From the NCBI RefSeq assembly GCF_017876755.1, contig NZ_JAGIOO010000001.1, forward strand, positions 5,565,786-5,629,785: a stretch of 64,000 nucleotides of DNA. The letters are read 5' to 3'. Source of the stretch: Crossiella equi. Lineage in GTDB: Bacteria; Actinomycetota; Actinomycetes; Mycobacteriales; Pseudonocardiaceae. The stretch's first letter is position 1, and each line of letters starts with the position of its first letter. The notes under the pieces were generated by a model. That model was not told the origin of the DNA. It was given only the letters and a program-made list of their open reading frames with translations, and searched no databases. Positions 1 to 64,000 of the stretch are shown here, in pieces. A program made the translations under genes and the position numbers.

Positions 1-792
1 GGCGAGGTGGCCTACGAGGTCGAGTGGGCCTCCGTCTACCGCTTCCACCAGCGCTGCGTACCGGCCATGCGCATCGGCCGGGTGCTGCTCGCGGGCGACG
101 CCGCGCACGTGATGAGCCCGTTCGGCGCGCGCGGCCTCAACTCCGGCATCGCGGACGCGGAGAACGCCGCCTGGAAGATCGCCTTCGACCGCGCGGGCTG
201 GGGCGGTCCGGTGCTGCTGCACTCCTACGACGCCGAGCGCCGCAACGCGGCCCGGGAGAACCTGCGCGTGACCGGCGAGACCATGCGCTTCCTCGTCCCG
301 CGCACCGGCGCCGAGCAGGCCTACCGCCGGGACGTGCTGGAGCGCAGCGTGCACGAGCCGGGGGCCCGCGCCAAGATCGACTCCGGCAAGCTCGCCGAGC
401 CGTACTACTACCTGGACTCCCCGCTCACCACGCCCGCGCAGCCCACCGAGATCGCCGCGTTCCCGCGCGACCCCGGCGAGCCCCGGCCGCCGCTGCCGGG
501 CGTGCTGTGCCCGGACGCCCCGCTCAAGGGCCACGGCCGTCTGCGCCCGCACTTCGGGCCGGAGTTCCACCTGCTCACCGTGGCCTCCCGGCCGCGCATC
601 CCGAAGGGCCCGCCGGTGCACGTGCAGCGGCTGGAGGAGGCCGCCGACGGCGGGGCGCTGGCCGAGGCGCTGCGCATGCCGCCGGGCTCGGCCGCCCTGG
701 TCCGGCCGGACGGCCACCTGGCCGCCGTGCTGCGCGCCGGGGACCTCGGGGCGGGCCTGGTGAGCGCGCTGCGTCGCGCGACCGGGTGGTGA
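1..792 (+). CDS. FAD-dependent aromatic monooxygenase, 3' part only
   Basis: The frame is open from the first base, so the start lies before the window and about 263 codons are seen. Near residues 27-40 is the second FAD-binding motif of the p-hydroxybenzoate-hydroxylase/PheA group (LLAGDAAHVMSPFGARG, then LNSGIADAENAAWK); the Asp in GDAAH normally contacts the flavin ribityl chain. The last ~100 residues look like the thioredoxin-like tail of the phenol hydroxylase branch, ending with the typical LVRPDGHLAAVLR. Such enzymes hydroxylate phenols, phenylpropionates or polyketides with NAD(P)H and oxygen in the cytoplasm. The N-terminal GxGxxG and substrate domain are outside the window, so the substrate cannot be inferred. 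Confidence 0.85.
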   Translation, partial: GEVAYEVEWASVYRFHQRCVPAMRIGRVLLAGDAAHVMSPFGARGLNSGIADAENAAWKIAFDRAGWGGPVLLHSYDAERRNAARENLRVTGETMRFLVPRTGAEQAYRRDVLERSVHEPGARAKIDSGKLAEPYYYLDSPLTTPAQPTEIAAFPRDPGEPRPPLPGVLCPDAPLKGHGRLRPHFGPEFHLLTVASRPRIPKGPPVHVQRLEEAADGGALAEALRMPPGSAALVRPDGHLAAVLRAGDLGAGLVSALRRATGW

Positions 793-857
793 CCGGCGTT
801 ACAGCCAACGAACTCACCTGATCAGGCGTCTCCTGTACACCACAGGAGGTGATCGGG

Positions 858-2315
858 TTGGATCGTCGAGGTTTTCTGCGGCTGACCGGTGCCGGCGCGG
901 CGGCCCTGACCGCCAGCGCGTGCGGGGGTGGCGCCCCCGCGAACACCGGCACGCCCAGCCCGCCGCCGCCGAGCACCCCCTCGGCCCCGGCCACGCCGGA
1001 CTGGGCCGCGCTGCGCAACCGGGTGCCGCTGCTGCTGCCCCAGGACGCCTCGTTCACCAGCGCCTGGCAGCCGTTCAACGCCGCCCTCAAGCCCACGCCC
1101 CCGGCCGCGCTGGCGCGGTGCGGCACACCGGAGGAGGTGCAGGCCTGCCTGGAGGCGGTCCGCGCGTCCAGGACCCCGGTCGCGGCCCGCAGCGGCGGCC
1201 ACAGCTACGCCGGGTACAGCGCCCCGGCGGGCGGCCTGGTGCTCGACGTGTCCGGCATGGGCACCGTGCGCGTGCAGCCGGACGGCACCGCCGTGGTCGG
1301 CGCCGGCGCCAAGCTCGCCGACGTCTACGCCGCGCTGGCCCGCGCCGGGCGCGCGCTGCCCGCGGGCTCCTGCCCGTCGGTCGGCGTCGCCGGGCTCACC
1401 CTGGGCGGCGGCATCGGCGTGCTGGCCCGCAAGTACGGGCTGACCTGCGACCACCTGCGCTCGGCCCAGGTCGTGCTGGCCGACGGCTCGCTGCGCACCG
1501 CCTCCGCGGACTCCGAGCAGGAGCTGTTCTGGGCGCTGCGCGGCGGGGGCGGCGGCAACTTCGCCGTGGTCACCCAGTTCTCCTTCGGCACCGTGCCCGC
1601 GCCCGGCGTGACCGTGTTCTCCCTGCACTTCCCGGTGGGCTCCAGCACGGCCGTGCTCGGCGCCTGGCAGGACTGGGCGGCCTCGGCCCCGCCCGAGCTG
1701 TGGTCCTCCTGCCACATCACCGGCGGCGCCCCGCCCGGCGCGCGGGTCTCCGGCTGCTACGTGGGCGGCGCGGGCGGGCTCAACCCGCTGCTGGACCAGC
1801 TGGTCAGCCAGGGCGGCGCCCGGCCCACCCAGCGGTTCGTGCAGGCCAAGGGCTACCTGGACGCGATGAGGTTCTTCGCGGGCAACGGGGGTGGCCACCG
1901 CGAGGGCTTCGCCGCCGCCTCGCGCATGCTGGAGCACCGCATCGGCGCCCTGGACAAGGTGGTCGGCCAGGTGCAGGGCCGCAAGATGGACCTGCTCTTC
2001 GACAGCCTCGGCGGCGCCGTCGGCGCGGTCGGCACGGGGGAGACCGCCTTCCCGCACCGCAAGGCCCTGGCCAGCGTGCAGGTCTACGCCCCGGCCGAGC
2101 AGGCCGACCACACGCGCGTGGCCAAGTCGGTCAACGAGGTGCAGAGCGCCCTGGCCGGGCTCACCGGCAAGGGCGCCTACATCAACTACCTCGACCCCGC
2201 GCAGCAGGACTGGGCGCAGGCCAGCTACGGCCCGAACCTGCCCCGGCTGCGCGAGGTCGCCAAGCGCTACGACCCGGACGGCGTGTTCCGCTTCGCGCAG
2301 GCGGTCACCAGCTGA
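858..2315 (+). CDS. Exported FAD-linked oxidase, berberine-bridge type
   Basis: A 485-residue flavoprotein oxidase of the PCMH/berberine-bridge-enzyme family. I chose the TTG at 858 because AGGAGGTG lies 6-7 bases before it; a GTG at 849 would sit inside that ribosome site. The N-terminus DRRGFLRLTG followed by a hydrophobic stretch and a SAC-GGG motif reads as a twin-arginine signal with a possible lipobox, so the protein is probably exported folded and perhaps lipid-anchored. The FAD domain shows RSGGHSYAGYS (His about 115) and GSCPSVGVAGLTLGGGIG (Cys about 172), the two residues used for bicovalent flavin attachment. The end, YINYLDPAQQDW...YDPDGVFRFAQAV, is the BBE domain. Family members oxidise sugars, alkaloids or antibiotic intermediates; the substrate is unknown. 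Confidence 0.9.
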   Translation: MDRRGFLRLTGAGAAALTASACGGGAPANTGTPSPPPPSTPSAPATPDWAALRNRVPLLLPQDASFTSAWQPFNAALKPTPPAALARCGTPEEVQACLEAVRASRTPVAARSGGHSYAGYSAPAGGLVLDVSGMGTVRVQPDGTAVVGAGAKLADVYAALARAGRALPAGSCPSVGVAGLTLGGGIGVLARKYGLTCDHLRSAQVVLADGSLRTASADSEQELFWALRGGGGGNFAVVTQFSFGTVPAPGVTVFSLHFPVGSSTAVLGAWQDWAASAPPELWSSCHITGGAPPGARVSGCYVGGAGGLNPLLDQLVSQGGARPTQRFVQAKGYLDAMRFFAGNGGGHREGFAAASRMLEHRIGALDKVVGQVQGRKMDLLFDSLGGAVGAVGTGETAFPHRKALASVQVYAPAEQADHTRVAKSVNEVQSALAGLTGKGAYINYLDPAQQDWAQASYGPNLPRLREVAKRYDPDGVFRFAQAVTS

Positions 2316-3768
2316 CGCCGGTGAGCACCACGACCTTCTCCTCGGAGAAGTCGGCCATGGTGGTGCGCACGCCCTCGCGGCCCACGCCCGAGCCCTTCAC
2401 GCCGCCGTAGGGCAGCTGGTCGGCGCGGTAGGACGGCACGTCCCCGATGATCACGCCGCCGACCTCCAGCTCGCTGCCCGCGCGGAAGGCCACCTGCACG
2501 TCGTGGGTGAACACGCCCGCCTGGAGGCCGAACTGGGAGTCGTTGACCTCGGCGAAGGCCTCGTCCACGCCGTCCACCGCGGCCACCGCGAGCACCGGCC
2601 CGAAGACCTCCTCGCACCAGACCTTCTGGTCCTTGGGCACGTCCACCAGAACGGTCGGGGCCACCGTGGAGCCGTCGCGGGTACCGCCCGCGAGCACCTT
2701 CGCACCCGCCGACACCGCGTCGTTGATCCACTGCTCCACCCGCTCGGCGGCCGCCTGGTCGACCAGCGGTCCGACCTCGACGTCCGGGTCGTGCGGGCTG
2801 CCGGTGCGCAGCGCGCCGACCTCGCCGACCAGGCGCGGCAGGAACTCCTCGTAGACCGCGCGGTCGACCAGCACGCGCTGCACCGCGATGCAGGACTGGC
2901 CGCCCTGGTAGTTGCTGAACAGCGCGATCCGCTTGGCCGCCCAGTCCAGGTCCTCGGGGGAGTTCCAGTCGCCCAGCACCACCGCGGCCGCGTTGCCGCC
3001 CAGCTCCAGCACCACGTGCTTGCGCGGCACCGAGTCCATGATCGAGTAGCCGACCGGGCCGGAGCCGGTGAAGGACACGATGGGCAGCCGCTCGTCGCGC
3101 ACCAGCGCGGCGGTCTCCTCGTTGCCCACCGGCAGCACGGAGAACGCGCCCTCGGGCAGGTTCGTCTCGGCCAGGATCTCGCCGAGGATGAGCGCGGTCA
3201 GCGGGGTGCGCGGCGCGGGCTTGATGATGATCGGCGCGCCGACCGCCAGCGCCGGGGCGACCTTGTGCGCCACCAGGTTCAGCGGGAAGTTGAACGGCGA
3301 GATGCCCAGCACCGGGCCGCGCGGAACCCGCTTGATCATGGCCACCCGGCCGTCCGCCGCCGGGTCGGTGTCCAGCCGCATGACCTCACCGGTGAACCGG
3401 CGGGCCTCCTCGGCGGCGATGCGGAAGGTGTTCACCGCGCGGCCCACCTCGCCGGTGGCCCACTTCAGCGGCTTGCCGTTCTCGGCGGTGATGATCTCCG
3501 CGATCTCCTCGGCGCGCTCGGCGATGCGCTTGGAGATGTGCTCCAGCGCGTTGGCGCGCACGTGCGCGGGGGTGGCGCGGAACTCCTTGAACACCGAGGC
3601 CGCCGCGGCCACCGCCCGCTCGACCTGGTCCGGCCCCGGCACCGCGACGGTGGCGACCTCGCTGCCGTCAAAGGGGTGGTGGACGACGAGTTCGGCGGCA
3701 CCCTGCTCGGGCTTGCCCGCGATCCAGGCGGGGCGGGGCTTCGGTGGTTCCAGGTCGGTCATGGCCAT
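2305..3768 (-). CDS. NAD(P)-dependent aldehyde dehydrogenase
   Basis: Full-length ALDH-superfamily enzyme (about 487 residues) that would oxidise an aldehyde to its acid in the cytoplasm. Visible landmarks are the cofactor-binding SPFNFPLNLVAHK (about 157-169), IIIKPAPRTPLTA, SFTGSGPVG, the general base Glu about 256 in LELGGN and the catalytic Cys about 293 in GGQSCIA. The GGQSC context is typical of the lactaldehyde/GAPN-like branch rather than betaine aldehyde dehydrogenases (GGQVC/GQCC). Closely spaced starts (GTG 3771, ATG 3768, ATG 3762) cannot be separated because no clear ribosome site is seen. It lies about 22 bases behind the APH-fold kinase gene and is probably co-transcribed; its end overlaps the convergent FAD oxidase gene by 11 bases. 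Confidence 0.9.
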   Translation of the reverse strand: MAMTDLEPPKPRPAWIAGKPEQGAAELVVHHPFDGSEVATVAVPGPDQVERAVAAAASVFKEFRATPAHVRANALEHISKRIAERAEEIAEIITAENGKPLKWATGEVGRAVNTFRIAAEEARRFTGEVMRLDTDPAADGRVAMIKRVPRGPVLGISPFNFPLNLVAHKVAPALAVGAPIIIKPAPRTPLTALILGEILAETNLPEGAFSVLPVGNEETAALVRDERLPIVSFTGSGPVGYSIMDSVPRKHVVLELGGNAAAVVLGDWNSPEDLDWAAKRIALFSNYQGGQSCIAVQRVLVDRAVYEEFLPRLVGEVGALRTGSPHDPDVEVGPLVDQAAAERVEQWINDAVSAGAKVLAGGTRDGSTVAPTVLVDVPKDQKVWCEEVFGPVLAVAAVDGVDEAFAEVNDSQFGLQAGVFTHDVQVAFRAGSELEVGGVIIGDVPSYRADQLPYGGVKGSGVGREGVRTTMADFSEEKVVVLTGVSW

Positions 3769-3790
3769 CACCGTAAGCCCGGTGCCGGGG

Positions 3791-4498
3791 TCAGGACAGG
3801 GTGATCCCGTCGAAGTGCTCAGCGTGGGTGAAGTAGTGCAGGTGGTGGCCGTCCGCGCGGTGCCGGGTGAACGCGGGGTGGCCCAGCCCGGCCTGCTCCT
3901 CGACCATGTTCCCCACCCAGCGCAGGTAGGTCGCGATGCGTGCGGGCAGCAGCCGGAACTCCTCCTCGGCCAGGCCGTACGCCTCGGCGAACAGCCGCGC
4001 CCGGCGCCCGACGTCCGGCAGCGGGGCGAAGCGGTAGACCCCGTAGGCCACGTCCCACCACCTCGGGCCCGGCCGGGCGGTGTCGAAGTCGATCAGGCCG
4101 GTCGCGTCCTCGCCGTCGAAGGCGAGGTTGTAGGTGGCGAAGTCGCCGTGCACCACGACCTCGGCCGGTTCGAGCGCGGGGAACTGCCAGCCGTCGGCGG
4201 GCACGTGCGGCAGAACCCGAGCGCTCGCGTCGTGGAAGGCGCGCAGCAGCCGGGCCGCGGAGACAACGGCCGCCTCGGTGCGCGGGTCGTCGGCGACCGC
4301 GCCCGGCAGGTAGGTGAGCACCTCCCGGCCCTGCTCGTCGAAGCCCAGCGGCTCCGGGGCGGCGGTGAAGCCCTCCGCGCGCAGCAGGCGCAGGAACTCG
4401 TGCACCTGCGGTGTCCACGCGCTCGCGGTGCGTCGCACGGTGTGACCCACGCGCGCGACCTGCGTCACTCCGGTGCCCAGCACCTCTTCGGCGTCCAC
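3791..4498 (-). CDS. Phosphotransferase, APH/choline-kinase fold
   Basis: A 235-residue protein of the aminoglycoside-phosphotransferase family. The catalytic loop [14 protein letters not shown] (Asp about 119) and the metal-binding [18 protein letters not shown] (about 134-151) are intact, so it should transfer phosphate from ATP to a small molecule. Family members include aminoglycoside, homoserine, choline and macrolide kinases, and sequence alone does not say which applies; resistance should not be assumed. The N-lobe is short (about 85 residues), as in many small actinobacterial members. It is the first gene of a two-gene minus-strand unit with the aldehyde dehydrogenase, and is divergent from guaA with under 80 bases between the two starts. 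Confidence 0.85.
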
Positions 4499-4575
4499 CC
4501 CCGGACGTTAACCGGGCCCGCTGGGCTGGGAGAATCGGTTTACCAGTGCCCGGCCTGACCTGGAGGTTCGCCACG

Positions 4576-6150
4576 GTGGCAAGTAACACCGACCGCCCCG
4601 TGCTCGTCGTCGACTTCGGCGCGCAGTACGCCCAGCTGATCGCCCGACGAGTGCGCGAGACCCAGGTGTACTCCGAGGTCGTGCCCTCCACCGAGTCGGT
4701 GGAGCAGATGATGGCCCGCAACCCGGCCGCCATCGTGCTCTCCGGCGGCCCGTCCAGCGTCTACGAGGACGGCGCCCCGCAGGTGGACCCCAAGCTGTTC
4801 GAGCAGGGCGTCCCGGTCTTCGGCATCTGCTACGGCTTCCAGGCCATGGCGATCGCCCTGGGCGGCACCACCGAGCACACCGGCACCCGCGAGTACGGGC
4901 GCACCGAGCTGACCATCGCCGAGGGCGGCGGTGTCCTGCACGAGGACCTGCCCGGCCACCACCCGGTGTGGATGAGCCACGGCGACTGCGTGACCAAGGC
5001 CCCCGAGGGCTTCAGCGTCACCGCGGTCAGCCCGGGCGCGCCGGTCGCCGCCTTCGAGGACACCGCGCGCCGCTTCGCCGGGGTGCAGTACCACCCGGAG
5101 GTCCTGCACTCCCCGCACGGCCAGGAGGTGCTGCGGCGCTTCCTGCACGACATCGCGGGCGTCCGTCCCCAGTGGACGACCTCCTCGATCGTGGATGAGC
5201 AGGTCGAGCTGATCCGCGCCCAGGTCGGCGACGGCAAGGCCATCTGCGGCCTGTCCGGCGGCGTCGACTCCGCGGTGGCCGCCGCGCTGGTCAACCGCGC
5301 CATCGGCGACCGGCTCACCTGCGTCTTCGTCGACCACGGCCTGCTGCGCGCGGGGGAGCGGGGCCAGGTCGAGCGCGACTACGTGGCCGCCACCGGCGTG
5401 CGCCTGGTCACCGTGGACGCGCGCGAGCGCTTCCTCACCGCGCTCTCCGGGGTCACCGACCCCGAGGAGAAGCGCAAGATCATCGGCCGCGAGTTCATCC
5501 GCGTGTTCGAGCAGGCCGCCAGCGACCTGCAGGCCGAGGCCGGGCAGACCGGTGAGCACTACGACTTCCTGGTGCAGGGCACGCTCTACCCGGACGTGGT
5601 CGAGTCCGGCGGCGGCACCGGCGCGGCCAACATCAAGAGCCACCACAACGTGGGCGGCCTGCCGGAGGACCTCCAGTTCAAGCTGGTCGAGCCGCTGCGC
5701 GCGCTGTTCAAGGACGAGGTGCGCCGGGTCGGCCTGGAGCTGGGCCTGCCCGAGGTCATCGTGCACCGCCAGCCCTTCCCCGGTCCGGGCCTGGGCATCC
5801 GCATCATCGGCGAGGTCACCGGCGAGCGCCTGGAGATCCTGCGCGCGGCCGACGCCATCGCCCGCGAGGAGCTCACCGCGGCCGGGCTGGACCGCACCAT
5901 CTGGCAGTGCCCGGTGGTGCTGCTGGCCGACGTGCGCTCGGTCGGCGTGCAGGGCGACGGCCGCACCTACGGCCACCCGGTCGTGCTGCGCCCGGTCTCC
6001 AGCGAGGACGCGATGACCGCGGACTGGACGCGCCTGCCCTACGACGTGCTGGAGCGGATCTCCACCCGGATCACCAACGAGGTCAACGACGTCAACCGAG
6101 TCGTCCTCGACGTGACGAGCAAGCCCCCGGGCACCATCGAGTGGGAGTGA
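4576..6150 (+). CDS. guaA: GMP synthase (glutamine-hydrolysing)
   Basis: Converts XMP to GMP with ATP and glutamine, the last step of guanine nucleotide synthesis. At 524 residues it has the usual length. The class I amidotransferase domain carries [19 protein letters not shown], the nucleophile Cys 85 in GICYGF and the His173/Glu175 pair in YHPEV. The ATP pyrophosphatase P-loop is SGGVDS (about 227-232), and the C-terminal dimerisation/XMP domain ends [12 protein letters not shown], as GuaA proteins do. I placed the start at GTG 4576 because TGGAGG lies 9 bases upstream and the domain begins immediately; the frame stays open for 165 bases further upstream but nothing there looks coding. Confidence 0.97.
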
Positions 6151-6156
6151 GCTGAG

Positions 6157-6190
6157 GCGGCGCGGGAGATGCTCCCGCGCCGCTTCCGTT
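6157..6190. terminator. Bidirectional terminator between guaA and lacI-type gene
   Basis: Perfect 12-bp inverted repeat (GCGGCGCGGGAG / CTCCCGCGCCGC, 6157-6168 and 6172-6183) with a 3-base ATG loop, followed on the plus strand by TTCCGTTT. It fills the whole gap between two convergent genes, so it probably stops both transcripts. Confidence 0.85.
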
Positions 6191-7222
6191 TCAGGCGCTG
6201 GCGCGCTTGACCAGCTCGGTCGGGATGACCTCCCGCCCGGGTGGCACGTTCTCACCGGAGACCAGCCTGAGCAGGGTCTGCACCATGCGGCGCATCTGCT
6301 CGCCCGGGTGCTGGCGCACGGTGGTCAGCGGCGGTTCGGACAGCGGGGCCACCGCGGGCTGGTCGTCGAAGCCGACCACGGCGATCTCCTCCGGCACCTT
6401 CCGCCCGGCCGCGCGCAGCACGCGCAGCGCGCCGTCGGCCATGAGGTCGTTGGCGGCGAACACCGCGTCCAGGTCGGGCACCCGCGCCAGCAGCTCGCGC
6501 ATCGCCTGCTCGCCGCCCTCCCGGGTGAACTCGCCGCACGCGGTGAGCCGGGAGACCTCGTCCTGGTCCGCGCCGACGGCCTGCTGCCAGCCCGCGAGCC
6601 GGTCCAGCGCGGCCTTCTCGTCGACCGGGCCGGTGATGCTGACGACGGTGCGGCGGCCGAGGCCGAGCAGGTGCTCGGTGGCCATGCGCGCGCCGCCCAC
6701 GTTGTCGTTGTCCACCAGGTACAGGCCGTCCTCGGGCTGCCACAGCTTGCCGCTGAACACCACCGGGATCGGCAGCTCGGCCACGGCCGCGGGCAGCGGG
6801 TCGTTGCGGTGCGGCGCCATCATCAGCGCGCCGTCCACGTGCCCCGCGCCGAGGAAGCGCAGCACCCGCGCGTGGGTGGTCTCGTCGTGGGTGAGCATCA
6901 GCACCATCTGGGTGTCCATCGTGGACAGCTCCTCGGTGGCGGTGCGCACCGCGGTGGCGAAGTGCGGGTCGTCGAAGACCTTGTTCTCCTGCTCCGACAA
7001 CACCAGCGCGATGGCCTCGGTGCGCCGGGTGACCAGGGTGCGGGCGGCCTTGTTCGGCACGTAGCCGAGCTGGCGGACCGCGTTGTGCACGGCCTCGCGT
7101 GCCTCCGGGCTGACCCGGGGCGAGTCGTTGATGACGCGGGAGACCGTCGCGCGGGACACCCCCGCGACCGCGGCCACGTCCTCAAGGGTGGGGCGGCCGA
7201 TTCCGCTGGGCAAGGTCTTCAC
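6191..7222 (-). CDS. LacI-family transcriptional regulator
   Basis: A 343-residue repressor-type regulator. The N-terminal helix-turn-helix and hinge read PTLEDVAAVAGVSRATVSRVINDSPRVSPEAREAV (about 11-45), followed by the periplasmic-binding-protein-like effector domain (LVLSEQENKVFDDPHFATAV ... LDAVFAANDLMADGALRVLRAAGRKVPEEIAVVGFDDQ). Members bind a sugar or nucleoside and control nearby transport or catabolic genes, but no such gene adjoins this one, so it may be autoregulatory or act elsewhere. GTG at 7222 is used; AGGTGG is almost touching it, so the true start could be slightly downstream. Confidence 0.9.
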   Translation of the reverse strand: MKTLPSGIGRPTLEDVAAVAGVSRATVSRVINDSPRVSPEAREAVHNAVRQLGYVPNKAARTLVTRRTEAIALVLSEQENKVFDDPHFATAVRTATEELSTMDTQMVLMLTHDETTHARVLRFLGAGHVDGALMMAPHRNDPLPAAVAELPIPVVFSGKLWQPEDGLYLVDNDNVGGARMATEHLLGLGRRTVVSITGPVDEKAALDRLAGWQQAVGADQDEVSRLTACGEFTREGGEQAMRELLARVPDLDAVFAANDLMADGALRVLRAAGRKVPEEIAVVGFDDQPAVAPLSEPPLTTVRQHPGEQMRRMVQTLLRLVSGENVPPGREVIPTELVKRASA

Positions 7223-7346
7223 CCACCTATTAATACAGAAGCCCCGGGAAAAACCGAATGCGCCGCCCCGGAAGCGAGAAACCGCCGGGTGCGACGCAAA
7301 CAGTTCAAACGTGAATTCAGTATCGATTTGATTTGCGCTCTGGACT
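7223..7346 (-). promoter_or_regulatory. AT-richer promoter region of the LacI-type gene
   Basis: This gap is clearly poorer in GC than its surroundings and carries a TGAATTCA palindrome (7312-7319) and the pair AAACAGTTC/AAACGTGAATTC. It likely holds the promoter and possibly an operator for the LacI-type gene. No exact -10/-35 pair can be defended. Confidence 0.4.
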
Positions 7347-7544
7347 TCAGCGCCGGGGACGCAGTGACGCGCCGAGCAGCCCGAGCCCGATGAGCAGGGC
7401 CAGGCCCGCCAGCGCCCAGCGCGGGTCGACGGCCTCCCAGATCCACCCGTCGGTCAGCGCGAAGGCCGCGAACCCGAGGCCCAGCACGGCCACCACCAGC
7501 ATGAACAGGCTGGTCTTCGGCTTGCGTTCGGTCTCAGCCGACAC
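7347..7544 (-). CDS. Small two-TM membrane protein, coupled to PspC gene
   Basis: A 65-residue protein with a short charged N-terminus (SAETERKPKTS), one hydrophobic segment at about 12-31, a polar loop with aromatic residues (TDGWIWEAVDPRWA) and a second segment at about 44-60, ending LRPRR. The GTG at 7544 overlaps the stop of the upstream PspC gene by 11 bases, a strong sign of translational coupling and shared function. An upstream extension in the same frame reads into the PspC gene and is ignored. No named family is recognised; it may be a membrane partner of the PspC protein. Confidence 0.7.
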   Translation of the reverse strand: MSAETERKPKTSLFMLVVAVLGLGFAAFALTDGWIWEAVDPRWALAGLALLIGLGLLGASLRPRR

Positions 7545-9108
7545 GGTGCACCTCCACGCTTCCCGGTCCCTGCACCTCGAGCCGCAGGGTGAGCTTGCCA
7601 CCGCCCGGTCCGTCCGGGCCGTTGTCCGCCATCGTCAGGGAGTCACCCGGCTGGGTCTGGTTCTCCAGGCAGTTCACCGAGCCCATGCGCGCCCGGCACC
7701 GCAGGTCCACGTCGACGTTGGCGGGCAGGAGCACGTTGATGCTGCCCGCGCCCAACACCACCGAGGTGGTCACGCCCTCCGGCGGGGCCTTGGTGAAGTC
7801 CACCTCGGCCAGGTTGAAGTCCAGCGAGCCGACGCGCGCCTCGTAGAAGGGCCGGAGCTGCCCGACCTCGTTGAGCCGGTAGTACTGGTCGAAGTTCGCC
7901 AGGTTCAGGTTGTCGCGCTGGTCCACGGTCACCCCGAAGGTGACCACCGCGGCCGGGACGAGCAGCAGCACCAGCAGCCTGCCGCCACCCCGGAACGCCC
8001 CGACCAGGACGCCCAGCGACAGCACCGCCACCACCATGCCGATCACGTGCGGCGCGGTGAACCACGGCACCAGGCCCGCCAGGATCCCGCTGACGCTGCC
8101 GACGATGAACGCCAGCGCCAGGGTCACCGCCGTGACGCGGGTCTTGCGCTTGGGCTCGGGCTCCGGCTCGACCTCCGCCGTGCGGCGGGGCTCGGGCAGG
8201 TCCCAGGCGAACGGGGCCGCACCCAGCGGGTCCCACTGGGGCGGGTTGCTGCGGATGGCCGGGTAGGTCACCGGCGGGAAGTTCGGCGCGGGCAGGGGCG
8301 CGGAGGCGGCGGGACTCGGCGCGGGCGGGGCCGGGGCCTCGGCGGCCAGGGCCGCGGTCTCGGCGGGCTGGGCCGAGGTCTCGGCGACCGGCTCAGCGGC
8401 GACTGGCTCGGCAGGGGCCTCGGCGGCGGTGTGCGCGGCGTCCTCCGGCTGCGGCGCGGGCACCGGCAGCTCGGTGGTCACCGAGGTGTCCGGCACGGGC
8501 AGCACCGTCGTCTCGGCCGCGGGCGCCTCGGCGGGCGGCTGGTCCGGCAGCACGGTGGTCCGCGCGGTGGCGGGCTCCAGCGTCGGCTGGTGGGGCATGG
8601 GCTCCTCCACGCGGCTGTGCACCGTCGTCGGGTAGCTGCCGAGACCGTGCACGCCCAGGTCCGGCGGCGGGGCCGCGGCCGTCCGCGAGCCCCGGGCCCG
8701 GTGCAGCAGGAAGGCCACCAGCACCAGCGCGATCAGGGCGAAGACGCCGCCGACGGCGGTGGCGGCGACCCACCCGAAGGCCGGGAAGAGGGCGAAGACG
8801 AGGCAGATCGTGACGATCTTGGGTGTGCCGCTGCTGCCCCGGCCGATCAGGGACTCCAGTGGTGAGACGCGGTCCTCCCAGCCCGGCAGCAGCAGCCACG
8901 CCGCCAGGTAGGCGACCAGTCCGATGCCGCCGTAGATGGCGGTGACCACCAGCGCGACCCGGATCACGACCGGGTCGATGCCATAGCGGTTGCCGATGGC
9001 CGCCGCCACACCGGCGATCTTGCGATCGTCCTTGGGCCGCCTCGGCCGCGTCGACCACAGGTCGCGCAGCGTCTCCTCGACGCGCATCTTTCCGTCCGTC
9101 CCGCTCAC
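7534..9108 (-). CDS. PspC-domain membrane protein with LiaF-like C-terminus
   Basis: About 524 residues. An N-terminal PspC domain (KDDRKIAGVAAAIGNRYGIDPVVIRVALVV...YLAAWLLLPGW) with its own membrane helices is followed by another helix pair, a long Ala/Pro/Glu-rich linker, three more membrane helices (AVTLALAFIVGSVSGILAGL, IGMVVAVLSLGVLVG, LLVLLLVPAAVVTFGV) and a soluble C-terminal domain, SLDFNLAEVDFTKAPPEGVTTSVVLGAGSINVLLP, similar to the beta-helical part of LiaF/VraT-type proteins and DUF1707-associated domains. Such proteins sense or buffer envelope damage and usually work with a LiaRS-like two-component pair, which is encoded divergently 110 bases away. GTG 9108 is chosen; ATG 9087 is possible. 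Confidence 0.85.
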   Translation of the reverse strand: MSGTDGKMRVEETLRDLWSTRPRRPKDDRKIAGVAAAIGNRYGIDPVVIRVALVVTAIYGGIGLVAYLAAWLLLPGWEDRVSPLESLIGRGSSGTPKIVTICLVFALFPAFGWVAATAVGGVFALIALVLVAFLLHRARGSRTAAAPPPDLGVHGLGSYPTTVHSRVEEPMPHQPTLEPATARTTVLPDQPPAEAPAAETTVLPVPDTSVTTELPVPAPQPEDAAHTAAEAPAEPVAAEPVAETSAQPAETAALAAEAPAPPAPSPAASAPLPAPNFPPVTYPAIRSNPPQWDPLGAAPFAWDLPEPRRTAEVEPEPEPKRKTRVTAVTLALAFIVGSVSGILAGLVPWFTAPHVIGMVVAVLSLGVLVGAFRGGGRLLVLLLVPAAVVTFGVTVDQRDNLNLANFDQYYRLNEVGQLRPFYEARVGSLDFNLAEVDFTKAPPEGVTTSVVLGAGSINVLLPANVDVDLRCRARMGSVNCLENQTQPGDSLTMADNGPDGPGGGKLTLRLEVQGPGSVEVHRVG

Positions 9109-9217
9109 GTGTACCAGCTTCGGCCAGCGCGCGTCCCCGCACATCAGGGATGGCCCCCGACCCGCCTCTCAGGGTCGCGCCCCGATGCGCACCCCGGCGC
9201 ACGCGTGTGACCATGCC

Positions 9218-10552
9218 ATGGTGAACACCCAGGCCACGACGGGCAGCCCGGCAGGCCGCACGGTCCAGGGCGGCAACCCACCCGCCCCGGTCGACGCGGC
9301 CACCTCCGTGCTGCCCTTCCCTCTCCGCATGCACCGCAGGCGCACCGGGCGCATCGTCGCCGGGGTCGCGGGCGGCCTCGCCGAGCACCTGGGCGTCAGC
9401 GTGCTGTGGGTCCGGGTCACCTTCACCGTGCTGGTCGGCCTCGCGGGCGCCGGGGTGCTCGCCTACGGCCTGCTGTGGGTGCTGGTACCGCAGTACCCGC
9501 TCGGCTCCGAGCCCCAGGGCGACACGTCCAAGCAGCGCCAGCAGGCCATCGGCATCATCGCGCTGGGCCTGGCGGGCGCGCTCGCGCTGAGCATGTGGAG
9601 CGGTTCGCTCAGCGGCTGGGTGGTCGGCCCGCTCGGCGTCGCGCTGGCCGGTGCCGCCGTGGTGTGGCGCGAGGCGGACGAGGCACAGCGCCGCCGCTGG
9701 AAGGACGCCACGCTCGGCGCGAGCCGCATGACCTGGCTGCGGGTGGGCGCGGGCATCTCGGTCGCGGCCGTCGGCATCGGGCTCTTCCTGGCGGGCAACG
9801 TCGGCCTCAACGCGTTCCAGTTCGTGGTGCTGGCCATCGTGACCACGCTGCTGGGTGTCGGCGTGCTGACCGTGCCCTGGTGGCTGCGCCTGGTCCGCGA
9901 CCTCAACGAGGAGCGCCGCGCGCGCATCCGCACCGAGGAGCGGGCCGAGATCGCCGCGCACCTGCACGACTCGGTGCTCCAGACCCTGGCCCTGATCCTC
10001 AAGCAGGCCGACAACAGCCGCGAGGTGCGCCGGCTCGCCCGCGGCCAGGAGCGCCAGCTGCGGTCCTGGCTGTACGGCCCCTCCGGCTACGGCGGCGGCA
10101 AGACCACCACCGGCGTCGAGGAGGCGCCCGCGCACGGCGTGGAGGGCGACACCCTGGCCGAGGCCATCGCCATCGCGTGCGGCCAGGTCGAGGACACCTT
10201 CGCCATCCGCGTGCAGCAGGTCGTGGTCGGCGACTGCCCCCTGGACGATCGGCTGGCCGCGCTGGTGCAGGCCGCCCGCGAAGCCGCGGTCAACGCCGCC
10301 AAGCACGCCGGGGTCGGCGAGGTCAGCGTGTACGCCGAGGTCGAGCCGGACGGGGTGCACGTGTTCGTGCGCGACCGGGGTGCCGGGTTCGAGCCGGACG
10401 AGGTGCCGGAGGACCGGCACGGGCTCGCCGACTCGATCCACGGCAGGATGGAGCGCAACGGCGGGAAGGTGCGCGTGCGCACCGCACCCGGCGAGGGCAC
10501 CGAGATCCAGCTCGAGATGCCCAGGACGGCGGGCAAGGAGGCACGGACGTGA
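9218..10552 (+). CDS. PspC-domain sensor histidine kinase
   Basis: A 444-residue membrane kinase. An N-terminal PspC domain (RTGRIVAGVAGGLAEHLGVSV, about 43-63) and several membrane helices (about 65-90, 110-150, 175-195, 203-223) precede a HisKA_3 box, ERAEIAAHLHDSVLQTLALI, where His250 is the likely phosphorylation site. The ATPase domain shows the N box REAAVNAAKHAG (about 354-365) and G1 box DRGAGF (386-391), and ends GEGTEIQLEMP. It should phosphorylate the LuxR-type regulator whose start overlaps its stop by 4 bases. ATG at 9218 is taken as start, with GTG 9221 equally possible. The same PspC domain in the divergent gene suggests the two proteins sense the same membrane signal. Confidence 0.92.
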   Translation: MVNTQATTGSPAGRTVQGGNPPAPVDAATSVLPFPLRMHRRRTGRIVAGVAGGLAEHLGVSVLWVRVTFTVLVGLAGAGVLAYGLLWVLVPQYPLGSEPQGDTSKQRQQAIGIIALGLAGALALSMWSGSLSGWVVGPLGVALAGAAVVWREADEAQRRRWKDATLGASRMTWLRVGAGISVAAVGIGLFLAGNVGLNAFQFVVLAIVTTLLGVGVLTVPWWLRLVRDLNEERRARIRTEERAEIAAHLHDSVLQTLALILKQADNSREVRRLARGQERQLRSWLYGPSGYGGGKTTTGVEEAPAHGVEGDTLAEAIAIACGQVEDTFAIRVQQVVVGDCPLDDRLAALVQAAREAAVNAAKHAGVGEVSVYAEVEPDGVHVFVRDRGAGFEPDEVPEDRHGLADSIHGRMERNGGKVRVRTAPGEGTEIQLEMPRTAGKEART

Positions 10553-11238
10553 GCGAAGAGGTCGAACAGGCAGCCGAGCAGGCGCCGAAGGGACCGGTCC
10601 AGGTCTTCCTGGTCGACGACCACGCGCTCTTCCGCGCGGGCGTGCGCGCCGAGCTCGAGGCGCACAGCGAGGTCCAGGTGGTCGGCGAGGCGGGCTCGGT
10701 CGGCGAGGCCGTCGCGGGCATCGGCCACTTCCGCCCGGACGTGGTGCTGCTGGACGTGCACATGCCCGACGGCGGCGGCAACGAGGTGCTGCGCCGGGCC
10801 CGCAAGAGCTTCCCGGACGTGGTCTTCCTCGCGCTGAGCGTCTCCGACGCCGCCGAGGACGTCATCGCGGTCATCCGCAACGGCGCCCGAGGCTACGTCA
10901 CCAAGACCATCTCCGGCCGCGAGCTGGTGGACGCGGTCTGCCGCGTGCGCGAGGGCGACGCGGTGTTCTCCCCGCGCCTGGCGGGCTTCGTGCTGGACGC
11001 CTTCGCCGACCGCCCGGGCGCCGCGCCCATCCGCGACCCCGAGCTGGACCTGCTCACCCCGCGCGAGCGCGACGTGCTGCGCCTGCTCGCCCGGGGCTAC
11101 GCGTACAAGGAGATCGCCTCGGAGCTGTTCATCTCGATCAAGACGGTCGAGACGCACGTGTCCAGCGTGCTCCGGAAGACCCAGCTGTCCAACCGCTACG
11201 AGCTCTCCCGCTGGGCCTCCGACCGCAGGCTCGTCTAG
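10549..11238 (+). CDS. LuxR/NarL-type response regulator
   Basis: A 229-residue two-component regulator. The receiver domain has the acidic pair DD at 23-24, the phosphorylated Asp about 69 in VVLLDVHMP, and the conserved Lys in GYVTKTIS. The C-terminal LuxR helix-turn-helix reads LTPRERDVLRLLARGYAYKEIASELFISIKTVETHVSSVLRK. The GTG start is preceded by AAGGAGG and overlaps the kinase stop (GTGA), so the pair is translationally coupled. It probably controls the divergent PspC gene and envelope-stress targets; the stop overlaps the convergent EamA transporter gene by 4 bases. Confidence 0.93.
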   Translation: MSEEVEQAAEQAPKGPVQVFLVDDHALFRAGVRAELEAHSEVQVVGEAGSVGEAVAGIGHFRPDVVLLDVHMPDGGGNEVLRRARKSFPDVVFLALSVSDAAEDVIAVIRNGARGYVTKTISGRELVDAVCRVREGDAVFSPRLAGFVLDAFADRPGAAPIRDPELDLLTPRERDVLRLLARGYAYKEIASELFISIKTVETHVSSVLRKTQLSNRYELSRWASDRRLV

Positions 11239-12167
11239 TCCCCGGCGGTGGCCGCCGCCCGCACCGGCAGTGGTTCCGGCGCGGCGGCGGCCGCCTTCGG
11301 CTGGTGGCGGGAGAGCACGATCCCGACCAGCACGATCACCATGCCCGCGACCACGCGCAGACCGACCTCCTCGCCGCGCACGAGCCCGCCGAGCAGCACC
11401 GAGACCACCGGCATCAGGTAGGTCACCGAGGTGGCGCTGGTCGGGCCCTCGTCGGTGATGATCCGGTAGAAGAAGATGTAGGCGATGCCGGTGCCGAAGA
11501 TGCCGAGCACGGCCACCGCGCCGACCGCCTGCCAGGACAGGTGCACCGGCTGGAGCCCCGCGAACGGCACGGCCACCGCGGTCATCACGGTCGCCGCCAG
11601 CAGCTGCGCGGCCGAGACCACCACCGGGGCCAGACCCTCCTTGGCCAGGAAGTGCGCGATGTAGAGCGCGCCGACCGCGTAGCTGGCCGCCGCACCGGTG
11701 ATCGCGATCGCGCCGCCGAGCTCGGAGGCCGCGCCCTCCCACGGCGCGAAGATCACCAGGGTGCCCGCGAAGCCCAGCGCCAGGCCGATCGCGCGCTGGA
11801 AGCCCAGCCGCCGGGTCTGGCCGACCACCAGGCCGAGCAGCAGCGTCCACAGCGGGGTGGTGGCGTTGAGCACCCCGGCCATGCCGGAGTCCACGGTCAG
11901 CTCGCCGATGCCGAACAGCGTGAACGGCAGCACGTTGGCGAAGAACGCGGCGACCGTGAGGTGCAGCCACAGCTTCCGCCCGGTCGGCAGGCGCAGTTTG
12001 CGCACCGACAGCACCGCGACCAGCACCGCCGTGCCCAGCACGAGCCGGATCAGCACGATCTGCACCGGCGAGAACGCGGTCAGCGCGTACTTGATCCACA
12101 GGAAGCTGGATCCCCAGAAGAGCGCGAGTAGGCCCAGTCGCACCAGATTGCCCTTTGACGTCGCCAC
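11235..12167 (-). CDS. EamA-family (DMT) membrane exporter
   Basis: About 310 residues with ten predicted membrane helices arranged as two EamA repeats, the first beginning LLALFWGSSFLWIKYALTAF with the family signature of Trp and small residues, the second beginning GGAIAITGAAASYAVGALYI. Members export amino acids, metabolites or drugs by proton exchange. The gene faces a LysR regulator with only about 80 bases between starts, the classical layout for a LysR-controlled efflux gene. GTG 12167 is selected because the hydrophobic domain begins soon after; a TTG at 12203 would add 12 residues and cover part of the shared regulatory region. Confidence 0.88.
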   Translation of the reverse strand: MATSKGNLVRLGLLALFWGSSFLWIKYALTAFSPVQIVLIRLVLGTAVLVAVLSVRKLRLPTGRKLWLHLTVAAFFANVLPFTLFGIGELTVDSGMAGVLNATTPLWTLLLGLVVGQTRRLGFQRAIGLALGFAGTLVIFAPWEGAASELGGAIAITGAAASYAVGALYIAHFLAKEGLAPVVVSAAQLLAATVMTAVAVPFAGLQPVHLSWQAVGAVAVLGIFGTGIAYIFFYRIITDEGPTSATSVTYLMPVVSVLLGGLVRGEEVGLRVVAGMVIVLVGIVLSRHQPKAAAAAPEPLPVRAAATAGD

Positions 12168-12214
12168 GGTGTCTACGGTGCGTCCTGCAACCTGTGAGAA
12201 CAAGCGAATACTTC

Positions 12215-12239
12215 TACAGCATTGTTTAGCGCAGCTGTA
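12215..12239. promoter_or_regulatory. Candidate LysR operator (inverted repeat)
   Basis: TACAGC - 13 bases - GCTGTA lies in the short gap between the divergent EamA and LysR genes, 11 to 35 bases before the LysR start codon. Spacing and position suit autoregulation and control of the exporter gene. The binding itself is inferred. Confidence 0.5.
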
Positions 12240-12249
12240 CAGTCAGGCC

Positions 12250-13152
12250 ATGCTCGACGTGCGCCGGATGACCGTGCTCCGAGCCGTGGTGACCAGCGGT
12301 TCCGTCACCGCGGCCGCCACCAACCTCGGGTACACCCCGTCCGCGATCAGCCAGCAGATCACCGCCCTGGAACGCGAGACCGGGCTGGCCCTGCTGGAGA
12401 AGTCCGGCCGGGGCGTGCGCCCCACCCAGGCGGGCCAGCTGCTCTCCGACCACGCGGGCGTGATCACGGCCAAACTGGCCGAGGCCGAACGCGCCCTGGA
12501 CGACCTCCGGGAAGGCCGCACCGGCCGCCTGGGCGTGAGCTTCTTCGCCACCGCCGGGGCCGCGCTGGTCCCGCCCGCCGTGGCGGCCTTCCGCGAGGAG
12601 CACCCCACGGTCCGCCTGGACCTGACCCTGCGCGACCCGGAGAGCCCGCTGGACGAGGTCGTGGCCGGGCGCGCCGACCTGGCCGTGGTGGTCCTGTTCG
12701 ACGGGGAGCTGCCGCCGGGCATCGTCGGCACCCACCTCGTGGACGACCCGTACCGCCTGGTGCTGCCCAAGGGCCACCCGCTGGCCTCGAAGCGCGTCGT
12801 CGACCTCGGCGACCTGGCCCACCACCCGCTGGTGGACAGCATGAGCACGGCGGGCCCGTGCCGCCAGGCTGTACTGGAGGCCTGTGCCCAGGCCGGGTTC
12901 AGTCCGGGCTACGTGGTGAGCTCGAACGACTTCCCGACCGCGATGGGCTTCGTGGCCGCCGGGCTCGGCCTCACGCTGGTGCCCAAGCTCGGGCTGGAGG
13001 CGGTGCCCCCGGGAGTGGTGGTGCGCCGGGTGCGCAACCCGGAGCCGGTGCGCCGCATCCACGCCGCGACCCGCGAGGCCAACGCGGGCCACCCGATGCT
13101 CCAGGCGCTGCTGCGCTCGCTCCAGCAGGCCGCCCGGGCCACCACGGCGTAG
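12250..13152 (+). CDS. LysR-family transcriptional regulator
   Basis: A 300-residue LysR-type regulator: N-terminal winged helix MLDVRRMTVLRAVVTSGSVTAAATNLGYTPSAISQQITALE (residues 1-41) with the usual ERETGLALLEKSGRGVRPTQAG wing, then a two-lobed substrate-binding domain (LGVSFFATAGAALVPPAVAAF..., VDDPYRLVLPKGHPLA, AAGLGLTLVPKLGLEA). It most likely controls the divergent EamA exporter in response to a small ligand. The start is the ATG closest to the domain; the frame stays open far upstream, but that part lies inside the divergent gene. The gene ends 4 bases before the convergent kinase gene. Confidence 0.92.
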   Translation: MLDVRRMTVLRAVVTSGSVTAAATNLGYTPSAISQQITALERETGLALLEKSGRGVRPTQAGQLLSDHAGVITAKLAEAERALDDLREGRTGRLGVSFFATAGAALVPPAVAAFREEHPTVRLDLTLRDPESPLDEVVAGRADLAVVVLFDGELPPGIVGTHLVDDPYRLVLPKGHPLASKRVVDLGDLAHHPLVDSMSTAGPCRQAVLEACAQAGFSPGYVVSSNDFPTAMGFVAAGLGLTLVPKLGLEAVPPGVVVRRVRNPEPVRRIHAATREANAGHPMLQALLRSLQQAARATTA

Positions 13153-13156
13153 CCGG

Positions 13157-14914
13157 CTAGCTCCCGCCACCGCCGGTGCGGGAGTCACCGTTGATCCTCG
13201 GCTTGCCCGTGTCCGGGTCGGCGACCAGGGTGAGCGTCCGGGTCTCGGACTGCTCCTTGTCGCCTTCCTTCATGGTGTAGGTCAGCCGCACCCGGACCTT
13301 GTCCTTGCCCTGGGGGTCGGCGTCCTCGACCTTGAGCTCCTTGACGGTGGCCCAGAAAGCCTTGAACTCCTGGTAGGAGTGCTTGCTGCGCATCGCCTCG
13401 CCGAGGCGGTTGTAGGCCGACAGCGGGTTGCCCGGCAGGAGGTTGTAGTAGGTCTCGACCTCGGTGACCAGGTCCTCCGGCGTCAGGGTCGGCGCGGTGG
13501 TCGTGGTGGTGCTCGAGGTCGTGGTGGACGAGCTGGTCTCCGAGCTCGTCTTCTTCGGGGGCGAGGCCTTCTTCGTGGTGGTCGAGGCCGCGGCGGTGGT
13601 CGGTTCGGCTGACGGGGTGGCCGCGTTGCCCGAGTTGTTGTTCACCATCGCGTTCGCGATCAGCACGCCCACCAGCGCCGCGACCACCACGGCCGCGGCG
13701 GCCAGCAGGATCGTCTTGCGCGAGGAGGAGCGCTCCGGCGGCGGGGACTGCCCGGCCCCGGCCTTCTTCGGACCGGTCGGCGGTCGCGTGCCGCCCCCGG
13801 TGCTGGTGGCCGGGTGCGGCCGGGGCGGCGGGGTCGGCGGGCCGATCCGCGTCATCGGGGCGTCGGAGAGCGGCCGGGCGTCCAGGCGCGTCATCGGCGG
13901 CTGCTGGTGCTGCCCGGTGGGCGGGTGGCTCGGCTGGTGCAGGCGTGGCGGCATCGGGATGGGCGCCTGGATCGGGCCGGGCAGGGCCGAGGGCGGCATG
14001 TTCTGGGTCGGTGCGGACGGCCCGTTGGGCAGCTGCGTGGTCGGCGTGACCACGGTGGCCCAGCCGCCGGGCGGCGTGCTCAGCGCGCTCTGGCGGCCCT
14101 GGGAGACGGCCAGCATCGCCTCGCTGGCCTGCGTCATGTTCGGCCGGTCGTTGGGCTGCGGGCGCAGCAGGTGCATGAGCACCGGGGTCAGCGGCCCGGC
14201 CATCTGCGGCGGGCGCACCACCCCGGCGGCCACCGCGTGCAGCAGCGCGAGGGTGTTCTCGTTCAGGCCGAACGGCGGCTCGCCCTCGACCACCGCGTAC
14301 AGCGTGGAGCCCAGCGAGAACACGTCCGAGGGCGAGCCGGGCTCGTAGCCCTTGGCCACCTCGGGTGCCAGGTAGGCGGGGGTACCGGCGAGCATGCCGG
14401 TGCGGGTGACCGTGACGTCGCCCTGCGCCCGCGAGATGCCGAAGTCGGTGATCTTCACCGTGCCGTCGTCGCCGATCAGGATGTTGCCCGGCTTGACGTC
14501 GCGGTGCACGATGCCCGCCTGGTGCGCGGCGGCCAGCGCCAGCGCCACCTGCGAGCCGATGCGGGCCACCTCGCGGGGCGGCAGCGGGCCTTCCTCGCTG
14601 ACCACGGCCGCCAGGCTGCGCGAGGGCAGGTACTCCATGACCAGCCACGGGGCGCCGTCGTCCTCAGCCACGTCGAAGACGCCGATGGCGTTGGGGTGCT
14701 GGAGGCGCGCCGCGATGCGGCCCTCCCGCATCGCCCGCTGCTTGGCTTCCTCGGTCTCGGTGCGGTCGAGGTTGGCGGGCAGGAGCAGCTGCTTGACGGC
14801 GACGACGCGTTGCAGGCGTTCGTCCTTGGCCAGCCACACCACGCCCATCGCGCCGGCGCCGATCCGGCTGGTGAGTCGGTAGCGCCCGGAGACCAGGCGG
14901 CCTTCGTCGCTCAC
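13157..14914 (-). CDS. PknB-like Ser/Thr protein kinase with extracytoplasmic domain
   Basis: A 585-residue transmembrane kinase. The kinase domain (about 11-270) has the glycine loop GAGAMG, Lys41, HRDVKPGN with catalytic Asp139, DFG 157-159 and an activation loop TVTRTGMLAGTPAYLAPE rich in Thr. A Pro/Gln-rich juxtamembrane stretch (about 280-400), one TM helix (about 401-423), a Ser/Thr-rich linker (about 435-475) and an external domain (about 480-575) follow. The external part lacks PASTA repeats; it resembles an NTF2-like fold and seems related to the C-termini of the next three genes. GTG at 14914 follows GGAGGAG closely. Substrates are unknown; sensing of an external signal is inferred from architecture. 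Confidence 0.92.
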   Translation of the reverse strand: MSDEGRLVSGRYRLTSRIGAGAMGVVWLAKDERLQRVVAVKQLLLPANLDRTETEEAKQRAMREGRIAARLQHPNAIGVFDVAEDDGAPWLVMEYLPSRSLAAVVSEEGPLPPREVARIGSQVALALAAAHQAGIVHRDVKPGNILIGDDGTVKITDFGISRAQGDVTVTRTGMLAGTPAYLAPEVAKGYEPGSPSDVFSLGSTLYAVVEGEPPFGLNENTLALLHAVAAGVVRPPQMAGPLTPVLMHLLRPQPNDRPNMTQASEAMLAVSQGRQSALSTPPGGWATVVTPTTQLPNGPSAPTQNMPPSALPGPIQAPIPMPPRLHQPSHPPTGQHQQPPMTRLDARPLSDAPMTRIGPPTPPPRPHPATSTGGGTRPPTGPKKAGAGQSPPPERSSSRKTILLAAAAVVVAALVGVLIANAMVNNNSGNAATPSAEPTTAAASTTTKKASPPKKTSSETSSSTTTSSTTTTTAPTLTPEDLVTEVETYYNLLPGNPLSAYNRLGEAMRSKHSYQEFKAFWATVKELKVEDADPQGKDKVRVRLTYTMKEGDKEQSETRTLTLVADPDTGKPRINGDSRTGGGGS

Positions 14915-15039
14915 AGCTCCTCCATCCGGTTCCCGGTGTCGGTCACGCCTCCTAGGTTAGGGGTATCACCCGGACGGGTTGACTTGCGGCTGGGTGCAAG
15001 CACGTGGCCGATGATCGACAGCAGTGGCATCAGGGGAGG

Positions 15040-15972
15040 TCAGCGGCCCTTGCTGGACAGCACGCGGGCGTCACTGATCTTCCGCTGAAGTTTCTCGACC
15101 ACCATGCGCTGCTCGACCCGCAGGGTCCGGCCGTCCGCCCAGCGGTAGTCCACGGTGACGATCGCGGCGTCCGCGCCGTCGGCCTTGCTGTCGGCCACGG
15201 TCGCCGACTCCACGCCGTCCCAGTTCTCCTTGAACTCCTCGAGGCCGCCCTGCTGCATGTCCGGGGCGAGCATCGCGTAGGCCTGTTCCGGCTGGTCGGG
15301 GGCCGAGGTGAGGAAGTTGGTGATGGGGTCCAGGATCGGCCCGAGGATCGGGTCGAGCAGACCGCCCTTCTTGCTGGTGGTGGTCGGCGCCGCGCTGGTC
15401 GGCTTGCCCGTGCTGGTGGTCGGGCTGCTGGAGCCGGTGCCGGGGGAGCCCGCGCCGGTGGTGGGCACGGTGCCGCCCGGGTTGCCGCCCGGGTTGCCGG
15501 TGCCGCCGTCGCCACCGGGGTTGCCGCCGCCCTGGTTGCCGGTGGAGCCCTGGCCGCCAGTGCCGCCCTGGCCGCCCGAACCGGCCTCGCGGCCCTGCTG
15601 ACCGCCGTGGGTGCCGTTCGAGCCGTCACCGCCCTGCTGGCCCTCACTGCCGCCCTGCTGCCCGCCCTCGCCCTGCTGGCCGGTCTGCTCGTTGATCGTG
15701 TTCGGGGACAGCGCCTTGCCGCCGATGATCCCGGACAGGCTCTGCTGCTGCCGGGCCGACGGGACCTGTGCGCCGCCGTCATAGGTGGCGTAGGTGATGC
15801 CCAGGGCCACGGTGCCGCACAGCACGGCCACACCGGCCGCCGCGCCGAGCACCCGCAGCGCGGTCTTCGGCTTCCGCTCCGCCTGGGGCGCCTGGCCCTC
15901 CCGCCGGAGCAGGTCGGTGACCAGGATCTGCGACTCAGCGTCCCGCGAACTGCCCTTGCGCACCGCGCTCAC
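15040..15972 (-). CDS. One-TM protein with Gly/Gln-rich linker and external domain
   Basis: A 310-residue protein in three parts: a charged cytoplasmic N-terminus (about 1-38), one TM helix (about 41-62, VLGAAAGVAVLCGTVALGIT), a long low-complexity Gly/Gln/Asn/Thr-rich linker (about 90-205) and a compact C-terminal domain (about 222-305) with QPEQAYAMLAPDMQQGGLEE and VDYRWADGRTLRVEQRM. That domain matches in pattern the external domain of the adjacent kinase and of the next two genes. No family name is recognised. GTG 15972 is used; GTG 15963 has a better spaced GAGAGG and may be the real start. It lies about 125 bases ahead of the kinase gene on the same strand. Confidence 0.8.
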   Translation of the reverse strand: MSAVRKGSSRDAESQILVTDLLRREGQAPQAERKPKTALRVLGAAAGVAVLCGTVALGITYATYDGGAQVPSARQQQSLSGIIGGKALSPNTINEQTGQQGEGGQQGGSEGQQGGDGSNGTHGGQQGREAGSGGQGGTGGQGSTGNQGGGNPGGDGGTGNPGGNPGGTVPTTGAGSPGTGSSSPTTSTGKPTSAAPTTTSKKGGLLDPILGPILDPITNFLTSAPDQPEQAYAMLAPDMQQGGLEEFKENWDGVESATVADSKADGADAAIVTVDYRWADGRTLRVEQRMVVEKLQRKISDARVLSSKGR

Positions 15973-16070
15973 CTCTCGGCCGGGATTCTCGACGCGGGAG
16001 AGATACCGGACTTGAGGGGTTCAGTGCCACCAATTCGGGTGAACTTGTCCACAATCTTCCGTCAGATGGC

Positions 16071-16165
16071 CTAGCGCTTGTCCGCCGGATGGCGAGCGCG
16101 GGCAACGCGGCCAGGGACGATCTGGATCCGGAGAGTGCGTGCGCCATCCGGTGGACAAGCGCTAG
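16071..16165. repeat. 95-bp element with 24-bp terminal inverted repeats
   Basis: Left arm 16071-16094 and right arm 16142-16165 (outer ends CTAGCGCTTGTCC) are inverted copies matching at 23 of 24 positions, around a 47-base core. The right arm contains the TAG stop of the gene that ends at 16162. No flanking target duplication is visible. It could be a small MITE-like element or an unusually long-looped terminator. Confidence 0.7.
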
Positions 16166-17121
16166 CCGTGTTGCGCTGAAAGCAGCTCCGCTCCCGTGAT
16201 GCGCAGCGGAACGGCCTTGGTCAGCCGGAGCAGCTGCTCGGTGTGCATCCAGCCGCCGCCGGGCTGCTGCAGGTCGACCACCGCGAGCACCGCGCCGTCC
16301 GGGCGCACGCTGATGTCGGCGACGCGCACCTGGCGCAGGTCGGTCCAGGACCGCACGAACGCCACCAGGTCGCCGATGAGGTTCGGTGTGAGCAGCTCGG
16401 CGGCCGCCTCCGGCTTGGTGTCCAGGCGGGAGTAGAACTCGCGGACCAGGCCAGCCGGGTCGTCCATGCCCTTGACCGGCGGCTGCGTGGTGGCCGCGCG
16501 CTGGGCGGGCGGCACGGCGGCGGTGGTGTTCACCGCGCCGGGCTTCTGCGGGCGCACCGCCAGCGGGGTGTCCGCGCCGGGCCTGGCCGACGGGAGCGCG
16601 GCCTGCGGGGGAGCGACGGGCGGCGCCGCCGCGTCGCGCGGGGCGGTGCGCGCGCTGGAGAGCTCGGCGGTGAGCAGGTCCGGACGCAGCACCATGGGGC
16701 CGGTGATCTCGGCGCTCTTGGCCACCGGCGCCGGGTCGGGCTGCCCGGCGGTCCAGGTGTTGGAGGTGATGGCCGAGGCGGCGGCGACCGAGCCGGTCAG
16801 TACGACGGCGCCCACGAGCAGGCCGATCAGCCGGGTCGAGCGCTTGGTGCGCTCCACCGGCTGCGGCGGGGCGACGGTGACGGTCGTCTCCTCGCCCAGG
16901 AGCTCGTCGACGAACTCCTCGGTCTCGACTGCCTCGCGTGGCGGGATCCGGACCGGGCAGGGCTGCTGCCTGATCAGGTCCGCCACCGTGACTGATCCGG
17001 CGCGGTGGTGCCGACGACCAGTCGTCGAACGCTCCACGGTGGTGGCCTCCGTACGTTCTGTGGTCGTCAGGACTCGTACCGTCACATCGGCAGTCGGAGC
17101 CAGCGACTGGCCACAGTTCAC
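16162..17121 (-). CDS. One-TM protein, paralogue of neighbouring external-domain proteins
   Basis: A 319-residue protein: basic cytoplasmic N-terminus with RQQPCPVRIPPREAVETEEFVDELL, one TM helix (about 97-118, RLIGLLVGAVVLTGSVAAAS), an Ala/Pro-rich linker and a C-terminal domain from about 224, VREFYSRLDTKPEAAAELLTPNLIGDLVAFVRSW, that follows the same pattern as the kinase external domain. Function is unknown; tandem position with the kinase suggests a shared signalling or cell-envelope role. The start is uncertain (GTG 17121 or GTG 17085, neither with a good ribosome site). Its stop codon lies inside the inverted-repeat element at 16071-16165. Confidence 0.78.
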   Translation of the reverse strand: MNCGQSLAPTADVTVRVLTTTERTEATTVERSTTGRRHHRAGSVTVADLIRQQPCPVRIPPREAVETEEFVDELLGEETTVTVAPPQPVERTKRSTRLIGLLVGAVVLTGSVAAASAITSNTWTAGQPDPAPVAKSAEITGPMVLRPDLLTAELSSARTAPRDAAAPPVAPPQAALPSARPGADTPLAVRPQKPGAVNTTAAVPPAQRAATTQPPVKGMDDPAGLVREFYSRLDTKPEAAAELLTPNLIGDLVAFVRSWTDLRQVRVADISVRPDGAVLAVVDLQQPGGGWMHTEQLLRLTKAVPLRITGAELLSAQHG

Positions 17122-17206
17122 CCGTTCGAGTCGATGAGCGGTCGGAAAAAGCCAGTCGAATGGATGAACGGTTACGCCTGGCGATTCGCGCTAACGTCTG
17201 CGCCCC

Positions 17207-18094
17207 TCACCGTTCGGCGGAGGACACCAACCGTTCGCCGTTCACCAGTGGCATGTCCGCCACGGTGAACTGGAGCTCGCGCTCCTGGGTGCTCAACGAG
17301 CCGTCCTTCGTCTGGACCTCGATGACCGCGGTGGTCACCCCTCGGCCCGGATCCACCTTGATCTTGGTGACCTCCACGCGCTGGAGGTTGTCGAAGCGCT
17401 GTTGGAAGGCCGGGAACCCGCCGCCCTTCATGCCGGGCCCGGTGAGCGCGTCGAAGGCCCGCTGCGGGTCCTGGGGCAGCGCGGAGAAGAAGGCGATGGT
17501 CTGGTTGGCGAGCTTGTCCACCGGGACGAGGGGTACCGCGCGGTCGTTGGTGACGGTGGTGACCGGGGGCCTGGGCGTGCTGGCACCGGGGCGGCCGGGC
17601 CCGTCGCCGCCGGTGAGGCGGGATGGGCCGGACGGTGCGCCGCTGGTCTTGCCGGGTTTGGTCGTGCCGCTGGCGCTACCGGACCGGGGAGCGCCCGAAC
17701 GGGTGCCGCTGGCCTTGGAAGTCACTGAGGGCGACGAGCTGTCGTCGGGCAGCAGGATGTTGCTGGGGTAACCGGGCAGCGACTCCAGCTGGTCACCGGG
17801 GCCGGGGCTGACCAGCGCGGTGGCCGCGGCCACCAGCACCAGCAGCACCACACCGGAGGACAGTCCGGCGAACCACGCGGCCCGCTTCCAGGTGCGCGGG
17901 GGCGTGACCGAGGCGGGCACCGAGCCGAGGTCGAACTTGCGCAGGCCCGGCGGCGCGGTGTCGACCACCGGGTCGATGAGCGGCGGCGGCTCCGGCTTGG
18001 GCACCTCCGGCGTCCAGGACAGTGCGTTGGCCTCGGGCCGGTGCCTGCCCTGTCTGGGCCGGAACCGCTCGTCGGACCCCTGTCCGCTGTTCAT
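17207..18094 (-). CDS. One-TM protein, third member of the kinase-linked set
   Basis: A 295-residue protein starting at ATG 18094, which has GAGG 7-8 bases upstream; the frame is open for another 264 bases, but that part lies in the PIG-L gene and is rejected. Layout: cytoplasmic N-terminus (1-70) with proline-rich PEVPKPEPPPLIDP, one TM helix (about 72-93), a Ser/Gly/Pro linker, and a C-terminal domain from about 197 (LANQTIAFFSALPQDPQRAFDALTGPGMKGGGFPAFQQRF, then VIEVQTKDGSLSTQERELQFTV). The external domain is clearly of the same type as in the two following genes and the kinase. No known function. Confidence 0.8.
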   Translation of the reverse strand: MNSGQGSDERFRPRQGRHRPEANALSWTPEVPKPEPPPLIDPVVDTAPPGLRKFDLGSVPASVTPPRTWKRAAWFAGLSSGVVLLVLVAAATALVSPGPGDQLESLPGYPSNILLPDDSSSPSVTSKASGTRSGAPRSGSASGTTKPGKTSGAPSGPSRLTGGDGPGRPGASTPRPPVTTVTNDRAVPLVPVDKLANQTIAFFSALPQDPQRAFDALTGPGMKGGGFPAFQQRFDNLQRVEVTKIKVDPGRGVTTAVIEVQTKDGSLSTQERELQFTVADMPLVNGERLVSSAER

Positions 18095-18138
18095 CTGCTG
18101 ACCTCGTTTCGCCCCCAGGCAAGGGCGGGCTGACCCGC

Positions 18139-18873
18139 CTATGCCGTGTTGACCACCTGGAACGTCTCGGCGAGCCTGCCCTCGGGCAAGCCGGCGCGAC
18201 CGGCCTGGGCGGCCAGTACGCCGCGGAGCTGCTCGTCGAGCTCCGCCATGCCCCCGGTCTGCGACTGGTGTGCCCGCAGGGCGGCGAGTTTCATGGGCAT
18301 CAGGTCCGTGATGTCGACGGCGTGCCCCCGCCGCTCGAACGGCCCGTCGGCCAGCCACAGCTCGCGCACGGTCCAGGGCTGCAGGTCCTCGCGCAGCAGC
18401 TCGGGGTAGGCGTGCGGGTTCCGCGAGTCGGGGTAGACGGCGGCCAGGGTGGCCTCGCCCGCCGCGCGGTGGTCGGGGTGGGAGGTGACGATGTGGTCCC
18501 AGTTGATCTCCGGCGACCAGGTGAGCACCCGGTCCGGCCGGAACAGACGGATGATCCGCGTGATGTCGCGCCGCAGGGCCAGGCCCGGCACCAGGCGCCC
18601 GTCGGGGTGCCGCAGGAAGTGCAGGGTGCTGACCCCGACGACCTCGGCCGCGGCCCGCTGCTCCGCCTCGCGGAGCGCGGCCACCTCGGCGCGCGGGGTC
18701 TCGAGGTCGCCGGTGGCCTCACCGGAGGTGCACACGCAGTAGGCGACCTCGATGCCAGCCTTGGTCCAGGACGCGACTGTCCCGGCGGCGCCGAAGTCGA
18801 CGTCGTCGGGATGCGCTGCGACGATGAGCGCCCGCTGGATCGAGGCGTCATCCAGAACCGGTCCGTGAGCCAT
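18139..18873 (-). CDS. PIG-L family zinc deacetylase
   Basis: A 244-residue member of the LmbE/PIG-L family, cytoplasmic zinc enzymes that remove N-acetyl groups from GlcNAc-type substrates (MshB and Mca of mycothiol metabolism belong here). The metal motif is AAHPDDVDFGAAG (His21, Asp24) with the third ligand in TSHPDHRAAG (His134). It is shorter than MshB/Mca (about 290-300 residues), so a different substrate is likely. It stands 44 bases upstream of the first kinase-linked membrane protein on the same strand and may head that transcript. Confidence 0.9.
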   Translation of the reverse strand: MAHGPVLDDASIQRALIVAAHPDDVDFGAAGTVASWTKAGIEVAYCVCTSGEATGDLETPRAEVAALREAEQRAAAEVVGVSTLHFLRHPDGRLVPGLALRRDITRIIRLFRPDRVLTWSPEINWDHIVTSHPDHRAAGEATLAAVYPDSRNPHAYPELLREDLQPWTVRELWLADGPFERRGHAVDITDLMPMKLAALRAHQSQTGGMAELDEQLRGVLAAQAGRAGLPEGRLAETFQVVNTA

Positions 18874-18941
18874 CTCACCCAGGGTAGGGGCCCCGGCTGC
18901 CGGTTGCGCTCCGGGTCCCTCTAACTACCAGGAGTGATACC

Positions 18942-18966
18942 CGGCCGGGTGAAATTCACCCGGCCG
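18942..18966 (-). terminator. Terminator after the 100-residue membrane protein gene
   Basis: Perfect 12-bp inverted repeat (CGGCCGGGTGAA / TTCACCCGGCCG) with a one-base centre, 9 bases beyond the stop of the minus-strand gene at 18976. There is no U-tract, as is common for actinobacterial terminators. Confidence 0.6.
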
Positions 18967-18975
18967 ATACCAAGA

Positions 18976-19278
18976 TCAGCTCGCCTTGCCGAACCGCTCG
19001 TGGGTGGAGCGCAGCTCCTTGGCCGCGGTGAGCCCGGCGCCCGCGCCGACCGCGATGGCGAGGACGTCGAGGAAGAAGCCGCCGGTGGTCATCAGCAGCG
19101 CCAGCACGGACAGCGCCACGGTGATGCCGACCTTGGGCAGCCGCTCCTGCACGTAGTGCACGACCGGCTCGCCGCCGGGGCGCTTGGTGGCCGCCGACTT
19201 GAGCATGGCGTGGTAGCCGCCGTTCGCCACCGAGGCGAGCAGGGCGGCGAGGGCGACGAGAACAGCGATGAGACCCAT
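18976..19278 (-). CDS. Small membrane protein of unknown function
   Basis: Exactly 100 residues, starting ATG GGT CTC at 19278. It has a hydrophobic N-terminal helix (LIAVLVALAALLASVANGGYHAML), a basic loop (KSAATKRPGGEPVVHYVQERLPKVG), then a helix pair (ITVALSVLALLMTTGGFFLDVLAIAVGAGAG) and a basic tail. Three membrane passes are likely. A long in-frame upstream extension lies antisense to the HDAC gene and is not believed. The gene is divergent from the HDAC-like gene with about 50 bases between starts. No family is recognised. Confidence 0.75.
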   Translation of the reverse strand: MGLIAVLVALAALLASVANGGYHAMLKSAATKRPGGEPVVHYVQERLPKVGITVALSVLALLMTTGGFFLDVLAIAVGAGAGLTAAKELRSTHERFGKAS

Positions 19279-19329
19279 GAGCCCATGGTGCGCCCGGAAA
19301 GGACGGGCGGCATCGGTGACATCCCTGAG

Positions 19330-20451
19330 ATGCTCCGGACCGTGATCGACATGTTCTGGCACCCGGACTGCCTCGAGCACGACACCGGTACCGGTCTGTG
19401 GGAGCTGCCCGGCCGGTGGGACTGGCTGGACGAGCCGGAGGCGCACCCGGAGAACGCGGCCCGGCTGCGCACCTTCCGGCACGCGCTGGCGCACGGCCCG
19501 GTCGCGCCTTCGCTGCGCTGGCACGAGGGCAGGCACGCGCGGGAGGAGGAGCTGGCCCGCGTGCACACCCCGGCCTACCTGGCCGAGCTGCGCGCGGCCT
19601 GCACCCGGGGCGGGCTGGTCGCGATCGAGGAGAACACCGTGGTCGGGCCGGGCTCCTGGCCCGCCGTGCTGGCCGCGGCGGGCACCGCGGTCGCGGCCAC
19701 CGAGGCGGTGCTCTCCGGTGCGGCGCACACGGCCTACGCGCTGGTCCGCCCGCCGGGCCACCACGCGCAGCCCACCCAGGCGGACGGGTACTGCCTGGTG
19801 AACAACGTGGCGGTGGCCGCCGCGCACGCGCTGGCCAGCGGGCTGGACCGGGTGGCGGTGCTGGACTGGGACGTGCACCACGGCAACGGCACGCAGGAGG
19901 TGTTCCTGGCCGACGAGCGGGTGCTGACGGTCTCGGTGCACATGCGGCACGGCCGCTGGGGCCGCGCGCACCCGCAGACCGGGGCTCCGGAGGAGACCGG
20001 GCGGTCCGGCCACAACGTCAACATCGAGCTGTCCCTGGGCGCGGGCGATGCCGCCTACCGCCGGGCGTTGGAGGAGGTGGCCGAGCCGGTGCTGCGCGAG
20101 TTCCGGCCGCAGCTGCTGCTGGGCGCCTCCGGTTTCGACGGGTCCACCTTCGACCCGAACGGCCGGTACAACCTGACCGCCGCCGGTTACCGGTGGATCG
20201 GCGGCCGCGTGGCGGCGCTGGCCGGGGAGCTGACCGGCCGGGGACCGGTGCTCACCCAGGAGGGCGGCTACCTGCGGGGGTACGCGGCGCTGTGCCTGCA
20301 CGCCCTGGTCGAGGGCCTGCTGGGGCACACCGAACCGCTGCTGGCCGACCCGCTGGCGTACCTGCCCGACGACTCCGCGCGGAACCCCGACCGCACCACC
20401 GCCGATCTCGACGCGGTGCGGTCGGTGCTGCGCGAATTCTGGGCTCTCTAG
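19330..20451 (+). CDS. Class II histone-deacetylase-like amidohydrolase
   Basis: A 373-residue zinc amidohydrolase of the HDAC/acetylpolyamine amidohydrolase superfamily. The active site is complete: RPPGHHAQ with the His144/His145 pair, LDWDVHHGNGTQ with Zn ligands Asp181 and His183, and GASGFDGS with Asp270. Bacterial members deacetylate polyamines, acetoin-pathway proteins or other acetyl-lysines. The start is uncertain: ATG 19330 puts the family beginning (MFWHPDCLEHDTG) near the N-terminus; ATG 19285 would add 15 residues and 19351 is also possible. The stop overlaps the convergent chorismate mutase gene by 4 bases. Confidence 0.92.
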   Translation: MLRTVIDMFWHPDCLEHDTGTGLWELPGRWDWLDEPEAHPENAARLRTFRHALAHGPVAPSLRWHEGRHAREEELARVHTPAYLAELRAACTRGGLVAIEENTVVGPGSWPAVLAAAGTAVAATEAVLSGAAHTAYALVRPPGHHAQPTQADGYCLVNNVAVAAAHALASGLDRVAVLDWDVHHGNGTQEVFLADERVLTVSVHMRHGRWGRAHPQTGAPEETGRSGHNVNIELSLGAGDAAYRRALEEVAEPVLREFRPQLLLGASGFDGSTFDPNGRYNLTAAGYRWIGGRVAALAGELTGRGPVLTQEGGYLRGYAALCLHALVEGLLGHTEPLLADPLAYLPDDSARNPDRTTADLDAVRSVLREFWAL

Positions 20452-20744
20452 CGGCCCAGGCGGCCGCGGCCGAGGCGGAGCAGGATCATGGCCAGCTCCT
20501 TGCCCTCGGGACCGAGCTCGCGGAAGCGCGCCAGCACCGCCATCTCCCGGTTGTAGACGATCTTCGGTCCGCCGGCCGCCATGCGGGCCGCGCCAATGGC
20601 CTTGGAGACCTCGGTGCGCCGCTGGATGAGGCGGAGGATCTCCGCGTCCAGGTGGTCGATCTCCTCGCGCAGGGCGGGGATCTCGGCGTCGGTGGGCACG
20701 GCGATCGGCTGGGCTGACTCGCTGCTGTCCAGAGCTGCGTTCAT
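20448..20744 (-). CDS. aroQ: Chorismate mutase, AroQ-delta type
   Basis: A 98-residue all-helical chorismate mutase that turns chorismate into prephenate, the branch step to Phe and Tyr. The core (LREEIDHLDAEILRLIQRRTEVSKAIGAARM ... YNREMAVLARFRELGPEG) and especially the end LLRLGRGRLGR match the intracellular actinobacterial form (M. tuberculosis Rv0948c), whose C-terminal tail is known to be positioned by complex formation with DAHP synthase, which raises its activity. No signal peptide. ATG 20744 has GAGGA 8 bases upstream; the in-frame region before it is the attenuator leader. Regulation by Phe/Tyr attenuation is inferred from the leader at 20801-20918. Confidence 0.95.
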   Translation of the reverse strand: MNAALDSSESAQPIAVPTDAEIPALREEIDHLDAEILRLIQRRTEVSKAIGAARMAAGGPKIVYNREMAVLARFRELGPEGKELAMILLRLGRGRLGR

Positions 20745-20800
20745 CGTGGTCGTCCTCGTCTGGCTCTCGGGTGGTGCCCCGTCACCCTGGCCCCGGCAAC

Positions 20801-20831
20801 ACAAAACCCCGGGTCCAAGGGGACTCCGGGG
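20801..20831 (-). terminator. Attenuator terminator ahead of chorismate mutase gene
   Basis: Read on the minus strand: CCCCGGAGTCC - CCTT - GGACCCGGGG, a ten-pair stem with one bulged A, followed by TTTTGT. This intrinsic terminator sits 57 bases before the aroQ start codon and behind the Phe/Tyr leader peptide. The 5' arm (20821-20829) is perfectly complementary over 9 bases to 20873-20881, giving the alternative antiterminator pairing. Confidence 0.85.
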
Positions 20832-20855
20832 CAGGGTCTCGTGGTTCGCCTGGCG

Positions 20856-20918
20856 TCAGCCGACCACGGGTGCCGGAGTCCGGTACCCGTAGAAAAAATA
20901 AAACGCGCGGTGAGCCAC
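20856..20918 (-). CDS. Phe/Tyr-rich attenuator leader peptide
   Basis: A 20-codon open frame, GTG to TGA, encoding MAHRAFYFFYGYRTPAPVVG. Six of seven residues from 6 to 12 are Phe or Tyr, encoded TTT TAT TTT TTC TAC GGG TAC; TTT and TAT are almost unused in the surrounding genes, so the run is not a by-product of base composition. It precedes the chorismate mutase gene, which leads to exactly these two amino acids. A hairpin (20866-20890, ACGGGT/ACCCGT with inner CCGG/CCGG) starts within the control codons. Stalling on the Phe/Tyr codons would melt that hairpin and free 20873-20881 to block the terminator. There is no good ribosome site; a leaderless start is likely. Confidence 0.85.
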   Translation of the reverse strand: MAHRAFYFFYGYRTPAPVVG

Positions 20919-20924
20919 GGCTCG

Positions 20925-20954
20925 ATTCTGCCACGGCGGGCAGCCGAGCGTCGA
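20925..20954 (-). promoter_or_regulatory. Promoter of the aroQ leader transcript
   Basis: TCGACG (20949-20954) as -35 and CAGAAT (20925-20930) as -10, 18 bases apart. The G of the leader GTG at 20918 is 7 bases past the -10 box, so transcription would start at the start codon, giving a leaderless leader peptide. The boxes are imperfect matches and this is inference. Confidence 0.5.
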
Positions 20955-21040
20955 CCCGCGTCCCGGATGGCGGGCACCTCCAGGCAACCTCAGAGGCGTT
21001 TCCAACGTTTACCGTGCAGGACCACTGGAGGGAACCGATC

Positions 21041-21523
21041 ATGCGCACACTTGCCCTGACCGCCGCGGCCCTGGCCGCCGTCGCCGCGTTCGCCCCCGCC
21101 GCGGGCGCCGCCCCCGCACTGCAGTACGACGTCGCGCTGGGCACGAGCGCGGCCGAGATCCACGCCCGGCCCCACGAGCAGTTCAACTTCCAGCTCACCG
21201 CCACCAACCTGGGTACCGAGGACCCGGGCAACAGCGGTGGCCTGTACTCGCTGAAGGTCAAGGGCCTGAAGTTCACCGCGGCCCAGGGCGAGGGCTGGAG
21301 CTGCACCGTCGAGCCGGACAACCCGGACAACCCCTACGCCTTCTTCTGCCTGCCCACGGCCAAGACCATGCCCACCGGCACCAGCCACGCGCCGGTCACC
21401 GTCTTCGCCACCCCGGACGGCACCGGCTCGAACGTCTTCATCCCGGCCAATGTCGACGGCTGGCGCCGCTCCGAGCAGAACCACGGCAACAACCGGGTCA
21501 ACATCCTGGTGTGGATCGGCTGA
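21041..21523 (+). CDS. Secreted protein of unknown function
   Basis: A 160-residue protein with a Sec signal peptide (MRTLALTAAALAAVAAFAPAAGAAPA, cleavage probably after AGA, about residue 23). The mature part is beta-rich with two Cys in GWSCTVEPDNPDNPYAFFCLPTA (about 87-105) that could form a disulfide, and resembles in style the DUF11-like repeat domains of surface proteins (LTATNLGTED...GTSHAPVTVFATPDG). ATG 21041 is preceded by GGAGGGA. The 5' region lies against the divergent aroQ attenuator. No catalytic motif is seen. Confidence 0.8.
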   Translation: MRTLALTAAALAAVAAFAPAAGAAPALQYDVALGTSAAEIHARPHEQFNFQLTATNLGTEDPGNSGGLYSLKVKGLKFTAAQGEGWSCTVEPDNPDNPYAFFCLPTAKTMPTGTSHAPVTVFATPDGTGSNVFIPANVDGWRRSEQNHGNNRVNILVWIG

Positions 21524-22121
21524 CCTCGGCGGGCAGCGCCCGGTTGGCGGCCCTGGTGATAAGGATCCCGGCGATGACCATGCCGACGACTCCGAGCGCC
21601 AGGGCCATCAGCTGGCTGTCCACCGCCTTGCCCGCCCCGGCGGCGACCAGGCCGAGCAGCGCCCACACGCCGGACCAGCCGATCGAGCTGACCGAGGCGA
21701 GGAAGAAGAAGCGGCGCGGCGGCACCTTCATGGCCCCGGCCAGGATCGGGGCCAGCGTGTGCCCGACGGCCACGAACCGCACCGCGATCATCATGCTCGG
21801 ACCCGCCTGGCGCACCAGCGCCTCGGTGCGCGCCCACCGGTGCTCGCCGAGCTTGCGCCCGGCCCAGCTGTAGCGCACCCGCGTGCCGGTGGCCCGGCCC
21901 AGCAGGTAACCGCCGGTCTGGCCGAGCAGTGAGCCGAGCCCGGCCGCCAGCGCCACCAACGGGAAGTACTCGGGCCCCAGGGCGACCGCACCCGCGATCA
22001 CCACCAGCTCGCCGGGTACCAGCGAACCGATCAGCAGCGTGGCCTCCACGACGCACAGCGCCGTGATGATCACCAGAACCGCGACCGGTCCCAGCCCCGC
22101 GAGGTCCGGCATCAGGTTCAT
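21498..22121 (-). CDS. DedA-family membrane protein
   Basis: A 207-residue DedA/SNARE-associated family protein with about five membrane segments. Characteristic features are the E...G(S/P)xxP(G)E region VEATLLIGSLVPGELVVIAGA (about 26-46), the GQTGGYLLGRATG loop (about 67-79) and the reentrant RFVAVGHTLAPILAGAMKVPPRRFF (about 114-138) with the conserved Arg and Gly. Members support membrane lipid recycling (undecaprenyl phosphate or phospholipid flipping) and envelope integrity. Its 3' end overlaps the convergent secreted-protein gene by 26 bases. Confidence 0.9.
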   Translation of the reverse strand: MNLMPDLAGLGPVAVLVIITALCVVEATLLIGSLVPGELVVIAGAVALGPEYFPLVALAAGLGSLLGQTGGYLLGRATGTRVRYSWAGRKLGEHRWARTEALVRQAGPSMMIAVRFVAVGHTLAPILAGAMKVPPRRFFFLASVSSIGWSGVWALLGLVAAGAGKAVDSQLMALALGVVGMVIAGILITRAANRALPAEVSRSTPGC

Positions 22122-22261
22122 GGTCTACCTGCCTACTGGGTCGGATGGACTGGTAGCGATGCTGTCGCTGAACCTGGTGAGAAGAATCGGGGAACGACCC
22201 TGGGCCGTCCCTGAGCGCACCCGGGGATCGGTGTCGGTGCAGCCGAGTACCGTGACTCCCG

Positions 22262-24649
22262 ATGGACGCCTTGTTCGAACTCCACGACGACACCCCCGCC
22301 CCGCGCCGCCCGGCCGCCCCAGGCCCGGAAGAGCTGCTGCACGGGCTCAACCCCCGGCAGCGCGAGGCCGTCGAGCACAGCGGGTCCCCGCTGCTGGTCG
22401 TCGCGGGCGCGGGCTCCGGCAAGACGAAGGTGCTCACCAGCCGCATCGCCTACCTGCTGGCCGCCCGCGGCGCGCACCCGGGCGAGATCATGGCGATCAC
22501 CTTCACCAACAAGGCGGCCGCGGAGATGAAGGAGCGGGTCACCGCACTCGTCGGCCCGCGCGCCCGGGCCATGTGGGTGTCCACCTTCCACTCCATGTGC
22601 GTGCGCATCATGCGCCGCGAGGCCAAGTCCGCCGGGCTGAACTCGAACTTCTCCATCTACGACAGCGACGACTCGCGTCGGCTGATCACGCTGGTGGCCA
22701 GGGACCTCGACCTGGACCCCAAGCGGTACCCGGCCAAGAACCTGGCGATCCACATCTCCAACCTGAAGAACGAGCTGCTCGGCCCCGAGGAGGCGGCCGA
22801 GCGCGCGGGCAACGACCTGGAGCGCCGGGTCGCCGAGGTCTACGGCGAGTACCGGCGGCGGCTCGTCCAGGCCAACGCCATGGACTTCGACGACCTGATC
22901 ATGCGCACGGTCGAGCTGCTCCAGCAGCACCCGGCCATCGCCGAGTACTACCACCGCCGGTTCCGGCACGTGCTGGTCGACGAGTACCAGGACACCAACC
23001 ACGCGCAGTACGTGCTGGTGCGCGAGCTGGTCGGCACCGGGGCCGACGGCGTGCCGCCCGCCGAGCTGTGCGTGGTGGGCGACGCGGACCAGTCCATCTA
23101 CGCCTTCCGCGGCGCCACCATCCGCAACATCGAGGAGTTCGAGCGCGACTACCCGCAGGCGCGCTCGATCCTGCTGGAGCAGAACTACCGCTCCACCCAG
23201 ACCATCCTGTCCGCGGCGAACGCGGTCATCGCGCGCAACCAGGGCCGTCGCGAGAAGCGGCTGTGGACCGACTCCGGCGACGGCGAGCGCATCGTCGGCT
23301 ATGTCTCCGACAACGAGCACGACGAGGCCGCGTTCGTGGCCAACGAGATCGACCGCCTGGTCGACGCGGGCGAGACCGTCAACGGCGACATCGCGGTCTT
23401 CTACCGCACCAACAACTCCAGCCGCGTGTTCGAGGAGGTGTTCATCCGCCTCGGCCTGCCGTACCGGGTCGTCGGCGGGGTGCGCTTCTACGAGCGGCGC
23501 GAGGTGCGCGACGCGCTGGCCTACCTGCGCGTGCTCGACAACCCGGAGGACACGGTCAGCCTCCGGCGCATCCTGAACGTGCCCAAGCGGGGCATCGGCG
23601 ATCGGGCCGAGGCGGTGGTGGCCGCGCACGCCGAGCGCGAGCGGATCTCCTTCGCGCAGGCGCTGCGCGAGGCCGCGGCCGACCGCGTGCCGCTGCTCAA
23701 CCCGCGGTCGCAGCGCGCCATCGCCGGGTTCGTCGACCTGATCACCGAGCTGCGCGGGCTGGTCGAGGTCGGCCAGGACGTGGCCGAGGTGCTCGACACC
23801 CTGCTGGACAAGACCGGCTACCGCGGTGAGCTGGAGGCCAGCGACGACCCGCAGGACTCCTCCCGCCTGGACAACCTCACCGAGCTCGTCACCGTGGCCA
23901 GGGAGTTCGTGCAGCTCCAGGTGGCCACGCCGGAGCCGGGGGAGGAGGCCGTGCCCGATCCGGTCGAGGAGGGCCTGCCCGCGCAGGACTCGCTGGCCGC
24001 GTTCCTGGAGCGGGTGTCCCTGGTCGCCGACTCCGACCAGCTGCCGGACGAGGGGGACGGCGTGGTCACGCTGATGACCCTGCACACGGCCAAGGGCCTG
24101 GAGTTCCCGGTGGTGTTCTGCACCGGCTGGGAGGACGGCCAGTTCCCGCACCAGCGCGCCCTGGGCGACCCGGCCGAGCTGTCCGAGGAGCGCCGCCTGG
24201 CCTACGTGGGCATAACGCGGGCCCGGGAGCGGCTCTACCTCTCGCGGGCGCTCATGCGCTCGGCGTGGGGCCAGCCGGTGATGAACCCGGCCTCGCGGTT
24301 CCTCGACGAGATCCCGGCCGAGCTCGTGGACTGGCGTCGGCTCGAGCCGAAGCGCGCCAGCCCGGACACCGCCACCACGTGGGGCCGCCGAGACCGGGTG
24401 GCCGGTGGCGAGATCAGCTCGTTCGGGCGCGGGCGCGGGGTGCCGAACTCGCCGTTCAACAAGGGCTGGCAGAACACCCCGGCCATGAAGCTGGACGTGG
24501 GCGACCGGGTCAGCCACGACAAGTACGGCCTGGGCACGGTGGTCGAGACCAACGGCACCGGGCCGCAGGCCACGGCGACCATCGACTTCGGGTCCTCGGG
24601 CAAGGTGCGGCTGATGCTCATCGGTGGCGTGCCGATGGTGAAGCTGTAG
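22262..24649 (+). CDS. pcrA: ATP-dependent DNA helicase UvrD1/PcrA
   Basis: A 795-residue superfamily 1A helicase acting in nucleotide excision repair, replication restart and removal of RecA. Motifs in order: Q motif LNPRQREAV, Walker A VAGAGSGKT (47-55), Ia ITFTNKAA, II VDEYQDTN (239-246), III VGDADQSIYAFRGA, IV QNYRSTQTIL, V LMTLHTAKGLEFPVVF, VI RRLAYVGITRARERLYL. The C-terminus ends with a Tudor-like region (KLDVGDRVSHDKYGLGTVVETNG) that contacts RNA polymerase in PcrA/UvrD proteins. Position and sequence match M. tuberculosis uvrD1 (Rv0949), next to chorismate mutase. The gene runs to 1 base from a convergent membrane protein gene. Confidence 0.96.
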   Translation: MDALFELHDDTPAPRRPAAPGPEELLHGLNPRQREAVEHSGSPLLVVAGAGSGKTKVLTSRIAYLLAARGAHPGEIMAITFTNKAAAEMKERVTALVGPRARAMWVSTFHSMCVRIMRREAKSAGLNSNFSIYDSDDSRRLITLVARDLDLDPKRYPAKNLAIHISNLKNELLGPEEAAERAGNDLERRVAEVYGEYRRRLVQANAMDFDDLIMRTVELLQQHPAIAEYYHRRFRHVLVDEYQDTNHAQYVLVRELVGTGADGVPPAELCVVGDADQSIYAFRGATIRNIEEFERDYPQARSILLEQNYRSTQTILSAANAVIARNQGRREKRLWTDSGDGERIVGYVSDNEHDEAAFVANEIDRLVDAGETVNGDIAVFYRTNNSSRVFEEVFIRLGLPYRVVGGVRFYERREVRDALAYLRVLDNPEDTVSLRRILNVPKRGIGDRAEAVVAAHAERERISFAQALREAAADRVPLLNPRSQRAIAGFVDLITELRGLVEVGQDVAEVLDTLLDKTGYRGELEASDDPQDSSRLDNLTELVTVAREFVQLQVATPEPGEEAVPDPVEEGLPAQDSLAAFLERVSLVADSDQLPDEGDGVVTLMTLHTAKGLEFPVVFCTGWEDGQFPHQRALGDPAELSEERRLAYVGITRARERLYLSRALMRSAWGQPVMNPASRFLDEIPAELVDWRRLEPKRASPDTATTWGRRDRVAGGEISSFGRGRGVPNSPFNKGWQNTPAMKLDVGDRVSHDKYGLGTVVETNGTGPQATATIDFGSSGKVRLMLIGGVPMVKL

Positions 24650-24650
24650 C

Positions 24651-25121
24651 TCAGCAGGGCGGGTCGGGCGGCCGTTTCGCGCGGAACGGCCGCATGGCGG
24701 CGAAGTAGCGCCGTGCCGCGGGCTGGGCCAGCAGCACGGCCAGCACGGCGGTCGGCAGCAGCACGAACAGGCCGAACGAGCCGGGACCCAGCAGCACGCT
24801 GGCCAGGCCGGTCAGGGTGTAGAAGACGGTCAGGCCGAGTGCGGTGCGGCCGGAGCCGTGCCGCACCTTGACCGCCAGGGCCATCAGCACCGGCACGGTC
24901 AGCAGGACCACCAGGGGCGAGATCAGCTCGCGGAGCAGGTCCGGCGCCGCCGGGGGCAGCCAGGCGAGCAGCCCGCCGCGCGCGAAACCGAGCTCCAGCC
25001 CGGACAGCACGGCCCGGAACAGCAGCAGGGCGAACGCCACCCGCACGACGCCCGGTCGCCGGGGCAACCGTGCCGCCGGGGGCGCCCAGGGCGGCGGCGG
25101 ACCGTGGGGCGGCCAGGACAC
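24651..25121 (-). CDS. Small four-TM membrane protein (paralogue of next gene)
   Basis: 156 residues with about four membrane helices (VVRVAFALLLFRAVLSGLEL, PLVVLLTVPVLMALAV, LGLTVFYTLTGLASVLL, GLFVLLPTAVLAVLLAQ) and a cytoplasmic tail AARRYFAAMRPFRAKRPPDPPC. GTG 25121 is 2 bases past the stop of the upstream gene and has GGGAG 9 bases before it; longer frames upstream run through that gene. The tail and helix layout resemble the upstream neighbour (SAQWYFDATLAYRERRPP), so the two look like a tandem duplication. No function is known. Confidence 0.8.
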   Translation of the reverse strand: MSWPPHGPPPPWAPPAARLPRRPGVVRVAFALLLFRAVLSGLELGFARGGLLAWLPPAAPDLLRELISPLVVLLTVPVLMALAVKVRHGSGRTALGLTVFYTLTGLASVLLGPGSFGLFVLLPTAVLAVLLAQPAARRYFAAMRPFRAKRPPDPPC

Positions 25122-25123
25122 GG

Positions 25124-25576
25124 TCAGGACTCCCGGTGGGGCCGCATGGCGGGCGGACGCCGTTCCCGGTAGGCCAGGGTCGCGTCGAAGTACCACTGGG
25201 CGCTGGGCGTCCACAGCAGGGCCCCGGCGGCCGCGGTGAGCCCGAGCCCCCCGAGCGAGAGCCAGGGCGGCGGGAACAGCACGACCTGGGCCAGCAGGAA
25301 GGCCCCCGTGCCGACCAGGGTGTGCACGGCGAGCAGTCCGAGCATGAGGGGCCACGACCCGCGCATGGACCGCACGGCCAGCCCCGCGAACGTGGGCACG
25401 AAGACGAGCGAGAGCAACGCGGTGGGCCAGTCCGTGCCGAACAGCCAGATCACGATGCCGGTGAGCTCGTACCCGCTGATGATCGCCAGCAGCAACAACG
25501 GCGCGAACGCCCACCGGATCGTGCCGGGCGCCGAGGGCGGCCGCGCCAACCACCGCGGCACCGGCTCCTCGGACAT
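25124..25576 (-). CDS. Small four-TM membrane protein, first of a tandem pair
   Basis: 150 residues from ATG 25576, preceded by GGAGGGGGA. It has a basic Pro-rich N-terminus (SEEPVPRWLARPPSAPGTIRW), four membrane helices (FAPLLLLAIISGYELTGIVIW, ALLSLVFVPTFAGLAV, MLGLLAVHTLVGTGAFLLA, LGGLGLTAAAGALLW) and a basic tail. It is co-oriented and nearly contiguous with its paralogue. Conserved Tyr-Phe in both tails and N-terminal Pro-rich segments suggest a common partner, but the family is not recognised. Confidence 0.8.
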   Translation of the reverse strand: MSEEPVPRWLARPPSAPGTIRWAFAPLLLLAIISGYELTGIVIWLFGTDWPTALLSLVFVPTFAGLAVRSMRGSWPLMLGLLAVHTLVGTGAFLLAQVVLFPPPWLSLGGLGLTAAAGALLWTPSAQWYFDATLAYRERRPPAMRPHRES

Positions 25577-25830
25577 GCTCCCCCTCCGCCCTCTCCCGCC
25601 CCTGACGCTATCGGAAGGGCCGCGAGGCGCGGAAATACCACCGCGCCCGTGGAAACAGGCATGCCGAAGGAAGGCGTCCCAGCCGTCCCCTCTGGCACTC
25701 AGCCAGCTCCCTAGTGCGGTCACCGAGCCCCGTGGCAGGACGCGCCTACGTCACCCCGTTGCGCCAGTTGGCCCACCCGAACGGCCGCTTGCACTTTCGG
25801 ACATCCTGGGCTTCACCCACGAATTTTTGC

Positions 25831-25881
25831 CTCAACCCCGTGACCTGCGGCTTCCGGCAGACAGGAAGCTGACAGGTTGAG
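25831..25881. repeat. 51-nt imperfect hairpin in the intergenic region
   Basis: Outer arms CTCAACC / GGTTGAG and inner arms GCTTCC / GGAAGC, with a short CTG/CAG helix between, fold into one interrupted stem. It lies about 250 bases upstream of the membrane-protein pair and could belong to its leader RNA or be a terminator. Confidence 0.5.
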
Positions 25882-26075
25882 CCGTTGAAGTGGGGGGAAG
25901 TTTTGTCGGTGGGGCGGTGTTAGATCTGCATCGGCACCCGAACGGGCGGGAATAACCGGGCGGGTGCACGGGTAGTTGCCAACTGACAGGACTTCGGTGG
26001 TTGAGGGCTTGGGCGGCGTGTTTCGGGGGCCGCTCCAGCCCGACGGGAGACAACCGCCGGAGAACTGTGGAGACA

Positions 26076-26128
26076 CCGCGTTCGCGTGGGCCTCGCGTCA
26101 GTACACGACGAGGCCCACGCGAACGCGG
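26076..26128. terminator. 20-bp perfect inverted repeat after M23 gene
   Basis: Arms 26076-26095 and 26109-26128 (CCGCGTTCGCGTGGGCCTCG and its complement) flank a 13-base loop, 77 bases past the stop of the minus-strand M23 peptidase gene. The long GC-rich stem without U-tract fits an actinobacterial terminator; a small mobile element is an alternative. Confidence 0.6.
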
Positions 26129-26140
26129 GTAACTGGTGGC

Positions 26141-26174
26141 CAGGTGTCCTGGTGGTGGGGACCAGGGGACACCT
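26141..26174 (-). terminator. First hairpin downstream of M23 gene
   Basis: AGGTGTCC-TGGT and ACCA-GG-GGACACCT form a 12-pair stem with a two-base bulge and 8-base loop, about 31 bases past the M23 stop. With the following longer inverted repeat it makes a tandem terminator arrangement. Confidence 0.5.
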
Positions 26175-26204
26175 CGGTCACGGGCAGGGGCGGACGCGGC
26201 GGTC

Positions 26205-26999
26205 TTACTTGACGAAGACGCCGCGCTCGTTCAGCCACGGCAGGGGGTTGATCTTCTTGCCGCTGGCGCTCCACACCTCGAAGTGCAGGTGCACGCCGGT
26301 GCTGAAGCCCCGGTTGCCCATGGTGGCGATCTTGTCGCCTGCCTTGACCTTCTGGCCCTCCTTGACCGTGATGCGGTCCATGTGGCCGTAGACGGTGATC
26401 GTCCCGTCCTTGTGCTGCACGCGGACCCACAGGCCAAAACCGCTTGCCGGACCCGCTTCGATCACGACACCATCCGCGACGGACACGATCGGGGTGCCCA
26501 GCTTGTTGGCGATGTCGATGCCGTAGTGCGTGGTGCCCCAGCGGCCACCGAAGCCGGAGGTGAAGACCCCCATCGCGGGGGAGACGAACATGGGGCGCCG
26601 GGCCTCGGCGTCACGCGCCGCGCGGTCCTGCTTGATGCGCTCGCTCTTGGCGAGCTTCTGGAACTCCACGGAGGAGTCCGTCGACCGCGCGAGCGGGAGG
26701 ACTTCCAGTCCGCCGTCGCCACCGACGGCCGTGAAGTTGGCGGCCGCGTCGGCGCCGGAGGCCAGCGGCGTGACCTCGTCGTTGGAGGCGGCGGCGTCTC
26801 CCGTGCTCAGGGAGGAGCCGGCGGCCACAAAAGCGCCAGCGGCAACTGCTGCTACGACAACCCTGCCACGCATGGCAGAAGGCGGCGGCGGAAGCCGGTG
26901 CGCGCCACGAGGACGCGACCCACCCTTCTGCTGATCGTGTTCCACCACGTCAACAGCGTGGGAGGGATGACCGCCGCCGGGGGAGCGGTGCTGAGTCAA
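26205..26999 (-). CDS. M23 (LytM-type) peptidoglycan endopeptidase
   Basis: A 264-residue membrane-anchored peptidase that would cleave peptide bridges of peptidoglycan outside the membrane. A basic N-terminus (QKGGSRPRGAHRLPPPP) and one TM/signal helix (about 44-62) precede a short helical linker and the M23 domain, with zinc ligands His158 and Asp162 in THYGIDIA and His237-Leu-His239 in VHLHFEVW; all catalytic residues are present. TTG 26999 is chosen because TQHRSPGGG is the usual beginning in this group. It corresponds in position to Rv0950c beside uvrD1 and sucCD. Ends about 77 bases before a strong hairpin. Confidence 0.92.
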   Translation of the reverse strand: MTQHRSPGGGHPSHAVDVVEHDQQKGGSRPRGAHRLPPPPSAMRGRVVVAAVAAGAFVAAGSSLSTGDAAASNDEVTPLASGADAAANFTAVGGDGGLEVLPLARSTDSSVEFQKLAKSERIKQDRAARDAEARRPMFVSPAMGVFTSGFGGRWGTTHYGIDIANKLGTPIVSVADGVVIEAGPASGFGLWVRVQHKDGTITVYGHMDRITVKEGQKVKAGDKIATMGNRGFSTGVHLHFEVWSASGKKINPLPWLNERGVFVK

Positions 27000-27091
27000 A
27001 GCCTGCCCTTCCGTCTCGGGGAGTCCGATTGGACGAGCCGGGCGGGGGATCCCGGTGGAGTCGGTCGGGGTAACCGGCTCCGTGTCCTCTT

Positions 27092-27107
27092 GTGATCGGA
27101 CCGTGAC
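27092..27107. promoter_or_regulatory. Direct repeat GTGAT-N6-GTGAC upstream of M23 gene
   Basis: GTGAT (27092-27096) and GTGAC (27103-27107) are spaced by 6 bases, about 93-108 bases before the M23 start. The GTnAC-N6-GTnAC form resembles the direct repeat described for the cell-wall regulator MtrA, and a similar repeat precedes rpfB (61451). Binding is inferred. Confidence 0.35.
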
Positions 27108-27137
27108 AACGGACCCGGGGACAGTAACGGCGGGGCG

Positions 27138-27159
27138 CCCCTAGGGGCAAACCCCTGGG
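27138..27159 (-). terminator. Terminator after lipase gene
   Basis: On the minus strand CCCAGGGG - TTTG - CCCCTAGGG forms an 8-bp stem with one bulge, 24 bases past the lipase stop. There is no U-tract, so support is moderate. Confidence 0.45.
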
Positions 27160-27182
27160 CCGAGATTCTGCTGAACGGGGGG

Positions 27183-28184
27183 TTACTGGCAAGTCTGAGA
27201 CTTGCTGAGATGACACACCGTATCCGAGATGGTGTGGTCCAGATCACCATCCTTGCCCGGCTGGCTGATCCTCAATCCATCCGAACGGGTGAGGTGTGAC
27301 ACCACTGTGTGCACGATGGAGGGGTCCACGGGCAGCGAGAGGTGGCCGACGTCCGGTACGCGGTGCTCCACCACGTCAAGGTCCGGATGGTCCAACCGCG
27401 CCGTCCGCTGCGGGATCATGATCTGGTCCAGCTCGCTCCACACCGCCAGGAACCGGGTGCGGCAGTCGGGCGCTGGCTGGGCCAGCTCGCCCATGAGCTT
27501 CGAGCCGGGCCGCAGCTGGCGGGCCAGCCGGGTGGGCAGCAGGTGGGCGGCCATCGTGCCCGCGTGCGGCGAGCCGAGTGTCACCAGCGAGCGCACGCGC
27601 TCGTCCCCGCCCTGCTTCTGCACGTGGTAGCGGGCGATCACACCGCCGAGGGAGTGGCCGACCACGTGCACCCGGTCGGAGCCGGTGGTCTCGCAGATCC
27701 GCTCCAGGTGCCTGCCCAGGTAGGCCGCGGCCTCGCGCACGTCCCCGGTCAGGGCGGTCAGCACGCTGTAGTTCACCGCGTGCACCACGCCGAAGCCCCG
27801 CCGCCGCAGCGCGGCCGCGAGCACGGTGAAGATCGACCGGTTGTCGCCGATGCCGTGCACCAGCACGATCGGGGTGCCCGCGGCCTCCAGGTCCGAGCAC
27901 ACCAGCCCGCGCTGCATGGGCGGCAGGCCGTCGGTGCGGTAGCAGCCGTACGGGCCCTCCGGGCGCAGCTGCTCGGCCACCGCGCCCCACGGGTAGAGCA
28001 CCGCGTGCGCGGCCAGCCACGCCGTCTCCAGCGCGGCCCCGCGCAACCCGCCGGGGGTGAGCAGCGACCGCACGAACTGCACGGTCTCCGCACCCGCCGA
28101 GGCCACCCCGTCCACGCCGAGGCGAGCCTGCTGGAGCAGGCCGCCGGCCAGTCCCAGTAACCCGCTCGTGGACGTCTTGTGCAT
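27183..28184 (-). CDS. Alpha/beta-hydrolase, lipase/PGAP1-like esterase
   Basis: A 333-residue serine esterase. The oxyanion segment IVLVHGIGDNRSIF (106-119) and nucleophile elbow VVGHSLGGVIARY (Ser178) are intact, with a likely catalytic His in VPDVGHLSLP and an acid in AVWSELDQIMIP. The shape matches the triacylglycerol lipase/PGAP1-like group of actinobacteria acting on acyl esters. The N-terminal 70 residues contain a moderately hydrophobic helix that may attach it to the membrane; there is no clear cleavable signal. ATG 28184 starts the conserved part; GTG 28193 is possible. Divergent from the large membrane protein gene. Confidence 0.87.
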   Translation of the reverse strand: MHKTSTSGLLGLAGGLLQQARLGVDGVASAGAETVQFVRSLLTPGGLRGAALETAWLAAHAVLYPWGAVAEQLRPEGPYGCYRTDGLPPMQRGLVCSDLEAAGTPIVLVHGIGDNRSIFTVLAAALRRRGFGVVHAVNYSVLTALTGDVREAAAYLGRHLERICETTGSDRVHVVGHSLGGVIARYHVQKQGGDERVRSLVTLGSPHAGTMAAHLLPTRLARQLRPGSKLMGELAQPAPDCRTRFLAVWSELDQIMIPQRTARLDHPDLDVVEHRVPDVGHLSLPVDPSIVHTVVSHLTRSDGLRISQPGKDGDLDHTISDTVCHLSKSQTCQ

Positions 28185-28324
28185 ACAACTCACGGTAAGT
28201 GATCTGGGCCATATCCGCTGGGGTCGATCGCACTGTTTTATCCAGGCACGGACCTGCGGGAACCGGGCATCCACCTAGATCATTCGACGGGCTTGCTCCG
28301 CTCGGCTCCCATACAGTCTGGGCG

Positions 28325-29989
28325 GTGAGGTCCGGTTCCCCCGTCCTGCCCGCCCGGCTACGCGCCGCGATCGGTGTCTCCGCCCTCGCGGTCCCGTTCG
28401 CCGCAGCGGCTCCGCTGATCGGGTCGACTTCCCCAGAGATGCCCCCCGCCTTCGCCTCCTGGCTGCTGTTGGCGCTGGTCAGCGCGCTACCTCCGGTGGT
28501 CTCGGCGGTGTTCGCGGGCCTAGGGGAGCACGAGGCCGCGGCGGCCGCGCTACGGGCCCCGGCGATCCTGGCCCCGGGCCTGTTCCTGCTGGACCTCCAG
28601 CTGCTCGCCGACCCCTGGAACGCCACCCGCCCCGAGCTGCTGGTGCCCACCTCGGTCACCCAGCTCGGCGCGGGCGCCGGTCTGTACCTGCTGCTGCTGA
28701 GCAGGCTGCTCACCACCGCGGCCGGGGTGCTCTCCGGCGGGGTGGGCGAGATCGAGGCGCGGGACGCCGCCCGGGCCCGGCCGTTCCTGCTCTTCGCCGC
28801 CGTGGCCGCGGTCGCCCCGGTGGCCGGGGCCGTGCTGATGCCCCGGTTCGTCTCCGACAGCCCGTTCCTGCTCGTCCGGGCCGCCGCCGACGAGCCACTG
28901 CTCGCCCTCCTCGGCACCGTCTACCTGGGCTGCGGGCTGGTCTTCGCCGCCGGGTACGTGGCGAGCAGCACCGACCCGGGCGCGGTGCGCGGCGGCCTCG
29001 CCGGGGTCGTCGCGGCGGCGGCCGGTCCGCTGCTGGTGCCGCCGGTGTCCGCGCTGCTCACCCCGGGCCTGGCGGTCGCCACCTGGCAGTGGCTGGTGCT
29101 CTACGGCGCCGTCGCGGGGCTGGTCGTGCTGGTGGTGGTGGCCTGGCTCGGCGGCAGCCGCCGGGAGATCACGCCCCTGGAGATCGGCCTGGCCGGGGGG
29201 CGGAAGCTGGAGCGGGCGGCCGGGGTGCTGGCCGTGGTCGCCGGGGCGCTGACCGTGCTGGCCAGCGCGCTGCCCGTGGTGCGGCTGGACTCCGGCGACC
29301 TGGTGACCACCGGCTCCTCGCGCCTGCTCACCCCCACCGGGTTCATCCTGCTCGGCCTCGGGCTGCTGATGCTCTTCCGGGACACCTCGGGCACGGTCCG
29401 GCCTGCGCTGGCGGTGACCAGTGTGCTGGTGCCGGTCACCGCGCTGCCCGTGCTGGACACCGCGAGCAGCCCGGCCTCCGAGAGCGGGCCGAGCGGGACC
29501 GCGGTGATCGCGCTGGTCGTGGTGTGCCTGCTGCTCACGCCGCTGGCCGGGCTGCTGTGCCTGCTCGCGGGCGGGCGCGAGCGCGAGGAGAGCGTGGACC
29601 TGTCCGAACTGGTCACCGACCGGGCACTGCTCGTCCCGGCGGTGCTCGGCGCGGTGCTGGCGCTGGGCGCGTACGCCCTGCCGGTGCTCAGCTACCCGGA
29701 CTTCCCGGCCACGGCCATCCTCAACGGCTTCCGCACCGAGACCTGGGGCCTGCTGCTGGCCGCGGCCGCGGTGGTGGCCGCCGCGCTGCTGGCCGCCCGG
29801 TCCCGGCCGCGCCGGGCCGCCGCGCTGTTCGCCGGGGCCGCGCTGGTGGTGCTGGTGCGCGTGCTGGAACTGCCGGTCCGCGCGGACGGTTCCGCCGGTA
29901 CCGGCTTCTACCTGGGCCTGGCCGCGCTGGTCGTCCTGCTGGGTGGCGCCGGTGTCGCGCTCTCGCGACGGCCGTCACCCGCGGAGTAG
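28325..29989 (+). CDS. Polytopic membrane protein of unknown function
   Basis: 554 residues, overwhelmingly hydrophobic, with roughly 13-14 membrane helices separated by short Gly/Arg loops; one longer cytoplasmic loop, [21 protein letters not shown], lies in the middle and [16 protein letters not shown] in the second half. No transporter signature, glycosyltransferase motif or catalytic residue could be identified. GTG 28325 fits a basic N-terminus ([14 protein letters not shown]) before the first helix; no ribosome site is obvious. It is followed after 10 bases by the small B12-domain-like gene, so the two may be co-transcribed. Confidence 0.75.
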
Positions 29990-29999
29990 CTTCCGGCCC

Positions 30000-30290
30000 A
30001 TGACTGGTCGCATTCGCGCGGTGGTGGCCGAGCCGGAGCTCGCGCGGGCGCTGCGCGACGCGGGGGTGGAGGCCGTCTGCACCGGTCCTGGCCAGACGCC
30101 TGAGCAGCTGGTGTCCACCGCGGTGCAGGAGGACGCCGACGTGCTGGGACTGGCTGGTGAGCACCTGTCCCGGGTGCGCGAACTGCTCGTGGCGCACGGA
30201 GTGGAGGACATCATCACCTTCGGCGTCGCCGCTGGTGCGACCACTCAGGAGATCGTCGACTGGGTGGTCCGGAACGTGCCTGGCAGGTAG
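30000..30290 (+). CDS. Degenerate cobalamin-binding-domain protein
   Basis: A 96-residue protein whose sequence follows the C-terminal B12 domain of methylmalonyl-CoA mutase: [67 protein letters not shown]. The DxHxxG loop that supplies the cobalt-coordinating His is missing because the N-terminus is cut to [13 protein letters not shown], and the SxL motif is changed to GLAGEH, so base-off cobalamin binding is unlikely. It may be a remnant or regulatory fold. It lies 10 bases after the polytopic membrane protein and 106 bases before sucC, the succinyl-CoA synthetase that acts just after methylmalonyl-CoA mutase. Confidence 0.78.
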
Positions 30291-30396
30291 TGCCGTTGCT
30301 CACGGTGATGGACTTCACCGGGTACGGGCGCGTGCCCCGCCCGTGACTGTCGATATCGTCTGCCAGGTCCGACACCGGCGTCGCAGGAGACTCTAA

Positions 30397-31566
30397 GTGG
30401 ACCTGTACGAATACCAGGCGAAGGATCTCTTCGCCGCCCACGGAGTGCCGGTGCTGCCCGGCGACGTGGCGAGCACTTCCGAAGAAGCCAGCGCGATCGC
30501 GGCGAAGCTTGGGCAGACCGTTGTGGTCAAGGCCCAGGTCAAGACCGGCGGGCGCGGCAAGGCGGGCGGCGTCAAGCTGGCCGAGACCCCCGAGGACACC
30601 AAGGCCAAGGCGGAGGCGATCCTCGGCCTGGACATCAAGGGCCACATCGTCCACCGCGTCCTGGTGACCCCGGCGTCCGACATCGCGGAGGAGTACTACT
30701 TCTCCTTCCTGCTGGACCGCGCCAACCGCACCTTCCTGGCCATGGCCTCCGTCGAGGGCGGCATGGACATCGAGCAGGTCGCGGTCGAGAAGCCCGAGGC
30801 GCTGGCCAAGCTCCTGATCGACCCGATCAAGGGCGTGGACAAGGCCAAGGCCGACGAGATCGTCGCGGCCGCCAAGTTCCCGGCCGAGGTCGCGGACCAG
30901 GTGTCCGACGTCATCGTCAAGCTGTGGGAGACCTTCGTCGCCGAGGACGCGACCCTGGTCGAGGTCAACCCGCTCGTCCGCGACCCCGAGGGCAAGATCA
31001 TCGCCCTGGACGGCAAGGTCACGCTGGACGAGAACGCCTCCTTCCGCCACCCGGCGCACGCCGAGCTGGTCGACAAGGCCGCGGAGAACGAGCTCGAGTC
31101 GAAGGCCAAGGACAAGGGCCTCAACTACGTCAAGCTCGACGGCCAGGTCGGCATCATCGGCAACGGCGCCGGTCTCGTGATGTCCACCCTCGACGTGGTG
31201 GCCTACGCGGGCGAGAAGCACAGCGGCGTCAAGCCGGCCAACTTCCTCGACATCGGCGGCGGCGCGTCCGCCGAGGTGATGGCGAACGGCCTCGAGATCA
31301 TCCTGGGCGACCCGGACGTGCGTTCGGTGTTCGTCAACGTCTTCGGCGGCATCACCGCCTGCGACGCGGTGGCCAACGGCATCGTGAAGGCCCTGGAGAT
31401 CCTGGGCGACTCCGCGACCAAGCCGCTCGTGGTGCGCCTGGACGGCAACAACGTCGACGAGGGCCGCCGCATCCTGGCGGAGGCCAACCACCGCCTGGTG
31501 ACCGTGGTGGACACGATGGACAACGCGGCCGACAAGGCCGCCGAGCTCGCTGCTGCGGGGGCATGA
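30397..31566 (+). CDS. sucC: Succinyl-CoA synthetase beta subunit
   Basis: A 389-residue ATP-grasp subunit that makes succinate and ATP/GTP from succinyl-CoA in the TCA cycle, with SucD. Landmarks: N-terminal [19 protein letters not shown], nucleotide-binding [20 protein letters not shown], metal-binding VEVNPLV and [10 protein letters not shown], then the C-terminal CoA-ligase domain [18 protein letters not shown] and [17 protein letters not shown]. The GTG start follows GGAGA at proper distance. Its stop overlaps the sucD start (ATGA). Confidence 0.97.
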
Positions 31567-32459
31567 CCATGGCTATCTTCCTGACTGAGAACAGCAAGGT
31601 CATCGTCCAGGGCATGACCGGTGCCGAGGGCACCAAGCACACCAAGCGCATGCTCAAGTCCGGCACCACCATCGTCGGTGGCGTGACCCCGGGCAAGGGC
31701 GGCCAGACCGTCGACTTCGACGGCACCCTGCTGCCGGTGTTCAACTCCGTCGGCGAGGCCATGGCGGCCACCGGCGCGGACGTCACCGTCGTGTTCGTGC
31801 CCCCGAAGTTCGCCAAGGGCGCGGTCGTCGAGGCCATCGACGCGGGCATCGGCCTGGCCGTGGTCATCACCGAGGGCATCCCGGTGCACGACACCGCCTA
31901 CTTCTGGGCGCACGCCAACGCCACCGGCAACAAGACCCGCATCATCGGGCCGAACTGCCCCGGCATCATCTCGCCCGGCAAGTCCAACGCGGGCATCATC
32001 CCGGCCGACATCGCGGGCCCGGGCAAGATCGGTCTGGTGTCGAAGTCCGGCACCCTGACCTACCAGATGATGTACGAGCTGCGGGACTTCGGCTTCTCCA
32101 CCGCGATCGGCATCGGTGGTGACCCGATCATCGGCACCACCCACATCGACGCGCTCGAGGCGTTCCAGAACGACCCCGAGACCGCGGCGATCGTGATGAT
32201 CGGCGAGATCGGCGGCGACGCCGAGGAGCGCGCGGCGGCCTACATCAAGGAGAACGTGACCAAGCCGGTCGTCGGCTACGTCGCGGGCTTCACCGCCCCG
32301 GAGGGCAAGACCATGGGCCACGCGGGCGCCATCGTCTCCGGCTCCTCGGGCACCGCGGCCGCCAAGCAGGAGGCCCTGGAGGCGGCGGGCGTCAAGGTCG
32401 GCAAGACCCCGAGTGCGACCGCCGCGCTCATGCGCGAGATCATGCAGAAGCTGGGCTGA
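31563..32459 (+). CDS. sucD: Succinyl-CoA synthetase alpha subunit
   Basis: A 298-residue CoA-binding subunit. [20 protein letters not shown] forms the Rossmann CoA site, and the phosphorylated active-site His is His253 in [26 protein letters not shown] and [29 protein letters not shown] are diagnostic. The ATG at 31563 overlaps the sucC stop; a second ATG at 31569 (MAIFLTEN) is just as plausible. A strong terminator follows 45 bases after the stop. Confidence 0.97.
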
Positions 32460-32503
32460 CCGCGGTAGCACCACGCGGTCACCTGTAGTCCTTTGAGGAC
32501 GGT

Positions 32504-32540
32504 CAACGGCCGGGCACCTAACGGGGGTGCCCGGCCGTTG
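32504..32540 (+). terminator. sucCD terminator
   Basis: Perfect 15-bp stem (CAACGGCCGGGCACC / GGTGCCCGGCCGTTG) with a 7-base loop, followed by GTTT, 45 bases past the sucD stop. Confidence 0.88.
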
Positions 32541-32585
32541 GTTTGCCCGGACGCGGAGCGCCCGAGCCCGGATCCGTGCGGCGGA

Positions 32586-32750
32586 GCGTGGTGTGGCGCC
32601 GGAGGCGACACCCCCGTGCCTCGGCTGGCTTGTGTGTTTTTCGCGTGACCTTGCCGCGGGCTCGACACACCGACGCTTGCGTCGGCAGTGTGGCGAGATC
32701 CGCGGCGAGGTCACTCAGGAGGCGAAAAACACCCGCGCGCGGAGCGCGCC
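32586..32750 (-). repeat. Dispersed intergenic repeat, copy A, with internal palindrome
   Basis: Read on the minus strand it begins with a GGCGCGCTCCGCGCGCG hairpin (32734-32750) and ends with a 45-base block (32586-32630) that matches 40 of 45 bases of copy B at 37572-37616. Between them is a near-palindrome of about 99 bases (32634-32732; arms start GTGTTTTTCGC, core CCGACGC-TT-GCGTCGG) absent from copy B. The interval 32460-32851 holds this element and the sucCD terminator; frames through it are not believed to be genes. Confidence 0.75.
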
Positions 32751-32851
32751 AATGTGCAGAGCCCGTGATGTCACACCATCGGGGATGGGCTAGCGTTTTC
32801 GGCGCAGAGCCGTCACTCGCGGTCACCGCTTGGTGAGGAGGACTTCCAGCC

Positions 32852-33580
32852 ATGTCCGTTCCCTACGGCGCGCCCCCGCCGCAGCCCCAGCACCAGTCTG
32901 GGCCACCGGCCGGCGGCAGCAACGCCGCCGGACCGAACATCGGGCAGATCCTCGCCCTGGTCGCGGCCGGTCTCGGCCTGGTCGTCTTCTTCTGCTGCTT
33001 CTCCGACGACGTCGCCCGCGCCGGGCTGCCCCTCGGGGTGCTGCTGGTGCTGGCCTCCTCGCTGCTGACCGGGCTCACGCAGCTGCCCAAGTCCCCGCAG
33101 TTCCTGTGGGTGGCCTCCGTGCTGTCCGTGCTGGGCACCCTGGACCTGCTGCTCAACGTCACCAACGCGCTCAGCGTGACCGGGCTGTTCGTGGTGGTGC
33201 TGATCGCCGCCGTGCTCCAGACCGGCGCCGTGGTCACCGCGCTGCTCCTGGACATCGGGCTGGTCAAGATCGAGGCCAAGCCCAAGGCGACCGCCAACCC
33301 GTACGCGCCCCCGCCGCCGCAGACCGGGGGCTGGAACCCGCCGTCCGGGGCGATGCCGCAGCAGCAGCCGCCGTTCGGGCAGCCCACCTTCGGCATGCCG
33401 CCGCACCAGCAGCAGCCCCCGCAGCAGCCGCAGCACGGGCAGTTCGGGGCGCCGCCGTTCGGGCAGCAGCCGCCCCCGCCCGCTACGGGCGGTAACAACC
33501 CCGGTGGGCCCGAGGCGACCAAGTACCTGCCGCACCCGGGCACCCCGCCGAGCGGTTTTGGTGGCCCGCAACAGGGTTGA
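32852..33580 (+). CDS. 34-kDa antigen homologue, DUF5336 membrane protein
   Basis: A 242-residue protein with four membrane helices (about 29-45, 58-74, 84-105, 109-132) between a short Pro-rich N-terminus and a Pro/Gln/Gly-rich cytoplasmic tail of about 95 residues (TGGWNPPSGAMPQQQPPFGQ type). Architecture and place between sucD and the PerM homologue match Rv0954, the mycobacterial 34-kDa antigen linked to the cell-division machinery. ATG 32852 has GAGGAGG upstream. The low-complexity tail probably mediates protein contacts. Confidence 0.85.
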   Translation: MSVPYGAPPPQPQHQSGPPAGGSNAAGPNIGQILALVAAGLGLVVFFCCFSDDVARAGLPLGVLLVLASSLLTGLTQLPKSPQFLWVASVLSVLGTLDLLLNVTNALSVTGLFVVVLIAAVLQTGAVVTALLLDIGLVKIEAKPKATANPYAPPPPQTGGWNPPSGAMPQQQPPFGQPTFGMPPHQQQPPQQPQHGQFGAPPFGQQPPPPATGGNNPGGPEATKYLPHPGTPPSGFGGPQQG

Positions 33581-33655
33581 TCTCCGGCCACCCGATCGTG
33601 CCCAGCCCCGGCGAGTCTCGACGAGATGCCCCGCGCGGGGTGCGAAGGTGACCCG

Positions 33656-35176
33656 GTGACCGTGCTCGGAACGACAGCGCACGGCAGCGCCAGCCCTCCC
33701 GGCGCGGCCGCGCCGCCCGCTACTCCTGCCCAGCAGGTGCGGGCGGCGCTGGCCGTGGCGCTGGGTGTGATCGCGCTGGGTTACCTGGCCTGCGCCGGGC
33801 TGGTCGCACTGGTCATGGCCACCGCCGAGCGCGCCGTGGTCACCGCCGAGGTCGTCTCCGCCGCCGCGGCCCCGCTGTGGCTGGCCGCCCACCACGTGCC
33901 GCTGCTGGTGCGCGGCACCGCGCTGGGTGTGCTGCCGCTGCTGCCGACGGTCCTGGTGTTCCTGCTGGTCCGCAACGCGGCGCGGGGTACCGCCCGCCGC
34001 CTGCGGCTGAGCCGCCCGGCCGACGCGGTGCGCGTGGTCGCCACGGTCGGCACCGCGCACGTCGTGGTCGGCGGTCTGCTCGCCGCCCTCGTGGACCCGC
34101 CGTTCGGGGCCTCGCCCGCCAGTGGGGCGGTGGCCTGCGGGTTGCTCTCCGCCGTCGCCGCCACCTCGGGCGTTGCCCACCGCTGCGGACTGTTGCTGCT
34201 GGCCTACCGGCGGTTCGGCTCGGGCGTGTTCGCCGGGCTGCGGGCCGCGCGGATCGCGCTCGCCGCCCTGTGCGCCGCGGGCGCGCTGATCGTCGTGCTG
34301 GCGCTGGCGCTGTCCTTCGAGTCGGTGCGCGCGGACTTCGCCGAGCTCGCCCCCGGTTTCGGCAACGGCCTGGGCCTCACCCTGGTCTGCCTGCTGTACC
34401 TGCCGAACGCGGTGGTCGCCGGACTGTCCTTTGTGGCCGGTGCCGGGTTCACCTTCGGCGAGGTCGCGGTCAGCCCGCTGCGCGTGGTGGCCGGGCTGGA
34501 ACCCCCGTTCCCGCTGCTCGCGACGTTCCCGGAGAGCGGTACCCGGCTGTGGCTGATCGGGCTGCTGCTGCCCGTCGGCGTGGGCGTGCTGCTGGGCTGG
34601 GTGTGCCGCCGGTCCGACCCGCAGCCGCAGGCCCGGCTGTTGGTGGTCGCGGTGGCCTCGGCCGTGGTCGCGGCCAGTGCCTTCCTCGCCGCCTCGCTGG
34701 TGGGGGGCACGCTCGGGCCGATCAGCTTCCGGGTGCCCGCCGGGGCGCTCGCGGTGGCGCTGTTCGTCTGGACGGCCGCGCCCGGCTGCCTGGTGGCCTG
34801 GCTCGCCGGTCCGCGCGAGGAGACCGAGGACGAGGACGAGGACCTCGCGGAGGGCGAGGCGGAGACCGAGGCCGACGGGGACGCCGAGGCCGACGAGGAG
34901 GCGGACCCGGAGGCCGAGGACGGCACCGAGGACGACGAGCCCGTCGACGAGGCCGAAGCGGCCGACGCGGACGGGCCCGCCGAGGAGCCGGAACCCGTCG
35001 ACGAGGCCGAGCCCGAAGCCGAGCCCGAGCCCGGGGACGAGCCGGACCAGGAGCCAGAGGTCGAGGAGGACCCCGTGCCGCGCCCGGCCGAGGAGGACTT
35101 CGTGGCCGAGGACGAGCTGGAGGAAGCCCTCCTGGCTGACCTCGACCGCCCCGGTAGACCGGACAAGCAGGCCTGA
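33656..35176 (+). CDS. perM: PerM-like membrane protein (DUF6350)
   Basis: About 506 residues: eight to ten membrane helices (about 25-400) followed by an extraordinarily acidic tail of about 120 residues (EETEDEDEDLAEGEAETEAD... repeats of Glu/Asp with Ala and Pro). It stands exactly where Rv0955/PerM lies, between the 34-kDa antigen homologue and purN; PerM is needed for M. tuberculosis persistence and interacts with the divisome. I chose GTG 33656, which has AAGGTG upstream, over 33626. The acidic tail is longer than I would expect from the family and would be cytoplasmic if the helix count is even. Confidence 0.82.
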   Translation: MTVLGTTAHGSASPPGAAAPPATPAQQVRAALAVALGVIALGYLACAGLVALVMATAERAVVTAEVVSAAAAPLWLAAHHVPLLVRGTALGVLPLLPTVLVFLLVRNAARGTARRLRLSRPADAVRVVATVGTAHVVVGGLLAALVDPPFGASPASGAVACGLLSAVAATSGVAHRCGLLLLAYRRFGSGVFAGLRAARIALAALCAAGALIVVLALALSFESVRADFAELAPGFGNGLGLTLVCLLYLPNAVVAGLSFVAGAGFTFGEVAVSPLRVVAGLEPPFPLLATFPESGTRLWLIGLLLPVGVGVLLGWVCRRSDPQPQARLLVVAVASAVVAASAFLAASLVGGTLGPISFRVPAGALAVALFVWTAAPGCLVAWLAGPREETEDEDEDLAEGEAETEADGDAEADEEADPEAEDGTEDDEPVDEAEAADADGPAEEPEPVDEAEPEAEPEPGDEPDQEPEVEEDPVPRPAEEDFVAEDELEEALLADLDRPGRPDKQA

Positions 35177-35256
35177 GCGCGGGCCCTGGCCACCGGTGCG
35201 ATCCGGGCAACGCTTACGCTGGTCGCAGCCCCTGAACCGGCCCTCAGGAGACCACG

Positions 35257-35916
35257 CTGAGCAGCACCACAACGGACCCCGTCCCCGTGCCCCAGCGGCT
35301 GCGGTGGGACGCACCGGTCCGCATCGTCGCCCTCGTCTCCGGCTCCGGCACCCTGCTGCAGGCGCTGCTGGACGCCTGCGCCAAGGACGACTACCCGGCC
35401 ACCGTGGTGGCCGTCGGTGCCGACCGCACCGCCATCGAGGGGCTGGCCCGCGCCGAACGCGCCGGGCTGCCCACCTTCTCGGTGCGCGTGCGCGACCACG
35501 CCGACCGGGCGGCCTGGAACACCGCGCTCGCCGACGCGGTGGCGGCCCACACGCCCGACCTCGTGGTGTCCGCGGGGTTCATGAAGATCCTCGGCGAAGA
35601 CTTCCTGTCCCGCTTCGGCGGGCGGGTGGTGAACACCCACCCCGCGCTGCTACCCGCCTTCCCGGGCGCGCACGCGGTGGCCGACGCCGTGGCCTACGGC
35701 GTCAAGGTCACCGGGTGCACCGTGCACCTGGTGGACGCCGGGGTGGACACCGGCCCGATCCTGGCCCAGGGCGCGGTGGACGTCCGGCCGGGCGAGGGCG
35801 TTGACGATCTGCACGAACGGATCAAGACGGTGGAGCGGAGCCTGCTGGTCGAGACGATCGACCGGCTGGCCACCCATGGCTGCACCGTCACCGGACGAGA
35901 GGTGAGCATTCCGTGA
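35257..35916 (+). CDS. purN: Phosphoribosylglycinamide formyltransferase
   Basis: Transfers formyl from 10-formyl-THF to GAR in purine synthesis. The catalytic triad is intact: Asn126 and His128 in [18 protein letters not shown] and Asp164 in [11 protein letters not shown]; phosphate binding VSGSGTLLQ is at about 27-35. I place the start at CTG 35257 because CAGGAG ends 6 bases before it and the GTG at 35287 has no ribosome site; the GTG would lose 10 residues ([10 protein letters not shown]) outside the conserved part. The stop overlaps the purH GTG by 4 bases, so both are co-translated. Length 219 residues. Confidence 0.93.
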
Positions 35917-37538
35917 CCGCTGCGCCTGATGCGACGGTTCGACCCACAGAGTCCCAGGTGGACGAACGACGTCCCGTGCGCCGCGCACTGGTGAGCGTCT
36001 CCGACAAGGGCGGCCTGCTGGAGCTGGCCACCGGTCTGCACGCGGCGGGCATCGAGATCGTGTCCACCGGCTCCACGGCGGCGCGCATCGCCGACGCGGG
36101 CGTGCCGGTGACCCCGGTGGAGGAGCTGACCGGCTTCCCCGAGTGCCTGGACGGGCGGGTGAAGACCCTGCACCCCCGGGTGCACGCGGGTCTGCTCGCC
36201 GACGTCCGGCGGCCCGAGCACGTCGAGCAGCTGGGCGAGCTGGGCGTGGCCCCGTTCGACCTGCTCGTGGTGAACCTGTACCCGTTCGAGTCCACGGTCG
36301 CCTCGGGCGCCGGGCCGGACGAGTGCGTGGAGCAGATCGACATCGGCGGGCCCGCCATGGTGCGCGCCTCGGCGAAGAACCACGCGAACGTGGCCGTGGT
36401 GGTCGACCCGGGCAAGTACGAGTGGCTGCTGGCCCAGGTGCGCGAGGGCGGGTTCACCCTGCCGCAGCGCCAGCGCCTGGCCGCCGAGGCCTACCGGCAC
36501 ACCGCCAGCTACGACGTGGCGGTCGCGTCCTGGATCGGCTCGGTGCTGGCGCCCGACGACGAGGGCACCGGCTTCCCGGGCTGGGTGGGCGCCACCTGGC
36601 AGCGCTCCTCGGTGCTGCGCTACGGCGAGAACCCGCACCAAAAGGCCGCGCTGTACGTCTCCGGGCACGGCTCGGGCGGGCTGGCCAACGCCGAGCAGCT
36701 GCACGGCAAGGAGATGTCGTACAACAACTACGTCGACTCCGACGCCGCCTGGCGGGCCGCGCACGACCACACCGCGCCCTGCGTGGCGATCATCAAGCAC
36801 GCCAACCCGTGCGGAATCGCGGTCTCCGGCCTGCCGGAGTCCGACCCGGGCGCCATCGCCGACGCCCACCGCCGCGCCCACGCGTGCGACCCGGTGAGCG
36901 CCTTCGGCGGCGTGATCGCGGTCAACCGCGAGGTCACCGTCGAGCTGGCCGAACAGGTCGCGGAGATCTTCACCGAGGTGATCATCGCCCCGTCCTACGC
37001 CGACGGCGCGGTCGACGTCCTGGCGCGCAAGAAGAACGTGCGCATCCTGGTCGCGCAGCCGCCGGTGCGCGGTGGTGTGGAGACCCGCCCGGTCTCCGGC
37101 GGCCTGCTGGTCCAGACCGCGGACGCGATCGACGCCGAGGGCGACGACCCGGCCAACTGGACCCTGGCCTGCGGCACCCCGGCCGACGAGGCCACCCTGG
37201 CCGACCTGGCCTTCGCCTGGCGCGCCTGCCGCGCGGTGAAGTCCAACGCCATCCTGCTGGCCGCCGACGGTGCCACCGTGGGTTGCGGCATGGGCCAGGT
37301 CAACCGCGTCGACGCCGCCCGCCTGGCGGTCTCCCGTGCGGCCGACCGCGCCAAGGGCTCGGTCGGTGCCTCCGACGCCTTCTTCCCGTTCCCGGACGGG
37401 CTGGAGGTGCTGCTGAACGCGGGCGTGCGCGCCGTGGTGCAGCCCGGCGGCTCGGTGCGGGACAACGAGGTCATCGCCGCGGCCGAGGCCGCCGGGGTGA
37501 CGCTGTACCTGACCGGTACGAGGCACTTCGCCCACTGA
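35913..37538 (+). CDS. purH: AICAR transformylase/IMP cyclohydrolase
   Basis: Bifunctional last enzyme of IMP synthesis, 541 residues. The N-terminal IMP cyclohydrolase domain (about 20-220) has [28 protein letters not shown] and [15 protein letters not shown]. The AICAR transformylase domain carries [13 protein letters not shown], the catalytic Lys-His in [11 protein letters not shown] (about 293-303) and [13 protein letters not shown]. The GTG start overlaps the purN stop. A dispersed repeat follows directly after the stop; no clean terminator is visible. Confidence 0.97.
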
Positions 37539-37544
37539 GTCATC

Positions 37545-37616
37545 GGCGCGCTCCGCGCGCGAGAACACAACAGCCAGCCGAGTGGCGGGCGTGTCGCCTG
37601 CGGCGCCACACCACGC
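37545..37616 (+). repeat. Dispersed intergenic repeat, copy B
   Basis: Begins 6 bases after the purH stop with GGCGCGCTCCGCGCGCG (stem GCGCGC-TCC-GCGCGC) and continues with the 45-base block at 37572-37616 shared with copy A (40/45 identical). It lacks the ~100-base internal palindrome of copy A. It may double as the purNH terminator. Confidence 0.75.
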
Positions 37617-37649
37617 CCGAGGCTGTCCGGGGTTTAACCGCGGTGGTCG

Positions 37650-38327
37650 TCAGTCGTTCAGGATGTCCTGGGCGATGGCGATCGCCGCGGTTCTCATGTC
37701 GTCCGGGTTCGGGGGGCGTTTGGTGAACACACCCACGTCGAAGCCCTGGTAGTCGACCTTCACGAAGCGGGTGCTCGTGCGGGCGGCCAGTTCGGTGCGG
37801 ACCGCCCGGCCGGACTTCTCCGGCTGGCTCGCGCCGTAGTAGGCCTCATCGCCCACGCCTTGGAGCGGTTCCACCTGGAAGTCCTTGCTGCCCTGGCGCG
37901 CGCCCCGCAGGCGGCTCTCCGGGCTGGTGTACTCCGAGAGGGTCGCGCCGTCGCCCAGGAAGATCTCGACGTAGAGGAAGCGCTGGCCGTCGCCGTCCTT
38001 GCCCTTGGTCTGGCGCCACTCGCAGATGGTCCACCTCGAACCGTCGGCATCCGGGGGGCGGTTGCCCGCCGAGACCAGGTTGGTGGTGCGGGCGCGTTGC
38101 CGGGTTTCCGGGGACAGGCGGTCGCACAGCTCGTTGCTGCTCACCGACTTCGGGTCCAGGCCGTAGTCCTTGTGCACGTCGGTGTAGAGGTAGGCGGCGT
38201 AGCCACCGCCGCCCAGGATCGCCAGCACCAGCACCACCAGGGCGATCGCCAGCGGGATGGTGCTGGGGTGGCGTTTCGGCTTCGGCGTCGCCCAGCCGGG
38301 TGGTGGGCCGGGTGGTGTCATGGTCAT
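37650..38327 (-). CDS. One-TM protein, DUF3558-like, LexA box upstream
   Basis: 225 residues: Pro-rich N-terminus (TMTPPGPPPGWATPKPKRHPST), one TM helix (about 26-47, LAIALVVLVLAILGGGGYAA) and an external domain with two Cys (NELCDRLSP at about 70 and WTICEWRQT at about 103) in the spacing seen in DUF3558-type proteins of Pseudonocardiaceae. The external domain ends FTKRPPNPDDMRTAAIAIAQDIL. Function is unknown. A perfect LexA box lies 44-59 bases before its ATG, so DNA-damage regulation is possible and would be unexpected. Confidence 0.8.
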   Translation of the reverse strand: MTMTPPGPPPGWATPKPKRHPSTIPLAIALVVLVLAILGGGGYAAYLYTDVHKDYGLDPKSVSSNELCDRLSPETRQRARTTNLVSAGNRPPDADGSRWTICEWRQTKGKDGDGQRFLYVEIFLGDGATLSEYTSPESRLRGARQGSKDFQVEPLQGVGDEAYYGASQPEKSGRAVRTELAARTSTRFVKVDYQGFDVGVFTKRPPNPDDMRTAAIAIAQDILND

Positions 38328-38370
38328 GGAGCCCCCAGAGCGTGATCAGCGAACGCCAACAGTGTGGCCC

Positions 38371-38386
38371 TCGAACTCCAGTTCGA
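38371..38386. promoter_or_regulatory. LexA (SOS) box 1
   Basis: TCGAACTCCAGTTCGA is a perfect match to the actinobacterial SOS box TCGAAC-N4-GTTCGA. It is nearest to the divergent minus-strand membrane protein gene (start 38327), and about 185 bases from imuA'. Confidence 0.85.
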
Positions 38387-38444
38387 AAAACCGGGTGACT
38401 CGACTTGACCAAGACCCCCGGAGTCGATTGAATAGCCCCATCGA

Positions 38445-38460
38445 TCGAACACCTGTTCGA
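38445..38460. promoter_or_regulatory. LexA (SOS) box 2 of the mutasome operon
   Basis: TCGAACACCTGTTCGA, again a perfect box, inside a longer palindrome CGATCGAAC-ACCT-GTTCGATCG. TTGACC (38405-38410) and TTGAAT (38428-38433), 17 bases apart, could be the promoter it covers. It lies about 110 bases before imuA'. Confidence 0.9.
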
Positions 38461-38570
38461 TCGAGACCGAGGGTCCGGGCCGGGGTTTCCGGACCGTCGG
38501 TCAGGCCGACTTCCCGCGGCTGACACGTGCACCTGGGTGCGTGCACGAATGACGTGGGAAGGCGGTGTTC

Positions 38571-39308
38571 GTGGTGGCAGTTGCCTCGCTGGCAGCGCTC
38601 GCTGAGGTGGTCACGGCAAATGGGGTTGCCGTGACCACCGGCGATCGCCTCGCGGGGCGGATGCTGCCGGTGCGCTCGGAGCTGGCCGCCGTTCTCCCAG
38701 GGGGTGGCCTGCGCCGGGGCAGCACCGTAGCGGTGCGCGGGTCGACAGCACTTCTGTTCGGACTGCTGGCAACGGCCACCGCTGCCGGTTCCTGGGCTGC
38801 CGTGGTTGGGCTACCAGGGCTGGGACTCGTCGCCGCTTCGGACGCGGGCGTCGAGGTGTCCCGGCTCGCACTGGTACCACGGCCGCACCGGGACTCGGCG
38901 GCGGTGGCCGCCGCGCTGCTCGACGGCCTGGACCTCGTGGCGCTCGCCGATCCGGCCGCGCTCGGCCCGGCCCAGGTGCGCAAACTCCAAGTGCGGGCCC
39001 GCAACCGCGGCTCGATCCTGCTGCCGCTCGGCGACTGGCCGGGGGCGGACCTCCAACTGTCCTGTGTGGACACCCGCTGGCACGGGCTCGCCGACGGGAC
39101 CGGGTACCTCGAACACCAGGAGCTGCTGGTGGAGACCAGTGGTCGCGGAGCGGCGGCGCGGCCGTTCCGGGGCTGGGTCGGCTGGCGGGGCCCGGTGGCC
39201 ATGGCGGATCCCTTCGCGGGGGTGGACCTGCCGACGCGGGAGGTGCCGGAGGGGCCCGGGCCGTTCGAGCGGCAGCGGCACCTGGTCGCGGTCCCGGCGG
39301 CGGGCTGA
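38571..39308 (+). CDS. imuA': ImuA'-type mutasome accessory protein
   Basis: A 245-residue RecA-fold-like protein that, with ImuB and DnaE2, forms the damage-induced error-prone replication complex of actinobacteria. It shows PVRSELAAVLPGGGLRRGSTVAVRGSTALLFGLLATATAAG, reminiscent of a degenerate RecA Walker A region, and LVPRPHRDSAAVAAALLDGLDLV, with no functional P-loop GxxxxGKT. I prefer GTG 38571 (or 38574), spaced 8 bases from GGAAGG; GTG 38565 is too close. It is separated by 3 bases from imuB and stands behind LexA box 2. Confidence 0.87.
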   Translation: MVAVASLAALAEVVTANGVAVTTGDRLAGRMLPVRSELAAVLPGGGLRRGSTVAVRGSTALLFGLLATATAAGSWAAVVGLPGLGLVAASDAGVEVSRLALVPRPHRDSAAVAAALLDGLDLVALADPAALGPAQVRKLQVRARNRGSILLPLGDWPGADLQLSCVDTRWHGLADGTGYLEHQELLVETSGRGAAARPFRGWVGWRGPVAMADPFAGVDLPTREVPEGPGPFERQRHLVAVPAAG

Positions 39309-39311
39309 GCG

Positions 39312-41066
39312 GTGGCCAGGCATCGGACACCGGAACCCGGGGACGCCGACGGGAAGGCTGCCGAGCCCAGCCGGCGACTGGACCGGCTGCGGCAGGAGAT
39401 GGGCCTGCCGCCCGTGGCGAAGGCCGAGGTCGTCGAGCGCGGCGCCGACGGGGTCGGGCTGGAGCTCGGCCTCCCCCACCGCGTGCCGGACGCGGTCCTG
39501 CCCGAGGTCCCCGCCGGGTACCGGCCGTTGCGGCTGCTCGTGGTCTGGTGCCCGGAGTGGCCGGTCATCGCCGCCGCCCGGGCCGCCGGGCTGGAGGTGT
39601 TCACCCCGGCCGCGGTGGTGGCCCAGGGGCGGGTGCTGGCCTGTACCGAGAGTGCCCGAGAGGAGGGGGTGCGGCGGGGGCTGCGGCGGCGCGAGGCGCA
39701 GGCCCGGTGTCCCCAGCTCGTGGTGTTCGAGGACGACCCGGTGCGGGACGCCCGGCTGTTCGAGCCCGTGGCGCTGGGCATCGAGGAGCTGGCACCCGGG
39801 ATCGAGATCGTGCGGCCCGGACTGGTCGCGCTGCCCGCGCAGGGGCCCGAGGGGTACTTCGGGGACGAGGGGGCCGCCGAGGCGCTGGTGGACCAGGTCG
39901 GGGCGCTGGCCGGGGTGGAGTGCCAGGTTGGGATCGCGGACGGGATCTTCGCCGCCACCCTGGCCGCGCACCGGGGTGTGCTGGTCCCGCCCGGGCGCAG
40001 TCCCGAGTTCCTCGGAGGGCTCGGCATCGGGGAGCTCGCGCAGCCCGCCGAACGGGTCGAGGGCCGGGCCGAGCTGGTGGACCTGTTGCGGCGCTTGGGG
40101 TTGCGCACGCTGGGGGAGTTCGGGGCGTTGCCCGAGCGGGAGGTCGCGTCCCGGTTCGGGGCACCGGCCGTGCTCGCGCACCGGCTGGCCAGGGGACTGG
40201 AGGAGCGGCCGCCCGACCGGCGGGTGCCGCCCGCCGAGCTGGCCGTCTCCGAGCACTTCGAGGAGCCGGTGGACCGTGTGGACGCCGCCGCGTTCGCCGC
40301 CCGCGCCCTGGCCGAGCGGTTGCAGGAGCTGCTGGTGGACCGGGGGCTGGCCTGCACGCGGCTCGGCATCCAGGCCCGGACCGAGAACGGGGAGGAGCTG
40401 GCCCGCGTGTGGCGGTGCGCGGAACCGTTGAGCGCCAACGGGATCGCCGACCGCGTGCGCTGGCAGCTGGAAGGCTGGCTGCGCGTGGGCGGGCCGAGCG
40501 CCGGGCTGACCGTGCTGCGGGTGGCGCCCGAGGAGGTGGTCGACGCCGGGGTGCTCCAGCTGGACCTGTGGAAGGGCGAGGGCGCGGTGCAGCTGGCCGA
40601 GCGCGCCGCCCGGGCCTTCGTCCGCGTGCAGGGGCTGCTCGGGCCGGACGCCGTGGTCACCGGGGTGCTCGGCGGTGGGCGCGGGCCCGCCGAACGCGTG
40701 CGCTGGGTGCCCTGGGGCGACGAGCCGCGCCCCCGGCACGACCCGGAACCGCCCTGGCCCGGACGGCTGGCCGGGGTCTCGCCCAGCGTGCTGCCCGAGG
40801 AACCGGTGGAGGTGCCGGTGCTGGACGAACGCGGCCACCCGGTCAGCGTCAACGGCCGGTACCGGATCAGCGCGGCCCCGCACGAGGTGGGCGGTGCCCG
40901 GGTGCGGGCCTGGGCCGGGCCGTGGCCGGTGGAGGAGCGGTGGTGGCAGCCCGCCGGGGAGGGCGCGCACCGCGCCGCCCGCGTGCAGGTGCTGCTCGAG
41001 GACGGCCGGGCGCTGCTGCTCATCCGGCGGCAGGGCACGTGGTGGGTCGAGGGGAGCTACGACTAG
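39312..41066 (+). CDS. imuB: ImuB, catalytically inactive Y-family polymerase
   Basis: A 584-residue Y-family polymerase relative that acts as the hub between the beta clamp, ImuA' and DnaE2. Where active Pol IV has a catalytic Asp (MDAFFA), this protein has LLVVWCPEWPVIAAARAAG (about 76-94), so the first metal ligand is absent, as known for ImuB. Further palm/finger pieces are ARCPQLVVFEDDP and VGIADGIFAATLAA, followed by a helix-hairpin-helix (ELVDLLRRLGLRTLGEFGALPEREV), little finger and a C-terminal extension. Its TAG stop shares one base with the dnaE2 GTG start (TAGTG). Confidence 0.92.
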   Translation: MARHRTPEPGDADGKAAEPSRRLDRLRQEMGLPPVAKAEVVERGADGVGLELGLPHRVPDAVLPEVPAGYRPLRLLVVWCPEWPVIAAARAAGLEVFTPAAVVAQGRVLACTESAREEGVRRGLRRREAQARCPQLVVFEDDPVRDARLFEPVALGIEELAPGIEIVRPGLVALPAQGPEGYFGDEGAAEALVDQVGALAGVECQVGIADGIFAATLAAHRGVLVPPGRSPEFLGGLGIGELAQPAERVEGRAELVDLLRRLGLRTLGEFGALPEREVASRFGAPAVLAHRLARGLEERPPDRRVPPAELAVSEHFEEPVDRVDAAAFAARALAERLQELLVDRGLACTRLGIQARTENGEELARVWRCAEPLSANGIADRVRWQLEGWLRVGGPSAGLTVLRVAPEEVVDAGVLQLDLWKGEGAVQLAERAARAFVRVQGLLGPDAVVTGVLGGGRGPAERVRWVPWGDEPRPRHDPEPPWPGRLAGVSPSVLPEEPVEVPVLDERGHPVSVNGRYRISAAPHEVGGARVRAWAGPWPVEERWWQPAGEGAHRAARVQVLLEDGRALLLIRRQGTWWVEGSYD

Positions 41067-44000
41067 TGGGCTGGCACAACCCGCCGGTGACGTGGAAGCA
41101 GTTCGAGCAGGCACTCTCCGGCCACCCGCGCGAGGAGGAGCACCCCGGCGACGGTGGGGACAGCCCGGCCTGGACGCGGCGGCGCGCGCCGTACGTGCCG
41201 GACCTGCCGTCCAGCCAGCTGCCGCCGCCGGTGCCGTACGCGGAGCTGCACTGCCACTCCAACTTCAGCTTCCTGGACGGCGCCAGCCACCCCGAGGAGC
41301 TGGCCGCCGAGGCTGCCCGGCTCGGGCTGACCGCGCTGGCCATCACCGACCACGACGGCCTGTACGGCGTGGTCCGGCTCGCCGAGGCGGCCAAGGCACA
41401 CGGGCTGCTCACCGTCTACGGCGCGGAGCTGAGCCTCGGCCTGACCGCGCCCCAGAACGGCGTGCCCGACCCGGAGGGCAGCCACCTGCTGGTGCTGGCC
41501 CGGGGCCCGCGCGGCTACCACAAGCTCGCAGGCGCCATCACCGCCGCGCAGCTGCGGGGTGCGGAGAAGGGCAAGCCGGTCTACGACCTGGAGGAGGTCG
41601 CCGCCCGCGCGGGCGGCGACTGGCTGGTGCTCACCGGCTGCCGCAAGGGCGCGGTGCGCCAGGCCCTGGCACGTGAGGGCATGACCGCGGCCGCGCGCGA
41701 GCTGGACCGGCTGCTCGCGCTGTTCGGGCAGGAGCACGTGGTGGTCGAGCTGACCGACCACGGCCTGCCCGAGGACACCCGGCGCAACGACTGCCTGGCC
41801 GCCCTGGCCGAGCACTTCGGGCTGCGCGTGGTGGCCACCAACGCGGTGCACCACGCCACCCCCGGCGGGCACCGGCTGGCCACGGTGATGGCCGCGGTGC
41901 GGGCGCGGCGCGGCCTGGACGAGATGGACGGCTGGCTGCCCGCGGCCGGGGCCGCGCACCTGCGGTCCGGGCGGGAGATGGCCGAGCGGTTCCGGCGCTA
42001 CCCGACGGCCGTGCCCACCGCCGCCGAGCTGGGCATCCAGCTGTCCTTCGACCTCAGCGGCATCGTGCCCACGCTGCCGCCCTTCCCCGTCGACCCCGGT
42101 GAGAGCGAGGACGACCACCTGCGCAAACAGGTCTACCTGGGCCTGCGGCGGCGGCAGAAGGAGGGCGCGGACGCGGGCGAGCACCGGCGGCAGCTGGAGC
42201 ACGAGCTCGCGGTGATCCGGGAGCTGCGCTTCGCCGGGTACTTCCTGGTGGTGTGGGACCTGGTGCGCTTCTGCGAGGACAACGGCATCCTGTGCCAGGG
42301 CCGGGGCAGCGCGGCCAACTCGGCGGTGTGCTTCGCGCTCGGCATCACCCACGCCGACCCGGTCAAGTACGAGCTGCTGTTCGAGCGCTTCCTCGCCCCC
42401 GAGCGCGACGGGCCGCCGGACATCGACCTGGACATCGAGTCCGACCGCCGCGAGGAGGTCATCCAGTACGCCTACCGCAACTACGGCCGTGAGCACGCCG
42501 CCCAGGTGGCCAACGTGATCACCTACCGGGGCCGCTCCGCGATCCGGGACACCGCGAAGGCGCTCGGTTTCTCCACCGGCCAGCAGGACGCGTGGAGCAA
42601 GCAGGTCGACCGCTGGGGCCCGGTGGAGTCCACTGTGGACGAAGACGGTATCCCGGAGCAGGTGCTGGAGCTGGCCGCCGAGCTGGAGGGCGCGCCGAGG
42701 CACCTGGGCATCCACTCCGGCGGCATGGTCATCTCCGGCCGGCCCATCGGCGAGGTCTGCCCGGTGGAGTGGGCACGGATGGCCGGCCGCAGCGTGTTGC
42801 AGTGGGACAAGGACGACTGCGCGGTGATGGGCCTGGTCAAGTTCGACCTGCTCGGCCTCGGCATGCTCTCCGCGCTGCACTACATGATCGACCTGGTCGC
42901 GCAGCACCACGACCGGACGGTCACGCTGCACGAGCTGGGCCAGGACCTCGCCGACCCGGCGGTGTATGAGATGCTGTGCCGCGCCGACGCCATCGGGGTG
43001 TTCCAGGTGGAGAGCCGGGCACAGCTGGCCACGCTGCCGCGCATGAAGCCCCGGAAGTTCTACGACCTGGTGGTCGAGGTGGCGCTGATCCGGCCGGGCC
43101 CGATCCAGGGCGGCTCGGTGCACCCCTACATCCGGCGCCGCAACGGCACCGAGAAGATCACTTTCGAGCACCCGCTGCTGGAGAAGGTGCTGGGCCGGAC
43201 CCTGGGGGTACCGCTGTTCCAGGAGCAGCTGATGCAGATCGCGGTGGAGGTCGCCGGGTTCTCCGCCGCCGAGGCCGACCAGCTGCGCCGCGCCATGGGC
43301 GCCAAGCGCTCCACCGAGCGGATGGCCCGGCTCAGGGACCGGTTCTTCGAGGGCATGGCGGCCAGGGGCATCGGTGGCGAGGTGGCCCAGCGCATCTACG
43401 ACAAGCTGCTGGCCTTCGCCAACTTCGGCTTCCCGGAGAGCCACGCGCTCAGCTTCGCGCTGCTGGTCTACGCCAGCAGCTGGTTCAAGCTGTACTACCC
43501 GGCCGCGTTCTGCGCCGCCCTGCTGCGCGCCCAGCCGATGGGCTTCTACTCACCGCAGTCCCTGGTCGCCGACGCGCGGCGGCACGGCGTGGTGGTGCGC
43601 GGCCCGGAGATCAACAAGAGCCTGCCGCACGCGAGCCTGGAACCGGACCGGCCGGGGAAACCGGCGGTGCGCATGGGCCTGGCCTCGGTGCGCACGGTCG
43701 GGCAGAAGGTCGCCGAGGCGGTGGTGGCCGAACGCGAGGCGCACGGGCCGTACGAGGACATGGTGGCGCTGGTGCGGCGCTGCCGGTTGGGCCTGGCGCA
43801 GCTGGAGGCGCTGGCCACCGCCGGGGCCTTCGCCGAGTTCGGGCTCAGCCGCCGGGCCGCGCTGTGGGCGGCGGGCGCGGTCGCGCGGGACGGTCCGGAC
43901 AAGCTGCCCGGCACCACCACCGGCAACCACGCCCCGCCGCTGCCGGGCATGGACGCCCTGGAGGTGGCCACCGCGGACGTGTGGGCCACCGGCGTCTCCC

Positions 44001-44362
44001 CGGACAGCTACCCGATCCAGTTCCTGCGCGAACGCCTGGACGCCCAAGGTGTGCTGCGGACCGCCGCACTCTCCGATGTGGACAACGGCCGGCGGGTCGC
44101 GGTGGGCGGCGCGGTGACGCACCGGCAGCGCCCGGCCACCGCGGGCGGGGTCACCTTCCTCAACCTGGAGGACGAGACCGGCATGGTGAACGTGGTGTGC
44201 GTGCCCGCGGTGTGGACGCGCTACCGCCGGGTGGCGCGGCTGAGCAACGCGCTGGTGGTGCGCGGGGTGGTGGAGAAGGTCGGCGAGGTGGTCAGCCTGC
44301 GGGCCGAGCACCTGGCCGCGCTGGACCTGCGGATCCCGGTGCGCTCACGGGACTTCCAGTGA
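41066..44362 (+). CDS. dnaE2: Error-prone DNA polymerase III alpha subunit DnaE2
   Basis: A 1098-residue C-family polymerase for translesion synthesis and induced mutagenesis. The N-terminal PHP domain starts ELHCHSNFSFLDGASHPEELA (about 60-80); the polymerase active site has CQGRGSAANSAVCF and the catalytic Asp residues in PDIDLDIESDRREEV (about 450-464). A helix-hairpin-helix (RLGLAQLEALATAGAF) and a C-terminal OB domain (VAVGGAVTHRQRPATAGGVTFLNLEDETG) follow. GTG 41066 has GGGGAG upstream and overlaps the imuB stop. In M. tuberculosis dnaE2 is unlinked from imuA'B; here all three form one operon. The stop lies in the bidirectional terminator at 44359. Confidence 0.96.
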   Translation: MGWHNPPVTWKQFEQALSGHPREEEHPGDGGDSPAWTRRRAPYVPDLPSSQLPPPVPYAELHCHSNFSFLDGASHPEELAAEAARLGLTALAITDHDGLYGVVRLAEAAKAHGLLTVYGAELSLGLTAPQNGVPDPEGSHLLVLARGPRGYHKLAGAITAAQLRGAEKGKPVYDLEEVAARAGGDWLVLTGCRKGAVRQALAREGMTAAARELDRLLALFGQEHVVVELTDHGLPEDTRRNDCLAALAEHFGLRVVATNAVHHATPGGHRLATVMAAVRARRGLDEMDGWLPAAGAAHLRSGREMAERFRRYPTAVPTAAELGIQLSFDLSGIVPTLPPFPVDPGESEDDHLRKQVYLGLRRRQKEGADAGEHRRQLEHELAVIRELRFAGYFLVVWDLVRFCEDNGILCQGRGSAANSAVCFALGITHADPVKYELLFERFLAPERDGPPDIDLDIESDRREEVIQYAYRNYGREHAAQVANVITYRGRSAIRDTAKALGFSTGQQDAWSKQVDRWGPVESTVDEDGIPEQVLELAAELEGAPRHLGIHSGGMVISGRPIGEVCPVEWARMAGRSVLQWDKDDCAVMGLVKFDLLGLGMLSALHYMIDLVAQHHDRTVTLHELGQDLADPAVYEMLCRADAIGVFQVESRAQLATLPRMKPRKFYDLVVEVALIRPGPIQGGSVHPYIRRRNGTEKITFEHPLLEKVLGRTLGVPLFQEQLMQIAVEVAGFSAAEADQLRRAMGAKRSTERMARLRDRFFEGMAARGIGGEVAQRIYDKLLAFANFGFPESHALSFALLVYASSWFKLYYPAAFCAALLRAQPMGFYSPQSLVADARRHGVVVRGPEINKSLPHASLEPDRPGKPAVRMGLASVRTVGQKVAEAVVAEREAHGPYEDMVALVRRCRLGLAQLEALATAGAFAEFGLSRRAALWAAGAVARDGPDKLPGTTTGNHAPPLPGMDALEVATADVWATGVSPDSYPIQFLRERLDAQGVLRTAALSDVDNGRRVAVGGAVTHRQRPATAGGVTFLNLEDETGMVNVVCVPAVWTRYRRVARLSNALVVRGVVEKVGEVVSLRAEHLAALDLRIPVRSRDFQ

Positions 44363-44394
44363 CGGGCGGCCCACCGGGGCGGGCCGCCCGTCAC
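44359..44394. terminator. Bidirectional terminator, dnaE2 / alpha-mannosidase
   Basis: Perfect 14-bp stem (GTGACGGGCGGCCC / GGGCCGCCCGTCAC) with an 8-base loop, containing the dnaE2 TGA and ending 2 bases before the stop of the convergent mannosidase gene. Serves both operons. Confidence 0.85.
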
Positions 44395-44396
44395 CC

Positions 44397-47300
44397 TCAG
44401 CGGGAGAAGCGCAGCGTGCGGATCTCGAACGGCCGCAGCGACAGCTCCACGCCGCCAGCGGTCACCTCGTACTCCACGGTCTCCGCCCAGCGCCGTTCCA
44501 GCAGGTCGGTGGAGTGCGCGCCGCTCACCCGCACACCCAGCGCGAGCCGGGCCTTGGCGCGGCAGCCGAGCGCCTCGTAGAGCCGCACGACCAGGTCGCC
44601 GCTCCGGTCCTCGGCCAGCTTGACCGACTCGATCACCACCGCCGGGTTGTCCGTGCCGACCAGCGGGGCCACCGCCTCGCCGGAGCCGGTGACCACGCGC
44701 TCGGGCAGGTTCACCCGGTAGCCCGCCCGCACCGCGTCCGCCTTGCTCGCGCCGACCACGAGCGCGTGCTCGAAGACGTGCACGCCGTGGTCGGTCTGCG
44801 GGTCGGGGAAGCGCGGGGCGCGCAGCAGCGAGGCGCGGATCGTGCTCACCGTGCCCCCGTCCGGGTGGGCGGCGCGGGTGACGTCGTGGCCGTAGGTGGA
44901 GTCGTTGACCAGCGCGACGCCGTAGTCCGGCTCGCCGATGTGCACCCAGCGGTGCGCGCAGATCTCGAACTTGGCCGCGTCCCAGCTGGTGTTGGCGTGT
45001 GTGGGCCGGTAGACGTGGCCGAACTGCGTCTCGGCGGCCACCCGGTCGGACTGCACGTCCACCGGGAAGCTCAGCTTGAGGAACTTCTCCGTCTCGTGCC
45101 AGTCCACCTCGGTGTGCACGTCGACCTGGCGGGCGCCCGCGCGCAGCGTGAGCACCTGGGTCACCGTGGACAGCGAGAACGCCCGCTCGATCCGGACGCT
45201 GGCCAGCGCGCCGCCGTCGGCCTCGACGCTGACCGACTTGGCCTCGGTCAGGTCGGTGACCTTGTTGCGGTAGAAGATGTCCACGTCCCAGGCGTCCCAC
45301 TGGTTCGGGAAGTCCGGGTGCAGCTGGAGCAGGTTGGCCCGCGCCCCCGGTGCCACCACCTCGCGCCCGGCCTCGCGGTCCAGGATCGAGGTGACCAGGC
45401 CGTCGGCGTCCAGCACCACGTCCAGGAACTCGTTGCGCAGCACGGTGTTGCCGCCGTCCCGGGTGACCGTGACGGCCGGGCCGGTGTGCTCGCCCCGGGC
45501 CACCGCGCCCGCCGAGGGCACGTCCTGGTGGGCGTGCGGGGCGGCGTTGAACACCACCGGCACGTCACCGGTACCGGCCAGGGCCTGCTGGGCGCCCGAG
45601 ATGATCTCGTGCAGCTCGGCGGCCACCGCCGCGTAGGTCTCCTCGGCCTCGCGGTGCACCCAGGCGATCGAGGAGCCGGGCAGGATGTCGTGGAACTGGT
45701 TGGTCAGCACCAGCTTCCACAGCCGGTCCAGCCGCTCGTACGGGTACTCCGCGCCCAGGCGCAGGGCCGCGGTCGCCGCCCACAGCTCGGCCTCGCGCAG
45801 CAGGTGCTCGCTGCGCCGGTTGCCCTGCTTGGTCTTGGCCTGGCTGGTGTAGGTGCCGCGGTGGAACTCCAGGTACAGCTCGCCCACCCACACCGGGGCG
45901 TCCGGGTACTCCTCCTCGGCCTTGCGGAAGAACTCGCCGGGCGGCTCGATGGTGACCCGGGTAGATCCCTCCACATCGGACAGTCGCGCGGCCCGGGCCA
46001 GCATCTCCCTGGTGGGGCCGCCACCGCCGTCGCCCCAGCCGAACGGTACGAGCGAGCGGGTGCCCTTGCCCTTCTCCTGGTAGTTGCGCGCCGCGTGCGC
46101 CAGCTCCTTGCCGGACAGCTCGGAGTTGTAGGTGTCCGCGGGCGGGAAGTGGGTGAAGATCCGCGTGCCGTCCAGGCCCTCCCACCAGAAGGTGTGGTGC
46201 GGGAACTTGTTCGTCTGGTTCCAGCTGATCTTCTGGGTGAGGAACCAGCGCGAGGCCGAGGCGTGCACGATCTGCGGCAGCGCGGCGGTGTAGCCGAAGG
46301 AGTCCGGCAGCCACACCTCGTTGGTCTCGATGCCGAAGCGGTCCAGGAAGTAGTTCTTGCCGTGCACGAACTGCCGGGCCATCGCCTCCGCGCCCGGCAT
46401 GTTGGTGTCGGACTCGACCCACATGCCGCCGACCGGAACGAACTGGCCGGACTCGATCTTCTCCTTGACCCGGGCGAAGACCAGCGGGTGGTGCTCCTCG
46501 ATCCAGGCCAGCTGCTGGGCCTGGGACATCGCGAAGTGGAAGCCCGGGTGCTCGTCCATCAGGTTGGTCACGTTGGAGGTGGTGCGCGCGACCTTGCGCA
46601 CGGTCTCCCGCAGGGGCCACAGCCACGCCGAGTCGATGTGCGCGTGCCCGATCGCGGACAGCTTGTGCGCGCTGGCGTGCGCGGGGCTGGTCAGGGCCTC
46701 GACCAGCTGGGCGCGCGCGGCGGTGGCGGTGCCGTTGACGTCCTGGAGGTCCACCGCGTCGATCGCGCGGTCCAGCGCGCGCAGCAGCTCCCAGCGCCGG
46801 GCGTCGGAGAGCGGGAGCTCCAGCATCAGCTGGTAGAGCACCTCGATGTCCTGCACCAGCTCCCACACCTGCTTGTCGAACACGCACAGGTCGGCGCGGC
46901 GCACGCGGTACAGGGGCTCGTCGCTGGAGGTGAGCCGGTCGCCCTGCTGCGTGGGCTGGAACGGCACGTAGTCCAGCAGCACCGGGTTGGCCCCGGCCTC
47001 CAGGTAGAACTCGACCTGCTCACCGCCTCGCACCGGGTCCCCCACCGGCAGCCAGGTGTTGCGCGGGTTGAGGCCCTTCACCGGGCTGCCGTCCGCGCGG
47101 TAGGCCAGGCCCTCGCACTGGAAGCCGATCAGCTTGGGGTCGAAGCCGAGGTCGAAGACCAGCTCCACCGGCAGCCCGGCCCAGTCCTGCGGCACGGTCG
47201 CGGTCAGGTGGAACCAGCTGGTGCTCCACGCCGGGCCCCAGGCCACGCCGACCTGCGTCGGCTCGTACTCGGCGGCCAGGCCCTCGGCCACCGGCACCGG

Positions 47301-47423
47301 CTCGCCCGGGGCGTGCCAGACGGCGAGGTCCACCGGCACCGAGTCCGGGTAGACGGCGGGCAGGATGCGCTCGCGCAGGACCCGCTCGATGCGGCCCTCG
47401 ATGAGCTTGTGGTCGTCATGCAT
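44397..47423 (-). CDS. Alpha-mannosidase, GH38
   Basis: A 1008-residue retaining alpha-mannosidase, cytoplasmic (no signal peptide). The GH38 catalytic domain begins near SAIGHAHIDSAWLWPLRETVRKVART (about 258-283), with the zinc-binding His-x-Asp, and the nucleophile Asp (about 373) lies in EVWLPDSFGYTAALPQI; middle-domain and beta-sandwich domains follow (GELYLEFHRGTYTSQAKTK, FHDILPGSSIAWVHREAEE). It should trim alpha-mannosyl residues from imported oligosaccharides. ATG 47423 has GGAG 8 bases upstream and overlaps the GH5-like gene by 8 bases. Last gene of the ABC importer operon; a shared terminator follows. Confidence 0.95.
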   Translation of the reverse strand: MHDDHKLIEGRIERVLRERILPAVYPDSVPVDLAVWHAPGEPVPVAEGLAAEYEPTQVGVAWGPAWSTSWFHLTATVPQDWAGLPVELVFDLGFDPKLIGFQCEGLAYRADGSPVKGLNPRNTWLPVGDPVRGGEQVEFYLEAGANPVLLDYVPFQPTQQGDRLTSSDEPLYRVRRADLCVFDKQVWELVQDIEVLYQLMLELPLSDARRWELLRALDRAIDAVDLQDVNGTATAARAQLVEALTSPAHASAHKLSAIGHAHIDSAWLWPLRETVRKVARTTSNVTNLMDEHPGFHFAMSQAQQLAWIEEHHPLVFARVKEKIESGQFVPVGGMWVESDTNMPGAEAMARQFVHGKNYFLDRFGIETNEVWLPDSFGYTAALPQIVHASASRWFLTQKISWNQTNKFPHHTFWWEGLDGTRIFTHFPPADTYNSELSGKELAHAARNYQEKGKGTRSLVPFGWGDGGGGPTREMLARAARLSDVEGSTRVTIEPPGEFFRKAEEEYPDAPVWVGELYLEFHRGTYTSQAKTKQGNRRSEHLLREAELWAATAALRLGAEYPYERLDRLWKLVLTNQFHDILPGSSIAWVHREAEETYAAVAAELHEIISGAQQALAGTGDVPVVFNAAPHAHQDVPSAGAVARGEHTGPAVTVTRDGGNTVLRNEFLDVVLDADGLVTSILDREAGREVVAPGARANLLQLHPDFPNQWDAWDVDIFYRNKVTDLTEAKSVSVEADGGALASVRIERAFSLSTVTQVLTLRAGARQVDVHTEVDWHETEKFLKLSFPVDVQSDRVAAETQFGHVYRPTHANTSWDAAKFEICAHRWVHIGEPDYGVALVNDSTYGHDVTRAAHPDGGTVSTIRASLLRAPRFPDPQTDHGVHVFEHALVVGASKADAVRAGYRVNLPERVVTGSGEAVAPLVGTDNPAVVIESVKLAEDRSGDLVVRLYEALGCRAKARLALGVRVSGAHSTDLLERRWAETVEYEVTAGGVELSLRPFEIRTLRFSR

Positions 47424-48663
47424 GCTTGCTGCTCCATACTTCCGGCACGTGCACAACCGCTGAGATGCCGCGTGTGGCAAGGTGTTCCGCGTCCTGCGCC
47501 AGGGAGGCGAGCACAACCGCGGGCCGTTCGCCCCGCTGCGCGAGGTGCAGCCAGGCGTCGAAGAACTCCCCGCCCGGGCCGCAGGTGGACCGGGCGGGCG
47601 CGGTGACCTCGTCCCCCACGTCCAGCACCAGCGCGGTCCGGCGTGGTGCGGCGGCGGGACGGGCGGCCGCGATAACGTCCGCGATGGCCTGGCCAGCGGG
47701 TTTGCGCTGGTTGTCGTTGGTGAACAGGCCCAGGCCGTACTCCAGCTCCGGGAAGTCGGCCAGCCCCCGGCTCACGTCGTGCGAGCACCACCAGGTGATG
47801 CCCCACAGGTCCGGGCAGGTCAGCGCGTTGGCCACGGTCCGCTCGGCGAACTGGCCCGCGCGCTCGGCCGGGATGTGCGGGGCCGGGGCACCGACCTCCT
47901 GCAACCACACCGGGTGCCCGGGCGAACCCCAGGCGGCGGCCAGCTCGATCTGGAACTCGGCGTAGTGCTCGGTGGCCGCCGAGTCGCCGCCGTAGCGCTG
48001 CGCGGTGCCGTTGAACACCCAGGAGTGCACGTTGGTGGCCGCGCCGATGCGGGCCGACTGCGCCGGGGTGAACGGGTGCCCGTCCTGCAGCCACACCGCG
48101 TCGTAGGCGCAGTGCGTGTGGAACCTGCCCGGCGCGCCCTCCTCGCACGCGGCCAGCAGCGTGCGCAGCCACCGCTCGGCCTCCGGCACGCCGATCGGGT
48201 CCGGGTCCGGGTGCGGCTTGTCGGAGAACTGGTTGACCTCGTTGCCCAGGGTCAAACCCAGGAAGTTCGGTCGGTCAGCCAAGGCTTCCGCGAGCGTGCG
48301 CAGGTAGAAGGCCTCACCCGCGACCACGTCCGGGTCGGTGAACATGTTGCGCCGGTGCCAGCTGACCGTCCACGCGGGGCGGAAGTCGAAGCTGGACAGG
48401 TGGCCCTGCAGGCCGTCCACCGCCACGTCCAGGCCGCGTTCACCCGCCGCGTCGACCACGGACAGCAGGTCCCGCACCGCGCTTTCCCGCACCAGCGTGC
48501 GGTTGGGCTGGAACACCGGCCACAGCGGGAACACCCGCACGTGGTCCAGGCCCAGGCCCGCGATGGAGTCCAGGTCGCGCTTGACCGCGTCCAGGTCGAA
48601 GTCCAGCCAGTGGAAGAACCAGCCCTGTGCCGGTGTGTAGTTGACGCCGAATCGCACGCTCAA
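47416..48663 (-). CDS. GH5-like glycoside hydrolase
   Basis: A 415-residue TIM-barrel glycosidase of clan GH-A, without signal peptide. The beginning FGVNYTPAQGWFFHWLDFDLDAVKRDLDSIAGLGLDHVRVFPLW is typical; the acid/base Glu is about 142 in LTLGNEVNQ and the nucleophile Glu about 256 in VWLQEVGAP. Clan members cut beta-mannosides, beta-glucosides or related glycans; with the GH38 enzyme and sugar importer next to it, a mannose-containing oligosaccharide is the best guess. The start ATG overlaps the permease stop by 4 bases (ATGA). Confidence 0.87.
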   Translation of the reverse strand: MSVRFGVNYTPAQGWFFHWLDFDLDAVKRDLDSIAGLGLDHVRVFPLWPVFQPNRTLVRESAVRDLLSVVDAAGERGLDVAVDGLQGHLSSFDFRPAWTVSWHRRNMFTDPDVVAGEAFYLRTLAEALADRPNFLGLTLGNEVNQFSDKPHPDPDPIGVPEAERWLRTLLAACEEGAPGRFHTHCAYDAVWLQDGHPFTPAQSARIGAATNVHSWVFNGTAQRYGGDSAATEHYAEFQIELAAAWGSPGHPVWLQEVGAPAPHIPAERAGQFAERTVANALTCPDLWGITWWCSHDVSRGLADFPELEYGLGLFTNDNQRKPAGQAIADVIAAARPAAAPRRTALVLDVGDEVTAPARSTCGPGGEFFDAWLHLAQRGERPAVVLASLAQDAEHLATRGISAVVHVPEVWSSKHA

Positions 48664-49472
48664 CCCTTCACCGCCCCCTCCCCGACTCCGCGGAAGAAGT
48701 ACCGCTGGAGGCTCACGAACATCAGGATCAGCGGCGCGACGGCGATGATCGTGCCCGCCGCGACGAGCCGCTGGTCAAGGGCGAAGGTGCCCTTGAGGTA
48801 GTTGAGGCCGATGGTCAGCGTGTAGTTCTCCGGGTTGCTCAGCACGATCAGGGGCCACAGGAAGTCGTCCCAGCTGAACATGAAGGAGAAGATCGCGACC
48901 ACGGCGACGGAGCCCTTCACCGAGGGCAGCGCGATGCGGGTGAAGCGCTGCCAGGCGTTCGCGCCGTCGATCAGCGCGGCCTCCTCGACCGCCTGTGGCA
49001 GCGAGCTGAACGCGTTGCGCATCAGCAGCACGTTGAGCGCGCCGACGGCGCCGGGCAGCACCACCGCGACCAGGGTGTCGGCCAGGCCGAAGCTGCGCAT
49101 CTGGAGGAACAGCGAGACCAGGATCGCCTCGCCGGGCACCAGCAGGCTCAGCACGAACGCCATCGCGGCGAAGCCCCGGCCGCGGAACCGCATGCGCGCC
49201 AGGGCGTAGCCCGCCATCGAGGCGCCGATGCAGTTGAGCACCACGTTCGCCGAGGCGACCAGCAGAGAGTTCAGCGCGAAGTCCCACACCGGGACCACGT
49301 CGGCGACCTTGCCGTAGTTGCCCAGCGTCGGGTCCGACGGCAGGAACTGGGGCGGGTTGCTGTAGATGTCCTCGCCGACGCCCTTCAACGACGTCGACAG
49401 CTGCCACAGGAACGGGCCGATGGACAGCAGCAGCACCGCGAGCAGCGTCAGGTAGCGGAGGGCGAGCTTCAC
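48660..49472 (-). CDS. Sugar ABC transporter permease, MalG type
   Basis: A 270-residue inner-membrane permease with six helices. The cytoplasmic EAA loop that docks the ATPase reads VEEAALIDGANAWQRFTRIALPSVKG, and the C-terminus LILMFVSLQRYFFRGVGEGAVKG is typical of the MalG/CUT1 group. GTG 49472 overlaps the stop of the partner permease gene (GTGA). No ATPase gene is present in the operon; CUT1 systems of actinomycetes usually share a single MsiK-type ATPase encoded elsewhere. Confidence 0.93.
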   Translation of the reverse strand: MKLALRYLTLLAVLLLSIGPFLWQLSTSLKGVGEDIYSNPPQFLPSDPTLGNYGKVADVVPVWDFALNSLLVASANVVLNCIGASMAGYALARMRFRGRGFAAMAFVLSLLVPGEAILVSLFLQMRSFGLADTLVAVVLPGAVGALNVLLMRNAFSSLPQAVEEAALIDGANAWQRFTRIALPSVKGSVAVVAIFSFMFSWDDFLWPLIVLSNPENYTLTIGLNYLKGTFALDQRLVAAGTIIAVAPLILMFVSLQRYFFRGVGEGAVKG

Positions 49473-50377
49473 GCCTCGTCCTCCTTCCGGTTCAGCCGCA
49501 GCACCAGCACCATCAGGCCGAGCGTGATCACGAACAGCACCAGGCTGAGCGCGGAGGAGTAGCCGAGGTCGCCGTTGAGGCCGGTGCCGACCTGGCGGAT
49601 CAGCATGACCAGCGTGGTGTCCGCGCCGCCCGGTCCGCCGGAGTTGCCGGAGAGGATGAACACCTCGGAGAAGACCCGGAACGCGGCCACCGCGGACAGC
49701 GCGCCGACCAGCACCATCGTCGAGCGGATGCTCGGCACGGTGATCGAGAAGAACCGCCGGACGGGCCCGGCGCCGTCGACCTCGGCCGCCTCGTGCAGCT
49801 CCTTGGGCACGTTCGCCAGCGCGGCCAAGTAGATGATCATGTAGTAGCCCAGGCCCTTCCACACCGTCACGACCATCGCGCTGACCAGCAGCAGCGTCGC
49901 GTCGGAGAGGAAGGGGATGGGCTCGTTGACGATCCGCAGGCCCTGCAACAGGCTGTTGACCAGGCCGCGGCTGTCCAGCAGCCAGGTCCAGATCAGGCCG
50001 ACCACCACGATCGAGGCGACCACCGGGGTGTAGAAGGCCGAGCGGAAGAACGTGATGCCCGGGACCTGCTTGCGCACCAGCATGGCCAGCAGCAGCGGCA
50101 GGAACACCAGCGCGGGCACCACGCCCACCACGTACAGCGCGCTGTTGGTGATCGCCGTCCAGAACTGGGGGTCCTCCAGCATGCGGCTGAAGTTGTCCAG
50201 GCCGGTGAACCGGCCGCCGCCCAGCGTGCTCGCGTTGGTGAAGGCGAGCAGGAGCGTGTTCAGGAACGGGTAGACGCTGAACAGGACGGTCACCAGCAGG
50301 CCCGGCACCAGGAAGAGCCAGGGGGTCAGCAGCCCGTCCCGTCGCAGCGGCTTGCGCCGGGGTAGCGCGTCAGCCAT
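49469..50377 (-). CDS. Sugar ABC transporter permease, MalF type
   Basis: A 302-residue permease with six to seven helices, N-terminus RRKPLRRDGLLTPWLFLVPGLLVTVLFSVYPF, and EAA loop LHEAAEVDGAGPVRRFFSITVPSIRS. Pairs with the MalG-type protein to form the membrane channel of a CUT1 carbohydrate importer. Its start overlaps the binding-protein gene by 8 bases, so the importer subunits are made in a coupled manner. Confidence 0.93.
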   Translation of the reverse strand: MADALPRRKPLRRDGLLTPWLFLVPGLLVTVLFSVYPFLNTLLLAFTNASTLGGGRFTGLDNFSRMLEDPQFWTAITNSALYVVGVVPALVFLPLLLAMLVRKQVPGITFFRSAFYTPVVASIVVVGLIWTWLLDSRGLVNSLLQGLRIVNEPIPFLSDATLLLVSAMVVTVWKGLGYYMIIYLAALANVPKELHEAAEVDGAGPVRRFFSITVPSIRSTMVLVGALSAVAAFRVFSEVFILSGNSGGPGGADTTLVMLIRQVGTGLNGDLGYSSALSLVLFVITLGLMVLVLRLNRKEDEA

Positions 50378-51686
50378 TGGGGCGCAGCAGCTTGTCGCAC
50401 TGGGAGACCGCGTTGTCCAGCGCCTGCTTCGCGGACTGCTTGCCCAGCATGGCGTTGGCGATCTCGTTGCGCAGGATGGTCTTCATCTGGTCGGACAGCT
50501 GCACCGGCGTGTAGTTCACCGCGGTGCCCAGCTGCTTGGCCGCGGCCACCCGCACGCGCGCCTCGTCGTCGCCCTCGGGCGCGCTGGTGAAGAACGGGTC
50601 GTTGAGCGTGTCCGCGGTGCTCGGGAAGACCGTGACGATCTTGGCGAAGGCCAGCTGGCTGGCCTTGCTCGTGACGAAGCGGGCGAAGGCGATCGCGGTC
50701 GGCTTGTTCTTGCTCTGCTGCGCGATGGACAGGCCCTGGAGGTACATGTTGGCCTTGCCGGTGTTGGTCATCGGCTCGGTGATGCCGATGTTGGCGTACA
50801 GGCTCGGCGCGTCCGTGCGGAACTTCTGCAGGTCGTAGGCGCTGCCCGAGGACAGGGCCACCTGCTGGGCCAGGAACTTCGCGCCGGAGCCGGTGTAGGT
50901 GGCGGACAGGGCCTCCGGCAGCAGGGCCTTCGCGTCGTACATCGCCTTGTACAGCTCGACCAGCTGCACGCCCTTGGCGTCGTTGAAGGTGAACTTGGTG
51001 CCGCCGGAGTCCATCAGCGGCACGCCGTACAGGCCGAAGTCCTCGATGCCCGGGGTCTGGCCGAGCATCGCGACCTTGCCACCCGCCTTCGAGGCCAGTG
51101 TCAGCGCCTGGTTCTTGAGGTCGTCGTAGGTCTTGGGCGGCTTGTTCTCGTCCAGGCCGTTCTCGCGGAAGAGGGCCTTGTTGTAGAAGTACGGGCCGGT
51201 GTTGAGGTACCAGGGGAAGGCCGCGTTGCGCCGCTTCGCCGGGTCCGGCGAGGGCATCACGTAGCCGTCCCAGGCGTTGGGCAGGTAGTCCTTCTTCGCC
51301 TCCGGCGCCGCGGTGTCCAGGTCCAGCAACAGGTTCTTCTGGTACAGCGGGTAGGCCAGGTCGGGGGAGAGGTTCATGATGTCGGGCAGCGTGCCCGCGC
51401 TGGCGTCCGCGCTGAGCTTGTCCGCGTAGCCGTCGGCGGGCTGGTCCAGCCACTCGACCTTGGTGCCCGGGTGCTGCTTCTCGAAGTCGCTGACCAGCCC
51501 GTTGAAGTAGTCGCCGAACTTGGACTTCAGGTTCCACGTCTGGAAGCTGATGTTCCCCTTGACCTCGCCGGTGACGGGGGAGGAGGCGGGTTGCTCGCCG
51601 GAGCCGCCGAGGCCACACGCGGACACGGCCAGTACCGCTGCCGTCGTGGCGGCCAACACCGTTGTCGACCCTCTGGCAAGGCGCAT
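50370..51686 (-). CDS. Sugar-binding lipoprotein of ABC importer
   Basis: A 438-residue family 1 extracellular solute-binding protein. The signal peptide MRLARGSTTVLAATTAAVLAVSAC ends with a lipobox (VSAC, Cys24), so it is lipid-anchored outside the membrane. The mature part has ISFQTWNLKSKFGDYFNGLVSDFEKQHPGTKVEWLDQP and LPDIMNLSPDLAYPLYQKNLLLDL, as in CUT1 oligosaccharide binders. ATG 51686 has AAGGAG 8 bases upstream. First gene of the five-gene operon; probably controlled by the divergent LacI regulator. Confidence 0.94.
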   Translation of the reverse strand: MRLARGSTTVLAATTAAVLAVSACGLGGSGEQPASSPVTGEVKGNISFQTWNLKSKFGDYFNGLVSDFEKQHPGTKVEWLDQPADGYADKLSADASAGTLPDIMNLSPDLAYPLYQKNLLLDLDTAAPEAKKDYLPNAWDGYVMPSPDPAKRRNAAFPWYLNTGPYFYNKALFRENGLDENKPPKTYDDLKNQALTLASKAGGKVAMLGQTPGIEDFGLYGVPLMDSGGTKFTFNDAKGVQLVELYKAMYDAKALLPEALSATYTGSGAKFLAQQVALSSGSAYDLQKFRTDAPSLYANIGITEPMTNTGKANMYLQGLSIAQQSKNKPTAIAFARFVTSKASQLAFAKIVTVFPSTADTLNDPFFTSAPEGDDEARVRVAAAKQLGTAVNYTPVQLSDQMKTILRNEIANAMLGKQSAKQALDNAVSQCDKLLRPNG

Positions 51687-51757
51687 GGTTCGAACTCCTT
51701 CGGCGGGTTTCCAGGTGGGCTGAAAATGCGCTGTAGAGCTGGTGCCGTCAACACGGG

Positions 51758-51785
51758 AGACTAGCCCTGTCCACTTTCTTGTCCA
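51758..51785 (-). promoter_or_regulatory. Promoter of the sugar importer operon
   Basis: TGGACA (51780-51785) and TAGTCT (51758-51763), 16 bases apart on the minus strand, about 70 bases before the binding-protein ATG. An inverted repeat CCCTGTC-N20-GACAGGG (51765-51798) overlies the spacer and -35 box and could be an operator. Confidence 0.5.
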
Positions 51786-51830
51786 GTACTTGACAGGGTG
51801 AGTTCACCCGGCGCACAGTCGGTCACTAAT

Positions 51831-51859
51831 GCGGTTTAGCTCCGGAATCGATAAACCGC
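51831..51859. promoter_or_regulatory. Candidate LacI operator between sugar operon and regulator
   Basis: GCGGTTTA - 13 bases - TAAACCGC, an 8-bp inverted repeat 24-52 bases before the regulator GTG. Its position suits autoregulation and control of the divergent importer operon. Binding by the adjacent LacI protein is inferred. Confidence 0.6.
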
Positions 51860-51882
51860 TTTACTTCGGGAGGTGGCCGGGG

Positions 51883-52914
51883 GTGGAGCAGGGGGCGAAG
51901 CGGGTCACCATCAGGGACATCGCCCGGGTAGCCGGGGTCTCGGAGAGCGCGGTGTCCTTCGCGCTGAACAACCGGCCCGGCGTGTCGGCCGAGACGCGCC
52001 GCCGCATTATGGCGGTGGCCGAGGAACTGGACTGGCGACCGAACAGCGCGGCGCGGGCGCTCTCCGCGGCGAAGGCGGACACGATCGGGTTGGTGTTCGC
52101 GCGCCCGGCTGCCACGCTCGGTGTTGAACCATTCTTCCTCCAGTTGGTCTCCGGAATTCAGACCGCGCTCGCCCGCAGCGGGACCGCGTTGCTCTTCCAG
52201 GTGGTCGAGGACCTCTCCGCCGAATGCGAGCTGTACCGCCGGTGGTGGGCCGAACGCCGCGTGGACGGCGTTCTGGTGGTCGACCCCCGGCTGGTCGACC
52301 CGCGCCCGGCGCTGCTGGGCAAGCTCGGGGTGCCCGCGCTGGTGGTGGGTGGACCATGCCCCGGCGGCACGCCCAGCATCTGGGTGGACGACGCGGCCGC
52401 GATGGGCACGATCGTCGACCACCTGGTGCGCACCGGCCACCGGCACATCGCGCACGTGGCGGGCCTGCCGAGGCTGATCCACACCGAGCGCCGGGTGCGC
52501 TCCTTCGCCCAGGCCATGCAGCGCCACGGCCTGCCGGTGGAGCCCTCGCTGCCCACCGACTACAGCGTGGAGGCGGGCGCCCGGGCCACCCGCCGCCTGC
52601 TCACGGCGCAACGCCGTCCCACCGCGATCGTCTACGACAACGACGTGATGGCGGTGGCGGGCCTGAGCGAGGCGACCAAGCTGGGCGTGCTGGTCCCGAA
52701 CGAGCTCTCGATCGTGGCCTGGGACGACTCCACCCTGTGCCGCCTGACCCACCCGCAGCTCACCGCCCTGGTGCGCGACACCGCGGCCTTCGGCGCCCGC
52801 GCGGCCCGCCGCCTGCTGGGCCTGGTGGGCGGCCTCCCGGCCCAGGACGTCCAGGACGAGCTGCCCCGCCTGGAACCCCGCGGCAGCACCGCCCCTGTCG
52901 GAGGGGACCGCTAG
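51883..52914 (+). CDS. LacI-family regulator of the sugar operon
   Basis: A 343-residue regulator: DNA-binding helix-turn-helix and hinge VTIRDIARVAGVSESAVSFALNNRPGVSAETRRRIMAVAEELDWRPNSAARALSAAK (about 9-65), then the sugar-sensing domain (TIGLVFARPA..., VDGVLVVDPRLVD, RPTAIVYDNDVMAVAGLSEATKLGVLVPNELSIVAWDDS). GTG 51883 has GGGAGG about 8 bases upstream; the frame opens earlier at 51829 but that start falls within the operator repeat. Divergent from the importer operon, so it most likely represses it until a mannose-type inducer binds. Confidence 0.93.
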   Translation: MEQGAKRVTIRDIARVAGVSESAVSFALNNRPGVSAETRRRIMAVAEELDWRPNSAARALSAAKADTIGLVFARPAATLGVEPFFLQLVSGIQTALARSGTALLFQVVEDLSAECELYRRWWAERRVDGVLVVDPRLVDPRPALLGKLGVPALVVGGPCPGGTPSIWVDDAAAMGTIVDHLVRTGHRHIAHVAGLPRLIHTERRVRSFAQAMQRHGLPVEPSLPTDYSVEAGARATRRLLTAQRRPTAIVYDNDVMAVAGLSEATKLGVLVPNELSIVAWDDSTLCRLTHPQLTALVRDTAAFGARAARRLLGLVGGLPAQDVQDELPRLEPRGSTAPVGGDR

Positions 52915-52925
52915 CCTCGCCCGCT

Positions 52926-53507
52926 GTGATCGCCGAGGACTTCACCGACGCCAACCTGTCCCGCCAGGACTGGACGGGCAGGCACTTCGAGGCCTGCGAC
53001 TTCACCGAGGCCGACCTCCGGGGCCTGGTCACCCGAAACTGCGTCTTCACCGGCTGCGTCTTCCAGGGCACCGACCTGGGCGAGTCCCGCCACACCGCCA
53101 CCGCGTTCCGCTCCTGCGTCTTCCGCGGCGCGAACCTGTCTGAGTCCACAATGGACAACTGCACCCTGGTGGGCTCCACGTTCGAGCGCTGCCGCCTGCG
53201 CCCCTGGACGCTGCGCGAGACGGACCTGTCCCTCACCTCGCTGGGCCGCGCGGACCTCCGCCGCCTCACCCTGTCCGGGCTGCGGTTCCGGGAGGCCAAC
53301 CTGGTCGAGGCGGATCTCCGGCACGCGGACCTGACCGGCTCCGACCTCACCGGCGCCCGGCTGCTCGGGACCCGCCTGGAGGAGACCGACCTGCGGGAGG
53401 CCCGGCTGGACGCGCACGGCCTGGTGCAGGCCAGCCTGGGCGGGGCGCGGGTGGACGTGGCCACGGCCATCGCCTTCGCGGCCGCGCACGGGCTGGTGGT
53501 GGACTAG
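52926..53507 (+). CDS. Pentapeptide-repeat protein
   Basis: A 193-residue protein made almost entirely of A(D/N)LxX repeats (DANLSRQDWTGRHFEACDF, EADLRGLV, GTDLGESR, GANLSEST, RADLRRLT, EANLVEADLRHADLTGSDL, EETDLREARL), which fold as a right-handed quadrilateral beta-helix, about 7-8 coils. Some family members (Qnr, MfpA) mimic DNA and protect gyrase, but most have unknown roles; it lacks the C-terminal dimer module of MfpA. GTG 52926 follows the LacI stop by 11 bases, suggesting co-transcription. Confidence 0.88.
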   Translation: MIAEDFTDANLSRQDWTGRHFEACDFTEADLRGLVTRNCVFTGCVFQGTDLGESRHTATAFRSCVFRGANLSESTMDNCTLVGSTFERCRLRPWTLRETDLSLTSLGRADLRRLTLSGLRFREANLVEADLRHADLTGSDLTGARLLGTRLEETDLREARLDAHGLVQASLGGARVDVATAIAFAAAHGLVVD

Positions 53508-53583
53508 CGGCGCCGCCCACCCCGCGTTCGCCCTCGGAAAATCCCTTGCCGGACCGTCCGGTCCTGCGCCCACACTGGGCCAC

Positions 53584-54813
53584 GTGCTGCGCCCCTACCG
53601 GAACCTGCTCGCCGTCCCCCACCTCGCCTCCCTTCTGACCTGGTCGATGCTCGCCCGCGTGCACGCGACCGGTCTCGGCATCGCGGTCACGTTCCTGGTG
53701 GTGGAGTGGACCGGCTCGTACGGCATCGCAGGGCTGTTCATCGGCGCCATGGCCGTGGGCAACGGGATCTCCGGGCCCTGGCGCGGGCGGGCGGCCGACC
53801 GGGAGCCCGCGTCGCGGCTGCTCACCCGGACCGTGCTGGCCTACTGCGGCGGGCTGGTCGTGCTGCTGTGCCTGCCCGGGTCCTGGTGGCCCGCCGGGCT
53901 GGTGGTGATGTTCCTGGTCGGGCTGTGCACACCGCCCGCCGGGCCCATCGGGCGCTCCGCCTACACCCGGGTGGCCAGCGGGGAGGCGCGGTCGGCCGCG
54001 TTCGCCGTCGAGGCCACCGGGTTCGAGTTGCTGTTCATGCTCGGGCCGGTGGCGATCGCGTTCGTCGTGGGGCTGGTCAGCCCAAGGGCCGCCATCGGGG
54101 TGATCGCGTTGACCGCCCTGGTCTGCACGCTCGTCTTCGCCGCCGTGCTGCGGCGGGCCGGGGTGGACGAGCCGGTGTGCACGGCCCCGGCCGAGCCCGG
54201 TGCGCGGCAGACCCCGGTGCTGGCCGCCCGGGGGCTCGGGCTGGCCCTGGCCTCGTCGTTGTTCCTGGTCATGGCCTTCGGCATGCTCGACCTCGCCGTG
54301 GTCGCGGTCGGCCGCGAGCTCGGCAGCCCCACCGTGGCCGGGGTGCTCATCGCGGTGTGGGCGGCCGGGTCGCTGGTCGGCGGGCTGGTCTCCGGCGGGC
54401 TGCGCGGACAACCCCGGTTCGCGCTGCGCACGGCCTTGGTCGGGGTCGGCATGGCCGCGCTCGTCCCGGTGCTGCCGCCCGTGCTCGAACCCACCTCGCC
54501 GGTGCTGATCGGCCTGCTGCTCGCGGTCGGCGGGGTGTTCATCGCGCCCACGATCTCGGCGGGCAACACCCGCATCGGCAACCTCGCGCCGGAGGGCCGC
54601 ACCGCCGAGGCCTTCGGCTGGCTGGCCACCTTCACCACCACCGGCAACACCATCGCCGCGCCGATCGCGGGCTCGCTGCTCGACCTGTACGGACCGGCCG
54701 CCGCCGCGGTGGGCGCCAGCGTCGCCATGGTCGTCGCCACCGTGCTGGCCGCGCTGTCCGTGCGAGTGGTGCGGACCACCCGTGTGAGCAGTTCCACCGC
54801 AGACATGGGATGA
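53584..54813 (+). CDS. MFS transporter
   Basis: A 409-residue major facilitator with twelve predicted helices. N-terminal half: LARVHATGLGIAVTFLVVEWTGSYGIAGLFIGAMAVGNGISGPWRGRAADR with the loop 2-3 motif GPWRGRAADR; second half begins about residue 215 (LGLALASSLFLVMAFGMLDLAVVAV). Likely a drug or metabolite exporter, substrate unknown. GTG 53584 starts right at the conserved part; no strong ribosome site. Followed by a second transporter gene in the same direction. Confidence 0.88.
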   Translation: MLRPYRNLLAVPHLASLLTWSMLARVHATGLGIAVTFLVVEWTGSYGIAGLFIGAMAVGNGISGPWRGRAADREPASRLLTRTVLAYCGGLVVLLCLPGSWWPAGLVVMFLVGLCTPPAGPIGRSAYTRVASGEARSAAFAVEATGFELLFMLGPVAIAFVVGLVSPRAAIGVIALTALVCTLVFAAVLRRAGVDEPVCTAPAEPGARQTPVLAARGLGLALASSLFLVMAFGMLDLAVVAVGRELGSPTVAGVLIAVWAAGSLVGGLVSGGLRGQPRFALRTALVGVGMAALVPVLPPVLEPTSPVLIGLLLAVGGVFIAPTISAGNTRIGNLAPEGRTAEAFGWLATFTTTGNTIAAPIAGSLLDLYGPAAAAVGASVAMVVATVLAALSVRVVRTTRVSSSTADMG

Positions 54814-54843
54814 CTGGCTGTCGTTCCTGTGTTGGAGTGGGTT

Positions 54844-55833
54844 GTGACGAGAACCCTGACCCGGCCCGCCCCGCCGGCCGCGCCCGCGCCGGCCCGCACC
54901 AAGGTGCTCGGGCTGCTCGCGGCCGTCGGGGTGGGCACGCTGATCGCGGTGCAGTCCCGCATCAACGGCGAGCTCGGCCAGCGCATGCACGACGGCACCG
55001 GCGCGGCCGTGGTCTCCTTCGGCAGCGGCCTGCTGGTGCTGTTCGTGCTGGTCGCGGCCCTGCCCAGCGGTCGCCGGGGCCTGCGCGCGGTGCGCGTGGC
55101 GCTGCGCTCGGGTGAGCTGCGCTGGTGGCAGACGCTGGGCGGGCTGTGCGGCGCGCTGCTGGTGTTCTCCCAGGGCTACGCGGCCGCCTCGCTCGGCGTC
55201 GCGGTGTTCACCGTGGCCGTGGTCGCGGGCCAGGCGGGCAGCAGCCTGCTGGTGGACCGCGCGGGCCTGGGGCCGGCCGGACCGCAGCCGCTGACCGCCA
55301 CGCGCGTGGTGGGCGCGGTGCTCGCGGTGGCCGCCGTCGTGCTCGCCGTCTCCGACCGCTTCGGCAGCCCCGCCGCGCTCGCGCTGGCCGTGCTGCCCGC
55401 GCTCGCCGGGCTGGGCATCTCCTGGCAGCAGGCGGTCAACGGCCGCGTCAAGGAGGCCGCCGGGGCGGCCGTGCCCGCGGCGCTGGTCAACTTCCTCACC
55501 GGTACCGCCGTGCTGCTCGTGGCCGGGGTCGTGCACGTGGCCTTCGCGGGCTGGCCCGCCGCGCTGCCCGCCGAACCCGTGCTCTACCTGGGCGGCGTGA
55601 TCGGCGTGCTGTTCATCGCGGTGGCCGCCGCGCTGGTCCGGGTCACCGGCGTGCTGCTGCTCGGCCTGGGCTCGGTGGCGGGCCAGCTGCTGGGCGCCCT
55701 GGTGCTGGACGTGCTGTTCCCGGCGGCGGGTACGAACCTGTCCGCGGTGACCGTCGGCGGCACCCTGCTGACCCTGGTCGCGGTCGGCATCGCCGCCCTG
55801 CCCGCCCGGGTCGGCGTGAGAAGCCCTGGTTGA
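54844..55833 (+). CDS. DMT transporter, YdcZ (DUF606) family
   Basis: A 329-residue protein with ten membrane helices in two DUF606 halves (VLGLLAAVGVGTLIAVQSRINGELGQRMHDGTGAAVVSFGSGLLVL and LAVLPALAGLGISWQQAVNGRVKEAAGAAVPAALVNFLTGTAVLL); the repeated QxxxNGxL/V and S/NFxxG motifs are diagnostic. I prefer GTG 54844, 7 bases after GGAG, over GTG 54829. It ends 9 bases before folD. Substrate unknown. Confidence 0.88.
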   Translation: MTRTLTRPAPPAAPAPARTKVLGLLAAVGVGTLIAVQSRINGELGQRMHDGTGAAVVSFGSGLLVLFVLVAALPSGRRGLRAVRVALRSGELRWWQTLGGLCGALLVFSQGYAAASLGVAVFTVAVVAGQAGSSLLVDRAGLGPAGPQPLTATRVVGAVLAVAAVVLAVSDRFGSPAALALAVLPALAGLGISWQQAVNGRVKEAAGAAVPAALVNFLTGTAVLLVAGVVHVAFAGWPAALPAEPVLYLGGVIGVLFIAVAAALVRVTGVLLLGLGSVAGQLLGALVLDVLFPAAGTNLSAVTVGGTLLTLVAVGIAALPARVGVRSPG

Positions 55834-55842
55834 TCTGGGACG

Positions 55843-56703
55843 ATGGCGCCCGTGACGGCAACGATCCTGGACGGCAAGGCCACCAAGAACGCCATCTTCG
55901 ACGACCTGCGCCCGCGCGTGGCCAAGCTGGCCGAGCAGGGCATTGTGCCCGGCCTGGGCACCGTGCTGGTCGGCGACGACCCGGGCTCGCACGCCTACGT
56001 GCGCGGCAAGCACCTCGACTGCGCCAAGGTCGGCGTGGCCTCCATCCGCAAGGACCTGCCCGCCGACATCAGCCAGGCCGAGCTGGAAGCCGTCATCGAC
56101 GAGCTGAACGCCGACCTGGCCTGCACCGGCTACATCGTGCAGCTGCCCCTGCCCAAGCACCTCGACGCGAACGCGATCCTCGAGCGCATCGACCCGGCCA
56201 AGGACGCCGACGGCCTGCACCCGGTCAACCTGGGCAAGCTCGTGCTCGGCGTCGAGGCGCCGCTGCCGTGCACGCCCAACGGCATCATCCGGCTGCTCCG
56301 CCAGTACGAGGTGCCCATCAACGGCGCCCACGTGGTCGTGGTCGGGCGCGGCATCACCGTCGGCCGCTCCATGGGCCTGCTGCTCACCCGCAAGTCCGAG
56401 AACGCCACCGTCACCCAGTGCCACACCGGCACCAAGGACCTGGCCGCCGAGGTCCGCCGCGCGGACATCGTCATCGCCGCGGCGGGCGTGCCGTCGCTGA
56501 TCACCCCGGACATGGTCAAGCCCGGCGCGGCCGTGCTGGACGTGGGCGTCACCCGCACCGAGGACGGCCTGGTCGGCGACGTGCACCCGGGGGTGCGCGA
56601 GATCGCGGGCTTCTTCTCGCCCAACCCGGGCGGCGTGGGCCCGATGACCCGTGCGCTGCTGGTCAGCAACGTGGTCGAGGCCGCGGAGCGGGCCGCCGGA
56701 TGA
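55843..56703 (+). CDS. folD: Methylene-THF dehydrogenase/cyclohydrolase
   Basis: A 286-residue bifunctional enzyme giving 10-formyl-THF, the donor used by PurN and PurH elsewhere in this window. It has the signature motifs [26 protein letters not shown] (catalytic Tyr and Lys), [34 protein letters not shown] and [15 protein letters not shown] 55843 or GTG 55852 could be the start. The stop overlaps the DUF3017 gene start (ATGA). Confidence 0.96.
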
Positions 56704-57020
56704 GCGTGGAGACCGACATGGCACCGCACGGGCAGGCACCCCAGGAGGAGCAGTCCCCGCGTCCGGAGTGGCTGCGGGTCGTGCCGTTCCTGGTGGTCAT
56801 GGCGCTGGTGGTCTTCGGGTTCGTCTGGATCCTGATGTACCACTGGAAGCGCGGCTCGGTCACGCTGGCCGCCGCGCTGTTCCTGGCCGCGGTCTTCCGG
56901 GCGGCGCTGCCCCCGGAGGCCTGCCGCCTGCTGGCCATCCGCAGCCGCCCGGTCGACGTGCTCACCTACTCCGGCTTCGCGGCGATGATCACATACGTCG
57001 CCGTGACGATCGGGCCGTGA
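56700..57020 (+). CDS. DUF3017 membrane protein
   Basis: A 106-residue protein with about three membrane helices ([58 protein letters not shown]) after a hydrophilic N-terminus. The middle loop [18 protein letters not shown] is typical for DUF3017. The ATGA overlap with folD is conserved in many actinobacteria; the function is unknown. Confidence 0.88.
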
Positions 57021-57078
57021 CGGAGACCTCGCTCACCGGAGAACTCCAGTAACCCCTGGTGTTGGTAACCTCGCCTGC

Positions 57079-57098
57079 GCCGGGCCCCACGGCCCGGC
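57079..57098 (+). terminator. Hairpin between DUF3017 and mdh genes
   Basis: GCCGGGCC-CCAC-GGCCCGGC, 8-bp perfect stem with 4-base loop, 59 bases past the DUF3017 stop. No U-tract; a terminator for folD-DUF3017 or a leader structure of mdh. Confidence 0.45.
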
Positions 57099-57209
57099 AC
57101 TGCGGTCCCGCGGTTGTGACCGCGCCAGGAGGCTCTGCTCCGCCGAGCCGTTCCCGCTGCGCGTCCGTGGGTCCACACCATGGCCGAACATGCGGAAGGA
57201 CTTCCCACA

Positions 57210-58169
57210 GTGGCACGCTCCGGCAAGGTCGCCGTAATCGGCGCCGGTTTCTACGGCTCCACCACGGCGCAGCGGCTGGCCGAGTACGACATCTTCGAGA
57301 CCGTCGTGCTGACCGACATCATCGACGGCAAGGCCGAGGGCCTGGCGCTGGACCTCAACCAGTCCCGCCCGGTCGAGGGCTTCGAGACCAAGGTCGTCGG
57401 CCAGACCACCGACCGTGACGGCAACGGCTACGACGTCCTCGCGGGCTCGGAGATCGTGGTCATCACCGCCGGTCTGCCCCGCAAGCCCGGCATGAGCCGG
57501 ATGGACCTGATCGAGACCAACGCCAAGATCGTGCGCCAGGTCGCGGAGAACGTCGCCAAGCACGCCCCCGAGGCCGTGGTGATCGTCGTCTCCAACCCGC
57601 TGGACGAGATGACCGCGCTGGCCCAGATCGCCACCCAGTTCCCGAAGAACCGGGTCATCGGCCAGGCCGGCATGCTCGACACCGCCCGCTTCACCAACTT
57701 CGTGGCCGAGACCCTGGGCGTGGAGATCGCCTCGGTCAAGACCCTCACCCTCGGCTCGCACGGCGACACCATGGTGCCGGTGCCCTCGGCCTGCACCGTC
57801 GACGGCAAGCCGCTGTCCGACCTGCTGCCGCAGGAGAAGATCGACGAGCTGGTCACCCGCACCCGCAACGGCGGTGCCGAGGTCGTCGCGCTGCTGAAGA
57901 CCGGCTCCGCGTACTACGCCCCGTCCGCCGCCGCCGCGCGCATGGCCAAGGCCGTGCACGAGGACTCCGGCGCGGTCATGCCGGTCTGCGCGTGGGTGGA
58001 CGGTGAGTTCGGCGGCATCGAGGGCGTGTACCTCGGCGTCACCGCCGAGCTGGGCAAGGGCGGCATCAAGAAGGTCGTGGAGACCCCGCTGACCGACTCC
58101 GAGCTCGCCGCGCTCAAGGAGGCCGCCGAGGCCGTCCGCGCCAAGCAGGCCGACGTCCAGAGCCTCTGA
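57210..58169 (+). CDS. mdh: Malate dehydrogenase, LDH-like type
   Basis: A 319-residue NAD-dependent dehydrogenase of the LDH-like malate dehydrogenase group (TCA cycle, oxaloacetate/malate). Rossmann GAGFYGSTTA (11-20), acidic Asp36 in VVLTDI for NAD, substrate Arg residues in GLPRKPGMSRMDL (91, 97) and Arg160 in MLDTARF, VSNPLDEM, and catalytic His184 in GSHGDTMVP. I chose GTG 57210 since GGAAGGA lies 9 bases upstream and the fold begins at once; ATG 57180 has no ribosome site. A strong terminator follows. Confidence 0.95.
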   Translation: MARSGKVAVIGAGFYGSTTAQRLAEYDIFETVVLTDIIDGKAEGLALDLNQSRPVEGFETKVVGQTTDRDGNGYDVLAGSEIVVITAGLPRKPGMSRMDLIETNAKIVRQVAENVAKHAPEAVVIVVSNPLDEMTALAQIATQFPKNRVIGQAGMLDTARFTNFVAETLGVEIASVKTLTLGSHGDTMVPVPSACTVDGKPLSDLLPQEKIDELVTRTRNGGAEVVALLKTGSAYYAPSAAAARMAKAVHEDSGAVMPVCAWVDGEFGGIEGVYLGVTAELGKGGIKKVVETPLTDSELAALKEAAEAVRAKQADVQSL

Positions 58170-58188
58170 ACCTGGTCCCAGTACTGCC

Positions 58189-58224
58189 CAGGAGGCGTCC
58201 ACCACACCCGGTGGGCGCCTCCTG
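58189..58224 (+). terminator. mdh terminator
   Basis: 15-bp stem (CAGGAGGCGTCCACC / GGTGGGCGCCTCCTG, one U-G pair) with a 6-base loop, 20 bases past the mdh stop. No long U-tract. Confidence 0.8.
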
Positions 58225-58289
58225 GCGTGTCCGGGGCACCGGGGCTGGGTAGGAAAGAGGTCAGAGCAGGGCGTGGAGAGGAGCCAGCA

Positions 58290-59126
58290 GTGACCGACGT
58301 CGAGCTGACCAGCCACCGGCGTATCCCGTGGCCGGTGCCGGAGCCCGAGCTGCCCGAGGCGGTGCACTCCGCGCTGGCCGACGCCGTGCGCGCGGCCGCC
58401 ACCGCACTGCGCGCGGCCCGGCACCGGCTGGTCCGCGAGGAGCTGGCCGAGGTGGTCCGCATGGGCGCGGACGGCACCCCGACCCAGCGGGTGGACGACC
58501 TGGTCGAGAGCGCCGTGCTGGAGTCCGCGGTGCGCAACGGGGTGAACCTGCTCAGCGAGGAGGCCGGGTTCGTCGACCACGGCTCGGCGCTGACGCTGGT
58601 GATCGACCCGGTGGACGGCACCGGGAACACCGTCGCGGGTGTGCCGCTGAGCTGCGTGGCCGGGGTGCTCGCGCTGGATGGGCAGGCCATCGAGGCGGTC
58701 ACCTGCTGGTTCGACACCGGGCGCTGCTGGTACGCCCGCGCGGGGGAGCCCACGCCGTACCGCACCACCGGTCGGTCCACTGTGGACGGAATGCAGATTT
58801 CCATGCTGCGCCCCAAGGGCAACGGCGAGCAGTGGCTGCGGGTGGCCGAGCGCGCCGACCGCATGCGCGTGCTCGGCACCACCGCCCTGGAGTGCGCGCT
58901 GGTGGCCGAGGGCTCGGTCGATGCCTTCGTCGACCCGGGCACCGACACCCACCGGATCATGGACCTGGCCGCGGCCATGGTCACCGTGCCCGCCGCCGGC
59001 GGGGCGGTGCTGGACGCGCTGGGCCGCCCGCTGGAGCTGGACTTCGACCTCAACCGACGCTGGTCCGGGGTGGCCGCGGCGACGCCCGAGCTGGCCGAGG
59101 CGCTCGCGGAGCTGGTCAGGGGCTGA
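58290..59126 (+). CDS. Inositol-monophosphatase-family phosphatase
   Basis: A 278-residue metal-dependent phosphatase of the IMPase/FBPase fold. Metal ligands are visible in LLSEEAGF (Glu90/91) and VIDPVDGTGNT (Asp106, Asp109), with the C-terminal metal site in HRIMDLAAAM and EGSVDAFVDPG. Possible substrates are inositol phosphate, histidinol phosphate or fructose bisphosphate; none is favoured. GTG 58290 has AGGAG 7 bases upstream. The 3' end overlaps the convergent pabB gene by 11 bases. Confidence 0.9.
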   Translation: MTDVELTSHRRIPWPVPEPELPEAVHSALADAVRAAATALRAARHRLVREELAEVVRMGADGTPTQRVDDLVESAVLESAVRNGVNLLSEEAGFVDHGSALTLVIDPVDGTGNTVAGVPLSCVAGVLALDGQAIEAVTCWFDTGRCWYARAGEPTPYRTTGRSTVDGMQISMLRPKGNGEQWLRVAERADRMRVLGTTALECALVAEGSVDAFVDPGTDTHRIMDLAAAMVTVPAAGGAVLDALGRPLELDFDLNRRWSGVAAATPELAEALAELVRG

Positions 59127-60429
59127 CGGTCGGGGCCACCGGGGTGGCCAGCAGCCGGTCCAGGGGGGCGGCCTTGGCCAGGCACTCCAGCCACTCGCGG
59201 TGCGGGTCGGAGTCGGCGGTGATGCCGCCGCCGACACCGATGCGCAGCTCGCCCCGGTGGATCTCCATGGTCCGGATGGCCACGTTCAGCTCCAGGCCCG
59301 CCACCGGCGAGGCCAGGCCGATCGCGCCGCAGTACACCTGCCGGGGCCGGTCCTCCAGTTCGGCGATGATCTCCAGCGCGCGCACCTTGGGCGCCCCGGT
59401 GACCGAACCGGGCGGGAAAGTGGCCTCCAGCAACGAGGTGTCGTCCACCCCGGGGCGCAGCTGACCCTCCACAGTGGACACCAGGTGCCACACCCCGGGC
59501 GCGGGTCGCACGGTCAGCAGCTCCGGCACGGTGACCGACCCCGGCACGCAGACCCGGCCGAGGTCGTTGCGCACCAGGTCCACGATCATCACGTTCTCCG
59601 CGACGTCCTTGACCGAGCGCCGCAGCCGGGCCGCGTTGCCGTCGTCCTCCGGGCCGCGCCGGGGCAGCGTGCCCTTGATCGGGCTGGACCGCACGGTGCG
59701 CCCGTGCCGGGCCAGGAACAGCTCGGGGGAGAAGGAGGCCACCGCGCCCCAGTGCCCGGCCAGGTACGCCGCGCGGGCCGGGTTGAGCGCGGCCACGCCC
59801 TCGGCGAACAGCTCCGCGGGCTCCCCACTGAACTCGGCGCTGAACTGCGTGCACACGTTGGCCTGGAAGATCTCCCCGGCCGCGATCTCCTCGACGCAGC
59901 CCGCGACCGCGGTGCGGTGCCGGTCCGCGCTGGCCCGGCGCAGCTCGCCCGCCCGCCAGGACTGGGGTGGCGGCTGCTCGCCCGCGGCCACCAGCTCGGC
60001 CAGCTCCGCGGCCAGGGCCACCGGTTCCGGGCGGCCGTCGGCCACCAGCGCCTCGAACCACCACTGTCCACTGTGGTCCAGTCGCAGCACGTGGTCGGCC
60101 CAGCCCCACACCGTGTTCGGCAGCTGCCGGGCGGGCCAGGTGCCCGGGTCGGTCAGGCCGTAGCCGAGGTAGCCGAACCAGCCGCCGCCGACGGTGCCCG
60201 GCGGCACGTCCTGCTCGACCGTGGGTTGCAGGCAGGGCACGGTGTACGCCTCGGCGTCGGGTACCGCGCCGGTGCGCACGCTCGGCAGCAGCACGGCCCG
60301 CGAGTCGAACCAGTCTCCGGTCAGCGCGGCGGGCGGTGCCAGGCCCCGGGACTTCGCGCGTGCCACCAGGCGCCGGAACACCAGCTCCGGTGCGACGTGG
60401 CGGCCCACTGGCCGGACTAGGACGTGCAC
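59116..60429 (-). CDS. pabB: Aminodeoxychorismate synthase component I
   Basis: A 437-residue chorismate-using enzyme making 4-amino-4-deoxychorismate for folate. PIKGTLPRRGPEDD (about 250) has the Lys characteristic of PabB rather than TrpE (PIAGT), followed by ENVMIVDLVRNDLGRVCVPGSV, VEGQLRPG, FPPGSVTGAPKVRALEII and YCGAIG, and the end GVGGGITADSDPHREWLE. A glutaminase partner (PabA) is not in the window. The start ATG at 60429 is preceded by a divergent tatD. It draws on the same chorismate pool as the aroQ product. Confidence 0.93.
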   Translation of the reverse strand: MHVLVRPVGRHVAPELVFRRLVARAKSRGLAPPAALTGDWFDSRAVLLPSVRTGAVPDAEAYTVPCLQPTVEQDVPPGTVGGGWFGYLGYGLTDPGTWPARQLPNTVWGWADHVLRLDHSGQWWFEALVADGRPEPVALAAELAELVAAGEQPPPQSWRAGELRRASADRHRTAVAGCVEEIAAGEIFQANVCTQFSAEFSGEPAELFAEGVAALNPARAAYLAGHWGAVASFSPELFLARHGRTVRSSPIKGTLPRRGPEDDGNAARLRRSVKDVAENVMIVDLVRNDLGRVCVPGSVTVPELLTVRPAPGVWHLVSTVEGQLRPGVDDTSLLEATFPPGSVTGAPKVRALEIIAELEDRPRQVYCGAIGLASPVAGLELNVAIRTMEIHRGELRIGVGGGITADSDPHREWLECLAKAAPLDRLLATPVAPTVSP

Positions 60430-60523
60430 GCGCGCATCATGACCGGTGCGCGCGTGCGAGAGAAGCCTTTGTGGTCAGGCACTCCCGGGAAGGCGCCGAT
60501 CCTCTCCTCTAGGCTTCTCCGTC

Positions 60524-61369
60524 GTGGCTGACCACGGACGCAAGGGTGACCCGCCCCCGCTGCCCGAACCCCTGCCCGCGCCGCTCGTCGACGCGCACAC
60601 GCACCTGGACGCGTGCGGCTGCACCGATCCCGAGTCGGTGCGCGCCGTCGTGGACCGCGCGGCCTCGGTGGGCGTGACCCGCGTGGTCACCGTCGCCGAC
60701 GACCTGCCGTCCGCGCGCTGGGTGGCGCAGGCGTGCACCTGGGACGACCGGGTTTTCGCCGCGGTGGCCCTGCACCCCACGCGCACCAGCGTCTTCGGCG
60801 ACGCCGAGCGCACCGAGCTGGAGAAGCTGGCCTCGGCGCCGCGCGTGGTGGCGGTCGGGGAGACCGGTCTCGACTACTACTGGGACTACGCCCCGAAACC
60901 GGCCCAGCACGAGGCGTTCCGGTGGCACATCGACCTGGCCAAGCGGCTGGACAAGGCGCTGATGATCCACGACCGGGACGCGCACGAGGACGTGCTGCGC
61001 GTGCTGGCGGAGGAGGGCGCCCCGGACACCGTGGTCTTCCACTGCTTCTCCGGCGACGCCGCCTTCGCGCGCGCGTGCGTGGACAAGGGGTACGTGCTCT
61101 CCTTCGCCGGTCCGGTCACCTTCCGCAACAGCAAGGACCTCCAGGAGGCCGCGCGGCTGGTGCCCGCCGACCAGTTCCTCGTGGAGACCGACGCGCCCTT
61201 CCTCACCCCGCACCCGTACCGGGGACGGCCCAACGAGCCCTACGCGGTTACCTATACAGCGCGTGGCATCGCGTCACTCAGAGGAGTGGACGTGGCGGAG
61301 ATCGCGGAGAGCACGTCCGCGACGGCCGAGCGGGTGTTCCGCCTGGCAGAGCGCTCGGCGATCGGTTAG
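60524..61369 (+). CDS. tatD: TatD-family hydrolase (metal-dependent DNase)
   Basis: A 281-residue TIM-barrel metallohydrolase. The first metal pair is LVDAHTHLDACG (His25, His27), then Glu in VAVGETGLDYYWDYAP, His in KALMIHDRDAHED and HCFSGD, and the last Asp in FLVETDAPFLTPHPYRGRPNEP, as in YcfH/TatD nucleases acting on DNA ends or D-Tyr-tRNA. GTG 60524 is used. The tatD-rpfB-ksgA order matches the actinobacterial arrangement (M. tuberculosis Rv1008-Rv1010). Confidence 0.93.
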   Translation: MADHGRKGDPPPLPEPLPAPLVDAHTHLDACGCTDPESVRAVVDRAASVGVTRVVTVADDLPSARWVAQACTWDDRVFAAVALHPTRTSVFGDAERTELEKLASAPRVVAVGETGLDYYWDYAPKPAQHEAFRWHIDLAKRLDKALMIHDRDAHEDVLRVLAEEGAPDTVVFHCFSGDAAFARACVDKGYVLSFAGPVTFRNSKDLQEAARLVPADQFLVETDAPFLTPHPYRGRPNEPYAVTYTARGIASLRGVDVAEIAESTSATAERVFRLAERSAIG

Positions 61370-61450
61370 GGACGTTCGGTGACACCGGATCGTTGCTGTG
61401 GTCAGGGTCACAAATCACCGCGCGGGTCTTTGCGTGCACGCCAGGTACTC

Positions 61451-62995
<1,545 letters not shown>

Positions 62996-63011
62996 GCATT
63001 ACCCTCTTCGC

Positions 63012-63902
63012 GTGACTGAGATTCCGGCACCGGCCGGGCCGCAGGGCTCCGCGCTCCTCGGCCCGGCCGACGTGCGTCGGTTGGCCGCCGACCTCGACGT
63101 GCGCCCCACCAAGAAGCTGGGGCAGAACTTCGTGCACGACCCCAACACGGTGCGCCGCATCGTGTGGGAGGCAGGCCTGTCCGCCGACGACGTGGTGCTG
63201 GAGGTCGGGCCCGGCCTCGGCTCGCTCACCCTGGCCCTGCTGCCCGCCTGCGCGTCCGTGGTCGCGGTGGAGATCGACCCGGTGCTGGCCGGGCTGCTGC
63301 CGAACACCGCCGCCGAGCGCGCCCCGGAGCTGGCCGCGAACCTGCGGGTGGTCCTGGCCGACGCGATGCGCGTGCGCGCCGCCGACCTCGGCGAGCCCGC
63401 CCCCACCGCGCTGGTGGCCAACCTGCCCTACAACGTCGCGGTGCCCGTGGTGCTGCACCTGCTGGCCGAGCTGCCCTCGTTGCAGCGCGGGCTGGTCATG
63501 GTCCAGGCCGAGGTCGCCGACCGCCTGGCCGCGGGCCCGGGCAGCCGCATCTACGGCGTGCCCAGCGTCAAGGCCGCCTGGTACGCCGCCATGCGCCGGG
63601 CCTCCGCGGTCCCGCGCAACGTGTTCTGGCCGGTGCCCAACGTCGATTCCGCCCTGGTCGCCTTCACCCGCCGCCCGGAGCCCGAGGGGGCCACCAAGCA
63701 GGCCGTGTTCGCCGCCATCGAGGCCGCCTTCGCCCAGCGCCGCAAGACCCTGCGCGCCGCCCTGGCCACCTGGGCGGGCTCGGCCGAGCGCGCGGGCCGG
63801 GTGCTCGCCGCCGCGGGCATCGACCCCAGCACCCGGGGCGAGCAGCTCGACGTCACCGGCTTCGTCCGGATCGCCAAGGCCGAGGCCGAGCTCGGGGAAT
63901 AA
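63012..63902 (+). CDS. ksgA: 16S rRNA dimethyladenosine transferase
   Basis: A 296-residue SAM methyltransferase that dimethylates A1518/A1519 of 16S rRNA. It shows [18 protein letters not shown], the SAM motif [17 protein letters not shown], acidic VVAVEIDP, catalytic [11 protein letters not shown] and the C-terminal NVDSALVAF and [10 protein letters not shown] motifs. GTG 63012 begins 16 bases after rpfB, so the genes share a transcript as in other actinobacteria. The 98 bases after its stop hold nothing I can identify and probably lead to the next gene beyond the window. Confidence 0.96.
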
Positions 63903-64000
63903 CCACGCTGGGTCGAGCGTTGGACTACGAGGTGTGTCCGCCACGCGGCGCTGTCCGGTCACCACGTGTGATGTGGCGAACGAACCACGGCCAAACGGGC

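Follow-up and report, generated by a model that had tools for sequence, protein, structure and literature searches.

Within the open-access literature searched, the closest described counterpart of the locus reported here is AroR, a leader peptide with the motif Phe-Tyr-Phe that precedes the DAHP synthase gene aroF in Corynebacterium glutamicum (Neshat et al., 2014, as summarized in PMC11802643 and PMC4046766). As far as these descriptions go, the two systems have in common an actinobacterial Phe-Tyr-Phe leader peptide, a downstream gene of the aromatic pathway and, on the side of AroR, stalling under Phe limitation. The leader in the window (the whole 64-kb stretch of DNA analysed) precedes aroQ, however, and not aroF; it is therefore not an aroR, though by description alike in working. 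In Escherichia coli, as outlined in PMC11802643, Phe codons in the leader pheL likewise control a chorismate mutase activity by attenuation, but there the activity belongs to the bifunctional chorismate mutase-prephenate dehydratase PheA and only Phe is described as the signal, so that the likeness is again one of descriptions.

Leaderless leader peptides are described for actinobacterial trpL, ilvL and leuL in Streptomyces lividans (PMC8079986), at ilvB of corynebacteria (PMC10272879, PMC5784534) and at ilvB1 of Mycobacterium tuberculosis (PMC13236596). According to the available text of these papers, they share with the present locus a short leaderless ORF rich in the pathway amino acid, competing stems and a terminator, and differ from it in the amino acids and genes concerned; none of the eight S. 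lividans leaders listed there is for Phe or Tyr (PMC8079986). A comparative survey from 2005 reports, in its accessible part, no conserved RNA regulatory structures before phenylalanine/tyrosine operons in Actinobacteria (PMC1262725). Our search of the open-access literature returned no Phe/Tyr attenuator on chorismate mutase, an earlier prediction elsewhere being possible. Within the literature searched, this bears out the initial sequence-only reading of the stretch, which knew of no such attenuator on this type of aroQ, and as far as the search reached the attenuator is new both in its target and in its spread. A leader RNA of the aroQ type may have been recorded without a name among the 96 novel premature transcripts given for S. 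clavuligerus in the available text of PMC8269248.

Here we describe a predicted ribosome-mediated transcription attenuator upstream of aroQ, classical in mechanism, a reading in which we have high confidence on the grounds of sequence comparison.

The leader locus upstream of aroQ

The genome consists of a single 9.44 Mb contig, in which the elements listed in Table 1 precede aroQ. We take the encoded enzyme, an actinobacterial monofunctional chorismate mutase at the branch to Phe and Tyr, to be of the type that goes by the name AroQ-delta. The gene product scores 126.6 bits against NF005894 (cut-off 73) and 104 bits against TIGR01808 (cut-off 52.15) in NCBIfam and matches CM_2 in Pfam; the solved chains nearest to it are intracellular chorismate mutases, including Rv0948c (2qbv).

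Table 1. Elements of the aroQ leader locus, in positions of the window.
Feature	Position	Strand	Remarks
-35-like TCGACG	20949..20954	-	read from sequence; 18-nt spacer to the -10-like hexamer; not flagged by the sigma-70 scan
-10-like CAGAAT	20925..20930	-	6 nt 5' of the leader start codon
Leader ORF, 20 sense codons and TGA (20858-20856)	20856..20918	-	GTG at 20918, apparently leaderless
First hairpin P1	20866..20890	-	arms 20890-20880 and 20876-20866; 5' end inside the Tyr-10 codon
Antiterminator 5' strand GGACTCCGG	20873..20881	-	P1 loop and flanks
Antiterminator 3' strand CCGGAGTCC	20821..20829	-	within the terminator 5' arm
P2 (second antiterminator helix) 5' strand CGTGGT	20863..20868	-	overlaps the P1 3' arm
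P2 3' strand ACCACG	20840..20845	-	own pairing exceeds that with exchanged partners
Terminator stem-loop	20807..20831	-	alignment, folding and terminator scan
Terminator tail TTTTGT	20801..20806	-	read from sequence
aroQ, monofunctional chorismate mutase, 98 aa	20448..20744	-	ATG 20744; NCBIfam, Pfam

The sequence-only reading placed the minus-strand leader frame, including its control codons 6-12 (F-Y-F-F-Y-G-Y), correctly to the base; the frame reads VAHRAFYFFYGYRTPAPVVG, in which residue 1 would be Met if translated. The hairpin starting inside the control codons, the perfect 9-base complement between 20881-20873 and 20829-20821, and the terminator with its tail followed by aroQ were likewise recovered in place and in order. 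Across all six frames of the 64 kb, the leader holds the sole 7-codon stretch with at least six Phe/Tyr. The TTT and TAT codons had been called very rare in this DNA, and five neighbouring genes agree with this: none of their 42 Phe codons is TTT and one of their 37 Tyr codons is TAT, against two TTT and one TAT in the leader. Being unique in the window and written with codons nearly absent from the five neighbouring genes, the aromatic run is more than chance. For the leader RNA of 118 nt the calculated folding energy is -57.8 kcal/mol (z -4.04), a stability reached by none of 200 shuffles, and the terminator scan flags 20820-20807. No Rfam family matched the window at gathering score.

Around the locus, aroQ and a convergent histone-deacetylase-like gene (19351-20451, plus strand) overlap by four bases at their stop codons, and a PcrA/UvrD-like helicase gene (22262-24649, plus strand) lies upstream of aroQ and divergent from it; both names are readings only. 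When the genome was searched with the RNA model, the window site was found at E 9.6e-17 and no further copy appeared, the remaining matches being at chance level from E 1.6 and the first of them antisense to the window site. No small ORF with at least three Phe/Tyr/Trp in eight codons was seen in the 900 nt preceding the matches to pheA, to class-II DAHP synthase and to a second chorismate mutase (L231, L232, L229). The last of these (C1:1152051-1152257) is a second chorismate-mutase-like gene with a signal-peptide-like start and without an aromatic leader.

Conservation of the leader

The comparison covered 153 aroQ loci, namely 90 from 89 genomes of the same family (a family sample of 90 genomes with G088 left out), 20 from as many further genomes in the order, and 43 from named records, which partly duplicate other loci in the set. 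The leader is present at 140 of them (129 recognized by the peptide pattern and 11 by the nucleotide core), i.e. at 89 of 90 loci and in all 89 genomes of the family, at 16 of 20 loci in the rest of the order and at 35 of the 43 named loci. The one miss in the family, L029, is a second aroQ copy, and the other aroQ of its genome does have the leader; one of the eight named loci without a leader, L058, has just 3 nt of upstream sequence. Among the 89 same-family genomes, L130 carries the Phe/Tyr codons out of frame and was counted for its RNA core, its control codons being unreadable.

A promoter-like pair and a probably leaderless start at GTG had been proposed for the window. In 137 of the 140 loci a hexamer of the form NANNNT stands 5-8 nt before an in-frame start codon, compared with 6.2 loci on average and 15 at most when the upstream letters were shuffled and the same rule applied. 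The spacing is 6 nt in 88 and 7 nt in 44 loci, and the start codon is GTG in 115 and ATG in 22. The leader ORF therefore looks leaderless, with transcription probably starting at or near the start codon. Of the promoter-like pair, the -10-like hexamer stands by virtue of this conservation; a sigma-70 promoter scan of 20700-21050 was empty, so the promoter call depends on the hexamer.

Thinning at 90% identity reduced the 140 leaders to 115 non-redundant ones (alignment A1). A start codon could be assigned in 112 of these, giving peptides of 16-23 aa with a mean of 3.96 Phe+Tyr (range 2-6).

Several loci depart from the pattern. The regions upstream of aroQ at five named mycobacterial loci (L062, L063, L068, L069 and L070, including Mycolicibacterium senegalense and M. 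brisbanense) are without a leader, apparent losses in a group where it is otherwise present. Mycobacterial aroQ loci without a leader seem to share the PcrA/UvrD-like helicase neighbour. L067 (Mycobacterium sp. 141) has kept the -10-like box, the start codon and a terminator-like stem, is missing the Phe/Tyr codons and first hairpin, as if an inner part of the leader had been deleted. In two genomes of family f8, genus g65, other short ORFs precede aroQ (L137, L139), with an ATG 6-7 nt after a -10-like box and no Phe/Tyr cluster.

Pairing and co-variation of the competing stems

In the 115 leaders, 97.0% of P1 cells are paired, against 91.5% in shuffled and at most 60.2% in slid versions, and the covariation score of P1 is 0.143; shuffled versions score 0.052, with none of 500 reaching the observed value, and slid versions 0.111 or less. 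One of its pairs occurs as AU 55, UG 31, CG 12, UA 7, GC 1 and other 9 times. Across 26 diverse leaders, a set that includes a family with 7-10 Mb genomes, 94.7% of cells are paired, again with co-variation: the pair of the Gly wobble base is CG in 12 and GC in 12, and that of the Tyr wobble base CG in 17, UA in 6 and UG in 3. Because these synonymous wobble bases co-vary with their partners, selection appears to act on the RNA rather than on the peptide.

This bears on the idea that the conserved peptide itself stalls the ribosome on a ligand, as an arrest peptide would, for which speaks that the peptide end (RTPAPV and similar) is strikingly conserved and proline-rich. However, seven leaders (L006, L079, L028, L119, L129, L026, L082) carry a frameshift just after the Phe/Tyr codons that leaves a wholly different peptide end and keeps the P1 arms; the base lost in L028, L119 and L129 makes the antiterminator shorter as well. 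Frameshifts and wobble co-variation together indicate that the RNA accounts for the conservation of the peptide end, and on these two grounds the arrest peptide, to which we assign a very small probability, was rejected in favour of attenuation by competing RNA structures.

The antiterminator shows 93.9% of its cells paired, and at four of the nine pairs both sides have changed in some sequences. Strands pair better with their own than with exchanged partners in each of three sets (19.9 against 17.4, 20.0 against 17.2 and 18.1 against 13.3; none of 500 exchanges as high). Before aroQ the strand pairs include GGACTCCGG/CCGGAGTCC, GGGAGTCCGG/CCGGGCTCCC, CGGCCCG/CGGGCCG and CCGCGG/CCGCGG; before DAHP synthase genes, CGGACCCG/CGGGTCCG and CCGGCCCG/CGGGCCGG. 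Under the strict run test, L048 and 17 others have only CCGG in common with the terminator arm, and in the exchanged-partner test on alignment A3 the best run differs from the expected antiterminator in L203, L214 and L223.

A second helix, P2, spans the stop codon, with the strands CGTGGT/ACCACG in the window and GTGAT/ATCAC or CGTAG/CTACG elsewhere. It was assessed by an unaligned search with exchanged partners since MAFFT misplaced it in the spacer; its own pairing is 12.19, compared with 11.05 when partners are exchanged among species (none of 500 as high). It reaches at least 5 pairs in 82 of the 115 leaders and none in 6. Since some of its bases also belong to P1 and the helix lies within the antiterminator, P2 would form part of the antiterminator state.

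The numbers of pairs changed on both sides were reached by 191 of 500 shuffles for the terminator and by 167 of 500 for the antiterminator, these shuffles ignoring relatedness; slid versions, which allow for relatedness, gave clearly lower proportions of cells paired and covariation scores. The sequence-only reading had named an alignment of relatives as a comparison that could refute its proposal. Aromatic codons and competing stems turned out to be conserved and co-varying among them, which strongly supports ribosome-mediated attenuation as the probable mode of control.

Terminator and folding behaviour

A terminator stem is present before the structural gene, and the U-tracts are weak: the commonest tail among the 115 leaders has 4 T in 9 nt, and 45 of 115 have 2-3 or fewer. 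Such tails, weak in many leaders, would suit a scheme in which the alternative stems mask or free the ribosome-binding site of aroQ and transcription is not ended, and mycobacterial cysteine-responsive leaderless ORFs are described, in the available text of PMC13236596, as acting on translation. In the window, to which the opposing evidence is confined, the stem nevertheless ends 63 nt before the aroQ ATG and is followed by TTTTGT, and the GAGGA before the ATG lies outside the competing strands. We thus consider translation attenuation improbable and keep transcription attenuation as the preferred reading.

Folding calculations were made on the 115 leaders. In RNA truncated behind the terminator 5' arm, the antiterminator has P>0.5 in 113 when the stretch masked by the ribosome reaches 6 nt downstream of the Gly codon's first base, in 105 when it reaches 9 nt downstream, and in 32 without a ribosome. 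A ribosome placed at the stop codon leaves the antiterminator ahead in 65 of these truncated RNAs. Free full-length RNA forms the terminator in 112; in full-length RNA the stalled ribosome leaves the antiterminator in 42 and the terminator in 65, and moving the ribosome to the stop codon puts the terminator ahead in 89. The leader of the window itself, without a ribosome and with the 3' arm absent, favours the antiterminator (P 0.64). Given these equilibrium results, the attenuation model needs co-transcriptional timing. Other attenuators likewise depend on the order of events during transcription.

Proposed mechanism

As in attenuators of the trp/phe type, the locus combines an ORF with control codons, predicted to be translated, with a first hairpin over these codons and an antiterminator that excludes both P1 and the terminator. 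The elements, their conservation and their co-variation are apparent from the sequence and its comparison. According to the model, RNA polymerase would start at the GTG and a ribosome would translate the 20-codon leader behind it. When charged tRNA-Phe and tRNA-Tyr are ample, P1, or the ribosome at the stop codon, would block pairing of GGACTCCGG and the terminator would form; if no ribosome is present, P1 would do the same. In both cases transcription would stop near 20801. Under Phe or Tyr shortage, the ribosome would wait on codons 6-10 and cover the P1 5' arm, GGACTCCGG would pair with CCGGAGTCC, stacked on P2, and, the terminator being prevented by this antiterminator, aroQ would be transcribed. 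The leader and its competing hairpins thus very probably switch aroQ on once either amino acid becomes scarce. From the arrangement we infer the leaderless start, the timing and the response to Phe/Tyr.

Spread in the class and the DAHP synthase leaders

Two RNA models were run on the same sample of 394 genomes of the class. R1 was built from 70 leaders hand-picked from 111 (alignment A2; 4 others were excluded from the listing) and R2 from 14 DAHP synthase leaders. At E 0.01, R1 gave 74 matches in 69 genomes; of the 70 that were fetched, 43 lie before aroQ, 18 in DAHP synthase loci and 9 at neither gene, some of the latter being plain chance and one, L194, having a leader-like ORF. R2 matched 182 genomes at the same threshold. 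These tallies were rejected as true counts of sites, given the nine R1 matches at neither gene and the resemblance of weak R2 matches to bare GC-rich terminators.

Families f8 and f33 contribute 23 and 11 genomes, respectively, to the aroQ set from R1; we tentatively take f33 to be Streptomyces. The R2 search confirmed 14 more aroQ leaders in f33, 25 in all; they resemble MLTQTTFLFTYGNRPTGCHGRAA.

Forty R2 loci, comprising the 20 best matches and 20 picked from the next ones without a random draw, were inspected. DAHP synthase, the step common to all three aromatic amino acids, is encoded at 26 and aroQ at 14. At every one of the 40, a -10-like hexamer is followed by a short ORF containing aromatic codons. 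The DAHP synthase of L204 matches DAHP_synth_1 and DAHP_snth_FXD in Pfam. The DAHP synthase leaders (L235-L258, L273, L274), which resemble MQRNFWRFYGYRPDTPVACRALR or MRTAWSFWYGDGPVRTDRLQALR, are of the leaderless type, with Phe/Tyr codons and competing stems like those of the aroQ leaders; Trp codons occur in 23 of the 26 and are absent in L255, L256 and L257.

The same loci speak to a further account, that the ORF is the gene of a small functional protein followed by an ordinary terminator, with aroQ unregulated. It would explain why the ORF is conserved and ends ahead of the terminator. However, the exact complementarity that links the loop side of P1 to the terminator arm shows co-variation, and the ORF precedes aromatic-pathway genes in 40 of 40 loci checked; this account was rejected for these reasons, and we give it practically no weight beside attenuation.

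In both the aroQ and the DAHP synthase leaders, the ORF looks leaderless and has a Phe-Tyr-Gly-like core, the first hairpin begins at the Tyr codon and the competing stems have the same layout; the two RNA models also cross-match. Tentatively, they could constitute one homologous attenuator family of the Actinomycetia, with Phe/Tyr codons on chorismate mutase and usually additional Trp codons on DAHP synthase, the codons having been retuned on change of gene; we regard this as a possibility somewhat short of probable. The two kinds of leader may also have arisen by convergence.

Control of chorismate mutase in Actinobacteria has been discussed chiefly in terms of its allosteric partnership with DAHP synthase. 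A conserved Phe/Tyr attenuator would add a transcriptional layer to this control and would provide simple reporters of starvation. It would also account for small ORFs that annotations miss, and for transcripts ending prematurely, ahead of aroQ and DAHP synthase genes.
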